Below the pieces are notes generated by a model. That model was given only the letters and a program-made list of their open reading frames with translations, did no database searches and had not been told where the DNA came from. A DNA stretch of 64,000 bases from an uncultured Actinomycetes bacterium. Lineage in GTDB: Bacteria; Actinomycetota; Acidimicrobiia; Acidimicrobiales; RAAP-2. The DNA lies in contig CAIYAP010000006.1 in assembly GCA_903924205.1 (NCBI GenBank), positions 42,567 through 106,566 on the forward strand, written 5' to 3'. Of the stretch, positions 1 to 64,000 are shown piece by piece. The stretch's first letter is position 1; each line of letters starts with the position of its first letter. Made by a program: the position numbers and the translations under genes.

Positions 1-1378
1 TGAAACTCTCAACGTGGTCACGGCTGCTCGTGGCCCCGCGGTCGAGAGCTTGGCGCATGGCGCCATTTTCGGCGGACGCGAAGAAACAGTACGCACGAAA
101 TTGAAGTCCGCGAGTGGAGCACCATTCACGAATCTGTTCAAACCAAGACCAGAACTCGTCAAAGATGCTCCCTTCTTGCGGGGCGAGATTGGCGGTGAAG
201 TGTCCGAACGAGACGTACCCCTCGCTCACGCCCTCGACCCCCGGCGCACGCACTCGAGCGCCCCAGAGATAGGTGACGTCGTCGTAGCTCTCCATGTCGA
301 CGTCGATCTCCACGTCGCCTGTCGGGCACGCGACGTGGGAGATGTCGACTTTTCGAAGGAAGGTGCCGGCGGTGAAAACACGGGCGCGATAGATGAGTTC
401 GTCGAGTTGGTCCACGCCGCGACCGAGGACGACCGAGGGGTCAAGTGGGGCCGCGGGGTCCATGATGATCTGGCGACTGCGACGAGCGAGGTCAGGGTTC
501 AATTGGGCCAAATCGTGGCGTGTCGCTATTCCGGCTTCACGTAAGAGCACCTGCTCATCGAAACTCGACGAGCGAACGAGCGAGACGTCATTTCGCTCCT
601 CGAGAATCCCGCGACAACCCGCGGCGTAGGCGCACTCATCGCACTCTTTGTGCCAAAACGGAGTGGTGGGAAAGGGGCTGCCGTCCAGCTCCCACGCGTC
701 GCGACGTTGCAGAACATCGCGACGTTGCGCAAAGCGCGCGTCGAAGTCGCGCCACGAGAGCGGGCCCTCCACGTGCGCGAGTTCGAACCACCACAGGTTT
801 TGACTGCGGTCCACGATCCCCCCGAAGGCGGGGTGGCCCGCATGGCCGAGGTTTTTCAGGTGATGGGCAGCCTGATAGAGCGCGGCAAAGTCTTTTTTGA
901 TGGACGCGGTGGCGCGGCGAATACCCACACCTCCCACCCACGTGGCGTCGGCGGGTCGCGGTTTATCGAGAGAGCTCGACAAGATGCGACGAGTGCTCGC
1001 GGCCGTCGTCAATTCGTGGTTCTTGACGACCAGGGGGGCGTAGCGAAAAGTGCCCTCACGGCCCACACGAATGAGGGCGTCGAGCCGGGTCCGACGACCA
1101 GAGACGAGGTCATCGGGCAAGGTGGGTTGCCACACCAGTTCCGCGCCACGTTCCAGCGCAGCCATGGTGTCTGACGCACCGCGGGGAGCGACGAGGTCGA
1201 GGGAATTTTCCCAGAGAGCCCGAACGGAATCACGCTGCGCCACGGCTTCGCGCCGGCGGCGTTCGATGGACACGGTGGCCACGAAGGGGGCGGCGGTTTG
1301 CGGGCCACCGCGATCAAGAGCCACACGATGGGGACACGACATGATGTCGTTGGCATCCAGTAATGGCCCCTTGCTCAC
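1..1378 (-). CDS. TM0106-type (COG2251) RecB-family nuclease, partial (C-terminus beyond the left edge)
   Basis: Manual reverse-strand translation from GTG at 1378 is open to position 1: VSKGPLLDANDIMSCPHRVALDRGG...FWHKECDECAYAAGCRGILEERNDVSLVRSSSFDEQVLLREAGIATRHDLAQLNPDLA...DVEIDVDMESYDDVTYLWGARV. It has the CxxC...C cluster and the ExDxDMES RNase H-like motif typical of the family. Not in the ORF track. Confidence 0.8.
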   Translation of the reverse strand, partial: MSKGPLLDANDIMSCPHRVALDRGGPQTAAPFVATVSIERRRREAVAQRDSVRALWENSLDLVAPRGASDTMAALERGAELVWQPTLPDDLVSGRRTRLDALIRVGREGTFRYAPLVVKNHELTTAASTRRILSSSLDKPRPADATWVGGVGIRRATASIKKDFAALYQAAHHLKNLGHAGHPAFGGIVDRSQNLWWFELAHVEGPLSWRDFDARFAQRRDVLQRRDAWELDGSPFPTTPFWHKECDECAYAAGCRGILEERNDVSLVRSSSFDEQVLLREAGIATRHDLAQLNPDLARRSRQIIMDPAAPLDPSVVLGRGVDQLDELIYRARVFTAGTFLRKVDISHVACPTGDVEIDVDMESYDDVTYLWGARVRAPGVEGVSEGYVSFGHFTANLAPQEGSIFDEFWSWFEQIREWCSTRGLQFRAYCFFASAENGAMRQALDRGATSSRDHVESF

Positions 1379-1387
1379 GCTGTGAGC

Positions 1388-3142
1388 CTATTCAGCCTCG
1401 TCGGACTCGCTACGCCAGCTTCGCCACAAGGCCGCGTATTCCCCCCCCAGGGCGAGAAGTTCGTCGTGGGTGCCCAGCTCCGCAATAGTGCCGTCAATCA
1501 CGACACACACACGGTCTGCATCGTGAGCCGTGTGGAGGCGGTGCGCGATGGCAATCACCGTGCGGCCCTGCATCACGGCATTGAGTGAACGCTCGAGATG
1601 GCGTGCCGCACGTGGATCGAGAAGGGCGGTCGCTTCATCAAGCACCAGCGTGTGCGGGTCAGCCAATACCAAGCGAGCAAGGGCTAACTGTTGGGCCTGG
1701 CCCGCCGTCAGCGGATAGCCCGTCGAGCCCAAGATGGTGTCAAAACCCTCTGGCAGTGCCTCCACCCATTCAATGGCATCGACGGCGGCGAGTGCACGCT
1801 CCAACTCCTCGTTGGTGGCCGAGGTGTCCGCAAGGCGAAGGTTGTCGCGCAAACTGCCGATGAAGATGTGGTGCTCTTGCGTCACGAGTGCGACGTGCTG
1901 GCGAACATCGCTTAGCGGTAGATGCTCGAGCGACACGCCGCCAATGGTCAAGGTGCCGGTGCTGGGTCGGTCAATGCCGGCAATGAGGCGTCCCAGCGTG
2001 CTCTTGCCGGCGCCACTTGGTCCGACGATGGCGAGTCGCTCGCCGGGAGTAATCGTAAGCGAGACGCCTCGCAACACATCGTGTCCCGGCCGGTAGTGGT
2101 ACCGCACGTCACTGAGTTCAATGATTTCGCTCAGGGGCTGGTCGCCGGTCGTGATGCGATCATCCTTCACGTCCGCCACGCCGATGAGTCGTGCGAGTGC
2201 GGTTTGACCGATTTGTAGTTCGTCCAGCCACGCAACGATGCGGTCCAGGGGGTCCACCAGCTGCACCACGTAGAGCGCGACCGCTGTCGCGGCACCAAGA
2301 GACACGTGGTGATGCAAGTAGAGGTAGCCACCCCACATCACCGTGGTGGCAATGGCGAGGGCGAAGTTGGTCTCCAAAGTGGGGAACCAGGCGAGTCGCA
2401 GCGACAAGGTGTAAATCTCAGAAAAGAAAATTTCGTTGAGATCGTTCTCCACCCGACGGCGTTGGCGGCGACCGAGTTGCAGGGCGTCCATCGTACGGCC
2501 GCCTTCGGCAGTCTCCGACACGGTGGCAAAAAGTGTCGCATAGCTAATGCGCTCTCGGATGTACCCGGGCGCGGCGTAACGCAGGTACCGCTTCGTCGAG
2601 AGATAGAGAAGGGGCAAGGCGATGAGCGCGCTGAGAGCGACCATGGGGGAAGTCAGCAGCATGGCGCCGAGAGTCAGAAGTGCCTGCATGATGGCGACCA
2701 ACCATTCGGGCACCGCGAAACGCACTGTTCGAGATAATGCTTCAACGTCATTTGTCGTGCGACTGAGAAGATCGCCGGTGCCCGCTCGTTCGACTACCGA
2801 CAACGGGAGCTCCAAGACGCGGGCCATGAAGTCTTCGCGCAGACGGGCGAAAACGCTTTCGCCCAATACGTAACTGCGTCGACGAGCCAAGAAAGTCGAG
2901 GCCGTGTTGATGAGCGATGCGGCGATAAGACCGAGGGCGAAGTAGGTAATGCCGCGTGAGGTCAGCGTGCCGGCGGTGACGTCATTCACAATGTGCCCGA
3001 TGATGGTGGGCCCAATCAGCGACGCGATACCGGCGATGGCGTACATCCATAGGGCACGAAACATGGGGCGGCGAAAATCGCGCGCCAAGATCTTCGCGTA
3101 GGCGCGAACGCTCTTGTTCGTGGCGATAGGTAGCGAGGTCAT
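1388..3142 (-). CDS. ABC exporter, TMD-NBD subunit with intact Walker A/B
   Basis: Walker A GPSGAGKST, Walker B LVLDEATALLD, H-loop IAHR; degenerate signature TAGQAQQ; N-terminal TM domain. Confidence 0.93.
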   Translation of the reverse strand: MTSLPIATNKSVRAYAKILARDFRRPMFRALWMYAIAGIASLIGPTIIGHIVNDVTAGTLTSRGITYFALGLIAASLINTASTFLARRRSYVLGESVFARLREDFMARVLELPLSVVERAGTGDLLSRTTNDVEALSRTVRFAVPEWLVAIMQALLTLGAMLLTSPMVALSALIALPLLYLSTKRYLRYAAPGYIRERISYATLFATVSETAEGGRTMDALQLGRRQRRRVENDLNEIFFSEIYTLSLRLAWFPTLETNFALAIATTVMWGGYLYLHHHVSLGAATAVALYVVQLVDPLDRIVAWLDELQIGQTALARLIGVADVKDDRITTGDQPLSEIIELSDVRYHYRPGHDVLRGVSLTITPGERLAIVGPSGAGKSTLGRLIAGIDRPSTGTLTIGGVSLEHLPLSDVRQHVALVTQEHHIFIGSLRDNLRLADTSATNEELERALAAVDAIEWVEALPEGFDTILGSTGYPLTAGQAQQLALARLVLADPHTLVLDEATALLDPRAARHLERSLNAVMQGRTVIAIAHRLHTAHDADRVCVVIDGTIAELGTHDELLALGGEYAALWRSWRSESDEAE

Positions 3143-4863
3143 CAGTCATCCGTCCGAAGAACGACGTTGCGGTAATCAGCGCGGTCACGAGCGAGTTCTC
3201 GGTGAGTTCCGGTGATGACCTCGCCCTCAGGGTTGACGAAAATCACGGCATCGCACTTTTCCAAAATGAGCGGACTGGTTGACGCCACCACCGTGGTGCG
3301 ACCACGTCGGGCGTCGCCCAGTTGGGTGGCGATTCGCCCTTCGGTGTGGGTGTCGACGGCCGATGTGGGTTCGATGAGGATCAAAATGTCGGCCTGAGTG
3401 GCGAGAGCGCGAGCGAGGGCGAGCCGTTGACGCTGGCCACCAGAGAAATTGCGCCCGCGTTCTTCGACGGTCATGTCGTAGCCGTCATCGCTGGCCGAGA
3501 TGATGTCAGCGGCGGAGGCCACGGCGAATGCGCCATCGAGCTCGTGATCTGACATCTCGCTGCCCAGTGAGACTTCGCTGCGTAGCGTGCCCGCAAAAAT
3601 GCGCGGTTCAATCTCGCTGACGACGATGTGGTGTCGAAGGTCGGCGACCGTGAGGTCAGCTAATGGCACGTCATCGATACGGGCAGTCGACTCGGAGGTG
3701 AATCGACCGAGGGCGTTCGCAATGACTTGCGCCTGTGCGGGCGTCTCGGTGACCAGGCCGGTGAGTTGCCCGAGGGTCAACGTGACGCCACTCACGGGAT
3801 CGATGAGGCGAGTGGCATTCGTCGGCCAAGGCTGGGGCACGTCGGGGTCGCTCACGTTCGGTGTGGTCGACAAAATGGCGATGACCTTTCGCGCGCCCAC
3901 GATGGCTCGGGTGCTCGCGACGATGTATTCGATCACCGTGCGCAGCGGCAGAGTGAGAAAAGTGGCGTACCCAAAGAAGGCGACGAGCTGGCCGGCCTGG
4001 ATGTCGTGGTGGATGACTTTCGTAGCCCCCGCCCACGTAATAATCACCGTGAGGACCGCCGGCAAAAACACTTGACCGGACTCGAGGAGGGCCTGCGGGC
4101 CCGCGACCTTGATACCGGCTTGCTTCACTTCGCTGCTGGTATCGACGTAGTTCTTGAAAAAGACATCTTCACCACCGACACCTCGCAAAATGCGCAGACC
4201 CGAGACGGTGTCGCTACCCATGGCGGTGAGGCGGCCGGTTGATTCGCGCTGGGCGGCCTGCGACTGGTGCAGGGGGCGCATGAGCGGCGTGGTGAGCGAC
4301 GCAAGAAGGGGCACGCCGACCAGCACCACCACGCCGAGCACGCCCGACGAGGAAATCAAGATGATGGCTACCACAATCCACGCAACGATGGCACCGATGA
4401 ATCGAGGAATGACGTCGTAGGCGCCCCCGATGCGCATGGCGTCGGCGGCGACCGTGGTGACGATGTCGCCGCTGGTTATCTCATCCGTCACGCCGGTGCC
4501 GGCGTTACTGAGGTGGCGACCGACGAGTTGGATGGTGCGAAAGGCCGCATTCATCCAGTTAGTGACGGCAATCTGGTGGCGTATGGCTCCCGCCACACCT
4601 TGAGTGGCACCGAGCGCCAAGATAATGAGACACCAGATCACGAGTTCGTGCTGATTGCGATGTACCAGACCGCGATCAATGGCGGTGCCGACGGCGGCCC
4701 ACAACAGGGCCTGCGCCACCATCCAAATGACGCCGAAAATCGTGCCACCCGCAATGAGCCGCCACTGGCGGCGGGCCATCCAAAAAAGAAAGCGACCGGG
4801 GGAGCGAAGGTCGGGCTGACCGGGGTCGGAGACGGGAAGAACGCGAAAGGGAAGAAGAGGCAC
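3142..4863 (-). CDS. ABC exporter, partner TMD-NBD subunit with degenerate catalytic motifs
   Basis: TM domain plus NBD with signature FSGGQRQRLALARAL. The ORF was extended to 5061 into rnpB; a GTG at 4863 (VPLLPFRVLPVSDPGQPDLRSPGRFLFWMARRQW) is the more plausible start. Overlaps the start of the downstream partner. Confidence 0.88.
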   Translation of the reverse strand: MPLLPFRVLPVSDPGQPDLRSPGRFLFWMARRQWRLIAGGTIFGVIWMVAQALLWAAVGTAIDRGLVHRNQHELVIWCLIILALGATQGVAGAIRHQIAVTNWMNAAFRTIQLVGRHLSNAGTGVTDEITSGDIVTTVAADAMRIGGAYDVIPRFIGAIVAWIVVAIILISSSGVLGVVVLVGVPLLASLTTPLMRPLHQSQAAQRESTGRLTAMGSDTVSGLRILRGVGGEDVFFKNYVDTSSEVKQAGIKVAGPQALLESGQVFLPAVLTVIITWAGATKVIHHDIQAGQLVAFFGYATFLTLPLRTVIEYIVASTRAIVGARKVIAILSTTPNVSDPDVPQPWPTNATRLIDPVSGVTLTLGQLTGLVTETPAQAQVIANALGRFTSESTARIDDVPLADLTVADLRHHIVVSEIEPRIFAGTLRSEVSLGSEMSDHELDGAFAVASAADIISASDDGYDMTVEERGRNFSGGQRQRLALARALATQADILILIEPTSAVDTHTEGRIATQLGDARRGRTTVVASTSPLILEKCDAVIFVNPEGEVITGTHRELARDRADYRNVVLRTDD

Positions 4864-4916
4864 CGCGGTACAGGCTAGGAAATTTGCGGACCCCCGCGCA
4901 CGCAGTCGGGGTAAAA

Positions 4917-5274
4917 GGACGGTGAGTCGACCTGTAGGCGGGGTTCTGTCCACTTTCCGAAGAAAGCTGTGCAGCCATCCATCTATGCGGTCCACCTGGG
5001 GAGTGCCGAGGTTTCCCTCAGCGGGCGAGCAACCCGTCTCCCTCGTTTGACCTTGCTCCAAATGGGGTTTACCAAGCCGTCGACCTCGCGGCCGGCGCTG
5101 GTGAGCTCTTACCTCACCGTTTCACCCTCACCTGTGCCTTGCGGCCATCGGCGGTCTGTTCTCTGTGGCACTGTCCTGCGCGTCGCCGCGACTTGCCTTT
5201 CGCAAGCATTTTGCTCTGTGGAGCCCCGACCTTCCTCACCTTTCGGCGCGACTGCCCGGTTGACTCACCGTCCG
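4917..5274 (-). ncRNA. rnpB: RNase P RNA (bacterial type A)
   Basis: Reverse complement contains GAGGAAGGTCGGGGCTCCACAGAGCA and ACAGAACCCCGCCTACAGGTCGACTCACC; P1 closes with GGACGGTGAGTC / GACTCACCGTCC. Confidence 0.95.
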
Positions 5275-5332
5275 CCTCCATTGTGCCAGACGTACGCCGA
5301 CTCGGCAACGGCGGGCGGTAGCCTCGGCGCTA

Positions 5333-6595
5333 ATGAGCGATGCCGGTAGCAAAGACGCCCCGTATTCCGTCACGGGTTACCTCGACGTGGTCGCGGGTCG
5401 CCTCGAAGCAACTCTCGGTAAATCTCACCGCCAGTGGATTAAGGCGGAAGTCTCGAAGAAATACGAAAAAGATCACCTGTATCTCGATGTCGTGGACTCG
5501 GATCGTGGCGCCCAGCTGAAAGCAAAGTGCTGGAAGGGAACATGGCAGCCTCTGAAGGCTCGTCTCGAGAAGGCCGGAATTGCCGTCCGGGAAGGCTCGG
5601 TCATTACCTTCGAGGCCTACATTGACATTTACAAGGCGCGGGGCGAACTCGGGGTCGTCATTACCGATGTTGATGTGGCGAGCGCTCTCGGCGAGGCCGA
5701 ACTACGCCGTCAAGAACTCATTGCCACGTTGACGGCCGAGGGCATCATTGTGCCGAAGGGGCAGGACCACGACCCCCACCGTTTCGTGCCCGACCTCCCG
5801 CTACGCGTCGGACTCGTCGCCAGCCCCGGCACCGAGGGGTACAACGACTTTCTCGGTCAACTCACCGACTCGCCCTATTGCTTCGACGTGCGGGTGGCAC
5901 GCGCCACGGTGCAGGGCGACAATGCGCCCGTCGAGGTGGTCGCCGCCCTGAGAGCCCTCGCGGCGGGAGAGGGGGCATGGCGCCCCGACATCATCTGCGT
6001 GGTGCGCGGTGGTGGCTCGAAGCTTGACCTCTCCTGTTTTGATGATGAGCGCATCGCGCGCGCTATCGCGGCATCCCCGATTCCCGTCGCCACGGGCATC
6101 GGTCACACCGGCGACGTGTCGGTGGCCGACATGGCGACACTTCGTGCATTCATCACTCCCACCGCGACCGGACAGGCCCTCGTGCGGGCTGTTCGAGAAT
6201 GGCGTGAGCGCCACGTCGTGCAACCCGCTCGCGATCTCGATCGCATTGGGCGTGCCGTTCTCGAAGAGTCGGGTCAATATCTCGCGCGCACACGTCGAGA
6301 GCTGGTGACCGGGGCGCTCACCACAATCAATAACGAAACGGCCTCGCTACGTCACGCGCGAGAGCGCCTGAGCAGTGCGAGCTATCGCCAGATGGGTGAT
6401 GTCGAGACCTACTTGGCGAGCACTCGCCGGTTCCTGGGGGCACACGACCCTGCGCGGCGCTTGCAGCAGGGGTGGGCTCTGGTGCGTCGAGGAGATCAGG
6501 TCATCACGCGGGCGGGGCAATTGTCGCTGGATGATGCTGTAGCGGTGACTTTTGCGGACGGCATAGTGTCGGCCCGCGTGGAAGAGAGGGAATGA
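5333..6595 (+). CDS. xseA: Exodeoxyribonuclease VII large subunit
   Basis: OB-fold N-terminus, VVRGGGSKLDLSCFDDERIARAIAASPIPVATGIGH; followed directly by xseB. Confidence 0.93.
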   Translation: MSDAGSKDAPYSVTGYLDVVAGRLEATLGKSHRQWIKAEVSKKYEKDHLYLDVVDSDRGAQLKAKCWKGTWQPLKARLEKAGIAVREGSVITFEAYIDIYKARGELGVVITDVDVASALGEAELRRQELIATLTAEGIIVPKGQDHDPHRFVPDLPLRVGLVASPGTEGYNDFLGQLTDSPYCFDVRVARATVQGDNAPVEVVAALRALAAGEGAWRPDIICVVRGGGSKLDLSCFDDERIARAIAASPIPVATGIGHTGDVSVADMATLRAFITPTATGQALVRAVREWRERHVVQPARDLDRIGRAVLEESGQYLARTRRELVTGALTTINNETASLRHARERLSSASYRQMGDVETYLASTRRFLGAHDPARRLQQGWALVRRGDQVITRAGQLSLDDAVAVTFADGIVSARVEERE

Positions 6596-6596
6596 C

Positions 6597-6800
6597 ATGG
6601 CTGAGGTAGGACAGTGGAATGACGCCGTGGCGGAGCTGGACGCGATCGTGAGCTATCTCGATGGGCCCGACGTCAATGTGGACGAGCTCATCACCAAGCT
6701 CGCTCGCGGCACCGACATCATCGACGCTCTCGAAAATCGCTTATCGCAGACTCGCGCCCGCGTCGAAGAATTGGCGCCGCGCACCGCCAGCGACGAGTAA
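6597..6800 (+). CDS. xseB: Exodeoxyribonuclease VII small subunit
   Basis: 67 aa acidic coiled-coil-like protein directly downstream of xseA. Confidence 0.88.
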   Translation: MAEVGQWNDAVAELDAIVSYLDGPDVNVDELITKLARGTDIIDALENRLSQTRARVEELAPRTASDE

Positions 6801-7513
6801 TGAGCAACCGACTTTATTTCCGCCAGTGGCTGAGTGGCCGCGACTTTGCGGTGGGTGACCAGATGGCGCTGTCGATGCGCAACTTCGCGTACGCCATTGG
6901 AGATCGCGAGACCGGCGAGGCAGTGCTCGTTGACCCCGCTTATACGCCCAGTGGACTGGTAGATCTCTTGGCCGCCGATGGCATGAACCTGACCGGCGTC
7001 CTCGCCACGCACTATCACTTCGATCACGTCGGTGGGGAATTTGCCGGCCATCACGTCGCGGGAATTTCCGAACTCCTTGGCGTCACCGATATTCCCATCC
7101 ACGTACAAAAAACTGAAGTCGAGTGGATTGAAAAGCGTACGGGAGTCGGCCGCGACAGCCTCGTGGCGCACGAGCCGTCCGACGTGGTTCGCGTCGGTGA
7201 GATTGCCATCGAGCTCCTGCACACCCCTGGCCACACGCCCGGTAGCCAGTGCTTTATTCTCGACGGCGCCCTCATCAGTGGCGACACCCTGTTTCTCGAC
7301 GGCTGCGGGCGAACTGACCTACCGGGCTCGGATCCGACGGAGATGTACTACACCCTCCATAAACGCCTTGCCAAGGTTCCCGCCCATTCGCGGGTTTATC
7401 CCGGTCACCTCTATTCAGAACTGCCGTCGCAGATCATGGACGAGGTGCGGGCCAACAATTACGTGTTGGCCCCCACGACGGCGCAGCAGTGGCTCGCCAT
7501 GTTCGGAGGGTAG
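6800..7513 (+). CDS. MBL-fold metallo-hydrolase (glyoxalase II-like)
   Basis: THYHFDHVGG, HTPGHTPGSQCF, SGDTLFLDGCGRTDLPG, YPGH motifs. Confidence 0.9.
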   Translation: MSNRLYFRQWLSGRDFAVGDQMALSMRNFAYAIGDRETGEAVLVDPAYTPSGLVDLLAADGMNLTGVLATHYHFDHVGGEFAGHHVAGISELLGVTDIPIHVQKTEVEWIEKRTGVGRDSLVAHEPSDVVRVGEIAIELLHTPGHTPGSQCFILDGALISGDTLFLDGCGRTDLPGSDPTEMYYTLHKRLAKVPAHSRVYPGHLYSELPSQIMDEVRANNYVLAPTTAQQWLAMFGG

Positions 7514-7515
7514 GG

Positions 7516-8664
7516 ATGCCGGACATCGTCATTGTGGGTGGTGGTCTCGCGGGATGGCGCACGGCGGAGAACTTGCGTCGTCACGACGTCACGGGGCGCA
7601 TCACCATCGTGAGTAACGAGGAACCCGGACCCTATGACCGCCCGCCGCTCTCGAAACAGATTCTCTCTGGCAAGTTGACCCTCGACGACATCTCTCTCGC
7701 GAAGGGCGATGCCTTTGACGCCGCAGATGTCACCTGGGTGACGGACGTCGCCGTGTCGCTTGACCCTGAGGCGAAGCGGGTCACGCTCAAGTCAGGCGAG
7801 TCACTGGTAGGCGATGCCATCGTGATCGCCACCGGAACTAGAGCGCGACGATTGCCGTTCGCCGCGATGGATCACTGCCACGTGGTGCGAACCGCATCAG
7901 ACGCTTCCACGCTGCGCGAACGGCTCATCTCGCTTGATGTGCCATCGCGAGTGGTGATCATTGGTGGAGGATTTATTGGTGCCGAAGTGGCGACCGCCGC
8001 TCGCCAACATGGTCACGACGTCATTGTGCTGGAGGGACAGGTCAGGCCACTAGAGGGGGTGCTCGGCACCACCGTGGCGACGTGGCTGCAGCCTCTGGCT
8101 GGCACCGCCGGAGTTGACCTTCGCGTCAATCAGCTCGTTCGAGACGTCACGCGGGGAGATGACGGCACGTTCGACGTCGCTACCGAGGCGGGCACCATGA
8201 CGGCAGACGTGGTGGTGGTGGGCGCCGGTGCGCTCGTGAACACCGAGTGGCTGCACGCATCAGGTCTTGACGTCACCAACGGTGTCGCCGTCGATAAGCA
8301 CCTACTCGCGGCCCCCGGTATTTACGCCGCCGGCGACGTGGCGCGTTTTTGGTATCACGGCGAACAGACGCGTATCGAGCACTGGCAGATTGCGAACGAC
8401 CACGCGACATATATCGCTCAGCATCTCGCTGGTCGCACCACGGAAGAGTTCAGCACCCTCGCGTATTTTTGGTCCGACCAATACGGCGCCAAAATTCAAA
8501 TGCTGGGCCACCCGCACCGCGATGACGAGGTCGAACTCGTGAACGGATCGCTCGAAGCAAACAAGTGGGTGGCGCACTACCGTCGCGACGGCGAACTCAC
8601 CGGAGTGATTGCCCTGAACAATCCTCGCGAACTTATTTTGTCGCGAAATTTGTTCTCGGCCTAG
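7516..8664 (+). CDS. NAD(P)/FAD-dependent oxidoreductase (ferredoxin-reductase-like)
   Basis: MPDIVIVGGGLAGWRTAENL dinucleotide-binding motif, VVIIGGGFIGAEVA, GIYAAGDVARF; start moved from 7489 to 7516. Confidence 0.9.
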   Translation: MPDIVIVGGGLAGWRTAENLRRHDVTGRITIVSNEEPGPYDRPPLSKQILSGKLTLDDISLAKGDAFDAADVTWVTDVAVSLDPEAKRVTLKSGESLVGDAIVIATGTRARRLPFAAMDHCHVVRTASDASTLRERLISLDVPSRVVIIGGGFIGAEVATAARQHGHDVIVLEGQVRPLEGVLGTTVATWLQPLAGTAGVDLRVNQLVRDVTRGDDGTFDVATEAGTMTADVVVVGAGALVNTEWLHASGLDVTNGVAVDKHLLAAPGIYAAGDVARFWYHGEQTRIEHWQIANDHATYIAQHLAGRTTEEFSTLAYFWSDQYGAKIQMLGHPHRDDEVELVNGSLEANKWVAHYRRDGELTGVIALNNPRELILSRNLFSA

Positions 8665-10106
8665 AAGCTCACGGCGGACAAGTCGGGAATAGTTCGGCCG
8701 GCTCGTTCGAGGAAGCCTCGCCACTCCTCACGGCGAGCGGTCCGGGCGACGTCGTCAATGGTCGACGTACAGACCTGCGCGGGATTCCATAAAGAGGCCA
8801 CGTCATCGAGCGACAGTGCACCCGTTCCGACGTGGGCGAGGAGGCCTGCGCCGCGCGTCGTCGCCTCGGCCTCTGCGGACACTTCAATTCGGCACCCGCT
8901 GGCATCGGCCAGGGTTTGGACCATGAACTCGTTGCGACTGATGCCGCCATCGACGCGCACCACCGCGGGGCGAACGCCCGTTTCCGCCTCGGCGGCGTCA
9001 ATGAGATCGACCGCATTGTGGGCGATGCCCTCGAGGACTGCGCGGATTAAGTGAGCACGAGAGGAACCTCTCGTCAGGCCGAAGAAAGCCCCGCGGGCAC
9101 CAAAGTCCCATTGGGGAGTGCCGAGGCCCATGAAGGCGGGCACGAAACTCACGCCCCCGTTGTCGGGAAGAGACTGGGCAATCGCGCTGGAATCGCGTGC
9201 GTCATCCAAGATGCGCAGGTCGTCGCGCAACCAGTCGATACAGGTTCCGGCGGAAAGACAGATTCCCTCGAGGCCCCACCAAATCTCGTTTTCGGTTGAT
9301 CGCATGACGGTGGGAAAACAGCCGGAGTCAAAGCGATTCATCACGGCGGGGCCCGAGGTGGAGCGGACCTGGTCAAGCATGGAGCCGGTGCCAAAGGTGA
9401 TCTTGGTGTCACCGGGACGTACCCCGTTTTGCCCAAAGAGCGAACTCGGCTGGTCGCCAATGAGTGCGACTAATTCGGGGGCACCGGTGAGCATTGTGGC
9501 GCGCCCGAATTGACCGGTGGTCGGCACGATCTGCGCGAGCTGGTCACGCCGGATGTTGAGCGCCTCAAGGACGCCATCGTCGTAGTCGAGAGCCGTGTCT
9601 ACAAAGCCGGTCACGGCCACATTGCTGTGGTCGGTGACGAACGAGGCGCCAGCGGTCAAAACGTGGGAGAGATAGCCGTCGAGGGTGGCAAACAGCACAT
9701 CTCGATCAGTGGCCAAGGCGTTTCGTAACCACTGCGCCTTGGTAGCGCTTTGGTTGGGCGCCAGGCGCAGCCCCGACCCTTGGAGGACGAGACAGTCAAT
9801 AACTGTGCGCAAGTCTTGCCAGCCGAGAGCGGGGCCGATGGGCTCACCGGTAGCGCGGTCAATCATCACGGTGGTGGCACGCTGATTGGTGATGGCGACG
9901 TAGGGCACGATCTCGCCCGCGAGAGTGTCGTTGGCGCAGGCAATCGCGAGAGCCGCAATCTCGATGGGGTCAAGTTCTACTTCTCCCGGCTGTGGTGATG
10001 TGACCGTGAGCGGCCGCTGTACCAAGCGACTGACCTCGCCCGAGGTGCTCACCAATGAGGTGCGCAGCGACGTTGTCCCCACGTCAATAACGAGAACCTT
10101 TACCAC
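8661..10106 (-). CDS. glpK: FGGY-family carbohydrate kinase, probably glycerol kinase
   Basis: MVKVLVIDVGTTSLRTSLV, ITNQRATTVM, VDGGISRNEFMVQTLADASG; in operon with glpD. Confidence 0.78.
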   Translation of the reverse strand: MVKVLVIDVGTTSLRTSLVSTSGEVSRLVQRPLTVTSPQPGEVELDPIEIAALAIACANDTLAGEIVPYVAITNQRATTVMIDRATGEPIGPALGWQDLRTVIDCLVLQGSGLRLAPNQSATKAQWLRNALATDRDVLFATLDGYLSHVLTAGASFVTDHSNVAVTGFVDTALDYDDGVLEALNIRRDQLAQIVPTTGQFGRATMLTGAPELVALIGDQPSSLFGQNGVRPGDTKITFGTGSMLDQVRSTSGPAVMNRFDSGCFPTVMRSTENEIWWGLEGICLSAGTCIDWLRDDLRILDDARDSSAIAQSLPDNGGVSFVPAFMGLGTPQWDFGARGAFFGLTRGSSRAHLIRAVLEGIAHNAVDLIDAAEAETGVRPAVVRVDGGISRNEFMVQTLADASGCRIEVSAEAEATTRGAGLLAHVGTGALSLDDVASLWNPAQVCTSTIDDVARTARREEWRGFLERAGRTIPDLSAVSF

Positions 10107-11545
10107 GATGCTCCTCCTAGGCCCAACACTCCGGGATTAAAAATGTGGCGCGGATCGAGCTCGTCCTTGATAGCGGTGAGTAGGTCAAAGGCGGTGCCGA
10201 GAGCATCGGGCATGAAGCGCGCACGGTTTCGACCTACGCCGTGGTGGTGGCTGAGCGCACCACCGACCGTCAATGTGGCTCGCGAGGCGGCGTCCCAGAC
10301 GGCGCGGTAATACGGCTCGGCTTCCTCAGGTCGGCCCGCGAAAGTGAAGTACAAGCATGCTCCATCGAGATAGGCGTGAGATTGGTGAACGGAGACGAGC
10401 AGAGTGCCCGCGACCGCCGCGACCGCCGTGCTTACCTCACGATGGAGGTCCGCCAATTGGCTCCACCGGCCCGCAATCTCGATGGTGTCCACCACGATCT
10501 GTCGCTCCCACAAAGGAGCGAGCGCAGAGACGTCATTGCGGTGGCCTAGCCATTTATCGACCAAAGCCGCATCGCGAGGAGTGGCGGCGGCGCATTCATC
10601 TTCCACAATCGCCATGTGTGCGGCCACCGTCAAGGGGTCACCCTCGTCGAGCACGATGAGAGCACAGTCGTCGAGGTCGAAATTTCGCTTTGATTCCACT
10701 TCGTCGTAGAGGCGAAGAACGGCGGGATGAGCCCCACGTTGCAAGATGCGTCGACAAACCTCATTACCTTCCGCGACAGTCGCGAAAGAGTAGGCCGCCT
10801 GTTGACGAGACTCGGCGACCGGCCACGTGGCGAGAGTGACCTCGGTGATGACACCCAACGTTCCTTCGGAACCCACGAAGAGGCCTATGAGGTCGGGCCC
10901 GACCGACGAGCGCGGCGCGCGGTCACCGAGATGCAGCACCCCGTGCGTCGCGGTCACCACGCGAAGACCGCGGATGATGTCTTCGATCTTCCCGTAGCGA
11001 TTTGATAGTTGACCCGCACCGCGACATGCGACCCATCCACCCACGGTCGAAATTTCAAAGGATTGCGGAAAGTGGCCGACGGTGCGACCCGTGCGCGCCA
11101 AGTGTGCTTCGAGGTCGGGACCTGACAGTCCGGCACCCACGGTGATCCAGCCACTCTCGTCATCTTGCTCAACGATGTCCGTCAGGTCGGTGAGATCGAG
11201 AGCCACTCCTCCCGTGGGCGCGATAGCACCACCCACGACGCCCGAGCGACCCGCCTGTACCGTGAGTGGCGTCATGGTCTCGTGGCACATCGCGACAATT
11301 ACCTCGACATCGCCCTGATGGCGGGGTCGAAGAACGATGCCGGGCAGCGTCGCGGGGGAGCCCTGCGCGGCCCATCCAATGGACAGGGGCCACCAGTCGC
11401 GACCCGCTTCACGTCGCGTGGGCTCATCGATAGCGGCCGGACAACCGATACCGCACAACTTCTCGATGACCGTGGCGTCGAGGGCAGGTCCCAGAAAGTG
11501 CGGATCGTTCGTACCGTGAATCTGATTCGGCATGATGGGTTTCAT
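10100..11545 (-). CDS. FAD-binding oxidase/transferase resembling alkyldihydroxyacetonephosphate synthase
   Basis: GHFPQSFEISTVGGWVACRGAGQLSNRYGKIEDIIRGLRVV, GPDLIGLFVGSEGTLGVITEVTL, GALSHHHGVGRNRARFM; start at 11545 forms an ATGA overlap with the glpD stop. Confidence 0.85.
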   Translation of the reverse strand: MKPIMPNQIHGTNDPHFLGPALDATVIEKLCGIGCPAAIDEPTRREAGRDWWPLSIGWAAQGSPATLPGIVLRPRHQGDVEVIVAMCHETMTPLTVQAGRSGVVGGAIAPTGGVALDLTDLTDIVEQDDESGWITVGAGLSGPDLEAHLARTGRTVGHFPQSFEISTVGGWVACRGAGQLSNRYGKIEDIIRGLRVVTATHGVLHLGDRAPRSSVGPDLIGLFVGSEGTLGVITEVTLATWPVAESRQQAAYSFATVAEGNEVCRRILQRGAHPAVLRLYDEVESKRNFDLDDCALIVLDEGDPLTVAAHMAIVEDECAAATPRDAALVDKWLGHRNDVSALAPLWERQIVVDTIEIAGRWSQLADLHREVSTAVAAVAGTLLVSVHQSHAYLDGACLYFTFAGRPEEAEPYYRAVWDAASRATLTVGGALSHHHGVGRNRARFMPDALGTAFDLLTAIKDELDPRHIFNPGVLGLGGASW

Positions 11546-13188
11546 TCGGGGAGTCCTTCGATAGATAGTCCGGCGGTGGCGAGTTCGCGCCGAGCCATGG
11601 CGTAGAAGCTCGCGAGCATCGCAGTGACCTTTTCGGGTGACCAGCCGCATATCGGGGCGACTCGCTCCGCAATCGCTCGTGCCGCCAGCACGGTAGCCCG
11701 GGCATCGTGAAGGTAGGCGCGAGTGCGGCGAGTGAGGAGGTCGTCGACAGAGACCACCATCTCGTTGGCGCACATCCACTCAAACTCGGCCCAACTGTGG
11801 GGGAGTCCGGCGATGGGGGTCTCACCCGCATTGTTAGCGCGGGCGATGTGCTGCGCAATCTCCGATCCCCGGGTGCCGAAGCGGTGAAAGAGGTACGTCG
11901 CAAGAGTGTCAGACCCTGACGGTGCCGAACCGCTACCACTGAGAGCGAGGGAGGCAGTGGAGCAACGGCGACGGCGTCCGAGAAAGGAGGCGACTTCATC
12001 CACGGTGTCTTCTGCCATCTTGCGGTAAGTGGTCCATTTCCCGCCGGTGATGTGAATAAGACCGTCATTCGCCGACTCGACCTGGTGGCGACGGGACAGG
12101 TCCGCCGTCCGCTCGGAAATAGCCGTGCCGGCTCGGGGCCTCAACAAAGGTCGAAGTCCCGCCCACACACCGGTGACATCGTCACTGGTCAAGTTGCTAC
12201 TCGTCGCGGCGTTGACCGCCCTCAGGAGATACGCGACGTCGTCCGCGGTGCAGAGGGGGGTGTCGATATCGCCGTCGTAGGGGGTGTCGGTCGTTCCGAT
12301 GAACGTGTGCGCGGAATTGTCGAAGGGAAGGACAAAGATGCTGCGCCGCTCGCCCGGTACCGGGAAAACGGCAGCCACGTCACAGGGCAAACGATCAGCC
12401 GGGACGGTGATATGGACGCCCTTGGCGGGGGTGATTCGAGATGGCGCCGTCGCGTCTTCGAGGTGAAAGATGTCATCAGCCCACACGCCCGTGGCATTCA
12501 CGACCGCTCGAGAAGAAATCTCAAAGTGAGAGTTGTCGCCGTGGTCAATACCGCTGACGCCAACGACGAGCCCCTCAATATTGCGTGTCAGCCCGGTGAC
12601 CGAGGCGTAGTTCAGGCACACAGCGCCATGTTCGTGGGCGGTGCGAGCAAGGGTCAATGCCACTCGCGCATCGTCTCCACGAGCGTCGTAGTACAAGAAC
12701 CCCGCCACCAATTTGTCCGCACGCAGCGTGGGGATATGACCGAGTGCCTCCTCGCGGGTGATCTGGCGATAGCGACGACCGATCCGCCACCCGCCCGTGA
12801 GGTCGTACAAGCGCAGCGCCGAGGCATATGCCTTGGTCACCGTTTTTGAGACCACGCCACCCGAGCCGAAGAGGGGGATGAGAAAGGGAAGGGGGGCGAT
12901 GAGGTGGGGTGCATTTTTCAGTAAGCGTTGACGTTCGCGCAGGTTCTCGTACACCAAGCGAAATTCTTTTTGCTGGAGATAACGAAGACCGCCGTGAGCC
13001 ATCTTGGAGCTCTTCGAACTCGTTCCCGAGCCAAAGTCGCCCTTGTCGAGCAGCACCACCGATAACCCACGGGCAGCAGCGTCTACCGCGACGCCGGCAC
13101 CAGTCATGCCCGCCCCAATGACCACGAGGTCGACGGTGCCGATCTGGCTCAGACGTTGGCGCTGCACGCTGCGGATGAAGTCCGTCAT
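11542..13188 (-). CDS. glpD: Glycerol-3-phosphate dehydrogenase, FAD-dependent
   Basis: DLVVIGAGMTGAGVAVDAAARGLSVVLLDKGDFGSGTSSKSSKMAHGGLRYLQ; ITGGKWTTYRKMAED. Confidence 0.93.
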   Translation of the reverse strand: MTDFIRSVQRQRLSQIGTVDLVVIGAGMTGAGVAVDAAARGLSVVLLDKGDFGSGTSSKSSKMAHGGLRYLQQKEFRLVYENLRERQRLLKNAPHLIAPLPFLIPLFGSGGVVSKTVTKAYASALRLYDLTGGWRIGRRYRQITREEALGHIPTLRADKLVAGFLYYDARGDDARVALTLARTAHEHGAVCLNYASVTGLTRNIEGLVVGVSGIDHGDNSHFEISSRAVVNATGVWADDIFHLEDATAPSRITPAKGVHITVPADRLPCDVAAVFPVPGERRSIFVLPFDNSAHTFIGTTDTPYDGDIDTPLCTADDVAYLLRAVNAATSSNLTSDDVTGVWAGLRPLLRPRAGTAISERTADLSRRHQVESANDGLIHITGGKWTTYRKMAEDTVDEVASFLGRRRRCSTASLALSGSGSAPSGSDTLATYLFHRFGTRGSEIAQHIARANNAGETPIAGLPHSWAEFEWMCANEMVVSVDDLLTRRTRAYLHDARATVLAARAIAERVAPICGWSPEKVTAMLASFYAMARRELATAGLSIEGLPE

Positions 13189-13243
13189 ACGGCCATGTTT
13201 CCACACGGTGAGCGTCGCGACCCTCTCCGGTAGCCTCGCGGGT

Positions 13244-14419
13244 ATGGACTTTGCTCTTTCCGACGAGCTGGCGGCCCTCCAGCAGACCGTCCGCCGATTT
13301 GCTCAAGAAAAAGTGGCTCCGCGAGCCCGCGACATCGACCAGACCGGGGAGTACCCGCAGGATATTTTCGATGGCCTGCGTGATGCCGACCTGCTGGGTC
13401 TCTGCATCCCCGAGGAATATGGCGGTTCCGGTGCCGGCATCATGGGTTTGACCTTGGCTATCGAAGAAGTCACGAAGTACTCCAATGTCATTGGTTTGAT
13501 GCTGCTGTTGACGCGTTTGCCGACCGGACCGATCATGATCGCTGGGTCCGAGGAGCAAAAACTGAAGTATCTGCCCGGCATCGCGTCAGGCGAGTCGCGC
13601 GCCGCCTTTTGCCTCTCGGAGCCAGGCGCGGGTTCCGACGTTGCCGGCATGCAGTCGCAAGCCATCGCCGACCCCGACGTGCCGGGGGGCTGGATTTTGT
13701 CGGGCACCAAGTGCTGGATCAGTGGTGTGTCGCAAGCGGATTGGTTTACCGTCTTCGCCAAGACGGGCGATCGCGCGTCACGTCACCACGATGCCATCAC
13801 CGGTTTCATCGTTCCCGCTGATCGACTCGGTGTTTCACGTCCGCGCGTGGATCGCAAAATGGGCGTCAAGGGTATTGACACCGGTGAAGTGGTCTTTGAC
13901 AACGTGAAGCTCGGACCTGAGGACGTCATTGGCGCGGTGGGTGGATTCCGGCTGGCCATGCTGGGCCTGAACGCCATGCGCCCCATCGTGGCCGCGCGCG
14001 GTATAGGTCTGGCCGAAGGTGCACTCATGTACGCCACTGAGTACGTCAAGAATCGTGCCGCCTTCGGCAGCACGATTGCTCACATGCAAGGCATCCAATG
14101 GGAAATTGCGAAGTGCGCCACGGAGATTGAAGCCGCTCGCTTGCTCACCTATCGCGCGGCGTGGCTGGCTGACCAGGGCAAGTTCACGAAGGAATACGTG
14201 CCCATGCTGTCGATGAGCAAGTACTACGCGGCCGAAGTAGCCGTCAAGGCCTCCGGGCTGGCGGTGCAACTTCTCGGCGCGGCGGGCTACATGGAAGAGC
14301 ACCCCACCGAACAGTGGTATCGAGACGCGCGTCAGCTCACCATCGTGGAAGGCACCAGCCAGATTCAACTCGGGCTCATCGCGAAGGGCGTCTTAGGCCA
14401 CGACATGTGGTGGGATTAA
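13244..14419 (+). CDS. Acyl-CoA dehydrogenase
   Basis: AAFCLSEPGAGSDVAGM, YATEYVKNRAAFGSTIAHMQGIQWEIA, TEQWYRDARQLTIVEGTSQIQ; start moved from 13004 to 13244. Confidence 0.95.
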   Translation: MDFALSDELAALQQTVRRFAQEKVAPRARDIDQTGEYPQDIFDGLRDADLLGLCIPEEYGGSGAGIMGLTLAIEEVTKYSNVIGLMLLLTRLPTGPIMIAGSEEQKLKYLPGIASGESRAAFCLSEPGAGSDVAGMQSQAIADPDVPGGWILSGTKCWISGVSQADWFTVFAKTGDRASRHHDAITGFIVPADRLGVSRPRVDRKMGVKGIDTGEVVFDNVKLGPEDVIGAVGGFRLAMLGLNAMRPIVAARGIGLAEGALMYATEYVKNRAAFGSTIAHMQGIQWEIAKCATEIEAARLLTYRAAWLADQGKFTKEYVPMLSMSKYYAAEVAVKASGLAVQLLGAAGYMEEHPTEQWYRDARQLTIVEGTSQIQLGLIAKGVLGHDMWWD

Positions 14420-15442
14420 GTGTCCGAGTTTTTGAACTCGGCGCTTCTGCAGCGACTCGTGAATGGCGCCGAACTTGACCGTTCTGAAGCGCACGATGCC
14501 TTGGCTGACATCTTGGCGGGCTCGGTCGATCCTCTCCTTGTCGCGTCATTCGTCACCTCGCTGACGACGCGAAATGTCACGGCAGACGAGATGACCGGGT
14601 TCGTCGACGCCATGATGGCCGTGGGTACTCGAGTCGACGTCCCCGACGGCGCCATTGACATCGTGGGCACCGGCGGAGATCTCAGCCACAGTGTGAATGT
14701 CTCAACGATGGCCGCCCTGACGGTGGCGGGCGCTGGTGTACCCGTCGCCAAACATGGCAACCGTGCGGCGTCATCATCAGTCGGGACGGCGGATGTCCTC
14801 GAAGGGCTGGGAGTGGTCTTGGAGCAATCGCCCGAGACGGTGCGTCGCAGCATCGATGAGTGCAATTTCGGTTTTTGTTTTGCGCCCGTCTTCCATCCGG
14901 CTCTCCGTCACCTCGCCCCTATTCGTCGGACCTTGGGTTTTCGCACGGTGTTTAACTTCCTCGGCCCACTCGCGTCGCCGGCACAAGTTCGTCGGGGCCT
15001 CTTTGGCGTCTCCGACAAGACCGCGCTTGATCGCATGGCGCATGTACTTCGCTCACGTGGGGTCATTGACGCGCTCTGTGTGTATTCGGACGATGGCCTC
15101 GACGAAATCTCGATCGGCGCTCCCTCGACGTGGGTGCGCATCACTGATGGGGAGATTCGAACGGAGCGCTTCGATCCCGCGTCGGTGAATATGTCTCATT
15201 CGCTCTCGGAAATCCGTGGTGGCGATCTCGCTACCAACGTGCGTGCCGTGGAGGAATACCTCGCCGGCAAGGAGGGCGCCGTTGCGGACATCGTGTCCGT
15301 CAATGCCGCCGCCGCACTCATCGTGGCAGGTGTCACTCGTTCGATGGCCGATGGCATCGAGATCGCTCGTCATTCGGTTCGCTCGGGGCGGGCGGGCGAC
15401 GTGCTGTCACACGCGGTCGCCGTCTCACGCACGACCCCGTAG
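14420..15442 (+). CDS. trpD: Anthranilate phosphoribosyltransferase
   Basis: DIVGTGGDLSHSVNVSTMAALTVAGAGVPVAKHGNRAASSSVGTADVLEGLGV; GTG start after the acyl-CoA dehydrogenase stop. Confidence 0.94.
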   Translation: MSEFLNSALLQRLVNGAELDRSEAHDALADILAGSVDPLLVASFVTSLTTRNVTADEMTGFVDAMMAVGTRVDVPDGAIDIVGTGGDLSHSVNVSTMAALTVAGAGVPVAKHGNRAASSSVGTADVLEGLGVVLEQSPETVRRSIDECNFGFCFAPVFHPALRHLAPIRRTLGFRTVFNFLGPLASPAQVRRGLFGVSDKTALDRMAHVLRSRGVIDALCVYSDDGLDEISIGAPSTWVRITDGEIRTERFDPASVNMSHSLSEIRGGDLATNVRAVEEYLAGKEGAVADIVSVNAAAALIVAGVTRSMADGIEIARHSVRSGRAGDVLSHAVAVSRTTP

Positions 15443-15465
15443 GGCGCCTGCGGTAGCGTCTCGGC

Positions 15466-16608
15466 ATGTCTGGTCCACTGTCAGGTATTCGCATTGTGGA
15501 GCTCGCCGGTATCGGCCCCTCGCCCTATGGAGCGATGTTGCTCGCCGACTTGGGTGCCACGGTGATTCGTCTCGAACGGGGGGTTGACGACGCACCGGCG
15601 ACTCCTCACTTTGACGTTCTCAACCGCTCTCGCCCGTCGGTGGCGGTCGATCTCAAGTCGCCCGCCGGTGTCGACTTAGTTCGCGAGCTCATCGAGAGCG
15701 CTGATGCGCTCATCGAAGGTTTTCGCCCGGGTGTGGCGGAGCGCCTGGGGGTGGGCCCCGGGGACCTTCTCCCCATCAACCCTCGACTCGTCTACGGACG
15801 GATGACGGGATGGGGTCAAGATGGGCCCCTCGCTCAGCGTGCCGGCCATGACATCAACTACATCGCCCTCTCAGGAGCCCTGTGGTCCATCGGTCGCGAA
15901 GGTGAGCGACCCGTGCCGCCACTCAACTTGGTCGGCGACTTCGGCGGTGGTGGCTTAGTGCTCGCCTTTGGTCTCCTCGCTGCCATCTTGTCGGCACGCA
16001 CCACTGGGCAGGGCCAAGTGGTGGACGCCGCCATGGTGGACGGCTCGGCATCTCTGATGGCCATGACGTATTCGTTCATGGGTGCAGGTTTTTGGCGTGA
16101 GGAACGCGGTACCAATATCCTCGACACGGGAGCGCCGTTTTACGACGTCTACGACACTGCCGATGGGCGCTACATCGCGGTAGGGGCCATCGAACCCCAG
16201 TTTTACCAGGAGCTACTAGACGGCCTCGAACTCGACCCGAGCTCGTTGCCCCCGCAGATGAGCCGTGATAGCTGGCCCGAGCTGCGCGAGATTTTCGCGG
16301 CGCGCTTCGCGACCAAGACGAGAGATGAATGGGAAGCAATATTCATTGATCGAGATGCCTGCGTGACACCGGTACTGTCGCCGAGCGAAGCGGTTGCGTA
16401 CGGCCATAATCAGCAGCGAGAAACTTTCGTCACGCAGCCCGTGGCTCAACCCGCCCCCATTCCGCGCTTCTCGGCGACACCCGGTGCGATCTCGTCGCCG
16501 CCACTGGCGCCGGGGTCGCAGACCACTGCGGGATTGACCTCGTGGGGTTTGTCGCCAGAGGCGATCGCGAGGTTCCGCGAGCGTGGCGCCTTTGGATCTA
16601 GACCGTAA
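15466..16608 (+). CDS. CaiB/BaiF family CoA transferase (alpha-methylacyl-CoA racemase-like)
   Basis: MSGPLSGIRIVELAGIGPSPYGAMLLADLGATVIRLER; YGRMTGWGQDGP; GHDINYIALSGAL. Confidence 0.93.
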   Translation: MSGPLSGIRIVELAGIGPSPYGAMLLADLGATVIRLERGVDDAPATPHFDVLNRSRPSVAVDLKSPAGVDLVRELIESADALIEGFRPGVAERLGVGPGDLLPINPRLVYGRMTGWGQDGPLAQRAGHDINYIALSGALWSIGREGERPVPPLNLVGDFGGGGLVLAFGLLAAILSARTTGQGQVVDAAMVDGSASLMAMTYSFMGAGFWREERGTNILDTGAPFYDVYDTADGRYIAVGAIEPQFYQELLDGLELDPSSLPPQMSRDSWPELREIFAARFATKTRDEWEAIFIDRDACVTPVLSPSEAVAYGHNQQRETFVTQPVAQPAPIPRFSATPGAISSPPLAPGSQTTAGLTSWGLSPEAIARFRERGAFGSRP

Positions 16609-16834
16609 CGACGGGGCAGGTCAAGGTGCGGGTGATTCCGCCGACTTGCTGCAGTGCCGCAATCACATTCTGTCCGAGAGCGTCAAGGCTCTCGGCTCCA
16701 CAGCGCACGATGACGTCGTAGGGACCGGTGATTTCATTCGCTTCAGTGACGCCCGTCACGGTGCGTGCGGCCCGCACGACGTCGGCGGCCTTTCCTACTT
16801 CAGTCTGAATCAAGATGTAGGCGGTGACGGACAT
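16598..16834 (-). CDS. Stand-alone Lrp/AsnC ligand-binding (RAM) domain protein
   Basis: 78 aa, TAYILIQTEVGKAADVVRAARTVTGVTEANEITGPYDVIVRCGAESLDALGQNVIAALQQVGGITRTLTCPVV, no HTH. Confidence 0.85.
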   Translation of the reverse strand: MSVTAYILIQTEVGKAADVVRAARTVTGVTEANEITGPYDVIVRCGAESLDALGQNVIAALQQVGGITRTLTCPVVTV

Positions 16835-16886
16835 GTCGCTCCCTTACTGGCGTTCTTGCCATTGTGCCACCACTGGGGGCCACGCG

Positions 16887-17129
16887 CTAGGACAGGGACC
16901 AAAAGCTAGGTCCGCCACCGCGGCTGCCGCCGATGTGCCACTGGTGACACACGGGACAGCGATAAGTGTCGAGTTCGACTCGGTCTCGCGACCACGCGGC
17001 TTGGGCGGCCTGCTGAGCTTCACCTTGCGTTCGATATTGCTGTTTGGGGCTGCCATCAACTTTCACGTGGCTGTTCACCGAGGGCGGACGCGGGGTGTCG
17101 TTTCGAGGTCGTCGAGGTCGCCGCGCCAT
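16887..17129 (-). CDS. Small CxxC zinc-ribbon-like protein
   Basis: 80 aa with YRCPVCHQWHIG motif, upstream basic region; short, so moderate support. Confidence 0.5.
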   Translation of the reverse strand: MARRPRRPRNDTPRPPSVNSHVKVDGSPKQQYRTQGEAQQAAQAAWSRDRVELDTYRCPVCHQWHIGGSRGGGPSFWSLS

Positions 17130-17167
17130 GTGCGTAGGTTACCGAGCAACCTTCTAGCCTTGCGTCA

Positions 17168-17464
17168 GTGACCATGATTCCTGACACCATCGAGCAGATT
17201 GTCACGACCCCACGGGTCGATGAGGGCGATCACGAGCGTTTCACACACATCGTTCTCGAGGGTTTTCACACCGGCGATGACGAAGACGACAGCGAATTCG
17301 TGTCCGTCGGTAACTCCGTTGTCGACGGGATGATTAACCAAACCCCCGTGAAAGCACTATGCGGCAAAATTTGGGTTCCGGGCCGTGACCCCGGAAAATA
17401 TCCCGTGTGCCCAACTTGCAAAGAGATTGCGATATCGCTCGGCTGGAGCGTTCCTGGCGCTTAG
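17168..17464 (+). CDS. DUF3039-type small actinobacterial protein
   Basis: 98 aa; ALCGKIWVPGRDPGKYPVCPTCKEI with conserved CxxC. Confidence 0.75.
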   Translation: MTMIPDTIEQIVTTPRVDEGDHERFTHIVLEGFHTGDDEDDSEFVSVGNSVVDGMINQTPVKALCGKIWVPGRDPGKYPVCPTCKEIAISLGWSVPGA

Positions 17465-18240
17465 GGGCGAAGTCGCTCTTCGAAGAAGGCCATGACCTGC
17501 TCGAGAGCTTTTTGGGTGGGCGACTCGGGATTCGTTCCGAGATCCTCGGTCAGAACTGAATGCGCATCACGCCGGTAGCCCCAGGGATTCGCCTCTGAGG
17601 AATCGATCTCAATTCCAATAAAGCCCTCACCAAGTTCCTGGCGAAGGCGAGCGAAGCGTTCGGCGGGCACGTAGGCGTCGCCGGTGAATCGAAGACCCAA
17701 CACGCACGCGCCGTTAGCGACCCTCTCTTTGACCTCAGCCAGTTGCCGGTCGCTGATGCCGAGTGCTCGCTTTGAGCGCCGGCGGGGTCCGATTGGGAGC
17801 GAAGGCTGCGACAAAACGGGCGCGGCCACAATGGGGTCGGTCATCATGGCGAGGCCGAAGCCCCCCGTGAGACACATTCCGACAACTCCCACGGGAAGGT
17901 CGGGAGACACGTAGTGACAGAGGTCGGTAAGCCACGCGGTGATGCGACTTGGCTTCTTGGTAGCGAAGAGTGTGAACTCTCGTGAAATACAGGCGCGAAG
18001 GATTTGGTGATTCGCGTACCGAGACGTCGGTTCTCGCCCGTCATCGCCAAAGAGGTGAGGCATCACAACTCGAAAACCGCGGCTCGCGGTGTGGCGGGCG
18101 AAGTTGGCCACCAGTGGAGTGATGCCCGGGATCTCGGACAGCACGATGACAACCGGGCCATCACCAATCTCGAAAACCGTTCGCGTGTCACCGCGAAGAG
18201 TTATTGAGCTGGACGAAAAGTCGGACAAGGCGTCTTTCAT
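17461..18240 (-). CDS. Dienelactone hydrolase family protein
   Basis: VVIVLSEIPGITPLVANFARHTASRGFRVVMPHLFG; VGVVGMCLTGGFGL nucleophile elbow with Cys. Confidence 0.85.
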   Translation of the reverse strand: MKDALSDFSSSSITLRGDTRTVFEIGDGPVVIVLSEIPGITPLVANFARHTASRGFRVVMPHLFGDDGREPTSRYANHQILRACISREFTLFATKKPSRITAWLTDLCHYVSPDLPVGVVGMCLTGGFGLAMMTDPIVAAPVLSQPSLPIGPRRRSKRALGISDRQLAEVKERVANGACVLGLRFTGDAYVPAERFARLRQELGEGFIGIEIDSSEANPWGYRRDAHSVLTEDLGTNPESPTQKALEQVMAFFEERLRP

Positions 18241-18295
18241 GGCGGTTCCCCCTCGCCCCGTAGGCTAGACAGAGCCGACGACGAAAGGGGGGTTC

Positions 18296-18970
18296 ATGAA
18301 AGTTTTGTGTATTCGCCATCACGATGAAGACGACGCAGGACTCATTGCCGACGCCCTTATCGAGCGTGGCGCTTCGGTCACCACCGTGCTTGTTTCTGAT
18401 TCATCGCACCTTCCGTCGACGCAAGACTGGGACTTCGTGGTCATTTTGGGTTCCAAACATGCGACCTACGACCCTGACGTCGAAGAAAGGTTCTTCGCTG
18501 CCGAAATGCAATTCATTCGAGACATCGATGCCCGGGGCGTCGGGATTCTCGGAATCTGTTTTGGGGGCCAGGCCCTGTGTCGCGCCTTTGGCGGCAGTGT
18601 CCAAAAAGCTCCCGAGGGCGAAGTCGGTTGGTTCCTCGTTACCCCGACGGAGGACTCGCCTATTTCACCGGGTCCCTGGTTTGAGTTTCATTTCGACCGC
18701 TGTACCTTGCCGGATGGGGCTATCACGTGGGCTCACACGGATCGCGCAGTTCAAGCTTTTTCAATTGGCCGCCACGTGGGGACCCAATTTCATCCGGAGA
18801 TCGATGCGCGCCAACTGCGCGTGTGGATGTCAACCGACGGTGACGATGTCCGAACGCTAGGACTCGACCCCGAATCTCTCATCAGCCAAACGCTGGCCGA
18901 GGAACCGAGTGCGCGCGAGCGTGCCCGTGATCTGGTCACCGTGGCCCTACAGCAAGCAGGTCTCGCATGA
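18296..18970 (+). CDS. Class I (type 1) glutamine amidotransferase domain protein
   Basis: GVGILGICFGGQALCRAFGG (catalytic Cys), VGTQFHPEID (catalytic His-Glu). Confidence 0.88.
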   Translation: MKVLCIRHHDEDDAGLIADALIERGASVTTVLVSDSSHLPSTQDWDFVVILGSKHATYDPDVEERFFAAEMQFIRDIDARGVGILGICFGGQALCRAFGGSVQKAPEGEVGWFLVTPTEDSPISPGPWFEFHFDRCTLPDGAITWAHTDRAVQAFSIGRHVGTQFHPEIDARQLRVWMSTDGDDVRTLGLDPESLISQTLAEEPSARERARDLVTVALQQAGLA

Positions 18971-20157
18971 GCGAATCCGTCCACATCGATCGTGCCGCCG
19001 TGGGCGGAGCCGTTGGTCGCCTTGGCGACGGACGTGCCGTCTTCGTGCGTGGCGCACTCCCGGGGGAAGAGGTCGAGGTCGAGGTCACTGAAGACCACGC
19101 CACCTACGCGCGCGGCCGCGTGTCGAAAGTTCTGCAGGCCTCCGCTGAGCGCGTGGCCCCCTTCTGCCCCTACGCCCATCCCACGGGCTGCGGAGGTTGC
19201 GACTTGGCGCACGCTTCGCCTGCTGCCCAACGCGAATGGAAGGAATCAGTGGCGGCCGACCAGTTACGCCGCCTCGGCTCTATTGAGCAAACGGTGCAAT
19301 TGCAGACCGTCGAACCTGCCCTCCACGGGCGAACTCGCATCCGCTGCCAAGTCGATGAGACGGGCCACTTGGCCTTTCGCCGTGCCGCGTCATCAGAGCT
19401 GATTTGCATTAATAGCTGTCCCGCGTCGGATGAACGTTTCAGCGAAGCCCTGACGGCTGACTGGATTGGCGCACAGGAAGTCGAGCTGCGTGCGCTGGGC
19501 GACGAAGAGCCGTATGCCGTGGTTACTTTGGCTGACGGTCAGGTCGTCACCAGTGACTTGGACGGACTCATCGATGAGGAAGCTCGTCGCAGTCACGTCG
19601 TCGTGGGGCGGCATCGTTTTCGCGTGTCGGCAGGTTCTTTCTGGCAGGCTCATCGAGAGGCACCTCACGTCCTCACTGACGCGGTGATGAAGGCGGCCAA
19701 TGTCGGGCGGGGCGACAGCGTTGTTGACTTGTACAGCGGCGTTGGACTGTTCGCGGTGCCACTCGCCGTGGCGGTCGGTCCCACCGGAAAAGTCGTGACC
19801 ATCGAAGCGGGCTCCTCGTCGGTGGGTGATGCGCGTCGAAATGCTGCGGATTACCCGCAGATCACCGTTCGCAAGGCACGCGTGAACGCCAATTCGGTTC
19901 GCGACGTGATTACGGCCGAGTCCGTCGTGGTCTTAGACCCGCCGCGAACGGGAGCGGACAAAGGTGCGATCAACGAGATCGTGAGGATTCAGCCCCGTCG
20001 CATTGTCTACGTCAGCTGCGATATTGCCACCTTGGCGCGAGACCTCAAAACTTTGACGGCGGCGGGCTATCGAATTTCCAGCTTTAGGACTTTCGACCTT
20101 TTTCCGCAAACAGAGCACGTCGAAGCCGTCGTCACGCTTGATAGGAACCCTCGTTAG
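18967..20157 (+). CDS. TrmA/RumA-family RNA (uracil-5-)-methyltransferase
   Basis: TRAM-like N-terminus, VVDLYSGVGLFAVPLA, VVLDPPRTGADKGAINEIV, IVYVSCDIATLARDL. Confidence 0.9.
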   Translation: MSESVHIDRAAVGGAVGRLGDGRAVFVRGALPGEEVEVEVTEDHATYARGRVSKVLQASAERVAPFCPYAHPTGCGGCDLAHASPAAQREWKESVAADQLRRLGSIEQTVQLQTVEPALHGRTRIRCQVDETGHLAFRRAASSELICINSCPASDERFSEALTADWIGAQEVELRALGDEEPYAVVTLADGQVVTSDLDGLIDEEARRSHVVVGRHRFRVSAGSFWQAHREAPHVLTDAVMKAANVGRGDSVVDLYSGVGLFAVPLAVAVGPTGKVVTIEAGSSSVGDARRNAADYPQITVRKARVNANSVRDVITAESVVVLDPPRTGADKGAINEIVRIQPRRIVYVSCDIATLARDLKTLTAAGYRISSFRTFDLFPQTEHVEAVVTLDRNPR

Positions 20158-20188
20158 GTAGAGAATGGAAGCAACCAAGGAGGCTTCC

Positions 20189-20467
20189 ATGTCCGTCAAA
20201 TTAGACAACCGCCAGCATCACACTCTCGAGCGAATCTTCGCTCACCCCATCGCTCATAATTTGTACTGGAACGAAGTCGAACACTTGCTCAGTGACGTGG
20301 GGGACGTGGGGCAAACGCACACCGGCCACTTCAGCATCACCATCAATGGTGTGGCCAAAGTGGTGACTGGCCGGCGTAATCGAGAACTGTCGGCTGACCA
20401 AGTGATGGAGCTTCGCCACATCCTCTCCGAGTTCCACATCACTCCCGAGGTGACCGGACGTGCGTAG
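20189..20467 (+). CDS. Small HicA-like/dsRBD-like fold protein
   Basis: AAGGAGG Shine-Dalgarno then ATG at 20189; HHTLERIFAHPIAHNLYWNEVEHLLSDVGDVGQTHTGHFSITINGVAKVV resembles HicA-like orphan proteins. Confidence 0.6.
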   Translation: MSVKLDNRQHHTLERIFAHPIAHNLYWNEVEHLLSDVGDVGQTHTGHFSITINGVAKVVTGRRNRELSADQVMELRHILSEFHITPEVTGRA

Positions 20468-20954
20468 CGACGCGTCGACGGTGATTGATGAACGCACGTG
20501 GCAGTTTCGCCCGGTGCTGTTCGCATCTTGTTTCGTGGGGATGATCACACTCTTATTTTTTTGCGCGTTGCTGACATGGTGGCGAACCACCGCAGTCGCG
20601 CTTGTCCCGTGGTGTGGCCTCATCGCTCTTGAAACGAGTGTTTTCATTGCCATGCGAAAGGTAGCCATCCGAGCTGACCGTCGTGCCACTGGTGTCGACC
20701 TCGAGATTGTCTACGGTTTGCGTGGGTGGCCTCGGCAGCATTTCGCTGCCGAGAAGATTCGTTCCGTCACCGTCGAGCCCGATATTCGACCGCAGCAATG
20801 GGGCGGTTGGGGATATCGAGGGTCCTTGACGTTGTTTCGTCGCGCGGGGCTCATTTCTCGACGGGGAGAAGGGATCGTGGTGCATCTGACCAATGGTGCT
20901 CGTTTGGCAATCACTGTTGATGAGGCCGCCGCCTTCGCCCGTCACTTCGGGTGA
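20460..20954 (+). CDS. Membrane protein with two predicted TM segments
   Basis: Hydrophobic segments FASCFVGMITLLFFCALLTWW and VALVPWCGLIALETSVFIAM followed by a soluble beta-rich tail. Confidence 0.65.
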   Translation: MRSDASTVIDERTWQFRPVLFASCFVGMITLLFFCALLTWWRTTAVALVPWCGLIALETSVFIAMRKVAIRADRRATGVDLEIVYGLRGWPRQHFAAEKIRSVTVEPDIRPQQWGGWGYRGSLTLFRRAGLISRRGEGIVVHLTNGARLAITVDEAAAFARHFG

Positions 20955-20976
20955 GGCTCCCTTTACACTTCGCGAC

Positions 20977-21468
20977 ATGAGCATCGCTGACTTTCTCGAA
21001 CACAATGCCCAGTACGCAACTTCCTATCCCGGGCCATCGGCGCTTCGTCCGACACGTCACGTGGCCGTTGTTGCCTGCATGGACTCAAGAATTGACGTCT
21101 TTGCGGCCCTCGGTCTTGGCCATGGTGAAGCACACATCATTCGAAACGCCGGGGGAGTCATTACTGAAGATATGGAACGGTCACTGGCGATTAGTCAGCG
21201 CAAACTAGAGACTCGCGAAATTATCCTCATCCACCACACCAACTGCGGACTTCAGACATTCACTGACGTCGATTTCAAAGATGAGCTCGAGCGTGAGAGC
21301 GGCCGTCGACCCACATGGCCCGACGTCAACTTCACCGACGTTGAGGCGTCCGTGGCGGTGTCAATTCGCCAGCTTCGAGAAAGTCCGTTCCTCATGGACC
21401 GTGAGCACATCCGTGGCTTTGTCTTTGACGTCGACACGGGCAAATTGCACGAAGTCGAAGTCAGCTAA
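20977..21468 (+). CDS. Beta-class carbonic anhydrase
   Basis: VACMDSRIDV and HHTNCGLQTF zinc-ligand motifs; NAGG; start moved to 20977. Confidence 0.92.
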   Translation: MSIADFLEHNAQYATSYPGPSALRPTRHVAVVACMDSRIDVFAALGLGHGEAHIIRNAGGVITEDMERSLAISQRKLETREIILIHHTNCGLQTFTDVDFKDELERESGRRPTWPDVNFTDVEASVAVSIRQLRESPFLMDREHIRGFVFDVDTGKLHEVEVS

Positions 21469-22468
21469 GGGTGGGTCGGGCGAGTTCCACGAACGCGCCC
21501 CGGATCCAGTCCGTGTAGAGATAGTTCATGTGGGCGTTGTCGTAATAGACCAGATGAGCCACGTTTTGGTAGTTCACGAAGAGTGCGCATTTTGCGGTGG
21601 TGCAGAACAGTGGCGAGATATTGATGAGCGCCGCCTTCTTGTTACTGACCATCCAGTTCTGCGCCGCCACCATGGTGGCATTAGCCAACGTGGAGTAGGG
21701 GTATTCGCAGCTGGTGATGTTGTTGCGACGCGACAAGCAGGTGTTCGGATCGGCCGAAACCACCCCGGGCAGGTATTGAGGAATCTGCGTCAACATCACA
21801 ATGCGTGCCTTGACGGCAGTCGCCTCAGATACAAAAGCGCTCATTTCACCTTCGAGTTGCGCGACTGAGGGGTACTTTCCGCGGCCGTACGTACCGGCCT
21901 GACCGACGGGGATGATTACCTGAGGCTTTAGCTGGCTGATGATGGATGCCACCGAGGTGCGAAAGGCGCGACATTCGGTCGTCGGGTTTCCTTGGAAGTC
22001 CACCGCATTGGGGTCAATCCACGGTGCGCATCCCACGTGGGCGAACAGGACGACTTTCCAATTGAGAACGTGACCGAGCCAGTCGATCGCCTCGAGCCAC
22101 ATCGCCGACTGCGAATCTCCCGTGACGAGGATGGTGCGGGTAGCCGTCGGAGAACCCCATTGACATTTCGTTGTGGCATTCGCCATTGTGGGGGTGGCGC
22201 CATAGCAATTCCACGTGATGCCGTCACCATCGGTGTTGTAGTTGGACATTTGGAGAAGTGGCGGGACTGATTTGGTGTAGTCCGGTCCGGTGCTTTGGGT
22301 AACCGAACTGGCGATCGCGGTCTTTAGTTGCGCGAGTGTCGGGTGATTCGTAAACAAAGTGGTGGTGGTGGTAGGTGACGTTGTCGTTGAGGTCGCCGCG
22401 GCCGCCCATGATGACGCCGCCATCGTGAACGCCAACACGCTGGCAAGTGGAAGGAAATGGCGTCGCAT
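21461..22468 (-). CDS. Secreted SGNH-hydrolase-fold protein (stand-alone OafA-type SGNH domain)
   Basis: Signal peptide MRRHFLPLASVLAFTMAASSWAAAA; TILVTGDSQSAMW (block I), YYDNAHMNYLY (Asp-His block), multiple Cys. Confidence 0.8.
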   Translation of the reverse strand: MRRHFLPLASVLAFTMAASSWAAAATSTTTSPTTTTTLFTNHPTLAQLKTAIASSVTQSTGPDYTKSVPPLLQMSNYNTDGDGITWNCYGATPTMANATTKCQWGSPTATRTILVTGDSQSAMWLEAIDWLGHVLNWKVVLFAHVGCAPWIDPNAVDFQGNPTTECRAFRTSVASIISQLKPQVIIPVGQAGTYGRGKYPSVAQLEGEMSAFVSEATAVKARIVMLTQIPQYLPGVVSADPNTCLSRRNNITSCEYPYSTLANATMVAAQNWMVSNKKAALINISPLFCTTAKCALFVNYQNVAHLVYYDNAHMNYLYTDWIRGAFVELARPTLS

Positions 22469-22587
22469 AGTGATAATTCAAATTTACCATTGCCTTTCCG
22501 AAGAATGAGGTCGCGACATCGATTTGTAAGATGGAGGCATGTTGATGCAGTGCCGTCTGGCTCCCACCGCGCATCACGTTTGTCGGC

Positions 22588-24117
22588 ATGGACGCTAGAG
22601 CTCGAAGCTCAGCGGGAGAACATCGCTCCATTACAGCGTCGCTCATGATGGGCGTCGGTGGCCTCATTGTCATCGCGATCATTGGCGCCATTGCGACCCA
22701 CACCCTGGTGGTGCACTACGGCCCCGAGGACTACGGAATCTTGACCTTGGCGCTGTCGGCAGCGGGGACCATTCAAGGCCTCACTGAGTTTGGGCAGACT
22801 CAATTGTTGCAACGTGAAATAGCGCGGGCTCCACGTCATGAGTCTGAGCTTCTCAGTGATTCGCTGTCACTTCGGTTCACCACGACCGTCGGGTTGTCTC
22901 TCCTGTCTGGCGTTGCCCTCATTGCGATCTACGCGCGACATAGTTCGATCACCGCCATCGCGTTGATTTTGGCCCTCGCCACGGTCCCTCTGGCAGCGAC
23001 GTCGCAGGCACTGGGCACCCACTTCTACCACCGACTACGAAATGCGCGATTGGTCTATTCGCAGATCGCGCAACAGTCGCTGTATTTCGTCGCAGTGCTT
23101 GTCGTCGTGTCAATGGGATTGAGTGTGAGTTGGGCAACGGCCACCACGTTGGCCGCGACGGTTCCCGTCTTTGTCGTCTTGGTGGCAATGGTGCATCGAG
23201 CGGCACCCCTTCGATTCACCATTCGCCTTGATCGATGGAAAAGGACATTGGTTGCCGCCGCGCCGTTGGGCGCATCGTCGTTACTGGGGGCTGTCTACCT
23301 CAAGGCCGATGTGTTGATCTTGGGCGTGGAGGGAAGCCACCGACAAATTGGCCAATATGGCGTGGCCATAGCGATTAATTCCTTCTTCTTTACCCTTCCC
23401 ACGCAACTCACCCGTGTCTTCATGCCAGTCATCTCGCGCGCGGGCGACAAGTGGCTCCCCGCGGGTCAAGATCTAGTCCATTGGGCATGGATCGTGGGAC
23501 TTGCAAGTTTCACCTCGCTGCTCGCCGGTGCACCGTACGTGGTGCACATTTTTGCGGGCGCGCACTATCAGGAGGCAATAACTCCTCTTCGTATTCTGGG
23601 CGCGTCCATCCCCGCCATTGCGGTGGGTTCGGCGCTCACCGCTTTGTGCGTAGCGCGGGGATTCGCCAAGATGCTGGGTGTTATCTCGGCATCGATGCTG
23701 GTGTTGAACGTGGTGTCCAACATCATCGTTATTCCTCACTTCGGCATTGTGGGTTCCGCATGGGCGACTACGGGATGCGAGTACGTCGGGGTCATTCTTG
23801 TTGCCATCCACTTTGCGCGACGAAGCCATACGCCTAGCTCACAGCTTCACCGGCCCCTCGGGCTCGTGGCCTCACTCGGCGTATCACTTGCTCTCGTGTA
23901 CGTGATTCGCTCCTGGGCGCCCACCACCACTCATTTTGTCGTCGGCCAAGTGATGGTGATCGGCAGTTTGGTCACCGTGCTCGCGGTCACGGGATATTTG
24001 CCTCGTACCTTGATGACGTGGATTCTGGGCGGACGCCATCGCAAAGAGGCATGGTGGCATCGCTTTCTTGACCCGCGCGGCGTTCACCGACGTGAACATC
24101 GCCGTCGTGGGGCTTAA
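22588..24117 (+). CDS. Polysaccharide flippase-like membrane protein (Wzx/MurJ/MATE superfamily)
   Basis: About 500 aa polytopic protein; HYGPEDYGILTLALSAAGTIQGLTEFGQTQLLQREIA; PLRILGASIPAIAVGSALTALCVARG. Confidence 0.85.
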   Translation: MDARARSSAGEHRSITASLMMGVGGLIVIAIIGAIATHTLVVHYGPEDYGILTLALSAAGTIQGLTEFGQTQLLQREIARAPRHESELLSDSLSLRFTTTVGLSLLSGVALIAIYARHSSITAIALILALATVPLAATSQALGTHFYHRLRNARLVYSQIAQQSLYFVAVLVVVSMGLSVSWATATTLAATVPVFVVLVAMVHRAAPLRFTIRLDRWKRTLVAAAPLGASSLLGAVYLKADVLILGVEGSHRQIGQYGVAIAINSFFFTLPTQLTRVFMPVISRAGDKWLPAGQDLVHWAWIVGLASFTSLLAGAPYVVHIFAGAHYQEAITPLRILGASIPAIAVGSALTALCVARGFAKMLGVISASMLVLNVVSNIIVIPHFGIVGSAWATTGCEYVGVILVAIHFARRSHTPSSQLHRPLGLVASLGVSLALVYVIRSWAPTTTHFVVGQVMVIGSLVTVLAVTGYLPRTLMTWILGGRHRKEAWWHRFLDPRGVHRREHRRRGA

Positions 24118-24710
24118 GCCCCCACTATCAACGAGAGCGCGACGATGGCCATAATGCCGGCCGTGACCGTATCAATGGCAGCCCAAGCGCGAGGTGATTG
24201 CACCATAGGGGATAGCCAACTCGCACCTCGGCCCAAGGTGAGAAACCACAGAACTGACGCACTGCCGGCGCCGACGGCGAAGAGCCATCGCTGATGACCC
24301 CAATGAGTGCTAATCGATCCGAGCAAAATGACGGTGTCGAGGTACACGTGCGGATTTAAGAAAGTCAGCGCTAGCGCGCGCGTGACAACCGAACTCGTAG
24401 TGTCCAACTGTCCGCTGGCTAGTGATTCGAGGTGGCGAGCGGCGCGCCAGCGAGCCCGTGCCATGACCAGCAGATAACCGGCCCCCACAAACCGGGCAAT
24501 GGTGAGCATTGCCGAGAAGCGGGAAATGAGGGCACCGACGCCGAGCACGCCCGCGGTGAGCAGCAGGAGATCTCCCGCAATGCAGATCACCGCAACCAAC
24601 AACCAGCGATGTCGGCGCAATCCGGTCGTCAGCACAAAGGCATTTTGCGGTCCGATGGCCACGATAAGAGATATCCCCATCACGAATCCGGCGAGTAGGG
24701 CGCTGCTCAT
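24114..24710 (-). CDS. LysE/ArgO-family amino-acid exporter
   Basis: GFVMGISLIVAIGPQNAFVLTTGLRR; LALTFLNPHVYLDTVILLGS; start moved to 24710. Confidence 0.93.
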   Translation of the reverse strand: MSSALLAGFVMGISLIVAIGPQNAFVLTTGLRRHRWLLVAVICIAGDLLLLTAGVLGVGALISRFSAMLTIARFVGAGYLLVMARARWRAARHLESLASGQLDTTSSVVTRALALTFLNPHVYLDTVILLGSISTHWGHQRWLFAVGAGSASVLWFLTLGRGASWLSPMVQSPRAWAAIDTVTAGIMAIVALSLIVGA

Positions 24711-24764
24711 GACATCGCTACTCGCATGACAAAACGCTAATGGGGCAACATCCCCCGTGGCGAC

Positions 24765-25247
24765 ATGATGAAACAGCAAGATGGGCGCATGGCAGGGACA
24801 TCGGTAAGCGAATCTCTCCACATCGCGGCAACGCCCTCACGCATCTGGGAGGCCGTCTCAGATCTCCCGGGCATGGGTCGCTTTTCACTCGAAAACACGG
24901 GCGGTAGATGGTTGTCGTCTCATGATGGTGCATCAGTGGGGGCGCGATTTCGCGGTACCAATCGTCACGGTCCCGCCTCCTGGAGCACTACCGCCACGGT
25001 GACCCGCTGTGAGGAGCTGCGCCGTTTAGAGTTCCGAGTCACATATTTCGGAATTCCCATCTCGACGTGGTCATACGAGATAGCTCCCGATGACGATGGA
25101 GCCACGCTCACCGAGAGTTGGACGGATCAGCGTCCCGCATGGTTTGCCCTTATCTCATCGCCTATTCGGGCTGATCGCAGCGGCTTCACGAGAACGTCTA
25201 TCCGCCATACTCTCGACTCCATCGCCGGATGGGCGACTGAGAAATAG
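24765..25247 (+). CDS. SRPBCC family protein (polyketide cyclase-like)
   Basis: SESLHIAATPSRIWEAVSDLPGMGRFS...GARFRGTNRHGPASWSTTATVTRCEELRRLEFRV. Confidence 0.85.
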   Translation: MMKQQDGRMAGTSVSESLHIAATPSRIWEAVSDLPGMGRFSLENTGGRWLSSHDGASVGARFRGTNRHGPASWSTTATVTRCEELRRLEFRVTYFGIPISTWSYEIAPDDDGATLTESWTDQRPAWFALISSPIRADRSGFTRTSIRHTLDSIAGWATEK

Positions 25248-25254
25248 TGAGTTC

Positions 25255-26106
25255 CTAGCGGTAACTGTAAAAGCCCTGCCCGGTCTTGCGCCCCAGCAAA
25301 CCCGCCTGGCTCATTCGAGACAGCAGCGGAGGAGCGGTGAAGTTCTGCTCCTTGAACTCGCTGTAGAGCGAGTCGGCAATAGCCACGGTGGTGTCGACGC
25401 CGATGAGGTCAATCAATCGCAGAGGGCCCATGGGGTGGGCGCAGCCCAAAACCATGCCGGTGTCGATGTCCTCGGCCGAAGCGAAACCCGATTCGAGCAT
25501 GCGAACGGCGGAGAGCAAGTACGGGATGAGCAGGGCGTTGACGACGAAACCTGCTCGGTCGGGTGACACAATCACGTGTTTCCCCAGTTGGTCCTGAGCG
25601 AATTGTCGAATGCGCGACGACGTATCGCTGGACGACAAGAGACTGGGAATCATTTCGACCAATTTCAAGACCGGTACGGGGTTAAAGAAGTGCATCCCAA
25701 TGACTTGTTGGGGCCGCTGAGTGGCCATGGCCAATTTGATGATGGGAATCGATGAGGTGTTGGTCGTGAAGATGGCGTGGGGGTCGGTGACGATACGGTC
25801 GAGTTCGGCGAAAATCGCCGTCTTAATCTCCTCGTCTTCGGCGACCGCTTCGATCACGAGCTCTCGGTCGGCAAGAGCGTCCAGTGATGTCTCGAAAGCC
25901 AACGATTCCAGAGCGTCATCGGCAGCTGCGCGTTCAAGCTTGCCGTTGGTAACGGCGCGCTCGATTGAGTTAAAGATGCGCTTCTGCCCGGCTTCGAGAG
26001 CTTCGGGTGAACGCTCAACCACAATGATGTCCAGTCCCTGTCGTGCACACACTTCCGCAATCCCTGAGCCCATCAAGCCGCAACCAACAACGCCAACCTT
26101 GTGCAT
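25255..26106 (-). CDS. 3-hydroxybutyryl-CoA dehydrogenase
   Basis: MHKVGVVGCGLMGSGIAEVCARQGLDIIVVERS; MHFFNPVPVLKLVEMI; start moved to 26106. Confidence 0.93.
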   Translation of the reverse strand: MHKVGVVGCGLMGSGIAEVCARQGLDIIVVERSPEALEAGQKRIFNSIERAVTNGKLERAAADDALESLAFETSLDALADRELVIEAVAEDEEIKTAIFAELDRIVTDPHAIFTTNTSSIPIIKLAMATQRPQQVIGMHFFNPVPVLKLVEMIPSLLSSSDTSSRIRQFAQDQLGKHVIVSPDRAGFVVNALLIPYLLSAVRMLESGFASAEDIDTGMVLGCAHPMGPLRLIDLIGVDTTVAIADSLYSEFKEQNFTAPPLLSRMSQAGLLGRKTGQGFYSYR

Positions 26107-26228
26107 ACCGTCTCCTTCAATTCTCGCTCTCAGGTTAGGCGTCGCCGCTTTCGGGTAGCGACTCGACACGAGCCGGTCATCTTTCGAGTTGGCTCGGATC
26201 GCGAGCGTGAAAGTGATAAGACTTTTTC

Positions 26229-27125
26229 ATGCCAAGTCGAGAACATGATGATGTCGTAACGATGCTGCGCTCAGCATCCGGAAGCAGCTTTACCACCGCA
26301 CCCAGCGTGGAGGAGGCGCGAGCGCAGTTGGACTTCACGGGCACCATGTTCGCGGTGCCGGAGGACGTCGCTGTTGAGGCCGGCGAGATTGCCGGTCGTC
26401 GCGTCGAGTGGTACACCCCGCCCACGCCCCTCGCGGACCGAACCCTGATCTACTTCCATGGTGGTGGCTATTTCGCGGGCTCTATTGACAGCCATCGCTC
26501 GCTCGTGGCCCGCATGGCGCGCGCCCTGAATATCCGTGCGGTATCGGTCGATTATCGCTTGGCTCCCGAATTCCCCTTTCCGGCGGGCCTCGATGACGCG
26601 GTAGCGGTGCTGGGCGAGTTAGTGGCGCACGGCGCATCTCCCGATGGCCTCATTGTGGGTGGTGATTCGGCGGGTGGCGGACTGGCGACGGCACTGCTGA
26701 TGCGGCAACGAGATGACGAGGGGCACCGACCTGCCGGCGCCATCTTGATCTCCCCATGGTTGGATCTCACGGGCACCTCGGAGGCGATGCAAACCGTCGG
26801 GAAGAAGGACCCCATGCTCGATCCAGATGGGCTCCGAATGGCTGGTGCCGCGTATGCCGGCGACCACCTTCGCTCCCCATTGGCGTCGCCTCTGTTCGGT
26901 GACCCGCAGGATTTGCCACCGATTTTGGTTTTCGCGGGAACACTCGACATTTTGGTCGATGACACCCGGTCGTTCGTCACGGCGGCTCAGGGCGCGAATG
27001 TCGACATCGAATCGCATGTGGAAGACGGTCTGATGCACGTGTGGCCATTCGTTGATGGCTTGCCCGAGACAGCTGTCGCCCTCGAGCAAATGGCGAGCTG
27101 GTATGAACGCCATTTCTCCCACTGA
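26229..27125 (+). CDS. HSL-family alpha/beta hydrolase (esterase)
   Basis: YFHGGGYFAGS oxyanion motif, VGGDSAGGGLA nucleophile, DDTRSFVTAAQ...MHVWPF. Confidence 0.93.
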   Translation: MPSREHDDVVTMLRSASGSSFTTAPSVEEARAQLDFTGTMFAVPEDVAVEAGEIAGRRVEWYTPPTPLADRTLIYFHGGGYFAGSIDSHRSLVARMARALNIRAVSVDYRLAPEFPFPAGLDDAVAVLGELVAHGASPDGLIVGGDSAGGGLATALLMRQRDDEGHRPAGAILISPWLDLTGTSEAMQTVGKKDPMLDPDGLRMAGAAYAGDHLRSPLASPLFGDPQDLPPILVFAGTLDILVDDTRSFVTAAQGANVDIESHVEDGLMHVWPFVDGLPETAVALEQMASWYERHFSH

Positions 27126-27178
27126 TAGACATTCATCGTGAAATCCGGCACGGGACTGTGAGCGCGTGAGCCACTAAC

Positions 27179-27230
27179 GGAAAACTCCCCGGTCCCGATG
27201 CCGACGCAACGTGTCCGGGGGAGAGTTTCC
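27179..27230 (-). terminator. Hairpin immediately downstream of ssrA
   Basis: GGAAACTCTCCCCCGG ... CCGGGGAGTTTTCC inverted repeat beginning a few nt after the CCA end; imperfect and lacks a long U tract. Confidence 0.5.
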
Positions 27231-27231
27231 T

Positions 27232-27580
27232 TGGTGGAGGTGGCGGGAATCGAACCCGCGTCCGTCAGCTTCTCTATAAGTCTTCTCCGAGCGCAGTCCA
27301 CGAGGAATTGTCGGGGGTGGTCTGATCGTGGACTCTCTGACCAACCCGTATCCCACTTGAGTGTCCCGAGCGACCGGCGGGAGCAGTCATTCGGTAAGTC
27401 CTACTTATATGGCGTTCAGTATTAGTTCGTAGGGCTGGAACTAGGTGAACGTCGCTGCCTAGGCAGCGAGCGCAAGCTGAGGCTTGGCGTTTATTTTTTG
27501 TACCGACTCTTTTACGTGGATCCGGCGACCACGGCTCGCTTCTCTTACTTTGACGACCAACGTCGAAACCGATCACCCCC
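27232..27580 (-). ncRNA. ssrA: Transfer-messenger RNA (tmRNA)
   Basis: 5' GGGGGTGATCGGTTTCGACG; 3' GGACGCGGGTTCGATTCCCGCCACCTCCACCA; in-frame tag ends AKPQLALAA followed by TAG; acceptor arms pair. Confidence 0.97.
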
Positions 27581-27668
27581 GTTGTAATGAATCCTCAGTG
27601 TATCCATCCGTGGTGACACGTTGCGGGTCGACCCCCATGTCGCATCGACCACTTGTAGAATTCTCACC

Positions 27669-28703
27669 GTGAAGCGGTTTGCGGCGGTTGTCGCCATCTG
27701 GAGTGCGGCGATGATGGGAGCCGCGTCGGCTTCCGTGGCAATTCCGAGCCATATTGCCGCGGCACGCACTCTGGTGGCCACGGCCGCCACCGCCACCAAC
27801 ACCAGCATTTCTCCCGCACTCGCGTCACAGGCCGCCCAGGGCATTTCTCTGATGTTTTGGGGGACCACCTGCCATCCCGCCAACCCGGGTAGTTCGACGA
27901 CGGTCACGCCGTGCACCTATGGACAAGCGTCAGCGACCACCACGATTGACGTTTTCGGCGATTCCTTCGCCCAGATGTTGCTGCCGGCCCTGAATCAAAT
28001 CGGAGTGATGTACCACGTGAAGTTTGTCGTGTTGTCACGGACGGGCTGCAGTGCTTTCGCCGCGCCGGTGGCGAACCAGAACGACGCGGGGTGCGACGCG
28101 TGGCGAGCGAACGCGATGGCCTACATCAAGTCCTCCGCACCATCAGCCCTCATTATTGACAGCATCATTCGTTGGCCGTTGATGCCAAACGGCACCGGGT
28201 ATACCTGGCCTGCGTGGCGCAATTACGTGGCGGCCACCATGTCCGCCTTTCCTAAATCCACTCTTCCTATTTTGTTGACCGGAACTCCCGGTGCCACGCT
28301 CGACCCTTCCAGCTGCTTGCCGTTGCACGCCCACAAAGTTTCACTGTGTAACACGGCGGCCTCGGCGGCCTACACCCCCTTCATGGCACAAAGCATGAGC
28401 GCCGCGATCACCGCGGGTGCCGCGGTGGTCAACCTGCAGTCTTTGCTGTGTACGGCGACTACGTGTCCGGCCGTGATGAACGGCATCCTGGTCCACGCGG
28501 AAGCGCAGCACCTGTCGTCAACGATGTCGGCCGCGATGGGCCCCGCCATAGGAGATGCACTGGGCTGCGTCGGTCTGTTGGCGCCAACCGCGACGGGCGG
28601 AGCTGCCTCGCTACGTCAAGTGGCGTCTCAAATAGGCGTGACGGAAACGGTCGCTACGTGCCGCGCCACTGGGCTCGTTACCGTGCCAAGCAATATTCGT
28701 TAA
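27669..28703 (+). CDS. Secreted SGNH-hydrolase-fold protein (paralogue of 21461-22468)
   Basis: GTG start, signal peptide VKRFAAVVAIWSAAMMGAASA; TTIDVFGDSFAQMLLPAL; VHAEAQHLSS; same Cys pattern as the paralogue. Confidence 0.78.
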   Translation: MKRFAAVVAIWSAAMMGAASASVAIPSHIAAARTLVATAATATNTSISPALASQAAQGISLMFWGTTCHPANPGSSTTVTPCTYGQASATTTIDVFGDSFAQMLLPALNQIGVMYHVKFVVLSRTGCSAFAAPVANQNDAGCDAWRANAMAYIKSSAPSALIIDSIIRWPLMPNGTGYTWPAWRNYVAATMSAFPKSTLPILLTGTPGATLDPSSCLPLHAHKVSLCNTAASAAYTPFMAQSMSAAITAGAAVVNLQSLLCTATTCPAVMNGILVHAEAQHLSSTMSAAMGPAIGDALGCVGLLAPTATGGAASLRQVASQIGVTETVATCRATGLVTVPSNIR

Positions 28704-29218
28704 GCGAACTTCTCACCGTCACGACGAGCACGAGCCATTTCCCGTTCGGCATCTCGCTTCTTGATGTCCTGGCGACGGTCGTGTGCTTTTCGGCCTCGAG
28801 CGACCGCGACTTCAATTTTGGCGCGCCCGTCTTTGAAATACATCTTCAGCGGGACGATGGTTAGCGGCTGCGTGGCGAGAAGGCCCGCGATTTCGTCAAC
28901 TTCGTCGCGATGCGCGAGGAGCTTTCGCTTCCGATCGGGATCGTGGCTCCCAAAACCCACGGCAAAACGCCATGGTGGGATATGAGTTTGGAAAAGCCAC
29001 AATTCGCCACCTTCGACTCGGCAGTAGCCGTCACCAATTTGGGCTTTACCTTCTCGGAGGCTCTTTACTTCGGAGCCACCGAGAACAAGGCCGCATTCGA
29101 GGGATCGAAGGATTTCGTAATCGTGGCGGGCTCGGCGATTGGTCGCCACGACACGGTCGCCGTTGCCGCCAGCTCGAGCAGCCGCTCTCTTCGCTTGTTC
29201 ACGCTTTGCTCGAGCCAT
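28700..29218 (-). CDS. smpB: SsrA-binding protein
   Basis: VATNRRARHDYEILRSLECGLVLGGSEVKSLREGKAQIGDGYCRVEGGELWLFQTHI; RKLLAHRDEVDEIAGLLA; KKRDAERE. Confidence 0.97.
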   Translation of the reverse strand: MARAKREQAKRAAARAGGNGDRVVATNRRARHDYEILRSLECGLVLGGSEVKSLREGKAQIGDGYCRVEGGELWLFQTHIPPWRFAVGFGSHDPDRKRKLLAHRDEVDEIAGLLATQPLTIVPLKMYFKDGRAKIEVAVARGRKAHDRRQDIKKRDAEREMARARRDGEKFA

Positions 29219-29311
29219 CTCTCTAGCGTACCGAGGGGGAGTGATGGCATCACCCGCGGGTGAACATCACACTTCTAGCATTGACACGTTTCTTGACTAG
29301 AGGAGGTCGCC

Positions 29312-29869
29312 ATGGCGACTACGCACACTGTCCACACGATTACCTACACATCCACGATTTGGCAGTACGTCTTGCTGGCGATTCGCGTCTATTTGGGCTT
29401 GACCATTGCTGCACACGGTTACGGGAAGTTTTTTAAGGGCGGGAAGATTGCCGGTACGGCTGGCTGGATGGAATCCATCGGCATGCGTCCGGGAAAAATT
29501 AACGCTTTCATGGCTGCCACCACCGAAATCGGTGCGGGCGCCCTGCTGGTCCTCGGTCTGCTGACGCCACTGGCCTGCGCCGCGGTGATCTCACTGATGG
29601 TGGTGGCCATTGTCACCGTTCACGGCCGCAACGGATTTTTCATTTTCAACCAGGGCCAGGGCATCGAGTATTGCCTGACGTTGGCCATTTTTGCGCTCAT
29701 TCCCAGTGCCTTCACGCGACTCGACAAGTATTCGCTGGACTTTCACATTTCGAAGCTGCACTGGTTTAACCGTCCGAGCCACGCCGTCGCGGCCACCTTG
29801 GTGGTTGGCCTGGGTGGCGCCTTGTTGCAACTCATCGCCTGTTTCCGTCCGAACCGCGCTGCGAAGTAG
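29312..29869 (+). CDS. DoxX-family membrane protein
   Basis: [38 protein letters not shown]...[22 protein letters not shown]. Confidence 0.9.
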
Positions 29870-30615
29870 TGCCGACCTCGCGCGCCGACGGCCGTGCCGT
29901 CAACGAAACTCGCCCAATCAGTTTTCACCGCGACTTCACAGAATTTGCCGCGGGTTCGGTTCTGGTCTCTTTTGGCCGCACGCGAGTCCTGTGCACGGCA
30001 TCGGTGGAGAGCGATGTTCCGCGTTGGCTCAAGGGCAGTGGCCGAGGCTGGGTGACGGCTGAATACTCTTTGTTGCCCGGTTCTACACCCGAACGTGCAT
30101 CTCGCGAAGCCGCCAAGGGCAAGCAGTCTGGTCGCACGCAGGAAATCCAGCGCCTCATTGGTCGTAGCCTTCGCGCCGTGACGAACCTGGAATTGATGCC
30201 GGACATTTCCATCACGGTGGACTGCGACGTGATTCAAGCCGATGGTGGCACTCGCACCGCCGCGATTTGCGGGGGCTACGTAGCGCTTCACGACGCGTTG
30301 AGTCGATTGATCACTGATGGTCTCGTCGCCCAGCACCCCCTCACTACCGAGGTGGCGGCTATTTCTGTGGGGATTGTCAATGGCCTCTGTGTTGCCGACT
30401 TGCCGTACGTGGAGGACTCCGCCGCCGACGTGGATATGAACGTGGTGATGACGGGCGCCGGCGAACTGGTTGAAGTCCAGGGCACAGCCGAGCATCGCAC
30501 CTTCAGCCGTGAGCAGTTGTCCACCTTGCTCGACCTCGCTGACGGTGCGGTCTCGCAAATTGTGGCGCTGCAGCGAGCGACACTCTCGACCCCTCCCGCG
30601 CCTCGCGTTCGATGA
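29869..30615 (+). CDS. rph: Ribonuclease PH
   Basis: [76 protein letters not shown] start overlaps the upstream TAG by 1 nt. Confidence 0.96.
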
Positions 30616-31199
30616 CCGCCTACGTCCTCGCGACCGCTAACGCCCACAAAGTCGAGGAAATTTCGGCGATATTGGCGCCCTTGGGCGTGACCTTGATTCC
30701 GCGTCCACAGGACCTCGGCGACGTGATCGAAGATGGCGACACTCTGGAGGAGAACGCGCTCATTAAAGCTCGAGCTTTGGTGGCGCACACGGGCAAGGCA
30801 GCAATTGCCGATGACACGGGTTTGTTCGTTGATGCTCTGGAGGGACTTCCGGGTGTGAAATCGGCTCGCTACGCGGGCGAACACGCCACTGATCTTGACA
30901 ATGTCGACAAACTTTTGGGTGCGCTGGAGTCGGTACCCGACCCACTGCGGACGGCCCGTTTCATCACCGTGGCGGCGGTGGCCTATCCGGACGGATCATG
31001 GTTCGTGGTGGAAGGCGAGATGCCGGGCCATATTGGTCACGGTCCGAAGGGTCTGAATGGATTTGGTTACGATCCCATCTTCGTTCCGACCGAGGTGGCG
31101 CCACGAACGTTGGCGGAGATTTCACCCGAGGAAAAGAACGAACTCTCGCACCGCGGACATGCTTTTCGAGCTCTCGCGGTAGCTCTGGCGACGCGCTAA
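30612..31199 (+). CDS. rdgB: Non-canonical purine NTP pyrophosphatase (RdgB/HAM1)
   Basis: [57 protein letters not shown]. Confidence 0.95.
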
Positions 31200-31237
31200 G
31201 CGATTCGACGCGCCATGGGCGTTCCTATTCTGACTGC

Positions 31238-31873
31238 GTGAACTCTCTGCCCGTGCTGCCGATGATGCCATCGCCACAGGTGGTCTTTCCCTACCAAGTC
31301 ACCGCCCTGCACGTCAGCGATACTCGAATGATGGCCCTCTTGGCCGAGGTTTCAGCGACGACCAAGCGCTTCGGGGTATGGAATCTCAACCAGCCACCGG
31401 GGGAGGGTCGCCTCCTCGGGACCATGGTGACGATTGAAAAAGAAATCTCGCTCAGCGGTGGGCATTCATTTGTGGTGGTGCGGGGAGAGCAACGACTTGA
31501 AATTGACGGGTGGCTAGCCAGCGATGACTATCCACGAGCTCGCGTTCGCTTGTTGCCCACTCGCGATTGCGTCGTCGACTCGCGGGTGCTGGATGCCGCC
31601 GAAAATGCTCTGCGGGCCGTACGCAATCTCGAAATCGAGATGGACCTCGCCCCACACGCCACCGGCATTGGTGTTCTCGATAGCGATGTGGGAGTGCGCA
31701 CGTGGCAGATTTGCGCGATGACGTCGGCATCCAATACGGAACAGTTGTTCTTGCTTGGCCTGTCGCAGCCCGATGAGCGAATGCGCGAAGTGGCAGAGTG
31801 GTGCTGCGATCGATATGGCGAATTGCAGCGCACGCTAGTGGCCCAGGGGGATTTGCTCCCCCCGGACGACTAG
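31238..31873 (+). CDS. Stand-alone LON N-terminal (substrate-binding) domain protein
   Basis: LPVLPMMPSPQVVFPYQVTALHVSDTRMMALL...ERMREVAEWCCDRYGELQ; GTG at 31238, ORF track start 30998 overlaps rdgB. Confidence 0.78.
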   Translation: MNSLPVLPMMPSPQVVFPYQVTALHVSDTRMMALLAEVSATTKRFGVWNLNQPPGEGRLLGTMVTIEKEISLSGGHSFVVVRGEQRLEIDGWLASDDYPRARVRLLPTRDCVVDSRVLDAAENALRAVRNLEIEMDLAPHATGIGVLDSDVGVRTWQICAMTSASNTEQLFLLGLSQPDERMREVAEWCCDRYGELQRTLVAQGDLLPPDD

Positions 31874-32244
31874 CGCACGTTTAGAAGGTCAACAACGAAA
31901 ATAAGCGTTTCGCCTGGCGCAATGACGCCACCGGCACCGCGATCGCCGTAACCAAGGTGCGCGGGGATAACGAGGCGACGGCGACCGCCCACCTTCATTC
32001 CCTGCACGCCTTGGTCCCAGCCGGCAATGACGTAGCCCGCGCCCAAGGGGAACGACAGCGGTTCACCGCGGTCCCAAGAGGCATCAAACTGCTCGCCACT
32101 GGAGGCGGACACACCGACGTAGTGCACATCAATCATGGTGCCAGCGACCGCTTCGGTGCCGTCACCCACGGTGATGTCCTCGATGATGAGGTCGGCGGGG
32201 GCCGCTCCCATGTGGGGCTCAACTAAGGGCTTTTCAGAACTCAT
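31870..32244 (-). CDS. FKBP-type peptidyl-prolyl isomerase
   Basis: VHYVGVSASSGEQFDASWDRGEPLSFPLGAGYVIAGWDQGVQGMKVGGRRRLVIPAHLGYGDRGAGGVIAPGETLIFVVDLL. Confidence 0.96.
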   Translation of the reverse strand: MSSEKPLVEPHMGAAPADLIIEDITVGDGTEAVAGTMIDVHYVGVSASSGEQFDASWDRGEPLSFPLGAGYVIAGWDQGVQGMKVGGRRRLVIPAHLGYGDRGAGGVIAPGETLIFVVDLLNVR

Positions 32245-32276
32245 GGCGATGATCGTAGTGCGCGGCCGAAACTGGC

Positions 32277-34202
32277 TTAGTACTTGCGACGGGGCTTGCG
32301 GTCACTGGCACCCGGACGGCGGGTGTCAGGACGACGACCGCCATCAGGACGACGACCGGCACCGGTGCTGCCGCTCTGGGGGCGAAAGCCACCCTGGACG
32401 CGCACGTTGTGCCCTTCGAGTCCCTTGGGACCTGACACGACATCGAGCGCCACGGTCTGGCCCTTTGACAGCACGCGGCCATCGTTGCCCATTACCTGAG
32501 AGAAGTGGATGAAGACTTCTTCTCCACTCTCGCGGGTGGCAAAGCCGTAGCCCTTGAGCTCGTTGAAAAAGGTCACCGTGGCGGTCGGGCGTGAGTCGCT
32601 TCGGTCATCGCGGAATCGCGGACGGTCATCGCGACGCTCACCCTCGCGCGGGGCGCGGCGCTCATCACGGAATGCCGGACGCTCTTCGCGAAACGACGGA
32701 CGCTCATCACGGAATGCCGGACGATCGCCATCGCGAGCCGGGCGACGGTCATCACGGAATGCCGGGCGCTCTTCACGGAAACTCGGACGATCACCATCTC
32801 GAGCGGGGCGACGGTCATCGCGGAAAGCCGGACGATCGCCATCGCGAGCGGGGCGACGGTCGTCGCGGGGTCCACGTCGGTCGTCACGAGGTCCGCGACG
32901 CGAATCGCGCGGTGTCCAGTCATCACGACGCGGTGAACGCTCACGTCGGTCGCCTTCGCGACGAGCTCCCGCGGGGGGAGTGTCGTAGGAGAAGGGGCCT
33001 TCGAGTTCGCTCAGCGCGATGGGCTCCGGCTTGTGGGCCTTGCCGATGAGGGGGCGCGAGTCCTCCTGCTTCGGCTGCAGACGAAGGCCTTCGGCCTCGT
33101 CGCGGGTGCCAATGATGGGCGGGAGGCCCACTTCGCGCATGATCTTCTTCATTTTGCCGACAGTGTCCGCGGCCACGAGGGAGATAACCACGCCGGTCTC
33201 GCCGGCACGGCCGGTTCTACCTGAGCGGTGCACGTAGTCAGACGCCACCTGCGGCGGGTCGTAGTGGATCACGCAGGGGAGCTCTTCAATGTGAATGCCG
33301 CGGGCCGCCACGTCGGTGGCGACGAGAACATCGGCCTCGCCCTTAATGACTTGGCGAAGTGCCGCTTCGCGCTGCGCCTGTGAACGGTCACCGTGCAGCG
33401 GAACGGCACGGACACCCTTGCCGGACAGTTGGAAGGCCAAGCGGTCCACGCCGAACTTGGTGCGGCAGAAAATCACGGCACGACCGTGCTCCTTGACCAC
33501 GTCAACGACGCTGGAAATGCGCTCTTCCTTGCCCACCTTCCAAAAGAAGTGATCCACATCGGTCGGCTCGGAGTCCGAAGCCACGTCGTGGCGGATGGGG
33601 TTCGCAGTGAATTGGCTCACTAACGAACGAACCTCGTTTTCGAAAGTCGCGGAGAACAACATCACCTGACGGTTTTCTTCGGTCAAGGCGATAATGCGCT
33701 GGACAGCAGGCAAGAAGCCCATGTCGGCCATGCGGTCAGCCTCGTCGACGACGACCGTCTTCACGTTGGAGAGGTCAATCTCATCCTGGCGCAAGATGTC
33801 TTCGAGGCGACCCGGGCAGGCAACGACGATGTCGACACCTTCGGCCAGGGACTTACGGGCCTTGGTGTACGAGGTGCCACCGTAGATGGTGATGATACGG
33901 CGACCGCGGTCCGCGGTCAGGGTTGCGAGCTCCTGTTGGACCTGAGCCGCGAGTTCGCGGGTCGGGACCAGAACCAAGCCTTGGGGCTGGTAGGGCTCTG
34001 AGCGTCCGGTGCGAGCCAGCAGCGCGAGACCGAAAGCGAGCGTCTTGCCCGATCCGGTCGGGGCGCGGCCGACGACGTCGCGTCCGGCGAGAGCATCAGG
34101 CAGCGTGGCTTCCTGAATGGGGAAGGGGGACTTGATGCCGCTGGCTTCAAGGCGTTCGACGAGAGGCGTGGGGACGCCCAAGTCACGAAATGACGTGGTC
34201 AT
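32277..34202 (-). CDS. DEAD-box RNA helicase with Arg/Asp repeat linker and C-terminal cold-shock domain
   Basis: APTGSGKTLAF, VVDEADRMADMGF, FSATF, HRSGRTGRAGETG; RDDRRPARDGDRPAFR repeats; ATVTFFNELKGYGFATRESGEEVFIHFSQV; start at 34202. Confidence 0.93.
   Translation of the reverse strand: MTTSFRDLGVPTPLVERLEASGIKSPFPIQEATLPDALAGRDVVGRAPTGSGKTLAFGLALLARTGRSEPYQPQGLVLVPTRELAAQVQQELATLTADRGRRIITIYGGTSYTKARKSLAEGVDIVVACPGRLEDILRQDEIDLSNVKTVVVDEADRMADMGFLPAVQRIIALTEENRQVMLFSATFENEVRSLVSQFTANPIRHDVASDSEPTDVDHFFWKVGKEERISSVVDVVKEHGRAVIFCRTKFGVDRLAFQLSGKGVRAVPLHGDRSQAQREAALRQVIKGEADVLVATDVAARGIHIEELPCVIHYDPPQVASDYVHRSGRTGRAGETGVVISLVAADTVGKMKKIMREVGLPPIIGTRDEAEGLRLQPKQEDSRPLIGKAHKPEPIALSELEGPFSYDTPPAGARREGDRRERSPRRDDWTPRDSRRGPRDDRRGPRDDRRPARDGDRPAFRDDRRPARDGDRPSFREERPAFRDDRRPARDGDRPAFRDERPSFREERPAFRDERRAPREGERRDDRPRFRDDRSDSRPTATVTFFNELKGYGFATRESGEEVFIHFSQVMGNDGRVLSKGQTVALDVVSGPKGLEGHNVRVQGGFRPQSGSTGAGRRPDGGRRPDTRRPGASDRKPRRKY
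32600..32900 (-). repeat. Intragenic degenerate tandem repeats encoding RDDRRPARDGDRP(A/S)FR(D/E)(D/E)RP units
   Basis: Repeated cggaatgccggacgctcttcgcg / gacggtcatcacggaatgccgg blocks inside the helicase gene. Confidence 0.85.
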
Positions 34203-34439
34203 GATTCTCCTGGTGGTCATGAGTTCAAACTCGACCAACCTGAGGACGAATCTAAACTCCAGTGCAATTTGCACCGATGTACAGCAAGGTTCAACTTTAC
34301 ACCAGCGCATGTGCAAAAAACAAGGGGTGAAGTGAAAACTCTCATCTTGGCATCGGCGAAAGTCCAATATTGCTGGTAATTCGCGTGCACAGGTGCGTAA
34401 ATTTGCTCACGAATTACGTACGCAGCACTGTTGTATGAG

Positions 34440-34522
34440 TGCGGGCGAGAGGACTTGAACCTCCACTTCCTTTCGAAAACTGGGACCTAAACCCAGCGCG
34501 TCTGCCATTTCGCCACGCCCGC
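34440..34522 (-). tRNA. tRNA-Leu (anticodon UAG)
   Basis: GCGGGCGTGGCGAAATGGCAGACGCGCTGGGTTTAGGTCCCAGTTTTCGAAAGGAAGTGGAGGTTCAAGTCCTCTCGCCCGCA; long variable arm, acceptor stem pairs. Confidence 0.96.
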
Positions 34523-34597
34523 GGAAACTCCAAGGCTATCGCAGGAGAGCCACCGTTTCGCCGACGCGACACATTCGACCGGTAGATTGAGACGGTG

Positions 34598-35191
34598 ATG
34601 AACAGTGACCCCCAGTTCGACTTTTCCGGCATGAACCTCAATCAGCGTCTGCTGCGGGAACGGATCGTATTTCTCGGTTCGCAGGTCGACCAGGACTCGT
34701 CGAATCGCATTTGCGCCGAGCTCTTGTTGCTGGAAGCTCAGGACCCGACCGCCGACATTGCCTTCTACATCAACTCGCCCGGCGGATCGGTCACTGACGG
34801 CATGGCTATTTACGACACCATGCAGTACGTGGCGTGCGACGTCAGCACCATTTGTCTGGGCATGGCTGCCTCGATGGGCCAGTTCCTGCTGACTGCGGGA
34901 GCCAAGGGGAAGCGTTTTGCCTTACCGAACAGCCGTATCTTGATGCACCAGCCCCTCATCAATGGGACCATTCAGGGCCAAGCTTCCGATATTGCCATTC
35001 AGGCTGAGCAGATTATTTTTATGCGCCGCAACTTGGCAGAAATTACCGCGACGCACACTGGCCAGCCCCTAGAGAAGATCTTGGCTGACTCGGATCGCGA
35101 CCACTGGTTCACGTCGAACGAGGCTGTGGAATATGGCTTCATTGACAAGGTGATTTCCCGCTCGATTCACGCGGCGAGCATCGCTCACTAA
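34598..35191 (+). CDS. clpP: ATP-dependent Clp protease proteolytic subunit
   Basis: [52 protein letters not shown] (Ser), RILMHQPL (His), [18 protein letters not shown] (Asp). Confidence 0.95.
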
Positions 35192-36118
35192 GTGCCCGAC
35201 CGCACCCCCGCTGTGCCGCCATCAGAGCGGCCCATTCGGGTCGTCTCGGCATCGCCGTCTTTGGGCCAACGGCTCCAACAGATCTGGGGTCATCGAGAGC
35301 TACTGTCCTACCTGATTCGTTCAGAAATCAAGGTGAAGTACAAGTCCTCGGTGCTGGGCATCGCTTGGTCCATGGTGAATCCCGCCATGGTTCTCGCCAT
35401 CTATTTCTTGGTCTTTCAGGTCTTTATGAAAAACGGCGTACCGAACTATGTCTTCATGCTGGGCGCCGGATTAGTGGTGTGGAACTTCTTTGCGCTGACG
35501 GTGAACACCGCGACGAGCGTGATCGTGAACCAGGCCGGCATTGTCAAGAAGGTTGCCTTCCCGCGCGAAATTTTGGTGCTGGCCACCCTGGGGACTTCTC
35601 TGGTGTACCTCTTCATTCAACTTGGTGTTCTGGTGGCATTGATGACCATCTTGGGTCACGCACCGGCATGGGGAATGTTGTGGTTGCTTCCGGTGGCCGT
35701 TGTCGCCCTCGTGCTGCTGACGTCGGCCATCGGCATTTTCTTGTCGGCGGTCAACGTGTACATGCGCGACACCAAGCACTTTGTGGAGATCGGGATTCAA
35801 CTGTGGTTCTGGTTGACGCCCATTGTGTACAGCTTCGAACAGAAGCTGTCACCGATGCTGCACCGCCACGGCATCACCTGGATCTTCTTTCTGAATCCCG
35901 TGACGCCCATTGTCATGGCCTTCCAGCGCGTGTTGTACGCCCAGCCCTACGTCACGTCGACGGTTGCACCTCACGGCACCTTCGCGGAATTACCCACCTG
36001 GTCATCGCTGACCTATCTGGGTCTCCTCGGCGGAGTCATCGCCCTATCGATCGCCGCGCTGCTCGGTGCTATCAGCGTGTTTGGTCGTCTCGAGGGCAAC
36101 TTTGCGGAGGAACTATGA
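35192..36118 (+). CDS. ABC-2 type polysaccharide export permease (Wzm-like)
   Basis: LIRSEIKVKYKSSVLGIAWSMVNPAMVLAIYFLVFQVFM; IWFWLTPIVYS-type segment; followed by a Wzt-like ATPase. Confidence 0.93.
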   Translation: MPDRTPAVPPSERPIRVVSASPSLGQRLQQIWGHRELLSYLIRSEIKVKYKSSVLGIAWSMVNPAMVLAIYFLVFQVFMKNGVPNYVFMLGAGLVVWNFFALTVNTATSVIVNQAGIVKKVAFPREILVLATLGTSLVYLFIQLGVLVALMTILGHAPAWGMLWLLPVAVVALVLLTSAIGIFLSAVNVYMRDTKHFVEIGIQLWFWLTPIVYSFEQKLSPMLHRHGITWIFFLNPVTPIVMAFQRVLYAQPYVTSTVAPHGTFAELPTWSSLTYLGLLGGVIALSIAALLGAISVFGRLEGNFAEEL

Positions 36119-37269
36119 CCTTCGTGGTGAGAGCAGAAAAGGTCTCAAAGAACTTCCGTCTTCATAGCGAACGGCATCGTTCGTTCAAGGACAAACTTCT
36201 GCGACCGGGCCAGGGTGTCGCCACCGACTTTACGGCGCTCACCGATGTCTCATTTGAGATTGCGAGTGGAGAGACCGTGGGCATCTTGGGCCGCAACGGT
36301 TCGGGAAAATCCACGCTGCTCAAGTGCATCTGTGGCGTTCTGCGACCGACCTCCGGTCAGGTCTTGGTGCGCGGGACTCTTGCCGGACTCCTCGAGTTGG
36401 GCGCAGGCTTCCAGCCCGAGCTTTCCGGTCGCGACAACGTGTACCTCTCAGCATCGATGCTCGGAATGTCGACAAAGTCGGTGGATGCCATTTTCGACGA
36501 GATCGTTGGTTTTGCCGAGCTGGAGCAATTCATTGATACCCCGGTGAAGTTCTATTCCTCGGGGATGTATGTCCGCCTCGGATTCTCCGTCGCGGTAAGC
36601 GTCGAACCCGAGATCTTGGTGGTGGACGAAGTGTTAGCGGTGGGCGACGAGCGATTCCAGGCGAAGTGCATGGATCGAATTCGTCAGTTCCAGCGCGATG
36701 GTCGGACGATCTTGCTCGTCTCGCACAATGCTGACCAGGTGCGAACGCTCTGTGATCGCACCCTGGTGTTAGATCGCTCTCAACTGGCTTTCGACGGCCC
36801 TGCTGCCGATGGCGTTCGTGTCTTTCGTGAGCGATTGATGGGCACGACGTCGGTGGTGGGCGATGACGGGCCACCGCGATCAGCGGGGACCATTGATGCG
36901 GTTTCCACCCCCTCGGGGCGATTCGTCGCCACCACGGGTGAAAAGTGGGAGATGTCGGTGGCGGTGACGGCACATCAGGCCATCGAAGGTCACTTTGTCA
37001 TGGAACTGCACAATGATCGAGGCGAACTCATGGTTCGTTCGGACTGGGAAGTCGCTCCCGTGTCACTTTCTCCCGGAGCCCACGTCATCCACGTCGACGC
37101 ACCATCCATGTCCCTTCTGGATGGTGCGTACCAAGTCAGCGTCGGCATCGTCAGTGATTTGGGCAGTCAAGCGGTGATATGGCGAGAGCAGGCGGCGGTG
37201 CTGGAAGTGACCTATCGCGGCCGTGGATCTGGACTCATCCAGCTCGCTCCACGCGTCCGCGTTAGCTAA
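36115..37269 (+). CDS. Wzt-like polysaccharide ABC transporter ATP-binding protein with C-terminal extension
   Basis: LGRNGSGKSTLLKCICGVLRPTSG; FYSSGMYVRLGFSVAVSVEPEILVVDEVLAVGD; C-terminal beta-rich Wzt_C-like region; ATGA overlap at 36115. Confidence 0.92.
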   Translation: MTFVVRAEKVSKNFRLHSERHRSFKDKLLRPGQGVATDFTALTDVSFEIASGETVGILGRNGSGKSTLLKCICGVLRPTSGQVLVRGTLAGLLELGAGFQPELSGRDNVYLSASMLGMSTKSVDAIFDEIVGFAELEQFIDTPVKFYSSGMYVRLGFSVAVSVEPEILVVDEVLAVGDERFQAKCMDRIRQFQRDGRTILLVSHNADQVRTLCDRTLVLDRSQLAFDGPAADGVRVFRERLMGTTSVVGDDGPPRSAGTIDAVSTPSGRFVATTGEKWEMSVAVTAHQAIEGHFVMELHNDRGELMVRSDWEVAPVSLSPGAHVIHVDAPSMSLLDGAYQVSVGIVSDLGSQAVIWREQAAVLEVTYRGRGSGLIQLAPRVRVS

Positions 37270-37921
37270 ATCGCGGGTAGGCCCGCAAGGCGCCGAATCT
37301 TCCCAGTTTGCCCACGTCATAGGGATGGTGGGCGCCCGCCAGCAATCGACGATCGCCGCGAGAGTTTCCGTACGCGAAAATCTCCGGCGGCTCGGCGAAG
37401 GCCTGCGTGTCTATCCACTCTTGCAAACGGCGCATCTTCTCGGCACCGCGACAATTGCGTCCAAGGTAGCCACCGGTGAGTTGACCGCGAGGGTCTACGG
37501 CGAGCCGTGTACCAATCGCGTGATGCGCGCCCAAAGACTGAGCGATCATCGTCACATAAATCTCTGGTGAGGCGGAGACGATAACGACATGGTGACCTTG
37601 CTCTACGTGCCAGGTCAGGCGACGCACCACGTGGGATCGAGCGTCTCGAGTGAGGTGATGGCGAGCAAAGTCGGCGGACGCCACGGTGACGCGTTCGAGT
37701 GATTGACCCTTGAGGGCGTCTCGGAAAAGTAATTCTTTGGCGTCATCAGCGGTGGTCCCGCTGCGCAGAGAGCCCCAGAGAAGTTGGGGCGCGTGGTGCA
37801 TCATTGCGGGTGTCACCGAGCCTCGACGACCGACGTGCCTGAGCCACTTAACGACCGATCCCCCCTCGGTGAGAGTTCCATCAAGGTCAAAAGCGGCAAC
37901 GACGGGACGCGGTTCAGGCAT
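37262..37921 (-). CDS. HAD-IB family phosphatase
   Basis: AAFDLDGTLTEGGSVVKWL; VIVSASPEIYV; AYGNSRGDRRLLAGA; start moved to 37921. Confidence 0.9.
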   Translation of the reverse strand: MPEPRPVVAAFDLDGTLTEGGSVVKWLRHVGRRGSVTPAMMHHAPQLLWGSLRSGTTADDAKELLFRDALKGQSLERVTVASADFARHHLTRDARSHVVRRLTWHVEQGHHVVIVSASPEIYVTMIAQSLGAHHAIGTRLAVDPRGQLTGGYLGRNCRGAEKMRRLQEWIDTQAFAEPPEIFAYGNSRGDRRLLAGAHHPYDVGKLGRFGALRAYPRFS

Positions 37922-37969
37922 GCCAGTGAGTTTGCCAGAACAGGGCTCGTGGCTCGGTACTCTTGACGC

Positions 37970-38974
37970 GTGAGTCACCCCCTTTCTCCTCTGCCCACCG
38001 TCACGATGTGTTTCGACGACCGCTACCTGTGGCCGTGGGCCATGACCATTGCGACGGCCAAGAAGCACGCTGACCGTGACTTTCGCTGCTTCGTCGCCAA
38101 CGCGAATGGTTTGTTGACCGAGGAGGGCAAGAGTGAGGCTCGACGCATTGCGGCGGCCCTCGAGGTGAATCTCGAAATTCAAGACTTCGAGGTCCCCGTC
38201 GGCGAGTATTCGCGAAACCAATGGAATGCCACCGTGTACGCGCGGTTGCGCATGATGGACGAACTGACCGAGGATTTTCTCTGGCTGGATTCGGATCTCA
38301 TTATTCGCCCGGGCTGGTGTGAGCTTTTCGATCTCGGCGCCGCCGCGCTGATCGATGAGTCAAAAATTGCGGTCGCGGTGCGTGACCGCCAACAAATGAT
38401 TGACATTTTGCGCGGACGTGGGAACAACGCCGCGTTTAGTGCCGCCGGTGACCAGTACTTCAACTCGGGAATCTTGTACGTGCGCCCTTCTCGATGGCAG
38501 GCGACGGACTATCCGACGCAGTGGCCTCAGCTCGTTCGCGACGAATCCAACTACGGCTTCACCATCGTTGACCAAGACGTGTTGAACTTTTTACTCGCCG
38601 GTCAGATGGCGTTCTTTCCTGGTGAGTTCAATCGCATCATTTCGGACCCCATGATCGGTAATGAGAAGGTGTGGCATTACGCCGGCGCCCCAAAGCCGTG
38701 GCGGATTGAAGGTGACATGCGTGGCTTCTACATGGCGGTCGAGACCATCAACTTGGATCGGCCGGCGCATCGCATTACCGATGGCGGCAGCGCCTATTCG
38801 ATGTACCCGCGCTACTGGGAAGCTGAAGTTGACGTTCTGGCCACCATTGCGGCTCGCGATCGCGGGCTCGCTGACGACCTGTGGCGACGACGCCAGGGCC
38901 AGATGCTGACCTTGTCGCGTGCGCAAAAGGTTAAGTGGTCCATCATGCGGCTGGCGGCTCGTCAGTGGCGCTAA
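37970..38974 (+). CDS. GT8-like glycosyltransferase
   Basis: FLWLDSDLIIRPG (DxD), YFNSGILYVRP, VDQDVLNFLL, KVWHYAGAPKPW. Confidence 0.85.
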   Translation: MSHPLSPLPTVTMCFDDRYLWPWAMTIATAKKHADRDFRCFVANANGLLTEEGKSEARRIAAALEVNLEIQDFEVPVGEYSRNQWNATVYARLRMMDELTEDFLWLDSDLIIRPGWCELFDLGAAALIDESKIAVAVRDRQQMIDILRGRGNNAAFSAAGDQYFNSGILYVRPSRWQATDYPTQWPQLVRDESNYGFTIVDQDVLNFLLAGQMAFFPGEFNRIISDPMIGNEKVWHYAGAPKPWRIEGDMRGFYMAVETINLDRPAHRITDGGSAYSMYPRYWEAEVDVLATIAARDRGLADDLWRRRQGQMLTLSRAQKVKWSIMRLAARQWR

Positions 38975-40725
38975 ACCGTCGCGACGACCTCGTCGCGTAG
39001 TTGACGTTTGAGAACCTTGCCCTGAGGGTTGCGGGGGAGCGGTTCGCTGCGAACGTAGACGTGTGTCGGGACTGCAAAGTGCGCGAGACGAGCACGCGCG
39101 TGTTCGATGATGTCAGTCACGGTGGTCGCGCTGGGGTGGCGTAACACCACGACGACGCCCACTTCCTCGCCGAGGACGGGGTGCGGCACCCCAATGACGG
39201 CGCAGTCGGCCACGTTGGGGTGCTCGAAAATCGCGGCTTCAACCTCTACGCAGTACACGTTCTCGCCACCGCGAATAATCATGTCCTTGGCCCGGTCAAC
39301 GATATGAACGAATCCGTCCTCGTCAATTCGCGCGACATCGCCCGTGCGGATCCAGCCCTTGGTAAAGGTGGCCGCCGTGGCCTCGGGCTTGTTCCAATAG
39401 CCCCGCACCACGGTGGGTCCCTTCACCCACAGTTCGCCCACGACGTCGGGGCCGGAGGGCAGCTCGCTCGATGGCTCGTCACCCGCAAAGTCTTCCGGGA
39501 CGATGGCCATATCAGAGACGGGCATGGGTTGACCGCAACTGGTCGGCTTGGCGATGTAGTCGGGGCCGCTGTTGAGGGCCACGGCTGCCGATGTTTCGGT
39601 CATGCCATATCCGTTACCGGGCTGAGCCAGCGGAAAGGCTTCTCGAATTCGACGCACGAGGTCCGGTGGTGACGGCGCGCCGCCGTAGGACACGGAGCGA
39701 ACCGAGCTGGTATCAAAGCTCGCAAAATCCGGGTGATCAATCACTTGCATGGCGATGGTGGGAACGCCGCCGAAGGTCGTGATCTTCTCGCTCTCAATGA
39801 GCCCGAGCGCCGCCCGAGCGTCGAAGTGGTGCATCATGACCAACTTGCCGCCCGAGGCAGCATTCACGATCAAAATGGCCAAACAGCCAGTGGCGTGAAA
39901 GAGCGGAACGTTGAGTAGGTAAGAGTTTTGAATGGATTGCCCATCAGCATCAATATTGCCGCCACCAAAGCGCATGGTGGCACGTTGTCCGACGAAGAAC
40001 AGGTTCATCAAATTACTGATGGCGTTTCGGTGCGACCCGACGGCACCCTTGGGACGGCCCGTTGTGCCCGAGGTGTAGAAAATGGTGGCGTCGTCATCAG
40101 GCGCGATGGTGGCGTCGGGAAAAGTGACGTCATCGGCCACGTGACCCAAAACCTCGTGGAAACTGCGAATGCGTACCCGGGGGTGAGGTTCGCCCAGGTC
40201 GGGGGCCACGGACCGGTCTTCGTTCACGACAATGACATCCGTCAAGAACTCCAGTCGATCGAGATGGGGGCGAAGCCGTTCAAGGCGCGCACTGTCAACA
40301 ATCACCATTCGTGCACCCGAGTCGCTTAATCCGTACTCGAGTTCATCGCCCGTCCACCACGCGTTCAGCGGCACCGAGATGGCGCCGAGCCCCACCGTGG
40401 CGAAGAAGGCCATCGGCCATTCGGGCAGATTTCTCGACACGATGGCGATGCGGTCACCTGTTTCGACACCCATCTCGCGCAGGCGGTGAGCGAACGTCGC
40501 GGCGTAGCGGAAATGACGCTCAAAGGTGTATCGCTCGTCTTCGTAGACAATGAAGTCTTTGGTGGCGTGATTGAGGGAGAGATCAAGAACACTGCGCAGC
40601 GTTGCCGGTGCATGCTTCCACACGCGGGTCGCGACACCGCGAATGTCCACGGTGTCCATTTCGAATATTTGACCAGCCGCGGTCATCGCCGCGGTGGCTT
40701 CGTTAATGCTGAGGGCAGTGCTCAT
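38971..40725 (-). CDS. Acyl-CoA synthetase (AMP-dependent)
   Basis: ATIFYTSGTTGRPKGAVGSH; GYGMTETSAAV; IDRAKDMIIRGGENVYCVEVE-type motifs; start moved to 40725. Confidence 0.95.
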   Translation of the reverse strand: MSTALSINEATAAMTAAGQIFEMDTVDIRGVATRVWKHAPATLRSVLDLSLNHATKDFIVYEDERYTFERHFRYAATFAHRLREMGVETGDRIAIVSRNLPEWPMAFFATVGLGAISVPLNAWWTGDELEYGLSDSGARMVIVDSARLERLRPHLDRLEFLTDVIVVNEDRSVAPDLGEPHPRVRIRSFHEVLGHVADDVTFPDATIAPDDDATIFYTSGTTGRPKGAVGSHRNAISNLMNLFFVGQRATMRFGGGNIDADGQSIQNSYLLNVPLFHATGCLAILIVNAASGGKLVMMHHFDARAALGLIESEKITTFGGVPTIAMQVIDHPDFASFDTSSVRSVSYGGAPSPPDLVRRIREAFPLAQPGNGYGMTETSAAVALNSGPDYIAKPTSCGQPMPVSDMAIVPEDFAGDEPSSELPSGPDVVGELWVKGPTVVRGYWNKPEATAATFTKGWIRTGDVARIDEDGFVHIVDRAKDMIIRGGENVYCVEVEAAIFEHPNVADCAVIGVPHPVLGEEVGVVVVLRHPSATTVTDIIEHARARLAHFAVPTHVYVRSEPLPRNPQGKVLKRQLRDEVVATV

Positions 40726-40732
40726 GGCGCTC

Positions 40733-41278
40733 CTAGAGGGTGACGTCGTTGTCGCGAAACAGGTGAGAACGGTAGAAGGCCAGTTCGGCAATGGATTCGC
40801 GAATGTCATCGAGGGCACGATGGGTGGTGGCCTTGTCGGGGCGCTGAGATATCGCGACGGGGAACCAGCGTTGGCCTAACTCCTTGATGGTCGACACGTC
40901 CACATTTCGATAGTGAAAGAAGGCCTCGAGCTCGGGCATGTATTGCTGCAAGAAGCGGCGATCAGTCCCGATGGAATTTCCCGCTAAGGGAATTTTTCCC
41001 GCGGGGACGTGCTCGCGGAGAAACGCGAGGGTGGCGAGTTCGGCGTCACGCACCGAGATACTCGAGGTGGTGATTTCCGGCAGCAAGCCCGACGAAGTGT
41101 GCATCTGAGTAACGAAGTCACCCATCTCCGAGAGTTCGTCGGCAGTGGCGTGAATCACGAGGTCCGGTCCGCTCGCGACGACCTCCAGGTCGTCGGTGGT
41201 CACCAGAGTCGCGATTTCCACGATCACATGGCGCTCTGGCTCAAGGCCCGTCATTTCTAAATCCATCCACACCAGCAC
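40733..41278 (-). CDS. orn: Oligoribonuclease
   Basis: LVWMDLEMTGLEPERHVIVEIATLVT; IPLAGNSIGTDRRFLQQYMPELEAFFHYRNVDVSTIKEL. Confidence 0.96.
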   Translation of the reverse strand: MLVWMDLEMTGLEPERHVIVEIATLVTTDDLEVVASGPDLVIHATADELSEMGDFVTQMHTSSGLLPEITTSSISVRDAELATLAFLREHVPAGKIPLAGNSIGTDRRFLQQYMPELEAFFHYRNVDVSTIKELGQRWFPVAISQRPDKATTHRALDDIRESIAELAFYRSHLFRDNDVTL

Positions 41279-41335
41279 GACGCGAGACTACTGAGGCCAT
41301 GGCGTATGGAGGTTCATAGCACTAGCCTTCAGGCG

Positions 41336-41770
41336 ATGAACCTTGAGGTCACCCGACTGCACCCATTGGCCGTGATGCCCGCCTACGCGCACGCCAATGA
41401 CGCGGGGGCCGACCTGGTATCCGTGGAAGATGTCACCATCCGCCACGGCGGTGGCCGCGTCCTCATCCATACGGGATGGGCTTTCGCAATCCCCGATGGG
41501 TTCGCCGGCCTTGTGTTGCCCCGTAGCGGCAATGCGCTTCGACATGGCGTCACGGTGATCAATGCGCCGGGTCTGATTGATGCGGGGTATCGCGGCGAAA
41601 TCATGGTGGCACTCATAAATACAGATCCGCACGACGATTTTCACGTGTCGGTGGGAGATCGCGTTGCTCAGCTAGTGATCACCTCCACCCCGCAATGGAC
41701 TTTTCACGAACACGCAGAATTGGCGAGCTCCACCCGCGGAGAACAGGGCTTTGGGAGTACGGGTCGATGA
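41336..41770 (+). CDS. dut: dUTP diphosphatase
   Basis: MPAYAHANDAGADLVS, LVLPRSGNALRHGVTVINAPGLIDAGYRGEIMVALINTD, RVAQLVI, GEQGFGSTGR. Confidence 0.96.
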   Translation: MNLEVTRLHPLAVMPAYAHANDAGADLVSVEDVTIRHGGGRVLIHTGWAFAIPDGFAGLVLPRSGNALRHGVTVINAPGLIDAGYRGEIMVALINTDPHDDFHVSVGDRVAQLVITSTPQWTFHEHAELASSTRGEQGFGSTGR

Positions 41771-43206
41771 GATCTCACCCCATTTCGCCGCTCGACAGTG
41801 CTTTTCTGACTCTGGAGGTTCCTTCCACGCCTCTGCAAATTGGTGCCGTTGTCGAGCTCGCGTTACCCGAGAATGCCACTTCGGCCCATGAGCGTTTTAA
41901 CCGAGTTCGCCAAGTGATTGCGGAACGAATTCACGAAATTCCCGTGTTGGGGGAGCGAGTGCTTCGCCCGCCGTTTGACCTGGGCTGGCCCATCCGCGTC
42001 GCTGACCCGGACTTTCACGTTGACCACCACGTGAAGTTTCATGGATTGCCGGACCACGCCACCGAGTCGGACCTTCTGGACTTTGTCGCCAGTCTCATGG
42101 CGGCCCCGCTACCGGCGGATCAGCCCTTGTGGGACCTGTGGTACATCGACCACCAGAGCGCCTCGCGGGCCACGGTCCTCATGCGAGTCCATCACGCACT
42201 GGCCGACGGCGTGTCGGGCGCGGCGACCTTCGCGGGACTCTTTGACATCACACCCGAAGTTCGTGCGGCAACGCCGGGTGAGCACGAAGCGCCGGGCCCC
42301 CTCCCGACGCCCGAGTCACTTATTCCTCAGGCCATCTCAGATCTCATGCATCGTCCGGCGGCCATTGTGGAAACGCTCACTGCGGGATTAAGTCGATTGG
42401 CCGATGCCGTGGAGTCCCTCGCATCGTCGCCTCACGACACCACCGACGCCCCCTCTCTTCTCAGCGCACCACGGACATCGCTAAACGGGACGCCGTCAAG
42501 TTCACGAATTCTGCGCCGCGAGGTGCTGTCGCTGTCGGAGGTAAAGAGGGCGGCCAAGCAACGTGGGGGGTCGGTCACCGCATGGGTAATGGCCGTCACC
42601 GGCGGCGCCCTTCGTCGATACTGCCTCGAGCGCGGCGACGAGCTTGAGCGCGATCTGGTGGCCTACGTACCCATCAATGTCCGAGATAGTGGCGCCGAAG
42701 CACATCTCGGAAATCAGATTTCTGCGATGCTGCTCTACCTCGGCGCTACTGAATCTGACCCCAATGCACGTTTATCGCTGATAACCGACGCGGTCACTCA
42801 TCAAGCTCAGGCATCTCGCGAAAAAAGTGGGCGACTCCTTATGAACCTGGCGTCGGCCGTAGGTCCGACCCTGACCTCATTGGTCGGCAAAGTGGCTCAC
42901 GAGGTCTCGCTATTTGACCACGTGCCCACCTTGGCCAATGTGACGCTGTCGTCAGTCCCGGGGCCGCCCATTCCTTTGTGGCTGGCCGGTCATGAGGTGC
43001 TGCGAGTTACCCCCGTAGGCCCACTCCTCGCCAGTCTCGCGCTGAACGTGACGGTGATTAGTTACTGCGACAACTTGGAATTTGGCGTGCTCGGTTGCGG
43101 AGAACGCTTCGCCGATTTGGACCACTTCATGGGCTTACTGCGCGATGAAGTTGCCCTGCTCCTCTCCGACCCGTCAGGGGCACCTGGCGCGTCGGCTAAT
43201 ATGTAA
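41767..43206 (+). CDS. Wax ester synthase/diacylglycerol acyltransferase (WS/DGAT)
   Basis: HHALADGVSG (HHxxxDG), ISPLDSAFLTLE; ND-type C-terminal half; start at 41767 forms an ATGA overlap with the dut stop. Confidence 0.92.
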   Translation: MRSHPISPLDSAFLTLEVPSTPLQIGAVVELALPENATSAHERFNRVRQVIAERIHEIPVLGERVLRPPFDLGWPIRVADPDFHVDHHVKFHGLPDHATESDLLDFVASLMAAPLPADQPLWDLWYIDHQSASRATVLMRVHHALADGVSGAATFAGLFDITPEVRAATPGEHEAPGPLPTPESLIPQAISDLMHRPAAIVETLTAGLSRLADAVESLASSPHDTTDAPSLLSAPRTSLNGTPSSSRILRREVLSLSEVKRAAKQRGGSVTAWVMAVTGGALRRYCLERGDELERDLVAYVPINVRDSGAEAHLGNQISAMLLYLGATESDPNARLSLITDAVTHQAQASREKSGRLLMNLASAVGPTLTSLVGKVAHEVSLFDHVPTLANVTLSSVPGPPIPLWLAGHEVLRVTPVGPLLASLALNVTVISYCDNLEFGVLGCGERFADLDHFMGLLRDEVALLLSDPSGAPGASANM

Positions 43207-43212
43207 CCCACT

Positions 43213-43288
43213 GCGGTAGTAGCTCAGTTGGTAGAGCGCAACCTTGCCAAGGTTGAGGTCGCCGGTTCGAGACCGGTCTACCGCTCCA
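43213..43288 (+). tRNA. tRNA-Gly (anticodon GCC), CCA encoded
   Basis: GCGGTAGTAGCTCAGTTGGTAGAGCGCAACCTTGCCAAGGTTGAGGTCGCCGGTTCGAGACCGGTCTACCGCTCCA. Confidence 0.98.
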
Positions 43289-43330
43289 CCGGTGTCGGGT
43301 CAGAAATGGCCTGGTTTCCGATGCAGCCGT

Positions 43331-43365
43331 AAATGCGGGACCTTCGGGTCCCGCATTTATGTTTT
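43331..43365 (+). terminator. Rho-independent-type terminator after tRNA-Gly
   Basis: Perfect 12-bp stem AAATGCGGGACC-TTCG-GGTCCCGCATTT followed by ATGTTTTTATTT. Confidence 0.9.
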
Positions 43366-44348
43366 TATTTCGCGGCAAAGACGGCAGCAATTTTCCGGTC
43401 GCACCACGTGGCGATCGCATTTCCACATTCAACTTCTTGATCGGGGCTGAGGCGTGTATTCGCCACGCGATAGAGCGACCGCGGGTGGCGGTCATGCCAG
43501 AACTGTCCGGATGCGGGTTCGCCGTCGGCTTGCCCCGCCAGCCATACCAGGGTGTCCGCACCTTGGTCGGGGCTACGCAGCAGTGGGCCCATGACTTTTG
43601 AAAAGAGGGGGAGACCGTCATCGACACCCGGGGTGTCGACCCAGCCAGGGTGAACCACGTGAAATCCACGACCCGTAGAGCCGTAGCGGCGTGTCCAGTA
43701 TTGGGAGAGCAGTGTTTGTGCTCGCTTGGCGCGTGCGTACGCCACCGAACCTGAGTACCCGGTAGCGGTCATTTCGAGAGCATCGACATTGGCCCGCTGG
43801 GTGTACATCCCGCCAGAGGACATCGTGATCACCCGTCCGGTGGACGCCAATGTCCCCGACGCCAGTAGAGCCTCGGTTAACAGGTAGGGATTGAGCAAGT
43901 GTGTGGCAACGGTGGTCTCGACACCCTCACTCGTGAGGGTGAAATCGCTCAGCAGGGCCCCCGCGTTATGCACCAGCACATCGATACGAAAATCACTCAA
44001 TCTGAGCTCGGCAGCGAGCGCGCGGGTGTCGTGACAGCGCGAGAAATCGCAGAGATGAGAATGTACGTCACCTTCAGAGACGGCAGCTACTTGGTGTTCG
44101 GCGTTTCTGAGTTTTTGGGGGTTACGTCCGACGAGGTGCACGTGAGCACCGAGGCGGGCCATGCGCAGCGCGGCGGCGAGGCCAATTCCCGATGTGGCAC
44201 CCGTGATAACCACGCGTCGTCCCACGAGGTGCTCGGGATCAGCCCACTCCTCGCCCTGCGCCCGCAGGGAGCTACCAATTTTCGTGAAGCTCCCGACGAC
44301 CGATGCCTCTAAAGCGCGATCAACGAGTGTGGACCAGCGACGGCTCAC
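43365..44348 (-). CDS. Short-chain dehydrogenase/reductase
   Basis: VVITGATSGIGLAAALRMARLGAHVHLVGRN; VLVHNAGALL; YARAKRAQ. Confidence 0.93.
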   Translation of the reverse strand: MSRRWSTLVDRALEASVVGSFTKIGSSLRAQGEEWADPEHLVGRRVVITGATSGIGLAAALRMARLGAHVHLVGRNPQKLRNAEHQVAAVSEGDVHSHLCDFSRCHDTRALAAELRLSDFRIDVLVHNAGALLSDFTLTSEGVETTVATHLLNPYLLTEALLASGTLASTGRVITMSSGGMYTQRANVDALEMTATGYSGSVAYARAKRAQTLLSQYWTRRYGSTGRGFHVVHPGWVDTPGVDDGLPLFSKVMGPLLRSPDQGADTLVWLAGQADGEPASGQFWHDRHPRSLYRVANTRLSPDQEVECGNAIATWCDRKIAAVFAAK

Positions 44349-44776
44349 GGCTGCAGGGCCGCGCGCAGGTGCGGTGCAGCTTGCCGGCCGAAGTGATTGA
44401 TGGAGAGATGGAAGAAGGGATCGAGCGCCCTCGCCAGTCCGCGCCCCGTCAACGTCGCTTCGTAGGCCACCTCAACTCCCGACGGCCCCTCGGAAATTCG
44501 AACGATGTCTTGCGAAACGAACAGGGGACTGTCAGCTCGCAGGGTGACCGAACGTCCGGGTGTCAATTCCGTGACGTGGTAGGTGAGATCGAGTTCACGA
44601 CCCGAGAAGCTCAGGATGACGCGAAACGAACTTCCCACGCGAATATCGCCATCATCGAGTCGTGTCACCGATGAAATGGAGGGATCCCACGTCTTCGCGT
44701 TACGCATATCGGCCAGATAGGACAGTGCGTCGGTGCTGGTAAGAGTGGTGGGAGCGGTAAAAGAAAAGCGGGCCAT
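44345..44776 (-). CDS. SRPBCC family protein
   Basis: MARFSFTAPTTLTSTDALSYLADMRNAKTWDPSISSVTRLD; overlaps the downstream SDR gene by 4 nt. Confidence 0.85.
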   Translation of the reverse strand: MARFSFTAPTTLTSTDALSYLADMRNAKTWDPSISSVTRLDDGDIRVGSSFRVILSFSGRELDLTYHVTELTPGRSVTLRADSPLFVSQDIVRISEGPSGVEVAYEATLTGRGLARALDPFFHLSINHFGRQAAPHLRAALQP

Positions 44777-44891
44777 GAAAGTCCTCCTGCATAAATGACG
44801 ATTCACTCGCCTCGCCCAGAGTAGGCACCCGCGCTGCGCTGAGGTGCGTCAGGTCTCTCTCCGTGGGGAACTAGTTGCGTAGGCTCCTGTC

Positions 44892-45815
44892 ATGAGCCAA
44901 CTTCACCCCGACTTTCAGGCGGTTGTCGACTTCTTGGCCGGCAGCCCCGCTCCGCACCCTCGCGAAACCTCCATCGAGGAACGACGCGCCGCTCACCTCG
45001 CCGCGTCCGCATTGACCGAGACGGCGCCGGTCGAGATGGCCGAGGTACGAGACATCGTGCTCACGGGAGGTCTCGCGGCCCGCCTATACACGCCATTTAA
45101 TGATGCAGGCCAAGGCCTGACGGTCTATTTCCATGGTGGGGGATTCGTACTGGGAACCCTCGACAGCTACGACGGTCTCGCTCGCCATCTCGCCGATGCT
45201 TTCGCCACTCCGGTGATGTCGGTCGAGTATCGACTCGCTCCCGAACACGTTTTTCCCGCCGCGGTCGATGACGTCATCGCGGCCACTCGCAGCATCGCCC
45301 AGGATCGAGAATTGTGGGGTCTGGCGGGGCGCCGACTAGTCGTCGCGGGGGATTCGGCGGGCGGCATGTTGGCTGCGGTGGCCGCCCAAGAACTTCGTGG
45401 GTCCGGCGTCGTTGATATTCAAGTGCTTCTGTATCCCACCCTCGGACCCGAATTGGTCACCGATTCAGCTCACCGTTTTGCCACGGGGTACATCCTGGAA
45501 ATGGACCACTTGCACTTTCACTATCGCGAATATCTCGGCACGTGGACTGACCACACCGATTCGCGCATTACGCCACTTTTGGCTGACCACCTCGAAAATA
45601 TGCCGACCACCATCATCGTCGTTGCCGAGTGTGACCCTCTTCGTGATGAAGCGGTGACTTATGCCGGTCTGCTGGAGCATTACGGCACCCATGTTGATCT
45701 TCTTGAAGCTAAGGGCATGGTGCACTCATTCTTCAAGATGGGTGGAATTTGCGCCGACGTGGCGGACGAATTCCGAATTCTCGGTGAACACGTCCGATCG
45801 GCCATCCTCCGATGA
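44892..45815 (+). CDS. HSL-family alpha/beta hydrolase
   Basis: VYFHGGGFVLGTLDSYDGL; VVAGDSAGGMLAAVAA; AECDPLRDEA; GMVHSFF. Confidence 0.93.
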   Translation: MSQLHPDFQAVVDFLAGSPAPHPRETSIEERRAAHLAASALTETAPVEMAEVRDIVLTGGLAARLYTPFNDAGQGLTVYFHGGGFVLGTLDSYDGLARHLADAFATPVMSVEYRLAPEHVFPAAVDDVIAATRSIAQDRELWGLAGRRLVVAGDSAGGMLAAVAAQELRGSGVVDIQVLLYPTLGPELVTDSAHRFATGYILEMDHLHFHYREYLGTWTDHTDSRITPLLADHLENMPTTIIVVAECDPLRDEAVTYAGLLEHYGTHVDLLEAKGMVHSFFKMGGICADVADEFRILGEHVRSAILR

Positions 45816-47254
45816 ATGTCCTCTTCTTCACTCTCGATCAATTCCGCGCCGATGCTTATCGCGCGGCAGGAAATCGCTTCATCGAGACGCCCACTCTCGA
45901 CCGTTGGGCTCGCCAAGGAATTCGACTGACGCAGCATTACTCGCAGGCGGCCCCATGCTCACCGGGACGCGCAGCCCTGTACACCGGCACCTACCAGATG
46001 AACAATCGTGTGGTAGCTAACGGCACGCCCGCTCCGCGCGGCTTGGCCAATATCGCCACCGTTCTTCGCGATGCCGGCTACGACCCCACTCTCTTTGGCT
46101 ACACCGATCAGGGCGTCAATCCCGATCGGGCGGTAGGAAACGATGATCCGCGCTTGGACAACTACGACGGCGTTCTCGAGGGCATGTCAGTGGGCCTCTA
46201 CATGTCAGAAGATCAGGGCCCCTGGGTGCGCGAACTTCGTGCGCGCGGTCACGTGATTCCCGCGAACGCCACGTGGCACGATGTTCTCGACACTGAATCT
46301 CAGCGTCCGGCGGCAGACTCGCTCACGGCCTTCGTTACCGATCGATTCTTGCAATGGTTAGACCGGCAGTCATCGGGCTGGGCCGCGCACGTCAGTTATT
46401 TGCGGCCACACCCGCCCTATGCCGCAGCGGGGGAGTATTCGCGAATGGTCGACCCCGCCAGCGTCGAACTCCCCATTTCGCCCATTCCTCTAGAAAACCG
46501 AGACCCACTCTTTCAAGTGGTGTCGCACATGGATGCGACGGCCGCGCCGAGTAGCGAAGAGGGGCTACGCCACATGATGGCGCAGTACTACGGCATGATC
46601 GCCGAGTTAGACGCTCAGCTGGCTCGTATTTCCGACGCCCTCATTCAGCGCCACGAAGATGACGACACGCTCATCGTGGTGGTCGCTGACCACGGTGAGC
46701 AACTGGGTGATCACGGCCTGAAGGAGAAGCTGGCCTACTTCCCGCAGAGCTATCACATCGTGGGCATCTGGCGAGACCCTCGGCGCGAGCCGGGCGTCGT
46801 TGACGCCTTCACGGAAAATGTTGACATTCTTCCGACGCTGGCGCAGGCCGTGGGCGTGGATATCCCCCGCAGCTGTGATGGCGAATCCCTCTATCGTCTC
46901 TTCGAGAATCCCGACGCGCCGTGGCGGCGCTACGCGCACTACGAATGGGATTGGCGATACGTCTTCATCGGTGAACGCACGCCGCGGTGGCCGAACGACC
47001 GCCGGCTGTCAGAAGCCAATCTCGCCGTATCCGTGGGTCGCGATGCCGCTTTTGTCCAGTTTGGTGACGGAACCTCTCTGGCCTTCGACGTGGCCGCCGA
47101 CCCCACATGGCGAACACCGCTCACCGATCCCGTGCGCATTCTGGAAATCGCTGGCGATTTACTGCAATGGCGCCAAGTTCATCTCAATAGAGACTTCACC
47201 GACATGCTGCTAACACCACAGCGATCGGGTCACTGGCCCTCATTGGTCAAATGA
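45812..47254 (+). CDS. Type I sulfatase / phosphonate monoester hydrolase-like alkaline phosphatase superfamily enzyme
   Basis: VLFFTLDQFRADA metal site, APCSPGRAALYTG with CxPxR formylglycine motif, VVVADHGEQLGDHGL. Confidence 0.9.
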   Translation: MNVLFFTLDQFRADAYRAAGNRFIETPTLDRWARQGIRLTQHYSQAAPCSPGRAALYTGTYQMNNRVVANGTPAPRGLANIATVLRDAGYDPTLFGYTDQGVNPDRAVGNDDPRLDNYDGVLEGMSVGLYMSEDQGPWVRELRARGHVIPANATWHDVLDTESQRPAADSLTAFVTDRFLQWLDRQSSGWAAHVSYLRPHPPYAAAGEYSRMVDPASVELPISPIPLENRDPLFQVVSHMDATAAPSSEEGLRHMMAQYYGMIAELDAQLARISDALIQRHEDDDTLIVVVADHGEQLGDHGLKEKLAYFPQSYHIVGIWRDPRREPGVVDAFTENVDILPTLAQAVGVDIPRSCDGESLYRLFENPDAPWRRYAHYEWDWRYVFIGERTPRWPNDRRLSEANLAVSVGRDAAFVQFGDGTSLAFDVAADPTWRTPLTDPVRILEIAGDLLQWRQVHLNRDFTDMLLTPQRSGHWPSLVK

Positions 47255-47267
47255 GAAATTTCTCATT
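47250..47267. promoter_or_regulatory. Perfect 18-bp palindrome AATGAGAAATTTCTCATT, candidate operator
   Basis: Direct reading; located 84 nt upstream of the amino-acid ABC operon ATG and overlapping the sulfatase stop. Confidence 0.5.
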
Positions 47268-47350
47268 AATTTGAGTAGCATCCTCAATGATTTCGTGCTA
47301 AAACTTACACACCGCTGATAAGGGCGGCACCAAACACAGGGGAGACGCGA

Positions 47351-48253
47351 ATGAACCGTAAGGGTCTAATTCGTACCGGAGCGATGTTTAGCTCCATCAT
47401 GCTGGCGACCACCGTAGCCGTGACGGCAGGGGCGTCGACGCACGCACATTCCACACCAGTTGCGACGAAGAATGCCGCTGCTGCCGCACTTGTTCCCTCG
47501 TCGTACAAGGGTAAGACCCTGATCGCGGCGACCGACGCGTCGTATCCGCCGGACGAGTTCATCTCGACTGATGGTTCCACCATCGTGGGTTTTGACATTG
47601 ACCTTATTAAGGCCATTGGCACCACCTTGGGTGTTCCGGTGCAGAGCCAGAACATCAGCTTCGACACCATCTTGGGTGGCATCCAGTCTGGTCAGTACGA
47701 CATCGGAAACTCGTCGTTCACGGACACGAAGACTCGTGAGGCCAGTGTCAACTTTGTGGACTACTTCACTGCCGGTGAGGCTTTCTACGTAAAGTCCGCG
47801 ACCAAAACGTCCTTCACCACCCTGGCGTCGTTGTGCGGCTACAAGGTGTCGGTGGAAGCCGGAACCACTGAAGAGGCCGATGCGCAGGCCCAGGCTCCCA
47901 AGTGCCCGAGCAACAAGCACCTGACGATTCACTCCTACCAAGACCAGAACTCCGCTAACACGGCAATCTTGTCGGGCCAAGACAACGTTGGTTTTGTCGA
48001 CTCACAGGTGGCGGGCTACATCGTCGCGCAGTCGAACAAGCAGTTCAAGCTGTCGGGCAAGCCGTTCGCGATCGCCCCGTACGGCATCACCACGGCGAAG
48101 ACCACCGCGGGACTCGGGTTCGCCAAGGCGATCCAGGCTGCCGTCAAGGTCCTCATTGGTAACGGTGTGTACAAGGCGATTTTGACCAAGTGGGGCGTAG
48201 CCGCTGGTTCGGTGACTGCCGCGAAGGTCACTCTCAACGGAGCCAAGAGCTAA
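47351..48253 (+). CDS. ABC transporter substrate-binding protein (polar amino acid type)
   Basis: Signal peptide; TLIAATDASYPPDEFISTDGSTIVGFDIDLIKAIGTTLGV; IGNSSFTDTKTREASVNFVDYF. Confidence 0.93.
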   Translation: MNRKGLIRTGAMFSSIMLATTVAVTAGASTHAHSTPVATKNAAAAALVPSSYKGKTLIAATDASYPPDEFISTDGSTIVGFDIDLIKAIGTTLGVPVQSQNISFDTILGGIQSGQYDIGNSSFTDTKTREASVNFVDYFTAGEAFYVKSATKTSFTTLASLCGYKVSVEAGTTEEADAQAQAPKCPSNKHLTIHSYQDQNSANTAILSGQDNVGFVDSQVAGYIVAQSNKQFKLSGKPFAIAPYGITTAKTTAGLGFAKAIQAAVKVLIGNGVYKAILTKWGVAAGSVTAAKVTLNGAKS

Positions 48254-48280
48254 GACGCTCACGGCGTAACATCACTAACC

Positions 48281-49279
48281 ATGACGACGAACGGGGACGC
48301 ACCACTACAGGTCGTCCCCGTTCGTCATTATGGGCGTTGGCTGACCATGGCCCTGGTGGCCGTCGCGGCCGCCATGTTGATCAACACCTTGCTCTCGAAG
48401 GTGCCCACGGGACTCGAAGAATGCCATCAGGCAATTGTCAATGGGCACGCACATCAAGTGTGTGCGAGCACCATGCGCTGGCGTTTTTTCTGGGACGTGG
48501 TGGGCAATTACATCTTTGATGCCAGTCTTTTCCGTGGATTGTGGCTGACCCTGGAGCTCACCGTCTGTGCCATGGCCATCGGCATCACTCTCGGTGTCAT
48601 CACGGCGGTCATGCGCATGTCGCCAAATCGAATTGTGAGCTCCTCGGCGTGGCTCTTCACCTGGTTTTTCCGCGGTACGCCGGTTTATGTGCAAATTCTC
48701 TTCTGGTTCAACATTGCCTTCCTATATCCGACGATCCAATTCGGCATTCCCTTCGGACCACATTTCTTCACGGTCAACGTGCTTACCTTGTTCACCGGCT
48801 TTGTGGCCGCCCTGACCGCGCTGGGGCTAAACGAGGGCGCCTATATGAGCGAAATTGTTCGTGCGGGATTCAAGGCGGTCGATGAGGGGCAAATCGAGGC
48901 GGCCCAGGCATTGGGTATGACGCGACTTCAGACCATGTGGCGCATCACGTTGCCTCAAGCCATGCGCGTCATTATTCCGCCGACGGGCAACGAATTGATT
49001 TCGATGTTAAAGACGTCGTCTCTGGCGAGTGCCATCGCGGTAACGGAACTTCTCAAGAGCACGAGCAATATCGCGAGCCGCACCTTCCAAACGATGCAGT
49101 TGTTAATCGTGGCCTCGCTCTGGTATCTCACGGTGACCACCGTCTTATCTATTGGCCAGTTCTATGTCGAACGCCACTTCGCGAAGGGCTCGAGCCGCTC
49201 GACGCCGCCGACGCCATTACAACGGATCAAGCAAGACCTTCGTCGATTGGGATGGGGAAATCGAGAGGTGCGGTCATGA
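48281..49279 (+). CDS. Amino-acid ABC transporter permease
   Basis: [84 protein letters not shown]. Confidence 0.95.
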
Positions 49280-50040
49280 CGACGCCCATGGTCGATGCGC
49301 GCGGCATATCGAAAAGTTTCGGATCGCTGCACGTTCTCTCGGGAGTCGATCTCACGGTGGAACGCGGCCAGGTGGCCTGCCTTATCGGCCCGTCGGGCAG
49401 TGGCAAGAGCACCTTTCTGCGCTGCATTAACCACTTGGAAAAGCACGATGCCGGGGAACTGCGGGTAGATGGTGCCTTGGTGGGCTATCGCCAGTCCGGC
49501 AACAAACTCTTTGAACTGAACGACCGTCAGATTTGCGCCGAACGCTCCCAGATCGGCATGGTCTTCCAGCGCTTCAATTTGTTTCCTCACCTCACGGCAT
49601 TGGAGAACATCACCATTGCGCCGCAGCGTGTACTTGGGAAGAAGGGGCCCGAGACCGTTCGCCGAGCGCATGAACTGCTCGAGCGCGTGGGACTGTCCGA
49701 TAAGGCATCGAGTTACCCCAGCCAATTGTCGGGTGGCCAGCAGCAGCGCGTGGCCATTGCGCGAGCTCTGGCCATGGACCCCAAGCTGATGCTTTTCGAT
49801 GAGCCAACGTCAGCGCTCGACCCCGAGTTAGTGGGTGAGGTACTCGATGTCATGCGAGACCTCGCCGAGTCGGGAATGACAATGGTGGTGGTGACTCACG
49901 AAATGGGCTTCGCGCGCGAGGTTGCCGATGTGGCGTATTTCCTAGACGAGGGCGTGGTACAAGAGTGGGGCAACCCTCGTGAGATGCTCGTCTCGCCGCG
50001 CACGCAACGCCTGGCCGGCTTCTTGTCCAAGGTGCTGTAG
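49276..50040 (+). CDS. Amino-acid ABC transporter ATP-binding protein
   Basis: [68 protein letters not shown] overlap at 49276. Confidence 0.96.
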
Positions 50041-51218
50041 TGCTCTGGGAGATCGACGGCGAATGTGCTGACGAGTCTCTGCCTCTCTACGGTCTTCGGG
50101 TTCTTGATTTCTCCCGGGTGTTAGCGGGGCCCCTCTGCGCCATGATTGCCGGAGACCTCGGTGCCGACGTCATCAAGGTGGAATCACCGGAGGGCGATCC
50201 CGTGCGCCACCTTGCCCCGCCGCGCTTCGGCGACGACGCGACGTACTATCTCGCGGTCAATCGCCACCGCCGAAATGTCATTGCCGACCTCACGAATCAA
50301 CATGATCGCGCCATCATCGAGACACTCCTCTCGGAGGCTGATGCGGTCGTCGAGAATTTTCTTCCGCACCAGGCGGCGGCTCTCGGTGTCACGTCATGGC
50401 GCGAGCAATTTCCCGATGTGGTGTGGGTGACGGTGTCGCCTGCCTCGAGTGGTGGTCCGTTGTCGGCGACTCCCGCCTTCGATTTACTCGCTCAAGCCCA
50501 ATCGGGACTCATGGGCGTGACTGGTGAGGCGGGCGGGGAACCCACCAAAGTGGGGGCGCCCGTCGCGGATGTCATTACGGGGCTCTACGCCGCCGTGGGA
50601 TTGCTGACGGGACTGTTGTCTCGTGCCCGCGGGGGAGCAACCCGCCATATCGAGGCGCCTTTGCTCGAAAGCACGATGACGGCTCTCGTGAACCAAGCGC
50701 AGGGTTACCTGGCCACCGGTGTGGAACCATTGCGTACGGGAAACGATCACCCGTCTATCGCTCCCTATGGCCCGGTACGCACCGCCGACGGTTTCATCCT
50801 TCTGGCGGTCGGGACTGATGCTCAATTCGCCAAGCTGGTGGAGCTTCTCGATAGGGATGTCTTGCGTGATCAGCGCTGGTCGTCAAACGCCGGCCGCGTG
50901 GGTGCCCGCGCGGAACTGCGAACCATTTTGGACGAGGTTTTCGCCAGCGATGTCACCGCATCCTGGGCTCGCCGTCTGAGTGACGCACGCGTACCCGCAT
51001 CGCCGATCGAAACGGTGTCCAGCGCATTTGCTCAACAGCAAATTGCCGACGGGGACTTCGTGGTTACGACCGAGTCGCCCGCGGGTGCGTTACGAATGAT
51101 GGCCTCGCCGCTCACGCTGGATGGGCGACGGCCCCTCGTTCGTCGCGGCCCCCGACGTTTCGGTCAGGACTCGGGGCTATTCGGGTTGTCGACGGCAGGT
51201 CCCGAGAACGAGTCGTAA
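50040..51218 (+). CDS. CaiB/BaiF family CoA transferase
   Basis: GLRVLDFSRVLAGPLCAMIAGDLGADVIKVESPEGDPVR; GLYAAVGLLTGLLSRA; starts at the previous gene's stop. Confidence 0.95.
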   Translation: MLWEIDGECADESLPLYGLRVLDFSRVLAGPLCAMIAGDLGADVIKVESPEGDPVRHLAPPRFGDDATYYLAVNRHRRNVIADLTNQHDRAIIETLLSEADAVVENFLPHQAAALGVTSWREQFPDVVWVTVSPASSGGPLSATPAFDLLAQAQSGLMGVTGEAGGEPTKVGAPVADVITGLYAAVGLLTGLLSRARGGATRHIEAPLLESTMTALVNQAQGYLATGVEPLRTGNDHPSIAPYGPVRTADGFILLAVGTDAQFAKLVELLDRDVLRDQRWSSNAGRVGARAELRTILDEVFASDVTASWARRLSDARVPASPIETVSSAFAQQQIADGDFVVTTESPAGALRMMASPLTLDGRRPLVRRGPRRFGQDSGLFGLSTAGPENES

Positions 51219-51865
51219 GTCGCGAACGACGCGACGTCTTGACGGGTGAGTTTGGACAGTGCCTTTGTGGGCTCGCCCAAGGCCACCACGGCAGCGACGC
51301 CAAAACCCTCGGGGACATCGAAGAGGTCAAAGACGCGTTGCTCGTATCGCACCGCCATCGTCGTCATCACACCACCGAGCCCGCGGTCTCGAGCCGCCAG
51401 AATGATGTTCCAAACGAAGGGGTAAATCGATCCGCCGCCTGCAAACTGGTATCGCTCCAAGTCTCGGTCAAGGGCGGCGAGCAACGAGAGGTCGGCGAGC
51501 ACCAACAGCAATGCGGGAGCCTCGTGCAGGGTTTCGGCAAAGCCGTCGGGCTTGGAAATGGCGATGGCATCATCACGCTTTGCGGCGGCCACGGCGCGAT
51601 CGGCATCTGACGCCAAGGGCGAAAAGGGGATGAGTCCACCCAAGACGTGGGCGATGTAGTCGTGCCAGGTGTCGAGATAGATGTCGCGCAACGCGAGGCG
51701 CTTCGCCGGGTCCTCCACCACGATGACGCGCCACGCTTGTCGGTTGCCGCCACTGGGTGCGAATCGAGCATCATCGAGAATGCTCGCAATGCTGTCGCGG
51801 CTGATGACTCGGTCGGTAAACGTTCGAGTCGCGCCGGTGGTGCGAAGGGCGTGTCGTAATTCCAT
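51164..51865 (-). CDS. Nitroreductase family protein
   Basis: ALRTTGATRTFTDRVISRDSIASILDDARFAPSGGNRQAWRVIVV; GLGGVMTTMAVRYE. Confidence 0.92.
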   Translation of the reverse strand: MELRHALRTTGATRTFTDRVISRDSIASILDDARFAPSGGNRQAWRVIVVEDPAKRLALRDIYLDTWHDYIAHVLGGLIPFSPLASDADRAVAAAKRDDAIAISKPDGFAETLHEAPALLLVLADLSLLAALDRDLERYQFAGGGSIYPFVWNIILAARDRGLGGVMTTMAVRYEQRVFDLFDVPEGFGVAAVVALGEPTKALSKLTRQDVASFATYDSFSGPAVDNPNSPES

Positions 51866-51890
51866 AGGCGCACGGTAGTGCGACCAGGAG

Positions 51891-52691
51891 TTAGACGTCT
51901 CGACGATTGGTTAAGAGGTAGCCCACGAGGAGAAAGCCGACGGCGTACGCTCCCAGGAGGAGCGCCGCTGGCCCCGCCGAGAAACTATTCGCCGGCTGAC
52001 TGATGGCAATCATGGATTGACCCAAGTTGCTCGGCAGGACCTTGTCGAGGCCCTGCTGCCACCCGGTAGGGAGGGCCAGCGAGATGAGGGGCACGATGAA
52101 TATCAATCCCACAAAGATGCTGATAGTGCCGGCCGTGTGGCGGACAATCAGGCCGAGACCGACGCCAAGAAGTGTGAGAAGGGTCACGTAGAGGCCAGAC
52201 ATCAAAACGGCACGCAGGACGCCGTGGCCGGACAACGATGCGATGGGCAAGGTCGCACCAAAGGCTGACCGCGGCTGGATGGCCGTGCCCGCGAAGAAGG
52301 CCACGAATGCGGCAATTTCACTGGCGAGGCCGACAACGACGGTTACCACAATCGCTTTAGCGAGCACGAAGAGTCCGCGTCGTGGGACCGCCGCCAAGGT
52401 GGTGCGGATAGACCCGGTGGCGAATTCACTGGTGACGAACAGGGCGCCGATGACGCCTCCCGCGAATTGGGCGAAAAAGTATCCAATGAGCGCAAAGGCA
52501 GTGGAATCGAATTCGCTCGCGGTAAACCCACCGTGGTGGTCGCTTACGCGAACGTTCTGAAGGCCGGAAATCAAGATGCCCATGCCGATGAAGAGCACTA
52601 CGAGAACAATGAGTCCGATGACGTAGGAGCGGGCTGTTCGAAACTTTGCGAATTCGGCGCGCGTCACGGTGGCGAGAGTTGTTCGAGACAT
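51891..52691 (-). CDS. ABC-2 family transporter permease
   Basis: Six hydrophobic segments, FVTSEFATGSIRTTLAAVPRRGLFVLAKAI; paired with an ATPase gene. Confidence 0.9.
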   Translation of the reverse strand: MSRTTLATVTRAEFAKFRTARSYVIGLIVLVVLFIGMGILISGLQNVRVSDHHGGFTASEFDSTAFALIGYFFAQFAGGVIGALFVTSEFATGSIRTTLAAVPRRGLFVLAKAIVVTVVVGLASEIAAFVAFFAGTAIQPRSAFGATLPIASLSGHGVLRAVLMSGLYVTLLTLLGVGLGLIVRHTAGTISIFVGLIFIVPLISLALPTGWQQGLDKVLPSNLGQSMIAISQPANSFSAGPAALLLGAYAVGFLLVGYLLTNRRDV

Positions 52692-52693
52692 GA

Positions 52694-53602
52694 CTAAGCC
52701 TCCTGAACCTTTCCGGTGTATTGGGCCTCACCCGCAGTGAGTTCCATGAACGCTTCCTCGAGGGAGGCGTTGAGAGGACTGAGCTCGTAGACGGCGATCT
52801 GATGATCGAAAGCCAAGGCACCAATATCGCGGGCGGAGCCGCCCGTGACGTGGAGGCCGTCACCTTCATGCTCGATGGCCCAACCGCGTTGCGTCATGAG
52901 CGAGGCAAGCGAGTTGTTGTCGCCCGTAACTACTCGGACTGTCGACTTCACATGAACTGACAACTCATCTTGAGTGCCTTGCGTGATAAGTCGACCACGG
53001 CCGATGATGATGAAACGATCGGCAGTGAGCTGCATTTCGCTCATCAGGTGAGACGACACCAATACGGTGCGCCCCTCAGAGGCGAGAAAGCGGAAGAATT
53101 CGCGAACCCAACGAATGCCTTCGGGGTCCAAGCCATTGACGGGCTCATCGAACATCAAGATGCCGGGGTCGCCCAAGATCGCGGCAGCGATGCCGAGCCG
53201 TTGACTCATGCCAAGAGAAAAGTCGCCCGCTCGCTTATCGGCCACCGAGCTCAGGCCAACGATGTTGAGTACTTCGTCAACTCGAGAGGTCGAGATGCCA
53301 TTCGAGAGAGCCAGAGCTCGCAGGTGATGGCGAGCAGTGCGGCCAGGATGTAGCGCCTTGGCATCCAGCAGCGCACCGACCTCGGTCAAGGGGGCGGCAA
53401 GTTCGCGGTAGTTCTTGCCGTTAACGGTCGCCGAGCCGGACGTTGGACGGTTAAGGCCCAAAATCATTCGCATCGTCGTGGTCTTGCCCGATCCGTTCGG
53501 TCCCAGAAATCCCGTGACTTCGCCGGGTTGAACCGAAAAAGTGAGATCGTGCACCGCGGCGACGTCCCCGAACTTCTTCGTCAGATGAGAAATTTCAATC
53601 AC
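52694..53602 (-). CDS. ABC transporter ATP-binding protein
   Basis: FLGPNGSGKTTTMRMILGLNRPTSGSATVNG; FSLGMSQRLGIAAAILGDPGILMFDEPVNGLDPEG. Confidence 0.95.
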   Translation of the reverse strand: MIEISHLTKKFGDVAAVHDLTFSVQPGEVTGFLGPNGSGKTTTMRMILGLNRPTSGSATVNGKNYRELAAPLTEVGALLDAKALHPGRTARHHLRALALSNGISTSRVDEVLNIVGLSSVADKRAGDFSLGMSQRLGIAAAILGDPGILMFDEPVNGLDPEGIRWVREFFRFLASEGRTVLVSSHLMSEMQLTADRFIIIGRGRLITQGTQDELSVHVKSTVRVVTGDNNSLASLMTQRGWAIEHEGDGLHVTGGSARDIGALAFDHQIAVYELSPLNASLEEAFMELTAGEAQYTGKVQEA

Positions 53603-53701
53603 GGCGTGACGCTAGCCGACGTGCTTAAGGCGAACCTAAGAACTCAATCACTAGTTACTTGGGAGGAATGGTCGACATTGCACATCCGCTCACGCGTGCC
53701 G

Positions 53702-55165
53702 ATGGGTCAGAATGACATGGTGCCCTTCCCTGACTATCTCGGTGCGCCGGTGACACTGCCGGGACGTAGAGAATCCGCGCGGCCCTCGTTTATCCGCGAT
53801 TGGCCGCATGCGGAGTGGCTCGCGGTGGCCGCGGTGTGTCTCGGAGCGCTCACGAGCCAACTCGACAGCGGCATCATCACTGTCGCATATCCCACTTTGG
53901 TGAAGGCGCTGGGCAGGCCGCTGTCAGAAGTCATGTGGCTAGGACTCGCACCCTTTATCACCGTGGTGTCAACGCTCCTGCTGTTTGGGAAGCGAGCCGA
54001 TACCTACGGTCGTAAGCGGATCTATACCGATGGCTTTGCTCTCTTCATTCTGGGAGCCGTGGGGTGCGTCGCGACGACCAACTTCACCTTTCTTCTCCTG
54101 TCGCGAATCGTGCAGGCTGTGGGCGTCGCGATGGTGCAGGCCAATTCCGTTGCCCTCGTCACAGCGTCAGTTCGCGTAAACCATCGGTCAACCGCGCTCA
54201 GCATCCAGGCGGCGGCACAAGCGGCCGGCCTGGCGCTAGGACCGGTGGTGGGGGGATTGGTGTTGGGTCATATTCCGTGGCGCTGGCTCTTTATCCTGTC
54301 CACGCCGGTGGCCCTTGTCGCATTTGTCGCGTCGCATCTTTTCTTGCCGCGAAGTCGCACGTCACTACCATCGAGCTCTCTCGACTTCAAGGGCGCAGTC
54401 GTTCTCGCCATCAGTGCGGGCGGAGTCCTCGGCGGGTTTTCCTACGCGGCACGCGCCGGCTGGGGCGGCTCGACGTTGGGCATCGTGGCCATAGGCGTGG
54501 TTGCGAGTATTGCTCTCGTCTCGGTTGAGAAGCACGCCGCGTCGCCACTGTTCGACGCGCAAATCATGTATTCGGTGGCCCTACGAATTTCTCTCATTTC
54601 GTTAGCGGCCACCTACGTCGTCTTTTATGGAACCTTGGTGGCCATTCCATTCATCGTGCGTGATGAATTTCATCGCTCCACCACTATCGCCGGTCTGGTG
54701 ACTATGGCTGTTCCCGTGGGGCTGATAGCCATTGCAACGGTGGCCGGGGCGATTCGTCGACGTGTATCGTCGCGTCGCATCACTCAGGTAGCCGGGACTG
54801 TTCATGTCATTGCTACTGCGGGGGTCGCGCTCGCGCGCACCACTCCGCAGCTGGTGGTGTCGCTCGCCGTTCTGGGTACCGCCATTGGCATGATGAATAC
54901 GACGAGCAACCAAGTGATCATGGAATCCGTTACTCCCGATCGCCGCGGGGTGGCGTCGGGGACGGTGAATTTGGTTCGTAATGTGGGCTCGGCGTCAGGG
55001 ATGGCGCTCGTGGCGACCTTGCTGGCCGGCTCACACCGCGTCGGTCATGAGGCGCCGCGTTGGCTCTTACTGCCGGTGGTGTCAGTGGCCATCGTGCCGT
55101 GGCTGCTGTCGTGGTGGCCGACCAATAATTGGCACTCTGAACAAACGCCCGATACCGCGAGGTGA
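53702..55165 (+). CDS. MFS transporter (DHA2/EmrB-type)
   Basis: LAVAAVCLGALTSQLDSGIITVAYPTLVKALGRPLSEVMWLGLAPFIT; KRADTYGRKRIY; start moved from 53528 (which would overlap the divergent gene). Confidence 0.92.
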   Translation: MGQNDMVPFPDYLGAPVTLPGRRESARPSFIRDWPHAEWLAVAAVCLGALTSQLDSGIITVAYPTLVKALGRPLSEVMWLGLAPFITVVSTLLLFGKRADTYGRKRIYTDGFALFILGAVGCVATTNFTFLLLSRIVQAVGVAMVQANSVALVTASVRVNHRSTALSIQAAAQAAGLALGPVVGGLVLGHIPWRWLFILSTPVALVAFVASHLFLPRSRTSLPSSSLDFKGAVVLAISAGGVLGGFSYAARAGWGGSTLGIVAIGVVASIALVSVEKHAASPLFDAQIMYSVALRISLISLAATYVVFYGTLVAIPFIVRDEFHRSTTIAGLVTMAVPVGLIAIATVAGAIRRRVSSRRITQVAGTVHVIATAGVALARTTPQLVVSLAVLGTAIGMMNTTSNQVIMESVTPDRRGVASGTVNLVRNVGSASGMALVATLLAGSHRVGHEAPRWLLLPVVSVAIVPWLLSWWPTNNWHSEQTPDTAR

Positions 55166-55548
55166 TGGGCGTCAACGACAAAGCCAGCGGTGCGACGAGC
55201 TTCGGCAATCAATTCTTCGAATGCATTAGGACCGATGTCAACGGAGCGATCGCAAATCGTGCAGACCAGGTGACCGTGCGGGCGGCCCACGAGGTGAAAG
55301 ACCGCGGCGCTGCGGCCCAGATGGGTGTGCTGGGCGAGACCGATGGATACCAGCTCGTCCAAGATGCGGTAGGTCGTTGATTGGCTGACTTCGGGCGCTA
55401 ACTGTCGTACTCGTTGGCCAATGTCATCGGCCGTCCGATGATCTGAGGACTCGAAAAGAACCATCAACACGGCACGCTTGGCCGACGTCACTCGTCCACC
55501 TTCGAGGCGAATGACACGGATCAGACTGTCGAGGTCATGGTTTTCCAT
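55045..55548 (-). CDS. Fur-family transcriptional regulator
   Basis: GGRVTSAKRAVLMVLFESSDHRTADDIGQRVRQLAPEVSQSTTYRILDELVSIGLA; HGHLVCTICDR and CSEC metal motifs. Confidence 0.93.
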   Translation of the reverse strand: MENHDLDSLIRVIRLEGGRVTSAKRAVLMVLFESSDHRTADDIGQRVRQLAPEVSQSTTYRILDELVSIGLAQHTHLGRSAAVFHLVGRPHGHLVCTICDRSVDIGPNAFEELIAEARRTAGFVVDAHHLAVSGVCSECQLLVGHHDSSHGTMATDTTGSKSQRGAS

Positions 55549-55587
55549 GTGTGCAGGTTACGAGACGAGTCCTTCTAGTCTGAAATC

Positions 55588-56223
55588 ATGCAGACCAAGA
55601 CCATTCTCCCCACCATTGAGGGCGCGCTGGCGGGCCGCTCCGAGCCTCTCGTGGTAGATCGCGACCATCTCGCCCTTGCCGTCGGGCTCATGGACCCGCG
55701 ACCCGAGCACTTCGAAACCGCTTTTGTGGGCTTGGGCTGCTTCTGGGGTGCGGAGAAGGCCTTTTGGATGATTCCGGGTGTGTGGCGTACTCGCGTGGGT
55801 TATCAAGGTGGCTTCACGCCAAACCCGACATATCGCGAAGTGTGCTCCGGAGACACCGGGCACACCGAGGTGGTCGAAATCGACTTCGACCCGACCATCG
55901 TGACTTACGCGCAGTTGATGTCAACGTTCTTCGAGTCTCACGACCCGACTCAGGGCATGCGGCAGGGCGGCGATGTGGGCACGCAGTACCGCAGCGCGAT
56001 CTACACCACGAGTGACGAACAGTCACGGGTTGCCCACGAACTTCGCGAGCAGTACGCCGCACGTCTGCACGAGGCGGGGTTCGGTCCGGTGACTACCGAG
56101 ATTGCTCCCGCGGCGGCGTTTTATCTCGCCGAGGAATATCACCAGCAATACTTGATTGCCAATCCTCAGGGTTACTGCGGACTCGGCGGCACCGGCGTGA
56201 GCTGCCCGGTGGGCCTCCTCTAG
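55588..56223 (+). CDS. msrA: Peptide methionine-S-sulfoxide reductase
   Basis: [77 protein letters not shown]. Confidence 0.97.
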
Positions 56224-57188
56224 AGGACGCCGGTCGCGAGTCGCGCGAGTATGTCGCGCGCCTCGTTCACCATCGATGCCACTATCTGAGACGCGGGGAC
56301 AATGGCGGAAATTGCGCCAGCGATTTGCCCCATGGGGTAGCCCTCGCGCGCGGGGTCAACGCCCTGCGCATCGGGACCGCCACCGAGGTGGAAGCGACCC
56401 ACGTTGAACGATTCGATGAGTTGCGCGGGGAACGGCTGAATGTCAGCTCGGTGAGCATCGAAGTAATCCGTGACCTCATTGCGTGCGACGCGCATGGGTT
56501 TACCCGAGAATGCCTTCGAGATGACCGTCTGGTCCTCACGGATATTGAGAATGGTCTCGCGAAAGCCGGGCAGAGCGCGCGCCTCGGGCGTCGCGATGAA
56601 TCGAGTTCCTACCCAGACGCCATCCGCGCCGAGAGCCAGCGCGGCCGCTAGACCCCGACCATCGGCGATGCCACCCGCCGCGACCACGGGAACTGAACCG
56701 CCCACCGCGTCCACCACGAGAGGGATAAGGGGAAAGGTCGCCACGGTGCCGGTGTGTCCGCCCGCTTCAGTGCCCTGGGCGATCACGACATCACAACCGG
56801 CATCGACGGCCCGGCGGGCGTGCTCGACTTTGCCGCACATGGACATCACCATGATGCCGTGGCGGTGACAGGTGTCGATGACCCTCGTCGGAATACCGAG
56901 TCCGGCGACCAGCGCCGTGGCGCCACCTTCGATGATGAGGTCAATGTTTCGGTCGAGGGAATCAGGAAAAGCCGTCAACAGGTCGACACCGAACGGTCGA
57001 TCAGTGAGCTCTCGAGTTCGAGCAATTTCGTGGGCGAGCTCGTCGCTCGACATGGTGGATGCCCCGAGGCAGCCATAGGCACCCGCATTTGACACGGCAG
57101 CGGCGAGTTCGCTGTAGGAAACACCTCCCATGCCTGCCAGCATCACTGGAACGTCAATATTCAAAATCGTCGTGAGTCGCGTGGCCAT
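56220..57188 (-). CDS. Nitronate monooxygenase family protein
   Basis: [76 protein letters not shown]. Confidence 0.94.
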
Positions 57189-57197
57189 GAAATCTCC

Positions 57198-58298
57198 TTA
57201 CCGATTGAGGCGACGAAGTAGGACGACCCCCGTCGCACCACTCAGTACCGTAACGCCCAACAAGGTGGCGGTGGTGACGGCGTAGGTGGAGGAATCGCCA
57301 TACACCTGGTGCGCAAAGATCAGGGGAACGGTGACCCCCATGGCGCAGACGAGCCCGACCGGCAACAACTGAGCGAGCGACGGGCGAGACACGCCGGTGA
57401 CTCGCGATGCCACGATGGCACCTGCGGCGATGCCGATGACCTTGCCCGCGATGCGCGCGATTGCCAGACCCATGGCGACAGCGACTCCCTGTGGAGATCT
57501 CGACAGACTGGTCCATATGACACCGGTAGCCACGAGTGCGAAAAGTGGTAGCACCACGAGATTGACGCCCGCCGTGAGTATTCGAAATGCTCTCGCCGCG
57601 CTCACCCGCTGTGCCGCCGGAATGCACATGCCGACCAATACTGCGCTCAAGGGTGCGTCGATACCCGCTCGAAAGAAACACACCCATAACGCCACCAGCA
57701 CCGCCACCCACGCGACGAGGGGAACGTGACGGCGAACGAGCACGACCGTCATGCCGCCACCGATGGCGGCGGCGACCCACCACCCGCGAAGCAGATGGTG
57801 GCCTGAAAAGGCAAGAACCAACACGCTGCCGATGTCGTCGGCCACGGCCAAAACCAAGACGAAATGGCGCAAGTTACGCCCAATCGCTCCCGAGAGCGAT
57901 AACGCCGCGAGGGCAAAAGCAATATCGGTCGCCATGGGTACGCCCCAGCCTCGCTCCAATGCCGGGAGTTCACCCAGATGGCCGATGAGCAGAGCACATC
58001 CCGCGGTCGCGAACATGCCGCCGACCGCCGCCGACAAAGCAGGAAGAGACTGCCGCGCGTCGCGAAGAAAACCGTCGCTCAGTTCGTGTCCGAGATCGAG
58101 CCCAATGACTAAGAAAAAGAAAGTCATCAATCCCGTGAGTATGAAAGGTGAAGTCGATGCGACGACGCTTCGATAGGTGACAGGAGAAAGTCCCGACCAC
58201 CACAAAGCCGCCACCGTCGCGATACTCAGGGTGATGCCGGCCGTCGTGGCAGAGGCGGCTCGACGAAGATCGAGTGAAAAAAAGTTTGTGGCCGCCAC
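57198..58298 (-). CDS. nhaA: Na+/H+ antiporter NhaA
   Basis: [53 protein letters not shown]. Confidence 0.95.
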
Positions 58299-58352
58299 GC
58301 TGTCACGCTACTGAATGCCCATAGGCTGACGGCTTCGTCAGTGGAGAGTGTG

Positions 58353-59894
58353 ATGACAACGGTTCCAAAGAGGCAGCTGTACGCGATTTTGTCGGCCCTC
58401 ATGTTGGGAATGTTCTTGTCAGCCCTTGACCAGACGGTGGTCTCGACGGCCTTGCCGACGATCGTGGGGGAATTGCACGGGGCGAGCCACCTGTCGTGGG
58501 TAGTGGTGTCGTACCTATTGGCCTCGACGGTGTCGACTCCTTTGTGGGGAAAGCTCGGCGACATGTACGGGCGCAAGGGTTTTTTCCAGACCGCGATTGG
58601 CGTTTTCCTCCTGGGGTCTGTTCTCTGCGGAATTGCCCACACCATGCTTCAGCTGATTCTCTTTCGTGCCATTCAGGGTCTCGGCGCGGGGGGCCTAATG
58701 ATTGGGGCTCAAGCCATCATTGGCGACATTGTGCCCCCGCGCGAGCGAGGGCGTTACTCGGGATTTTTTGGTGCGACCTTTGGGGCGGCGACCGTGTTGG
58801 GCCCCCTCATCGGTGGTTTCATCGTTGATCACTGGTCCTGGCGCTGGGTGTTTGGCATCAACGTGCCGGTCGGCATCGTGGCGTTCCTGGTGACGACCAT
58901 CGTTCTGCATGATGATGCCGCTCATGTCGCCCACAAGATTGACTACCTCGGCGCGGCCCTCTTGACCGCATCAGCATCGTGTTTCATTTTGTTCACCTCT
59001 CTCGGCGGCAATAGCTTCGCGTGGGGGAGCATGAAGTCGATTGCCCTCATCACCACCTCGGTGGTGCTGGTGGTGGTTTTCCTGCAGGTGGAAAACCGTG
59101 CGGCCGAACCCATCTTGGCTCCTCGCATGATGCGGAATCGAGTGGTGGCCTCCGGTTCCGCCATCGGTTTCGTCACGGGCTTCGCGATGTTCGGGGCAAT
59201 GACTTTCCTGCCCGTGTTCTTTCAAAGCGTGAAGGGCATTTCTCCCACCGCGTCGGGTCTTCGACTCATCCCCATGATGGCCGGACTCTTTGCCATGTCG
59301 ATCACCGCGGGCCAACTACTTGCCAAGGGGTGGCGTTACCGAGCTTTTCCGATTGCCGGCACGGGCATCATGACTATCGGTCTGGCCCTGTTAGGCACGA
59401 CGCATGAAAACACGTCGGGGGGCGTTTTCGCGCTGTACATGTTCATTCTTGGTGTGGGCATCGGGTTGGTCATGCAAGTACTTGTCGTTGCCGTGCAAAA
59501 TGCCGTGGCGTTCTCTGACCTCGGAGCGGCGACCGCGGCCGCCAACTTCTTTCGATCCTTGGGCGGATCGGTGGGGACGGCGGTTTTCGGTGCGGTGTAC
59601 ACAAATATCCTTCCGCACAAGCTCGCGGCCAATGCGGTCGCGCTGCACGCCAATTTGAGTGGCATCTCGACGTCCACGTTGACGCCGAGCGGGCTCGCCG
59701 CACTCGCACGGACGAACCCCGTCGCAGTCACCGTGATCAAGATGTCTCTCGCTCAGTCCATTGAAATGATTTTCAAGTGGGCCATTCCGGTGGGCGCGGT
59801 GGCGTTCCTTCTCAGTTTGACTCTGCCCCAAGTTGCTCTGCGCGGACACGCTCCCGCAGAATCGGAATCAACTCTCGACAGCCACGCTCTATAA
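58353..59894 (+). CDS. MFS transporter, DHA2 family (EmrB/QacA-type)
   Basis: [63 protein letters not shown]. Confidence 0.95.
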
Positions 59895-60297
59895 GCCGGA
59901 GACAGGCATCGAATTCGGCATCATCGCCGTAATAGGGGTCCGGTACATCGAGGTCGGCGCCCAGGAGCGATCGCAGCAAAATGATGTCCACCTTCGCGTG
60001 GCGCTCTCGAATGTCGTGCGCGTGTTCGCGAGTCATCACGAGGACGAGTTCGTGCGAGTCCAGAAATGAGGAGTCAGCAAAGATTCCCACGCTTCCTTCA
60101 TCGGCATACCCGGCTCGCTGAAGGGCTCGCTGTGAGCGCTGGTCCATCGGAGAGCCCACGTGCCACCGAGCGGTGCCGGCACTCGTGACCTCGACCTTCC
60201 CGTGCAGCACGGGATCGTCGGCCACCAGGGCGCGGATAATGACTTCAGCAATAGGGGAGCGGCAAATATTGCCAGTGCAGATGGCGGAAACTCTCAC
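59812..60297 (-). CDS. Low-molecular-weight protein-tyrosine phosphatase
   Basis: [24 protein letters not shown] (CxGNxCRSP); [16 protein letters not shown]. Confidence 0.95.
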
Positions 60298-60367
60298 CGC
60301 ATTGGTTTAGTCGCTGGCCGACGTCACCGCGTGACGCAAAGTGGGTACGATTTGCGCGGGAGGTCGA

Positions 60368-60724
60368 ATGCCGTTATCCGAAAATGAACAGCGAATTATT
60401 GCGGAGATGGAGCGTTCGCTCACGAGCACTGATCCGAACTTCGCCAAGACGGTTAAGACCACCCACGTGTACCACCACAGTGGCGTTCGATTGCGCTGGG
60501 CGGTCATTGGTTTTCTCGTTGGCCTCGTGGTCCTAGTTGCGTCGTTCTCGATGTCGACCGTGGGCGGCTTCGTGGGTGTTGCCATCATGTTCGCCTCGGC
60601 CGTCATTGCCGAACGGCACTTGCGCACCTTGGGTCGCGCGTCTCTTCGCGGTGTCGCCCAGCAGGTCCGCGACCGTGTCGGTGACTTTGACGGCAGCCGT
60701 TTTCGCCGCCACGATGACCTCTAA
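60368..60724 (+). CDS. DUF3040-type membrane protein
   Basis: MPLSENEQRIIAEMERSLTSTDPNFAKTV, two TM segments; start moved to 60368. Confidence 0.88.
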   Translation: MPLSENEQRIIAEMERSLTSTDPNFAKTVKTTHVYHHSGVRLRWAVIGFLVGLVVLVASFSMSTVGGFVGVAIMFASAVIAERHLRTLGRASLRGVAQQVRDRVGDFDGSRFRRHDDL

Positions 60725-60971
60725 CAGCCGCCTCGTACCCCCGCACGTGTGGTCAGCGATTCTTCGCAACCCGCGAGGGGGTCTACATCTCGTCGCGGCG
60801 GCATGGCGACTTCGCCGTCGACGCTGGTGGCGACACTGGCCTCCGCTTCCGGTCCCCGGTGAGGCGTATTTCGACTTTCGTCGCGTGACAGCGGTGGCGG
60901 AGGGAGACCTGTCGGCCGACGACCTCCTCGCCGCGGCGATATGGTCGTCTCGCGCGCTGCGCAACCGATAG
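60714..60971 (+). CDS. Small conserved-type hypothetical protein
   Basis: ATG at 60714 overlapping the upstream stop; MTSNSRLVPPHVWSAILRNPRGGLHLVAAAWRLRRRRWWRHWPPLPVPGEAYFDFRRVTAVAEGD. Confidence 0.65.
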   Translation: MTSNSRLVPPHVWSAILRNPRGGLHLVAAAWRLRRRRWWRHWPPLPVPGEAYFDFRRVTAVAEGDLSADDLLAAAIWSSRALRNR

Positions 60972-60981
60972 TTTTTGAGAC

Positions 60982-61488
60982 ATGAGGCGCGTCCTCGTCC
61001 TCAATGCCACTTTCGAGCCCCTGCAGCTCGTCTCGTCACGACGAGCCGTGCTGCTGTTGCTCGACGGTCGCGCCGAAACCGTCGCGGTCGGTGACGATCC
61101 GGAAGTACTGCACTCGCCGTCGGTGAATGTTGAGGTGCCGTCCATCGTGCGACTCTTTCACGTCGCGCGACTGGGCCACCGGCGCCGCACGCCACCAGTG
61201 ACTCGGCGCGCGGTGTTGCTGCGTGATGGTTCACGTTGCGCCTATTGCGGTGAGCACGCCGACACCATTGACCACATCATTCCTCGAAGTCGAGGCGGCG
61301 CCCATGAGTGGACCAATGTGGTGGCTGCCTGCCGGCGACACAACATGGAAAAAGGCGATCGATACCTGCACGAAATTGGCTGGCGACTTCGCACGGTCCC
61401 GACGGCTCCCGAGGGCTCGTGGTGGCGTTGGCGACACGTTGATTCGCCCGATCCCGCTTGGGAGCCCTACTTGCCGCGCGCATCATGA
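60982..61488 (+). CDS. HNH endonuclease
   Basis: LNATFEPLQLVSSRRAVLLLLDGRAE; RDGSRCAYCGEHADTIDHIIPRSRGGAHEWTNVVAACRRHNMEKGDR. Confidence 0.94.
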   Translation: MRRVLVLNATFEPLQLVSSRRAVLLLLDGRAETVAVGDDPEVLHSPSVNVEVPSIVRLFHVARLGHRRRTPPVTRRAVLLRDGSRCAYCGEHADTIDHIIPRSRGGAHEWTNVVAACRRHNMEKGDRYLHEIGWRLRTVPTAPEGSWWRWRHVDSPDPAWEPYLPRAS

Positions 61489-62138
61489 GCGATATCGAGG
61501 AGCTCTACGACTACAACGTCGTTCGCCAATTGACCGAGGCGACGGCATTGGTCGTCCATGTCAGTGACACCTTTCACATCCTCGGTAGCACCCAGCGGGC
61601 GTCCGCTCTGAGCGGCCCGGTCGAGAATCTTCGGCAACGCCGGGGTGGGGGTGGTGTGGTGCGCATTGAACCGGATGATGTCTGGCTCGACCTGTGGATA
61701 CCCCGTGACGATCCTCGCTTCATCGAGGACGTGACGGAGATGGCGGTGCAAGTGGGGCAGTGGTGGGCTGGCGCGCTGGACTACTACCTCGATAACCCGG
61801 TTGAGGTTGCGACCGCGATGGACGTGGTGCGCGGTGACTACAGCGCGGCATGTTTCGCCGGTCGCGGGCCGGGCGAAGTTTTTCACGGTTCACGCAAGCT
61901 CGTGGGTGTTACACAATGGCGCGTTCGTGAAGGGGTTTTCGTTGCGACGTTGCTCCCTCGAGGCACTCAAGGGAATCTCGCCCACCTGGTGGGTAGCCCT
62001 GAGGGCCTCGAAGCCCACTTGGAAGGCGCGGGTGGGGCGTCCACCCTTTTTGACGCGGCCGTTCTCGACTTCATTGCGCGTGAGGTGATTGATCAGGCGG
62101 GCGGAATGACTCGTCGAGAATTGCATCTTGTGCCGTAA
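61485..62138 (+). CDS. Lipoate/biotin-protein ligase-like protein
   Basis: ACFAGRGPGEVFHGSRKLVGVTQWRVREGVFVATLLP resembles the LplA catalytic segment; ATGA overlap with the HNH gene at 61485. Confidence 0.65.
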   Translation: MSDIEELYDYNVVRQLTEATALVVHVSDTFHILGSTQRASALSGPVENLRQRRGGGGVVRIEPDDVWLDLWIPRDDPRFIEDVTEMAVQVGQWWAGALDYYLDNPVEVATAMDVVRGDYSAACFAGRGPGEVFHGSRKLVGVTQWRVREGVFVATLLPRGTQGNLAHLVGSPEGLEAHLEGAGGASTLFDAAVLDFIAREVIDQAGGMTRRELHLVP

Positions 62139-62159
62139 TTTCAGCGTTTTCACGATCTA

Positions 62160-62183
62160 CCGGGGCTGCGGCCCCGGTTTTTT
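62160..62183 (+). terminator. Intrinsic terminator upstream of mraZ
   Basis: CCGGGGC-TGCG-GCCCCGG stem-loop followed by TTTTTT. Confidence 0.93.
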
Positions 62184-62195
62184 GTTGTCCACGAG

Positions 62196-62265
62196 GTGGG
62201 GACGGAGGGAAAAAAGTGGTGTAAAAGGGTGATAAGTGGTGTAAATGCCCACAAAGTGGTATGGT
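62196..62265 (+). promoter_or_regulatory. Candidate MraZ operator array and mraZ promoter region
   Basis: GTGG cores at 62196, 62216, 62236 and 62256, exactly 20 bp apart; the last three sit in AAGTGGT(G/A)T. Confidence 0.75.
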
Positions 62266-62284
62266 CTCCTCTGAGGAGGGGTCC

Positions 62285-62716
62285 ATGACATTGATGCGCG
62301 GTCGCTACGAGCAGAAGATTGACGCGAAGGGTCGCGTCGTCATTCCCTCGAAATACCGCGACGTCTTTGGCGGCCTCGCCAACATCACGATCTACGACCA
62401 GGGCTGTTTGTGGGTGGGGCCAAACAGCGCTTTCGAGAAGCAGTGGGAAGACGACATCAACGTCAAGGGCCCATTGTCGGAAGCTGAAAACAACCGTCGG
62501 CGACTCCTATTTTCGAACTCCACCGAAGTGCCAGTGGACGCCCAAGGTCGCATGCTCCTCAACGAACGCCAGCGTCAGCACGCGGGCATCGATCTCGACC
62601 AGCCCGTCGTCATCATCGGCGTGGGCGGCAACTTGGAAATTTGGAACCCTGAGCGACTTGACCGCGTCACCGCGAAACCGGCAGCCGAACTCAAGAGTTC
62701 TGAGGCCGACCAATGA
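62285..62716 (+). CDS. mraZ: Transcriptional regulator MraZ
   Basis: MTLMRGRYEQKIDAKGRVVIPSKYRDVFG; VPVDAQGRMLLNERQRQHAGID (two SpoVT/AbrB-like repeats); ATG after GAGGAGGGG. Confidence 0.96.
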   Translation: MTLMRGRYEQKIDAKGRVVIPSKYRDVFGGLANITIYDQGCLWVGPNSAFEKQWEDDINVKGPLSEAENNRRRLLFSNSTEVPVDAQGRMLLNERQRQHAGIDLDQPVVIIGVGGNLEIWNPERLDRVTAKPAAELKSSEADQ

Positions 62717-62770
62717 AAGGGGATGCCCACTCCCGTGTAAGGCGCTGGCCCTGGACCATGCGCAGCCTTC

Positions 62771-62848
62771 CGACCAACCCCAACGGTGATTTCTCCTCCG
62801 CCCTGCCGTTGGGTGTCGCACCGAGCCCCCACTCGGTGACGTTGGTCG
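62771..62848 (+). promoter_or_regulatory. Structured three-way-junction RNA leader of rsmH/mraW
   Basis: Stem A CGACCAAC(62771-62778)/GTTGGTCG(62841-62848); stem B CCCAACGG(62779-62786)/CCGTTGGG(62806-62813); stem C CACCGAG(62819-62825)/CTCGGTG(62832-62838); all perfect. Confidence 0.75.
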
Positions 62849-62859
62849 AAGGGCTGCAG

Positions 62860-63792
62860 ATGACCCAGGACTTCGTGCACGAACCCGTTCTCGCTACCGA
62901 AGTGGTGAACGCGATGGCCGTCGAGGACGGCATCATTGTCGACGCCACTTTGGGGGGTGCGGGGCATAGCGCCCTCCTTCTTGAGCGTTACCCCCACGTG
63001 CGGATCATCGGCATCGACCGCGACCCCATTGCTCGCGATGCGGCGCGCCGACGGCTTGCTCCGTATGGCGATCGAGCGACGGTCGTGGCAGGAGATTTCG
63101 CCTCCATGGGCGTATTGGTGCGTCCCTTAACTCACGACATGCCGATTCGCGGGGTCCTGATGGACCTCGGCGTCTCGTCACCTCAGCTCGATGACGGTGA
63201 TCGTGGATTCTCGTTTCGCTTTGACGCCCCCCTCGACATGCGCATGGATACGACACAAGGCAAGACTGCCGCCGAATACATAGCCACGGCCGATGTCGGC
63301 GAGCTGGCGGGCCTTTTTCGAGAGCACGGCGAAACTCGATTCGCGGGTGCCATTGCCCGCTCGGTTATCGGAGCAATGCCGACGACGACCTCGGAGTTGG
63401 TCTCGGCAGTGGAGCGTGCGGTACCGGCTGCGGCTCGCCGTCGCGGCCACGTCGCCACTCGCGTCTTTCAGGCTCTTCGAGTTGTCGTAAATGATGAAGA
63501 GGCGCAGTTGCGTGAGGGCCTGATGGCTGCGATTTCTCTGTTGGCCCCTGGCGGCGTTCTCGTCGTGATGAGCTATCACTCGGGCGAGGACAAGGTTGTC
63601 AAGAAGTTCATGCTCGAGGGCGAGTCGGGTGGCTGTACCTGCCCACCTCAGTTGCCCTGCGTGTGTGGCGCTGTCTCCACCTTGGACGTCGCGCGACACG
63701 GCGCCATCCTGGCGTCCTCCGATGAGGTCGACCGCAACCCGCGTGCTCGGTCCGCGCGTTTGCGCATCGCCCGCGTGAAGGAGCTCGCGTGA
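62860..63792 (+). CDS. rsmH: 16S rRNA (cytosine(1402)-N(4))-methyltransferase
   Basis: FVHEPVLATEVVNAMAVEDGIIVDATLGGAGHSALLLERYPHVRIIGIDRDPIA; GVLMDLGVSSPQLDDGDRGFSFRFDAPLDMRMD; ATG at 62860 chosen over 62713 on homology grounds. Confidence 0.93.
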   Translation: MTQDFVHEPVLATEVVNAMAVEDGIIVDATLGGAGHSALLLERYPHVRIIGIDRDPIARDAARRRLAPYGDRATVVAGDFASMGVLVRPLTHDMPIRGVLMDLGVSSPQLDDGDRGFSFRFDAPLDMRMDTTQGKTAAEYIATADVGELAGLFREHGETRFAGAIARSVIGAMPTTTSELVSAVERAVPAAARRRGHVATRVFQALRVVVNDEEAQLREGLMAAISLLAPGGVLVVMSYHSGEDKVVKKFMLEGESGGCTCPPQLPCVCGAVSTLDVARHGAILASSDEVDRNPRARSARLRIARVKELA

Positions 63793-64000
63793 GCGTTATT
63801 TCCTTCCCCTTCCGCGATCATGGCGAGCACGGTGTTTTTCGTCCTCGCATTGCGACGGCACCTCGTCGTGCGACGGCGTCTCATCGGGGGACTGCCCGCT
63901 TTCGCCTGTGGGCTCGCTTATCGTGGACAGGACAATTAGTGGTCATTACCGCAGTGGGAGCCGTGTCGGCGATGTTCGTTGTCCAGTCCATCGATACACG
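63789..64000 (+). CDS. FtsL-like cell-division protein, partial (C-terminus beyond the right edge)
   Basis: GTG at 63789 overlapping the rsmH stop; MSVISFPFRDHGEHGVFRPRIA...WTGQLVVITAVGAVSAMFVVQSIDT with one TM segment; position after mraZ-rsmH. Confidence 0.65.
   Translation, partial: MSVISFPFRDHGEHGVFRPRIATAPRRATASHRGTARFRLWARLSWTGQLVVITAVGAVSAMFVVQSIDT

Follow-up and report, generated by a model that had tools for sequence, protein, structure and literature searches.

In the E. coli thrS operator the substrate RNA of an enzyme is copied in the enzyme's own leader, beside the ribosome-binding site, and this mimicry of a tRNA anticodon has been proven experimentally. Leaders of ribosomal-protein genes (S15, S4, L20) are also known to copy rRNA sites, and such a leader may act on the gene whose product uses the site (PMC7247131); the survey of these leaders makes no mention of mraW, rsmH or methyltransferases. 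In actinobacteria, the spacer between mraZ and mraW can contain a conserved RNA, the mraW RNA motif (RF01746; Weinberg et al., 2010, PMC2864571), i.e., a long hairpin with a conserved C-rich loop, which the 2010 paper lists in Actinomycetales with no further discussion in its main text and which has been reported from RNA-seq of Corynebacterium (PMC3890552, PMC5784534).

We have analyzed the same spacer in a member of the Acidimicrobiia, within a window of 64,000 nucleotides (the whole stretch of DNA considered here). The genes and the parts of the RNA given below by coordinate are on the forward strand. The two genes are mraZ (62285–62716) and rsmH (mraW), which runs from 62860 to 63792 if its homology-supported ATG is taken as the start and has homologues in 97 of 100 relatives. 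They are separated by 143 nt, as the original prediction had stated. The start of mraZ in the ORF track (62261) is probably wrong, the likely one being the ATG at 62285 (beginning MTLMRGRYEQKID), which is preceded by GAGGAGGGG at 62273–62281. Farther upstream (62207–62262) there are three repeats, AAGTGGTGTAAA, AAGTGGTGTAAA and AAAGTGGTATGG, with a spacing of about 20 bp, which look like MraZ-binding boxes by comparison with MraZ operators.

Architecture and covariation of the leader RNA

Three perfect nested stems of 8, 8 and 7 bp had been recognized in the spacer, and their coordinates were confirmed: stem A (CGACCAAC, 62771–62778, with GTTGGTCG, 62841–62848), stem B (CCCAACGG, 62779–62786, with CCGTTGGG, 62806–62813) and the stem C hairpin (CACCGAG, 62819–62825, with CTCGGTG, 62832–62838), joined by junctions of 0, 5 and 2 nt. 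They are, however, only the core of the structure. In the fold of the spacer, stem A extends outward beyond one C-A mismatch, where GCAGCCUU (62762–62769) pairs with AGGGCUGC (62850–62857) and CAU (62757–62759) pairs with the rsmH AUG (62860–62862). The whole basal stem, which we call P1, has its 5' strand at 62755–62778 (comprising CAU, GCAGCCUU and the 5' strand of stem A, and supported also by class-wide pairing) and its 3' strand at 62841–62864. The 3' strand of stem A does end, as predicted, at the first G of the Shine-Dalgarno-like GAAGGG (62848–62853) and, because stem A continues into P1, both this motif, mostly paired, and the rsmH start codon are found inside a helix. The fold of 62717–62880 has an energy of -77.3 kcal/mol (z -4.35) that was equalled by none of 200 dinucleotide shuffles; the 92-nt interval originally considered gives a z of -2.28 when folded alone.

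Stem B carries an apical loop (62787–62805) that is unpaired in the folds save for its closing bases and could be followed in a class alignment of 150 loops; its core, CUCCGCC (62796–62802), is nearly invariant both there and over the genus tree. Stem C is a more variable component. In the nearest relative (L032) a single change, A62820T, weakens it, so that its perfection is not conserved although the architecture is. Most congeners lack stem C altogether and have instead one long hairpin, while in other families it is present, often as GGGGAGACAUCCC. The element thus consists of a long basal stem (ca. 24 bp) and of stem B with its C-rich, almost unchanging apical loop, to which a third hairpin may or may not be added. 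We considered an intrinsic terminator and rejected it since no U run follows the stem.

For the comparison among relatives, spacers were taken from about 58 congeners and from other families. The genus alignment contained 44 distinct copies over 96 columns, was free of gaps and ended just behind the rsmH start codon. The null expectation for covariation came from 300 simulations over the RsmH-protein tree in which the number of changes of each column was preserved. The covariation across relatives that the original prediction called for was abundant and went beyond phylogeny, as expected for a structured cis-regulatory RNA: the summed G was 625 against a null of 99±19 (maximum 168), and 44 double compensatory changes were located on branches, where the null gave 7.4 on average and at most 15. 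Among the pairs that vary on both sides, 15 of 20 had p <=0.01. Standard pairs amounted to 92%, compared with 29–43% when the partners were slid, a percentage biased towards the structure because the structure tested had itself been derived, as an alifold consensus, from these 44 elements. However, an excess of the size found in G and in double changes is not explained by the choice of consensus alone. G-U cells outnumbered A-C cells (80 to 33), which fits an RNA made from the forward strand. Over the whole class (151 sequences, whose ends had been set either by pairing or by the model) standard pairing at the individual P1 pairs was 75–99%, and each pair occurred in several Watson-Crick types.

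Distribution in the Acidimicrobiia and relation to the mraW RNA

We made a covariance model (R1) with 12 sequences belonging to other families, the window being excluded. It matches 62755–62864, which we take as the extent of the whole conserved element, at 45.6 bits (E 9e-7 with 270 kb searched), and this is its sole match in the genome of origin (E 5.6e-6). R1 matched 204 of 296 genomes of the class, i.e., 123 of 148 genera, normally at one place per genome. The class copies that were fetched lie between mraZ and rsmH, a fixed association with one gene, rsmH. The distance to that gene varies: the end of the element overlaps the rsmH start codon in the lineage of the window and in some others, and in many other families the element is located 25–116 nt upstream of the start.

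We also read the spacers of 15 further class genomes, picked mostly from those without a listed R1 match. Four of them (L315, L316, L318 and L319), and L313 by eye, do have the element; most of the rest have a spacer of 55 nt or less, or no recognizable element. There are likewise a few congeners with short spacers that lack it. The L315 spacer has a further feature, a strong hairpin (GATCCGGCGGCCAG...CTGGCCGCCGGATC) with ACCCGTTTT behind it, which resembles a terminator and stands after the RNA element and before rsmH.

In the rest of the phylum R1 found nothing convincing, matches outside the class being marginal (E 0.095 or worse), and the element was seen in none of 40 spacers inspected from other actinobacterial classes. 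In three loci of other actinobacterial families (L265, L266 and L304) the spacer has, instead of the RNA element, an apparently conserved small open frame for a hydrophobic peptide (MLRKERVSTVGTLSRELGQGILLLAISGSTVGGLLGMVSIATRALGR in L266). The element is a new class-wide structured RNA of the Acidimicrobiia; our literature search found no description of an acidimicrobiial element of this kind.

The original prediction had considered membership of the mraW RNA family, or divergence from it, and the likeness is real in several respects: the position upstream of mraW (rsmH) and behind mraZ, the phylum, and a long stem with a conserved C-rich loop. However, the RF01746 model had no match in the window between 61500 and 64000 at E values up to 10, nor in the relatives, and none of 148 class genomes reached the cut-off for membership (50 bits). 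The failure is mutual, as R1 does not match RF01746 members either. The loop of RF01746 members, ACUUCCCC on a long hairpin, is absent, the loop of the window being GAUUUCUCCUCCGCCCUG and a form found in the class ACUCCGCCCG, and RF01746 lacks a stem that closes on the Shine-Dalgarno sequence. Intermediates were sought in the 40 spacers of other Actinobacteria and none was seen. Membership was thus rejected by the model test in window, relatives and class alike, and that the element is a diverged member of RF01746 seems to us very improbable.

A reading frame through the leader

An in-frame extension of rsmH by 49 codons (62713–62859) starts with an ATG sharing bases with the mraZ stop codon (ATGA), and the leader could accordingly be nothing but coding sequence for the N-terminus of a longer RsmH, its structure being incidental. 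The frame is well kept. Of 58 congeneric loci, 56 have a spacer in the rsmH frame, with a start that overlaps the end of mraZ, and no stop interrupts this frame in any of the 44 aligned elements of the genus (the block being read from column 1), although the open frame is weaker evidence of translation than it appears because a fixed RNA sequence places the stops in the other frames.

Against a purely coding leader are the compensatory changes described above, the behaviour of the third positions, and the presence of the same RNA outside the genus with mixed frames relative to rsmH. The changes per column at codon positions 1, 2 and 3 (with column 91 as the A of the ATG) were 4.71, 4.03 and 4.20, i.e., flat, and neither in these 44 elements nor in the comparison with L032 was there an excess at third positions in the leader. 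The mraZ-rsmH spacer of L032 is 97.9% identical at the DNA level, and the third positions of its leader are 96% identical versus 55% within rsmH. Hence the conservation by codon position that would have spoken for an extended RsmH did not appear, and the purely coding explanation was rejected; we can give it scarcely any credence. In its evolution the leader behaves as an RNA, and within the genus it can probably be read as protein too. Given the kept and open frame, an extended RsmH may be produced from 62713 besides the product of the ATG at 62860, and the true N-terminus of RsmH may lie at either ATG.

The apical loop and the control of rsmH

The seven consecutive positions of CUCCGCC are identical in 143–150 of the 150 class loops (95–100%), while the stems vary freely, and each column of the core changed 0–1 times over the genus tree. 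The class consensus of the loop is CCCCUACUCCGCCCG. RsmH N4-methylates C1402 of the 16S rRNA (PMC5053481, PMC13317604), and the class form of the loop, ACUCCGCCCG, is one base off the 16S sequence ACACCGCCCG. The latter is E. coli 1396–1405, which includes C1402. If the loop is an rRNA mimic, the C at 62801 is at the C1402-equivalent position, and this cytosine is kept in 147 of 150 class loops. A related pair, L036 and L038, has U in its place (CCGUC), providing natural variants of the loop. The assembly of the genome of origin has no 16S gene; the comparison was made with 16S genes from members of its order and family. With the class-wide loop profile, the RsmH target site ranked first among about 1500 16S positions, a rank that owes much to C-richness, since column-shuffled profiles left p values of only 0.02–0.05 for windows of 10–13 nt and about 0.2 for 17 nt. 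The target site was not always first when the genus-only profile was used, and the one mismatch falls on an invariant position of the loop (U for A1398). For these reasons, mismatch, genus-only ranks and marginal shuffled controls, we regard mimicry of rRNA as a lead and not as a result. The loop of the mraW RNA (RF01746) had no match to the C1402 site.

A control switch not described before is very probable, given a structure that is kept across the class, has no match to any Rfam family and covers the start signals of rsmH in this lineage. The explanation that we prefer, and hold with about as much confidence as doubt, is that of a cis-acting control RNA of rsmH whose loop is bound by a trans-acting factor, the best guess being RsmH itself in a negative feedback. 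Control of translation is suggested by the location and by the pairing of the Shine-Dalgarno motif and AUG in the lineage of the window. In that lineage direct initiation at the ATG at 62860 would be low unless the stem were opened, because P1 includes both signals; opening could come, for example, from ribosomes coming off mraZ by way of the overlapping start in ATGA, and a factor that kept the stem closed would reduce RsmH. The translational switch proposed in the original prediction is thus the natural reading where a covarying structure holds both signals, but occlusion of the Shine-Dalgarno sequence does not stand as the general mode of the element, given its position 25–116 nt upstream of rsmH elsewhere. 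Within the genus, the open frame also means that ribosomes may simply read through the element. The choice of RsmH as the factor is speculative and comes from the resemblance of the loop to the 16S sequence around C1402.

Two other roles may be considered. The element might be a double-stranded processing site, for RNase III or a similar enzyme, that separates the mraZ mRNA from rsmH and the division genes, in which case the long stem is what matters. A basal stem of this length followed by stem B, lying behind the first gene of the cluster and before the second at any distance from the AUG, would suit such a site; RNase III, however, requires no invariant apical loop, and the near-invariance of CUCCGCC in 150 class sequences makes us think this reading unlikely. 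Alternatively, the loop may bind some factor other than RsmH (a ribosomal protein, an assembly factor, an S1-like protein or a small RNA) and in this way tie rsmH and the division operon to ribosome status. Its invariant C-rich sequence would suit such binding, and the copying of rRNA sites by ribosomal-protein leaders provides a precedent. Yet no candidate ligand was found, and the complement of the loop core (GGCGGAG) was present nearby 26 times versus 17.7 expected, with no clear excess, so that pairing of the loop with a conserved complement nearby was rejected and this second role seems unlikely too.

To return to feedback by RsmH, its most specific form is that the leader imitates the 16S decoding site as a decoy. 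RsmH would bind, and perhaps methylate, the C1402-equivalent cytosine of the loop and shut off its own translation, so that both the modification of rRNA and the cell-division genes behind rsmH would follow the supply of 30S subunits not yet modified. We offer this only tentatively, as a possibility well short of even likelihood. Such a leader would be like the thrS operator in carrying a copy of substrate RNA, and like the ribosomal-protein leaders in possibly imitating a site of the rRNA while acting on the gene whose product uses that site, but it would differ from the latter in that its gene codes for an rRNA methyltransferase and in that the apparent likeness to rRNA, judged from sequence, is short and marginally significant. 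If RsmH is the ligand, this would be a case of an enzyme that modifies rRNA being controlled through an imitation of the rRNA site on which it acts. It would also offer an analogy by which the role of the mraW RNA, for which we know of no explanation so far, could be tested.
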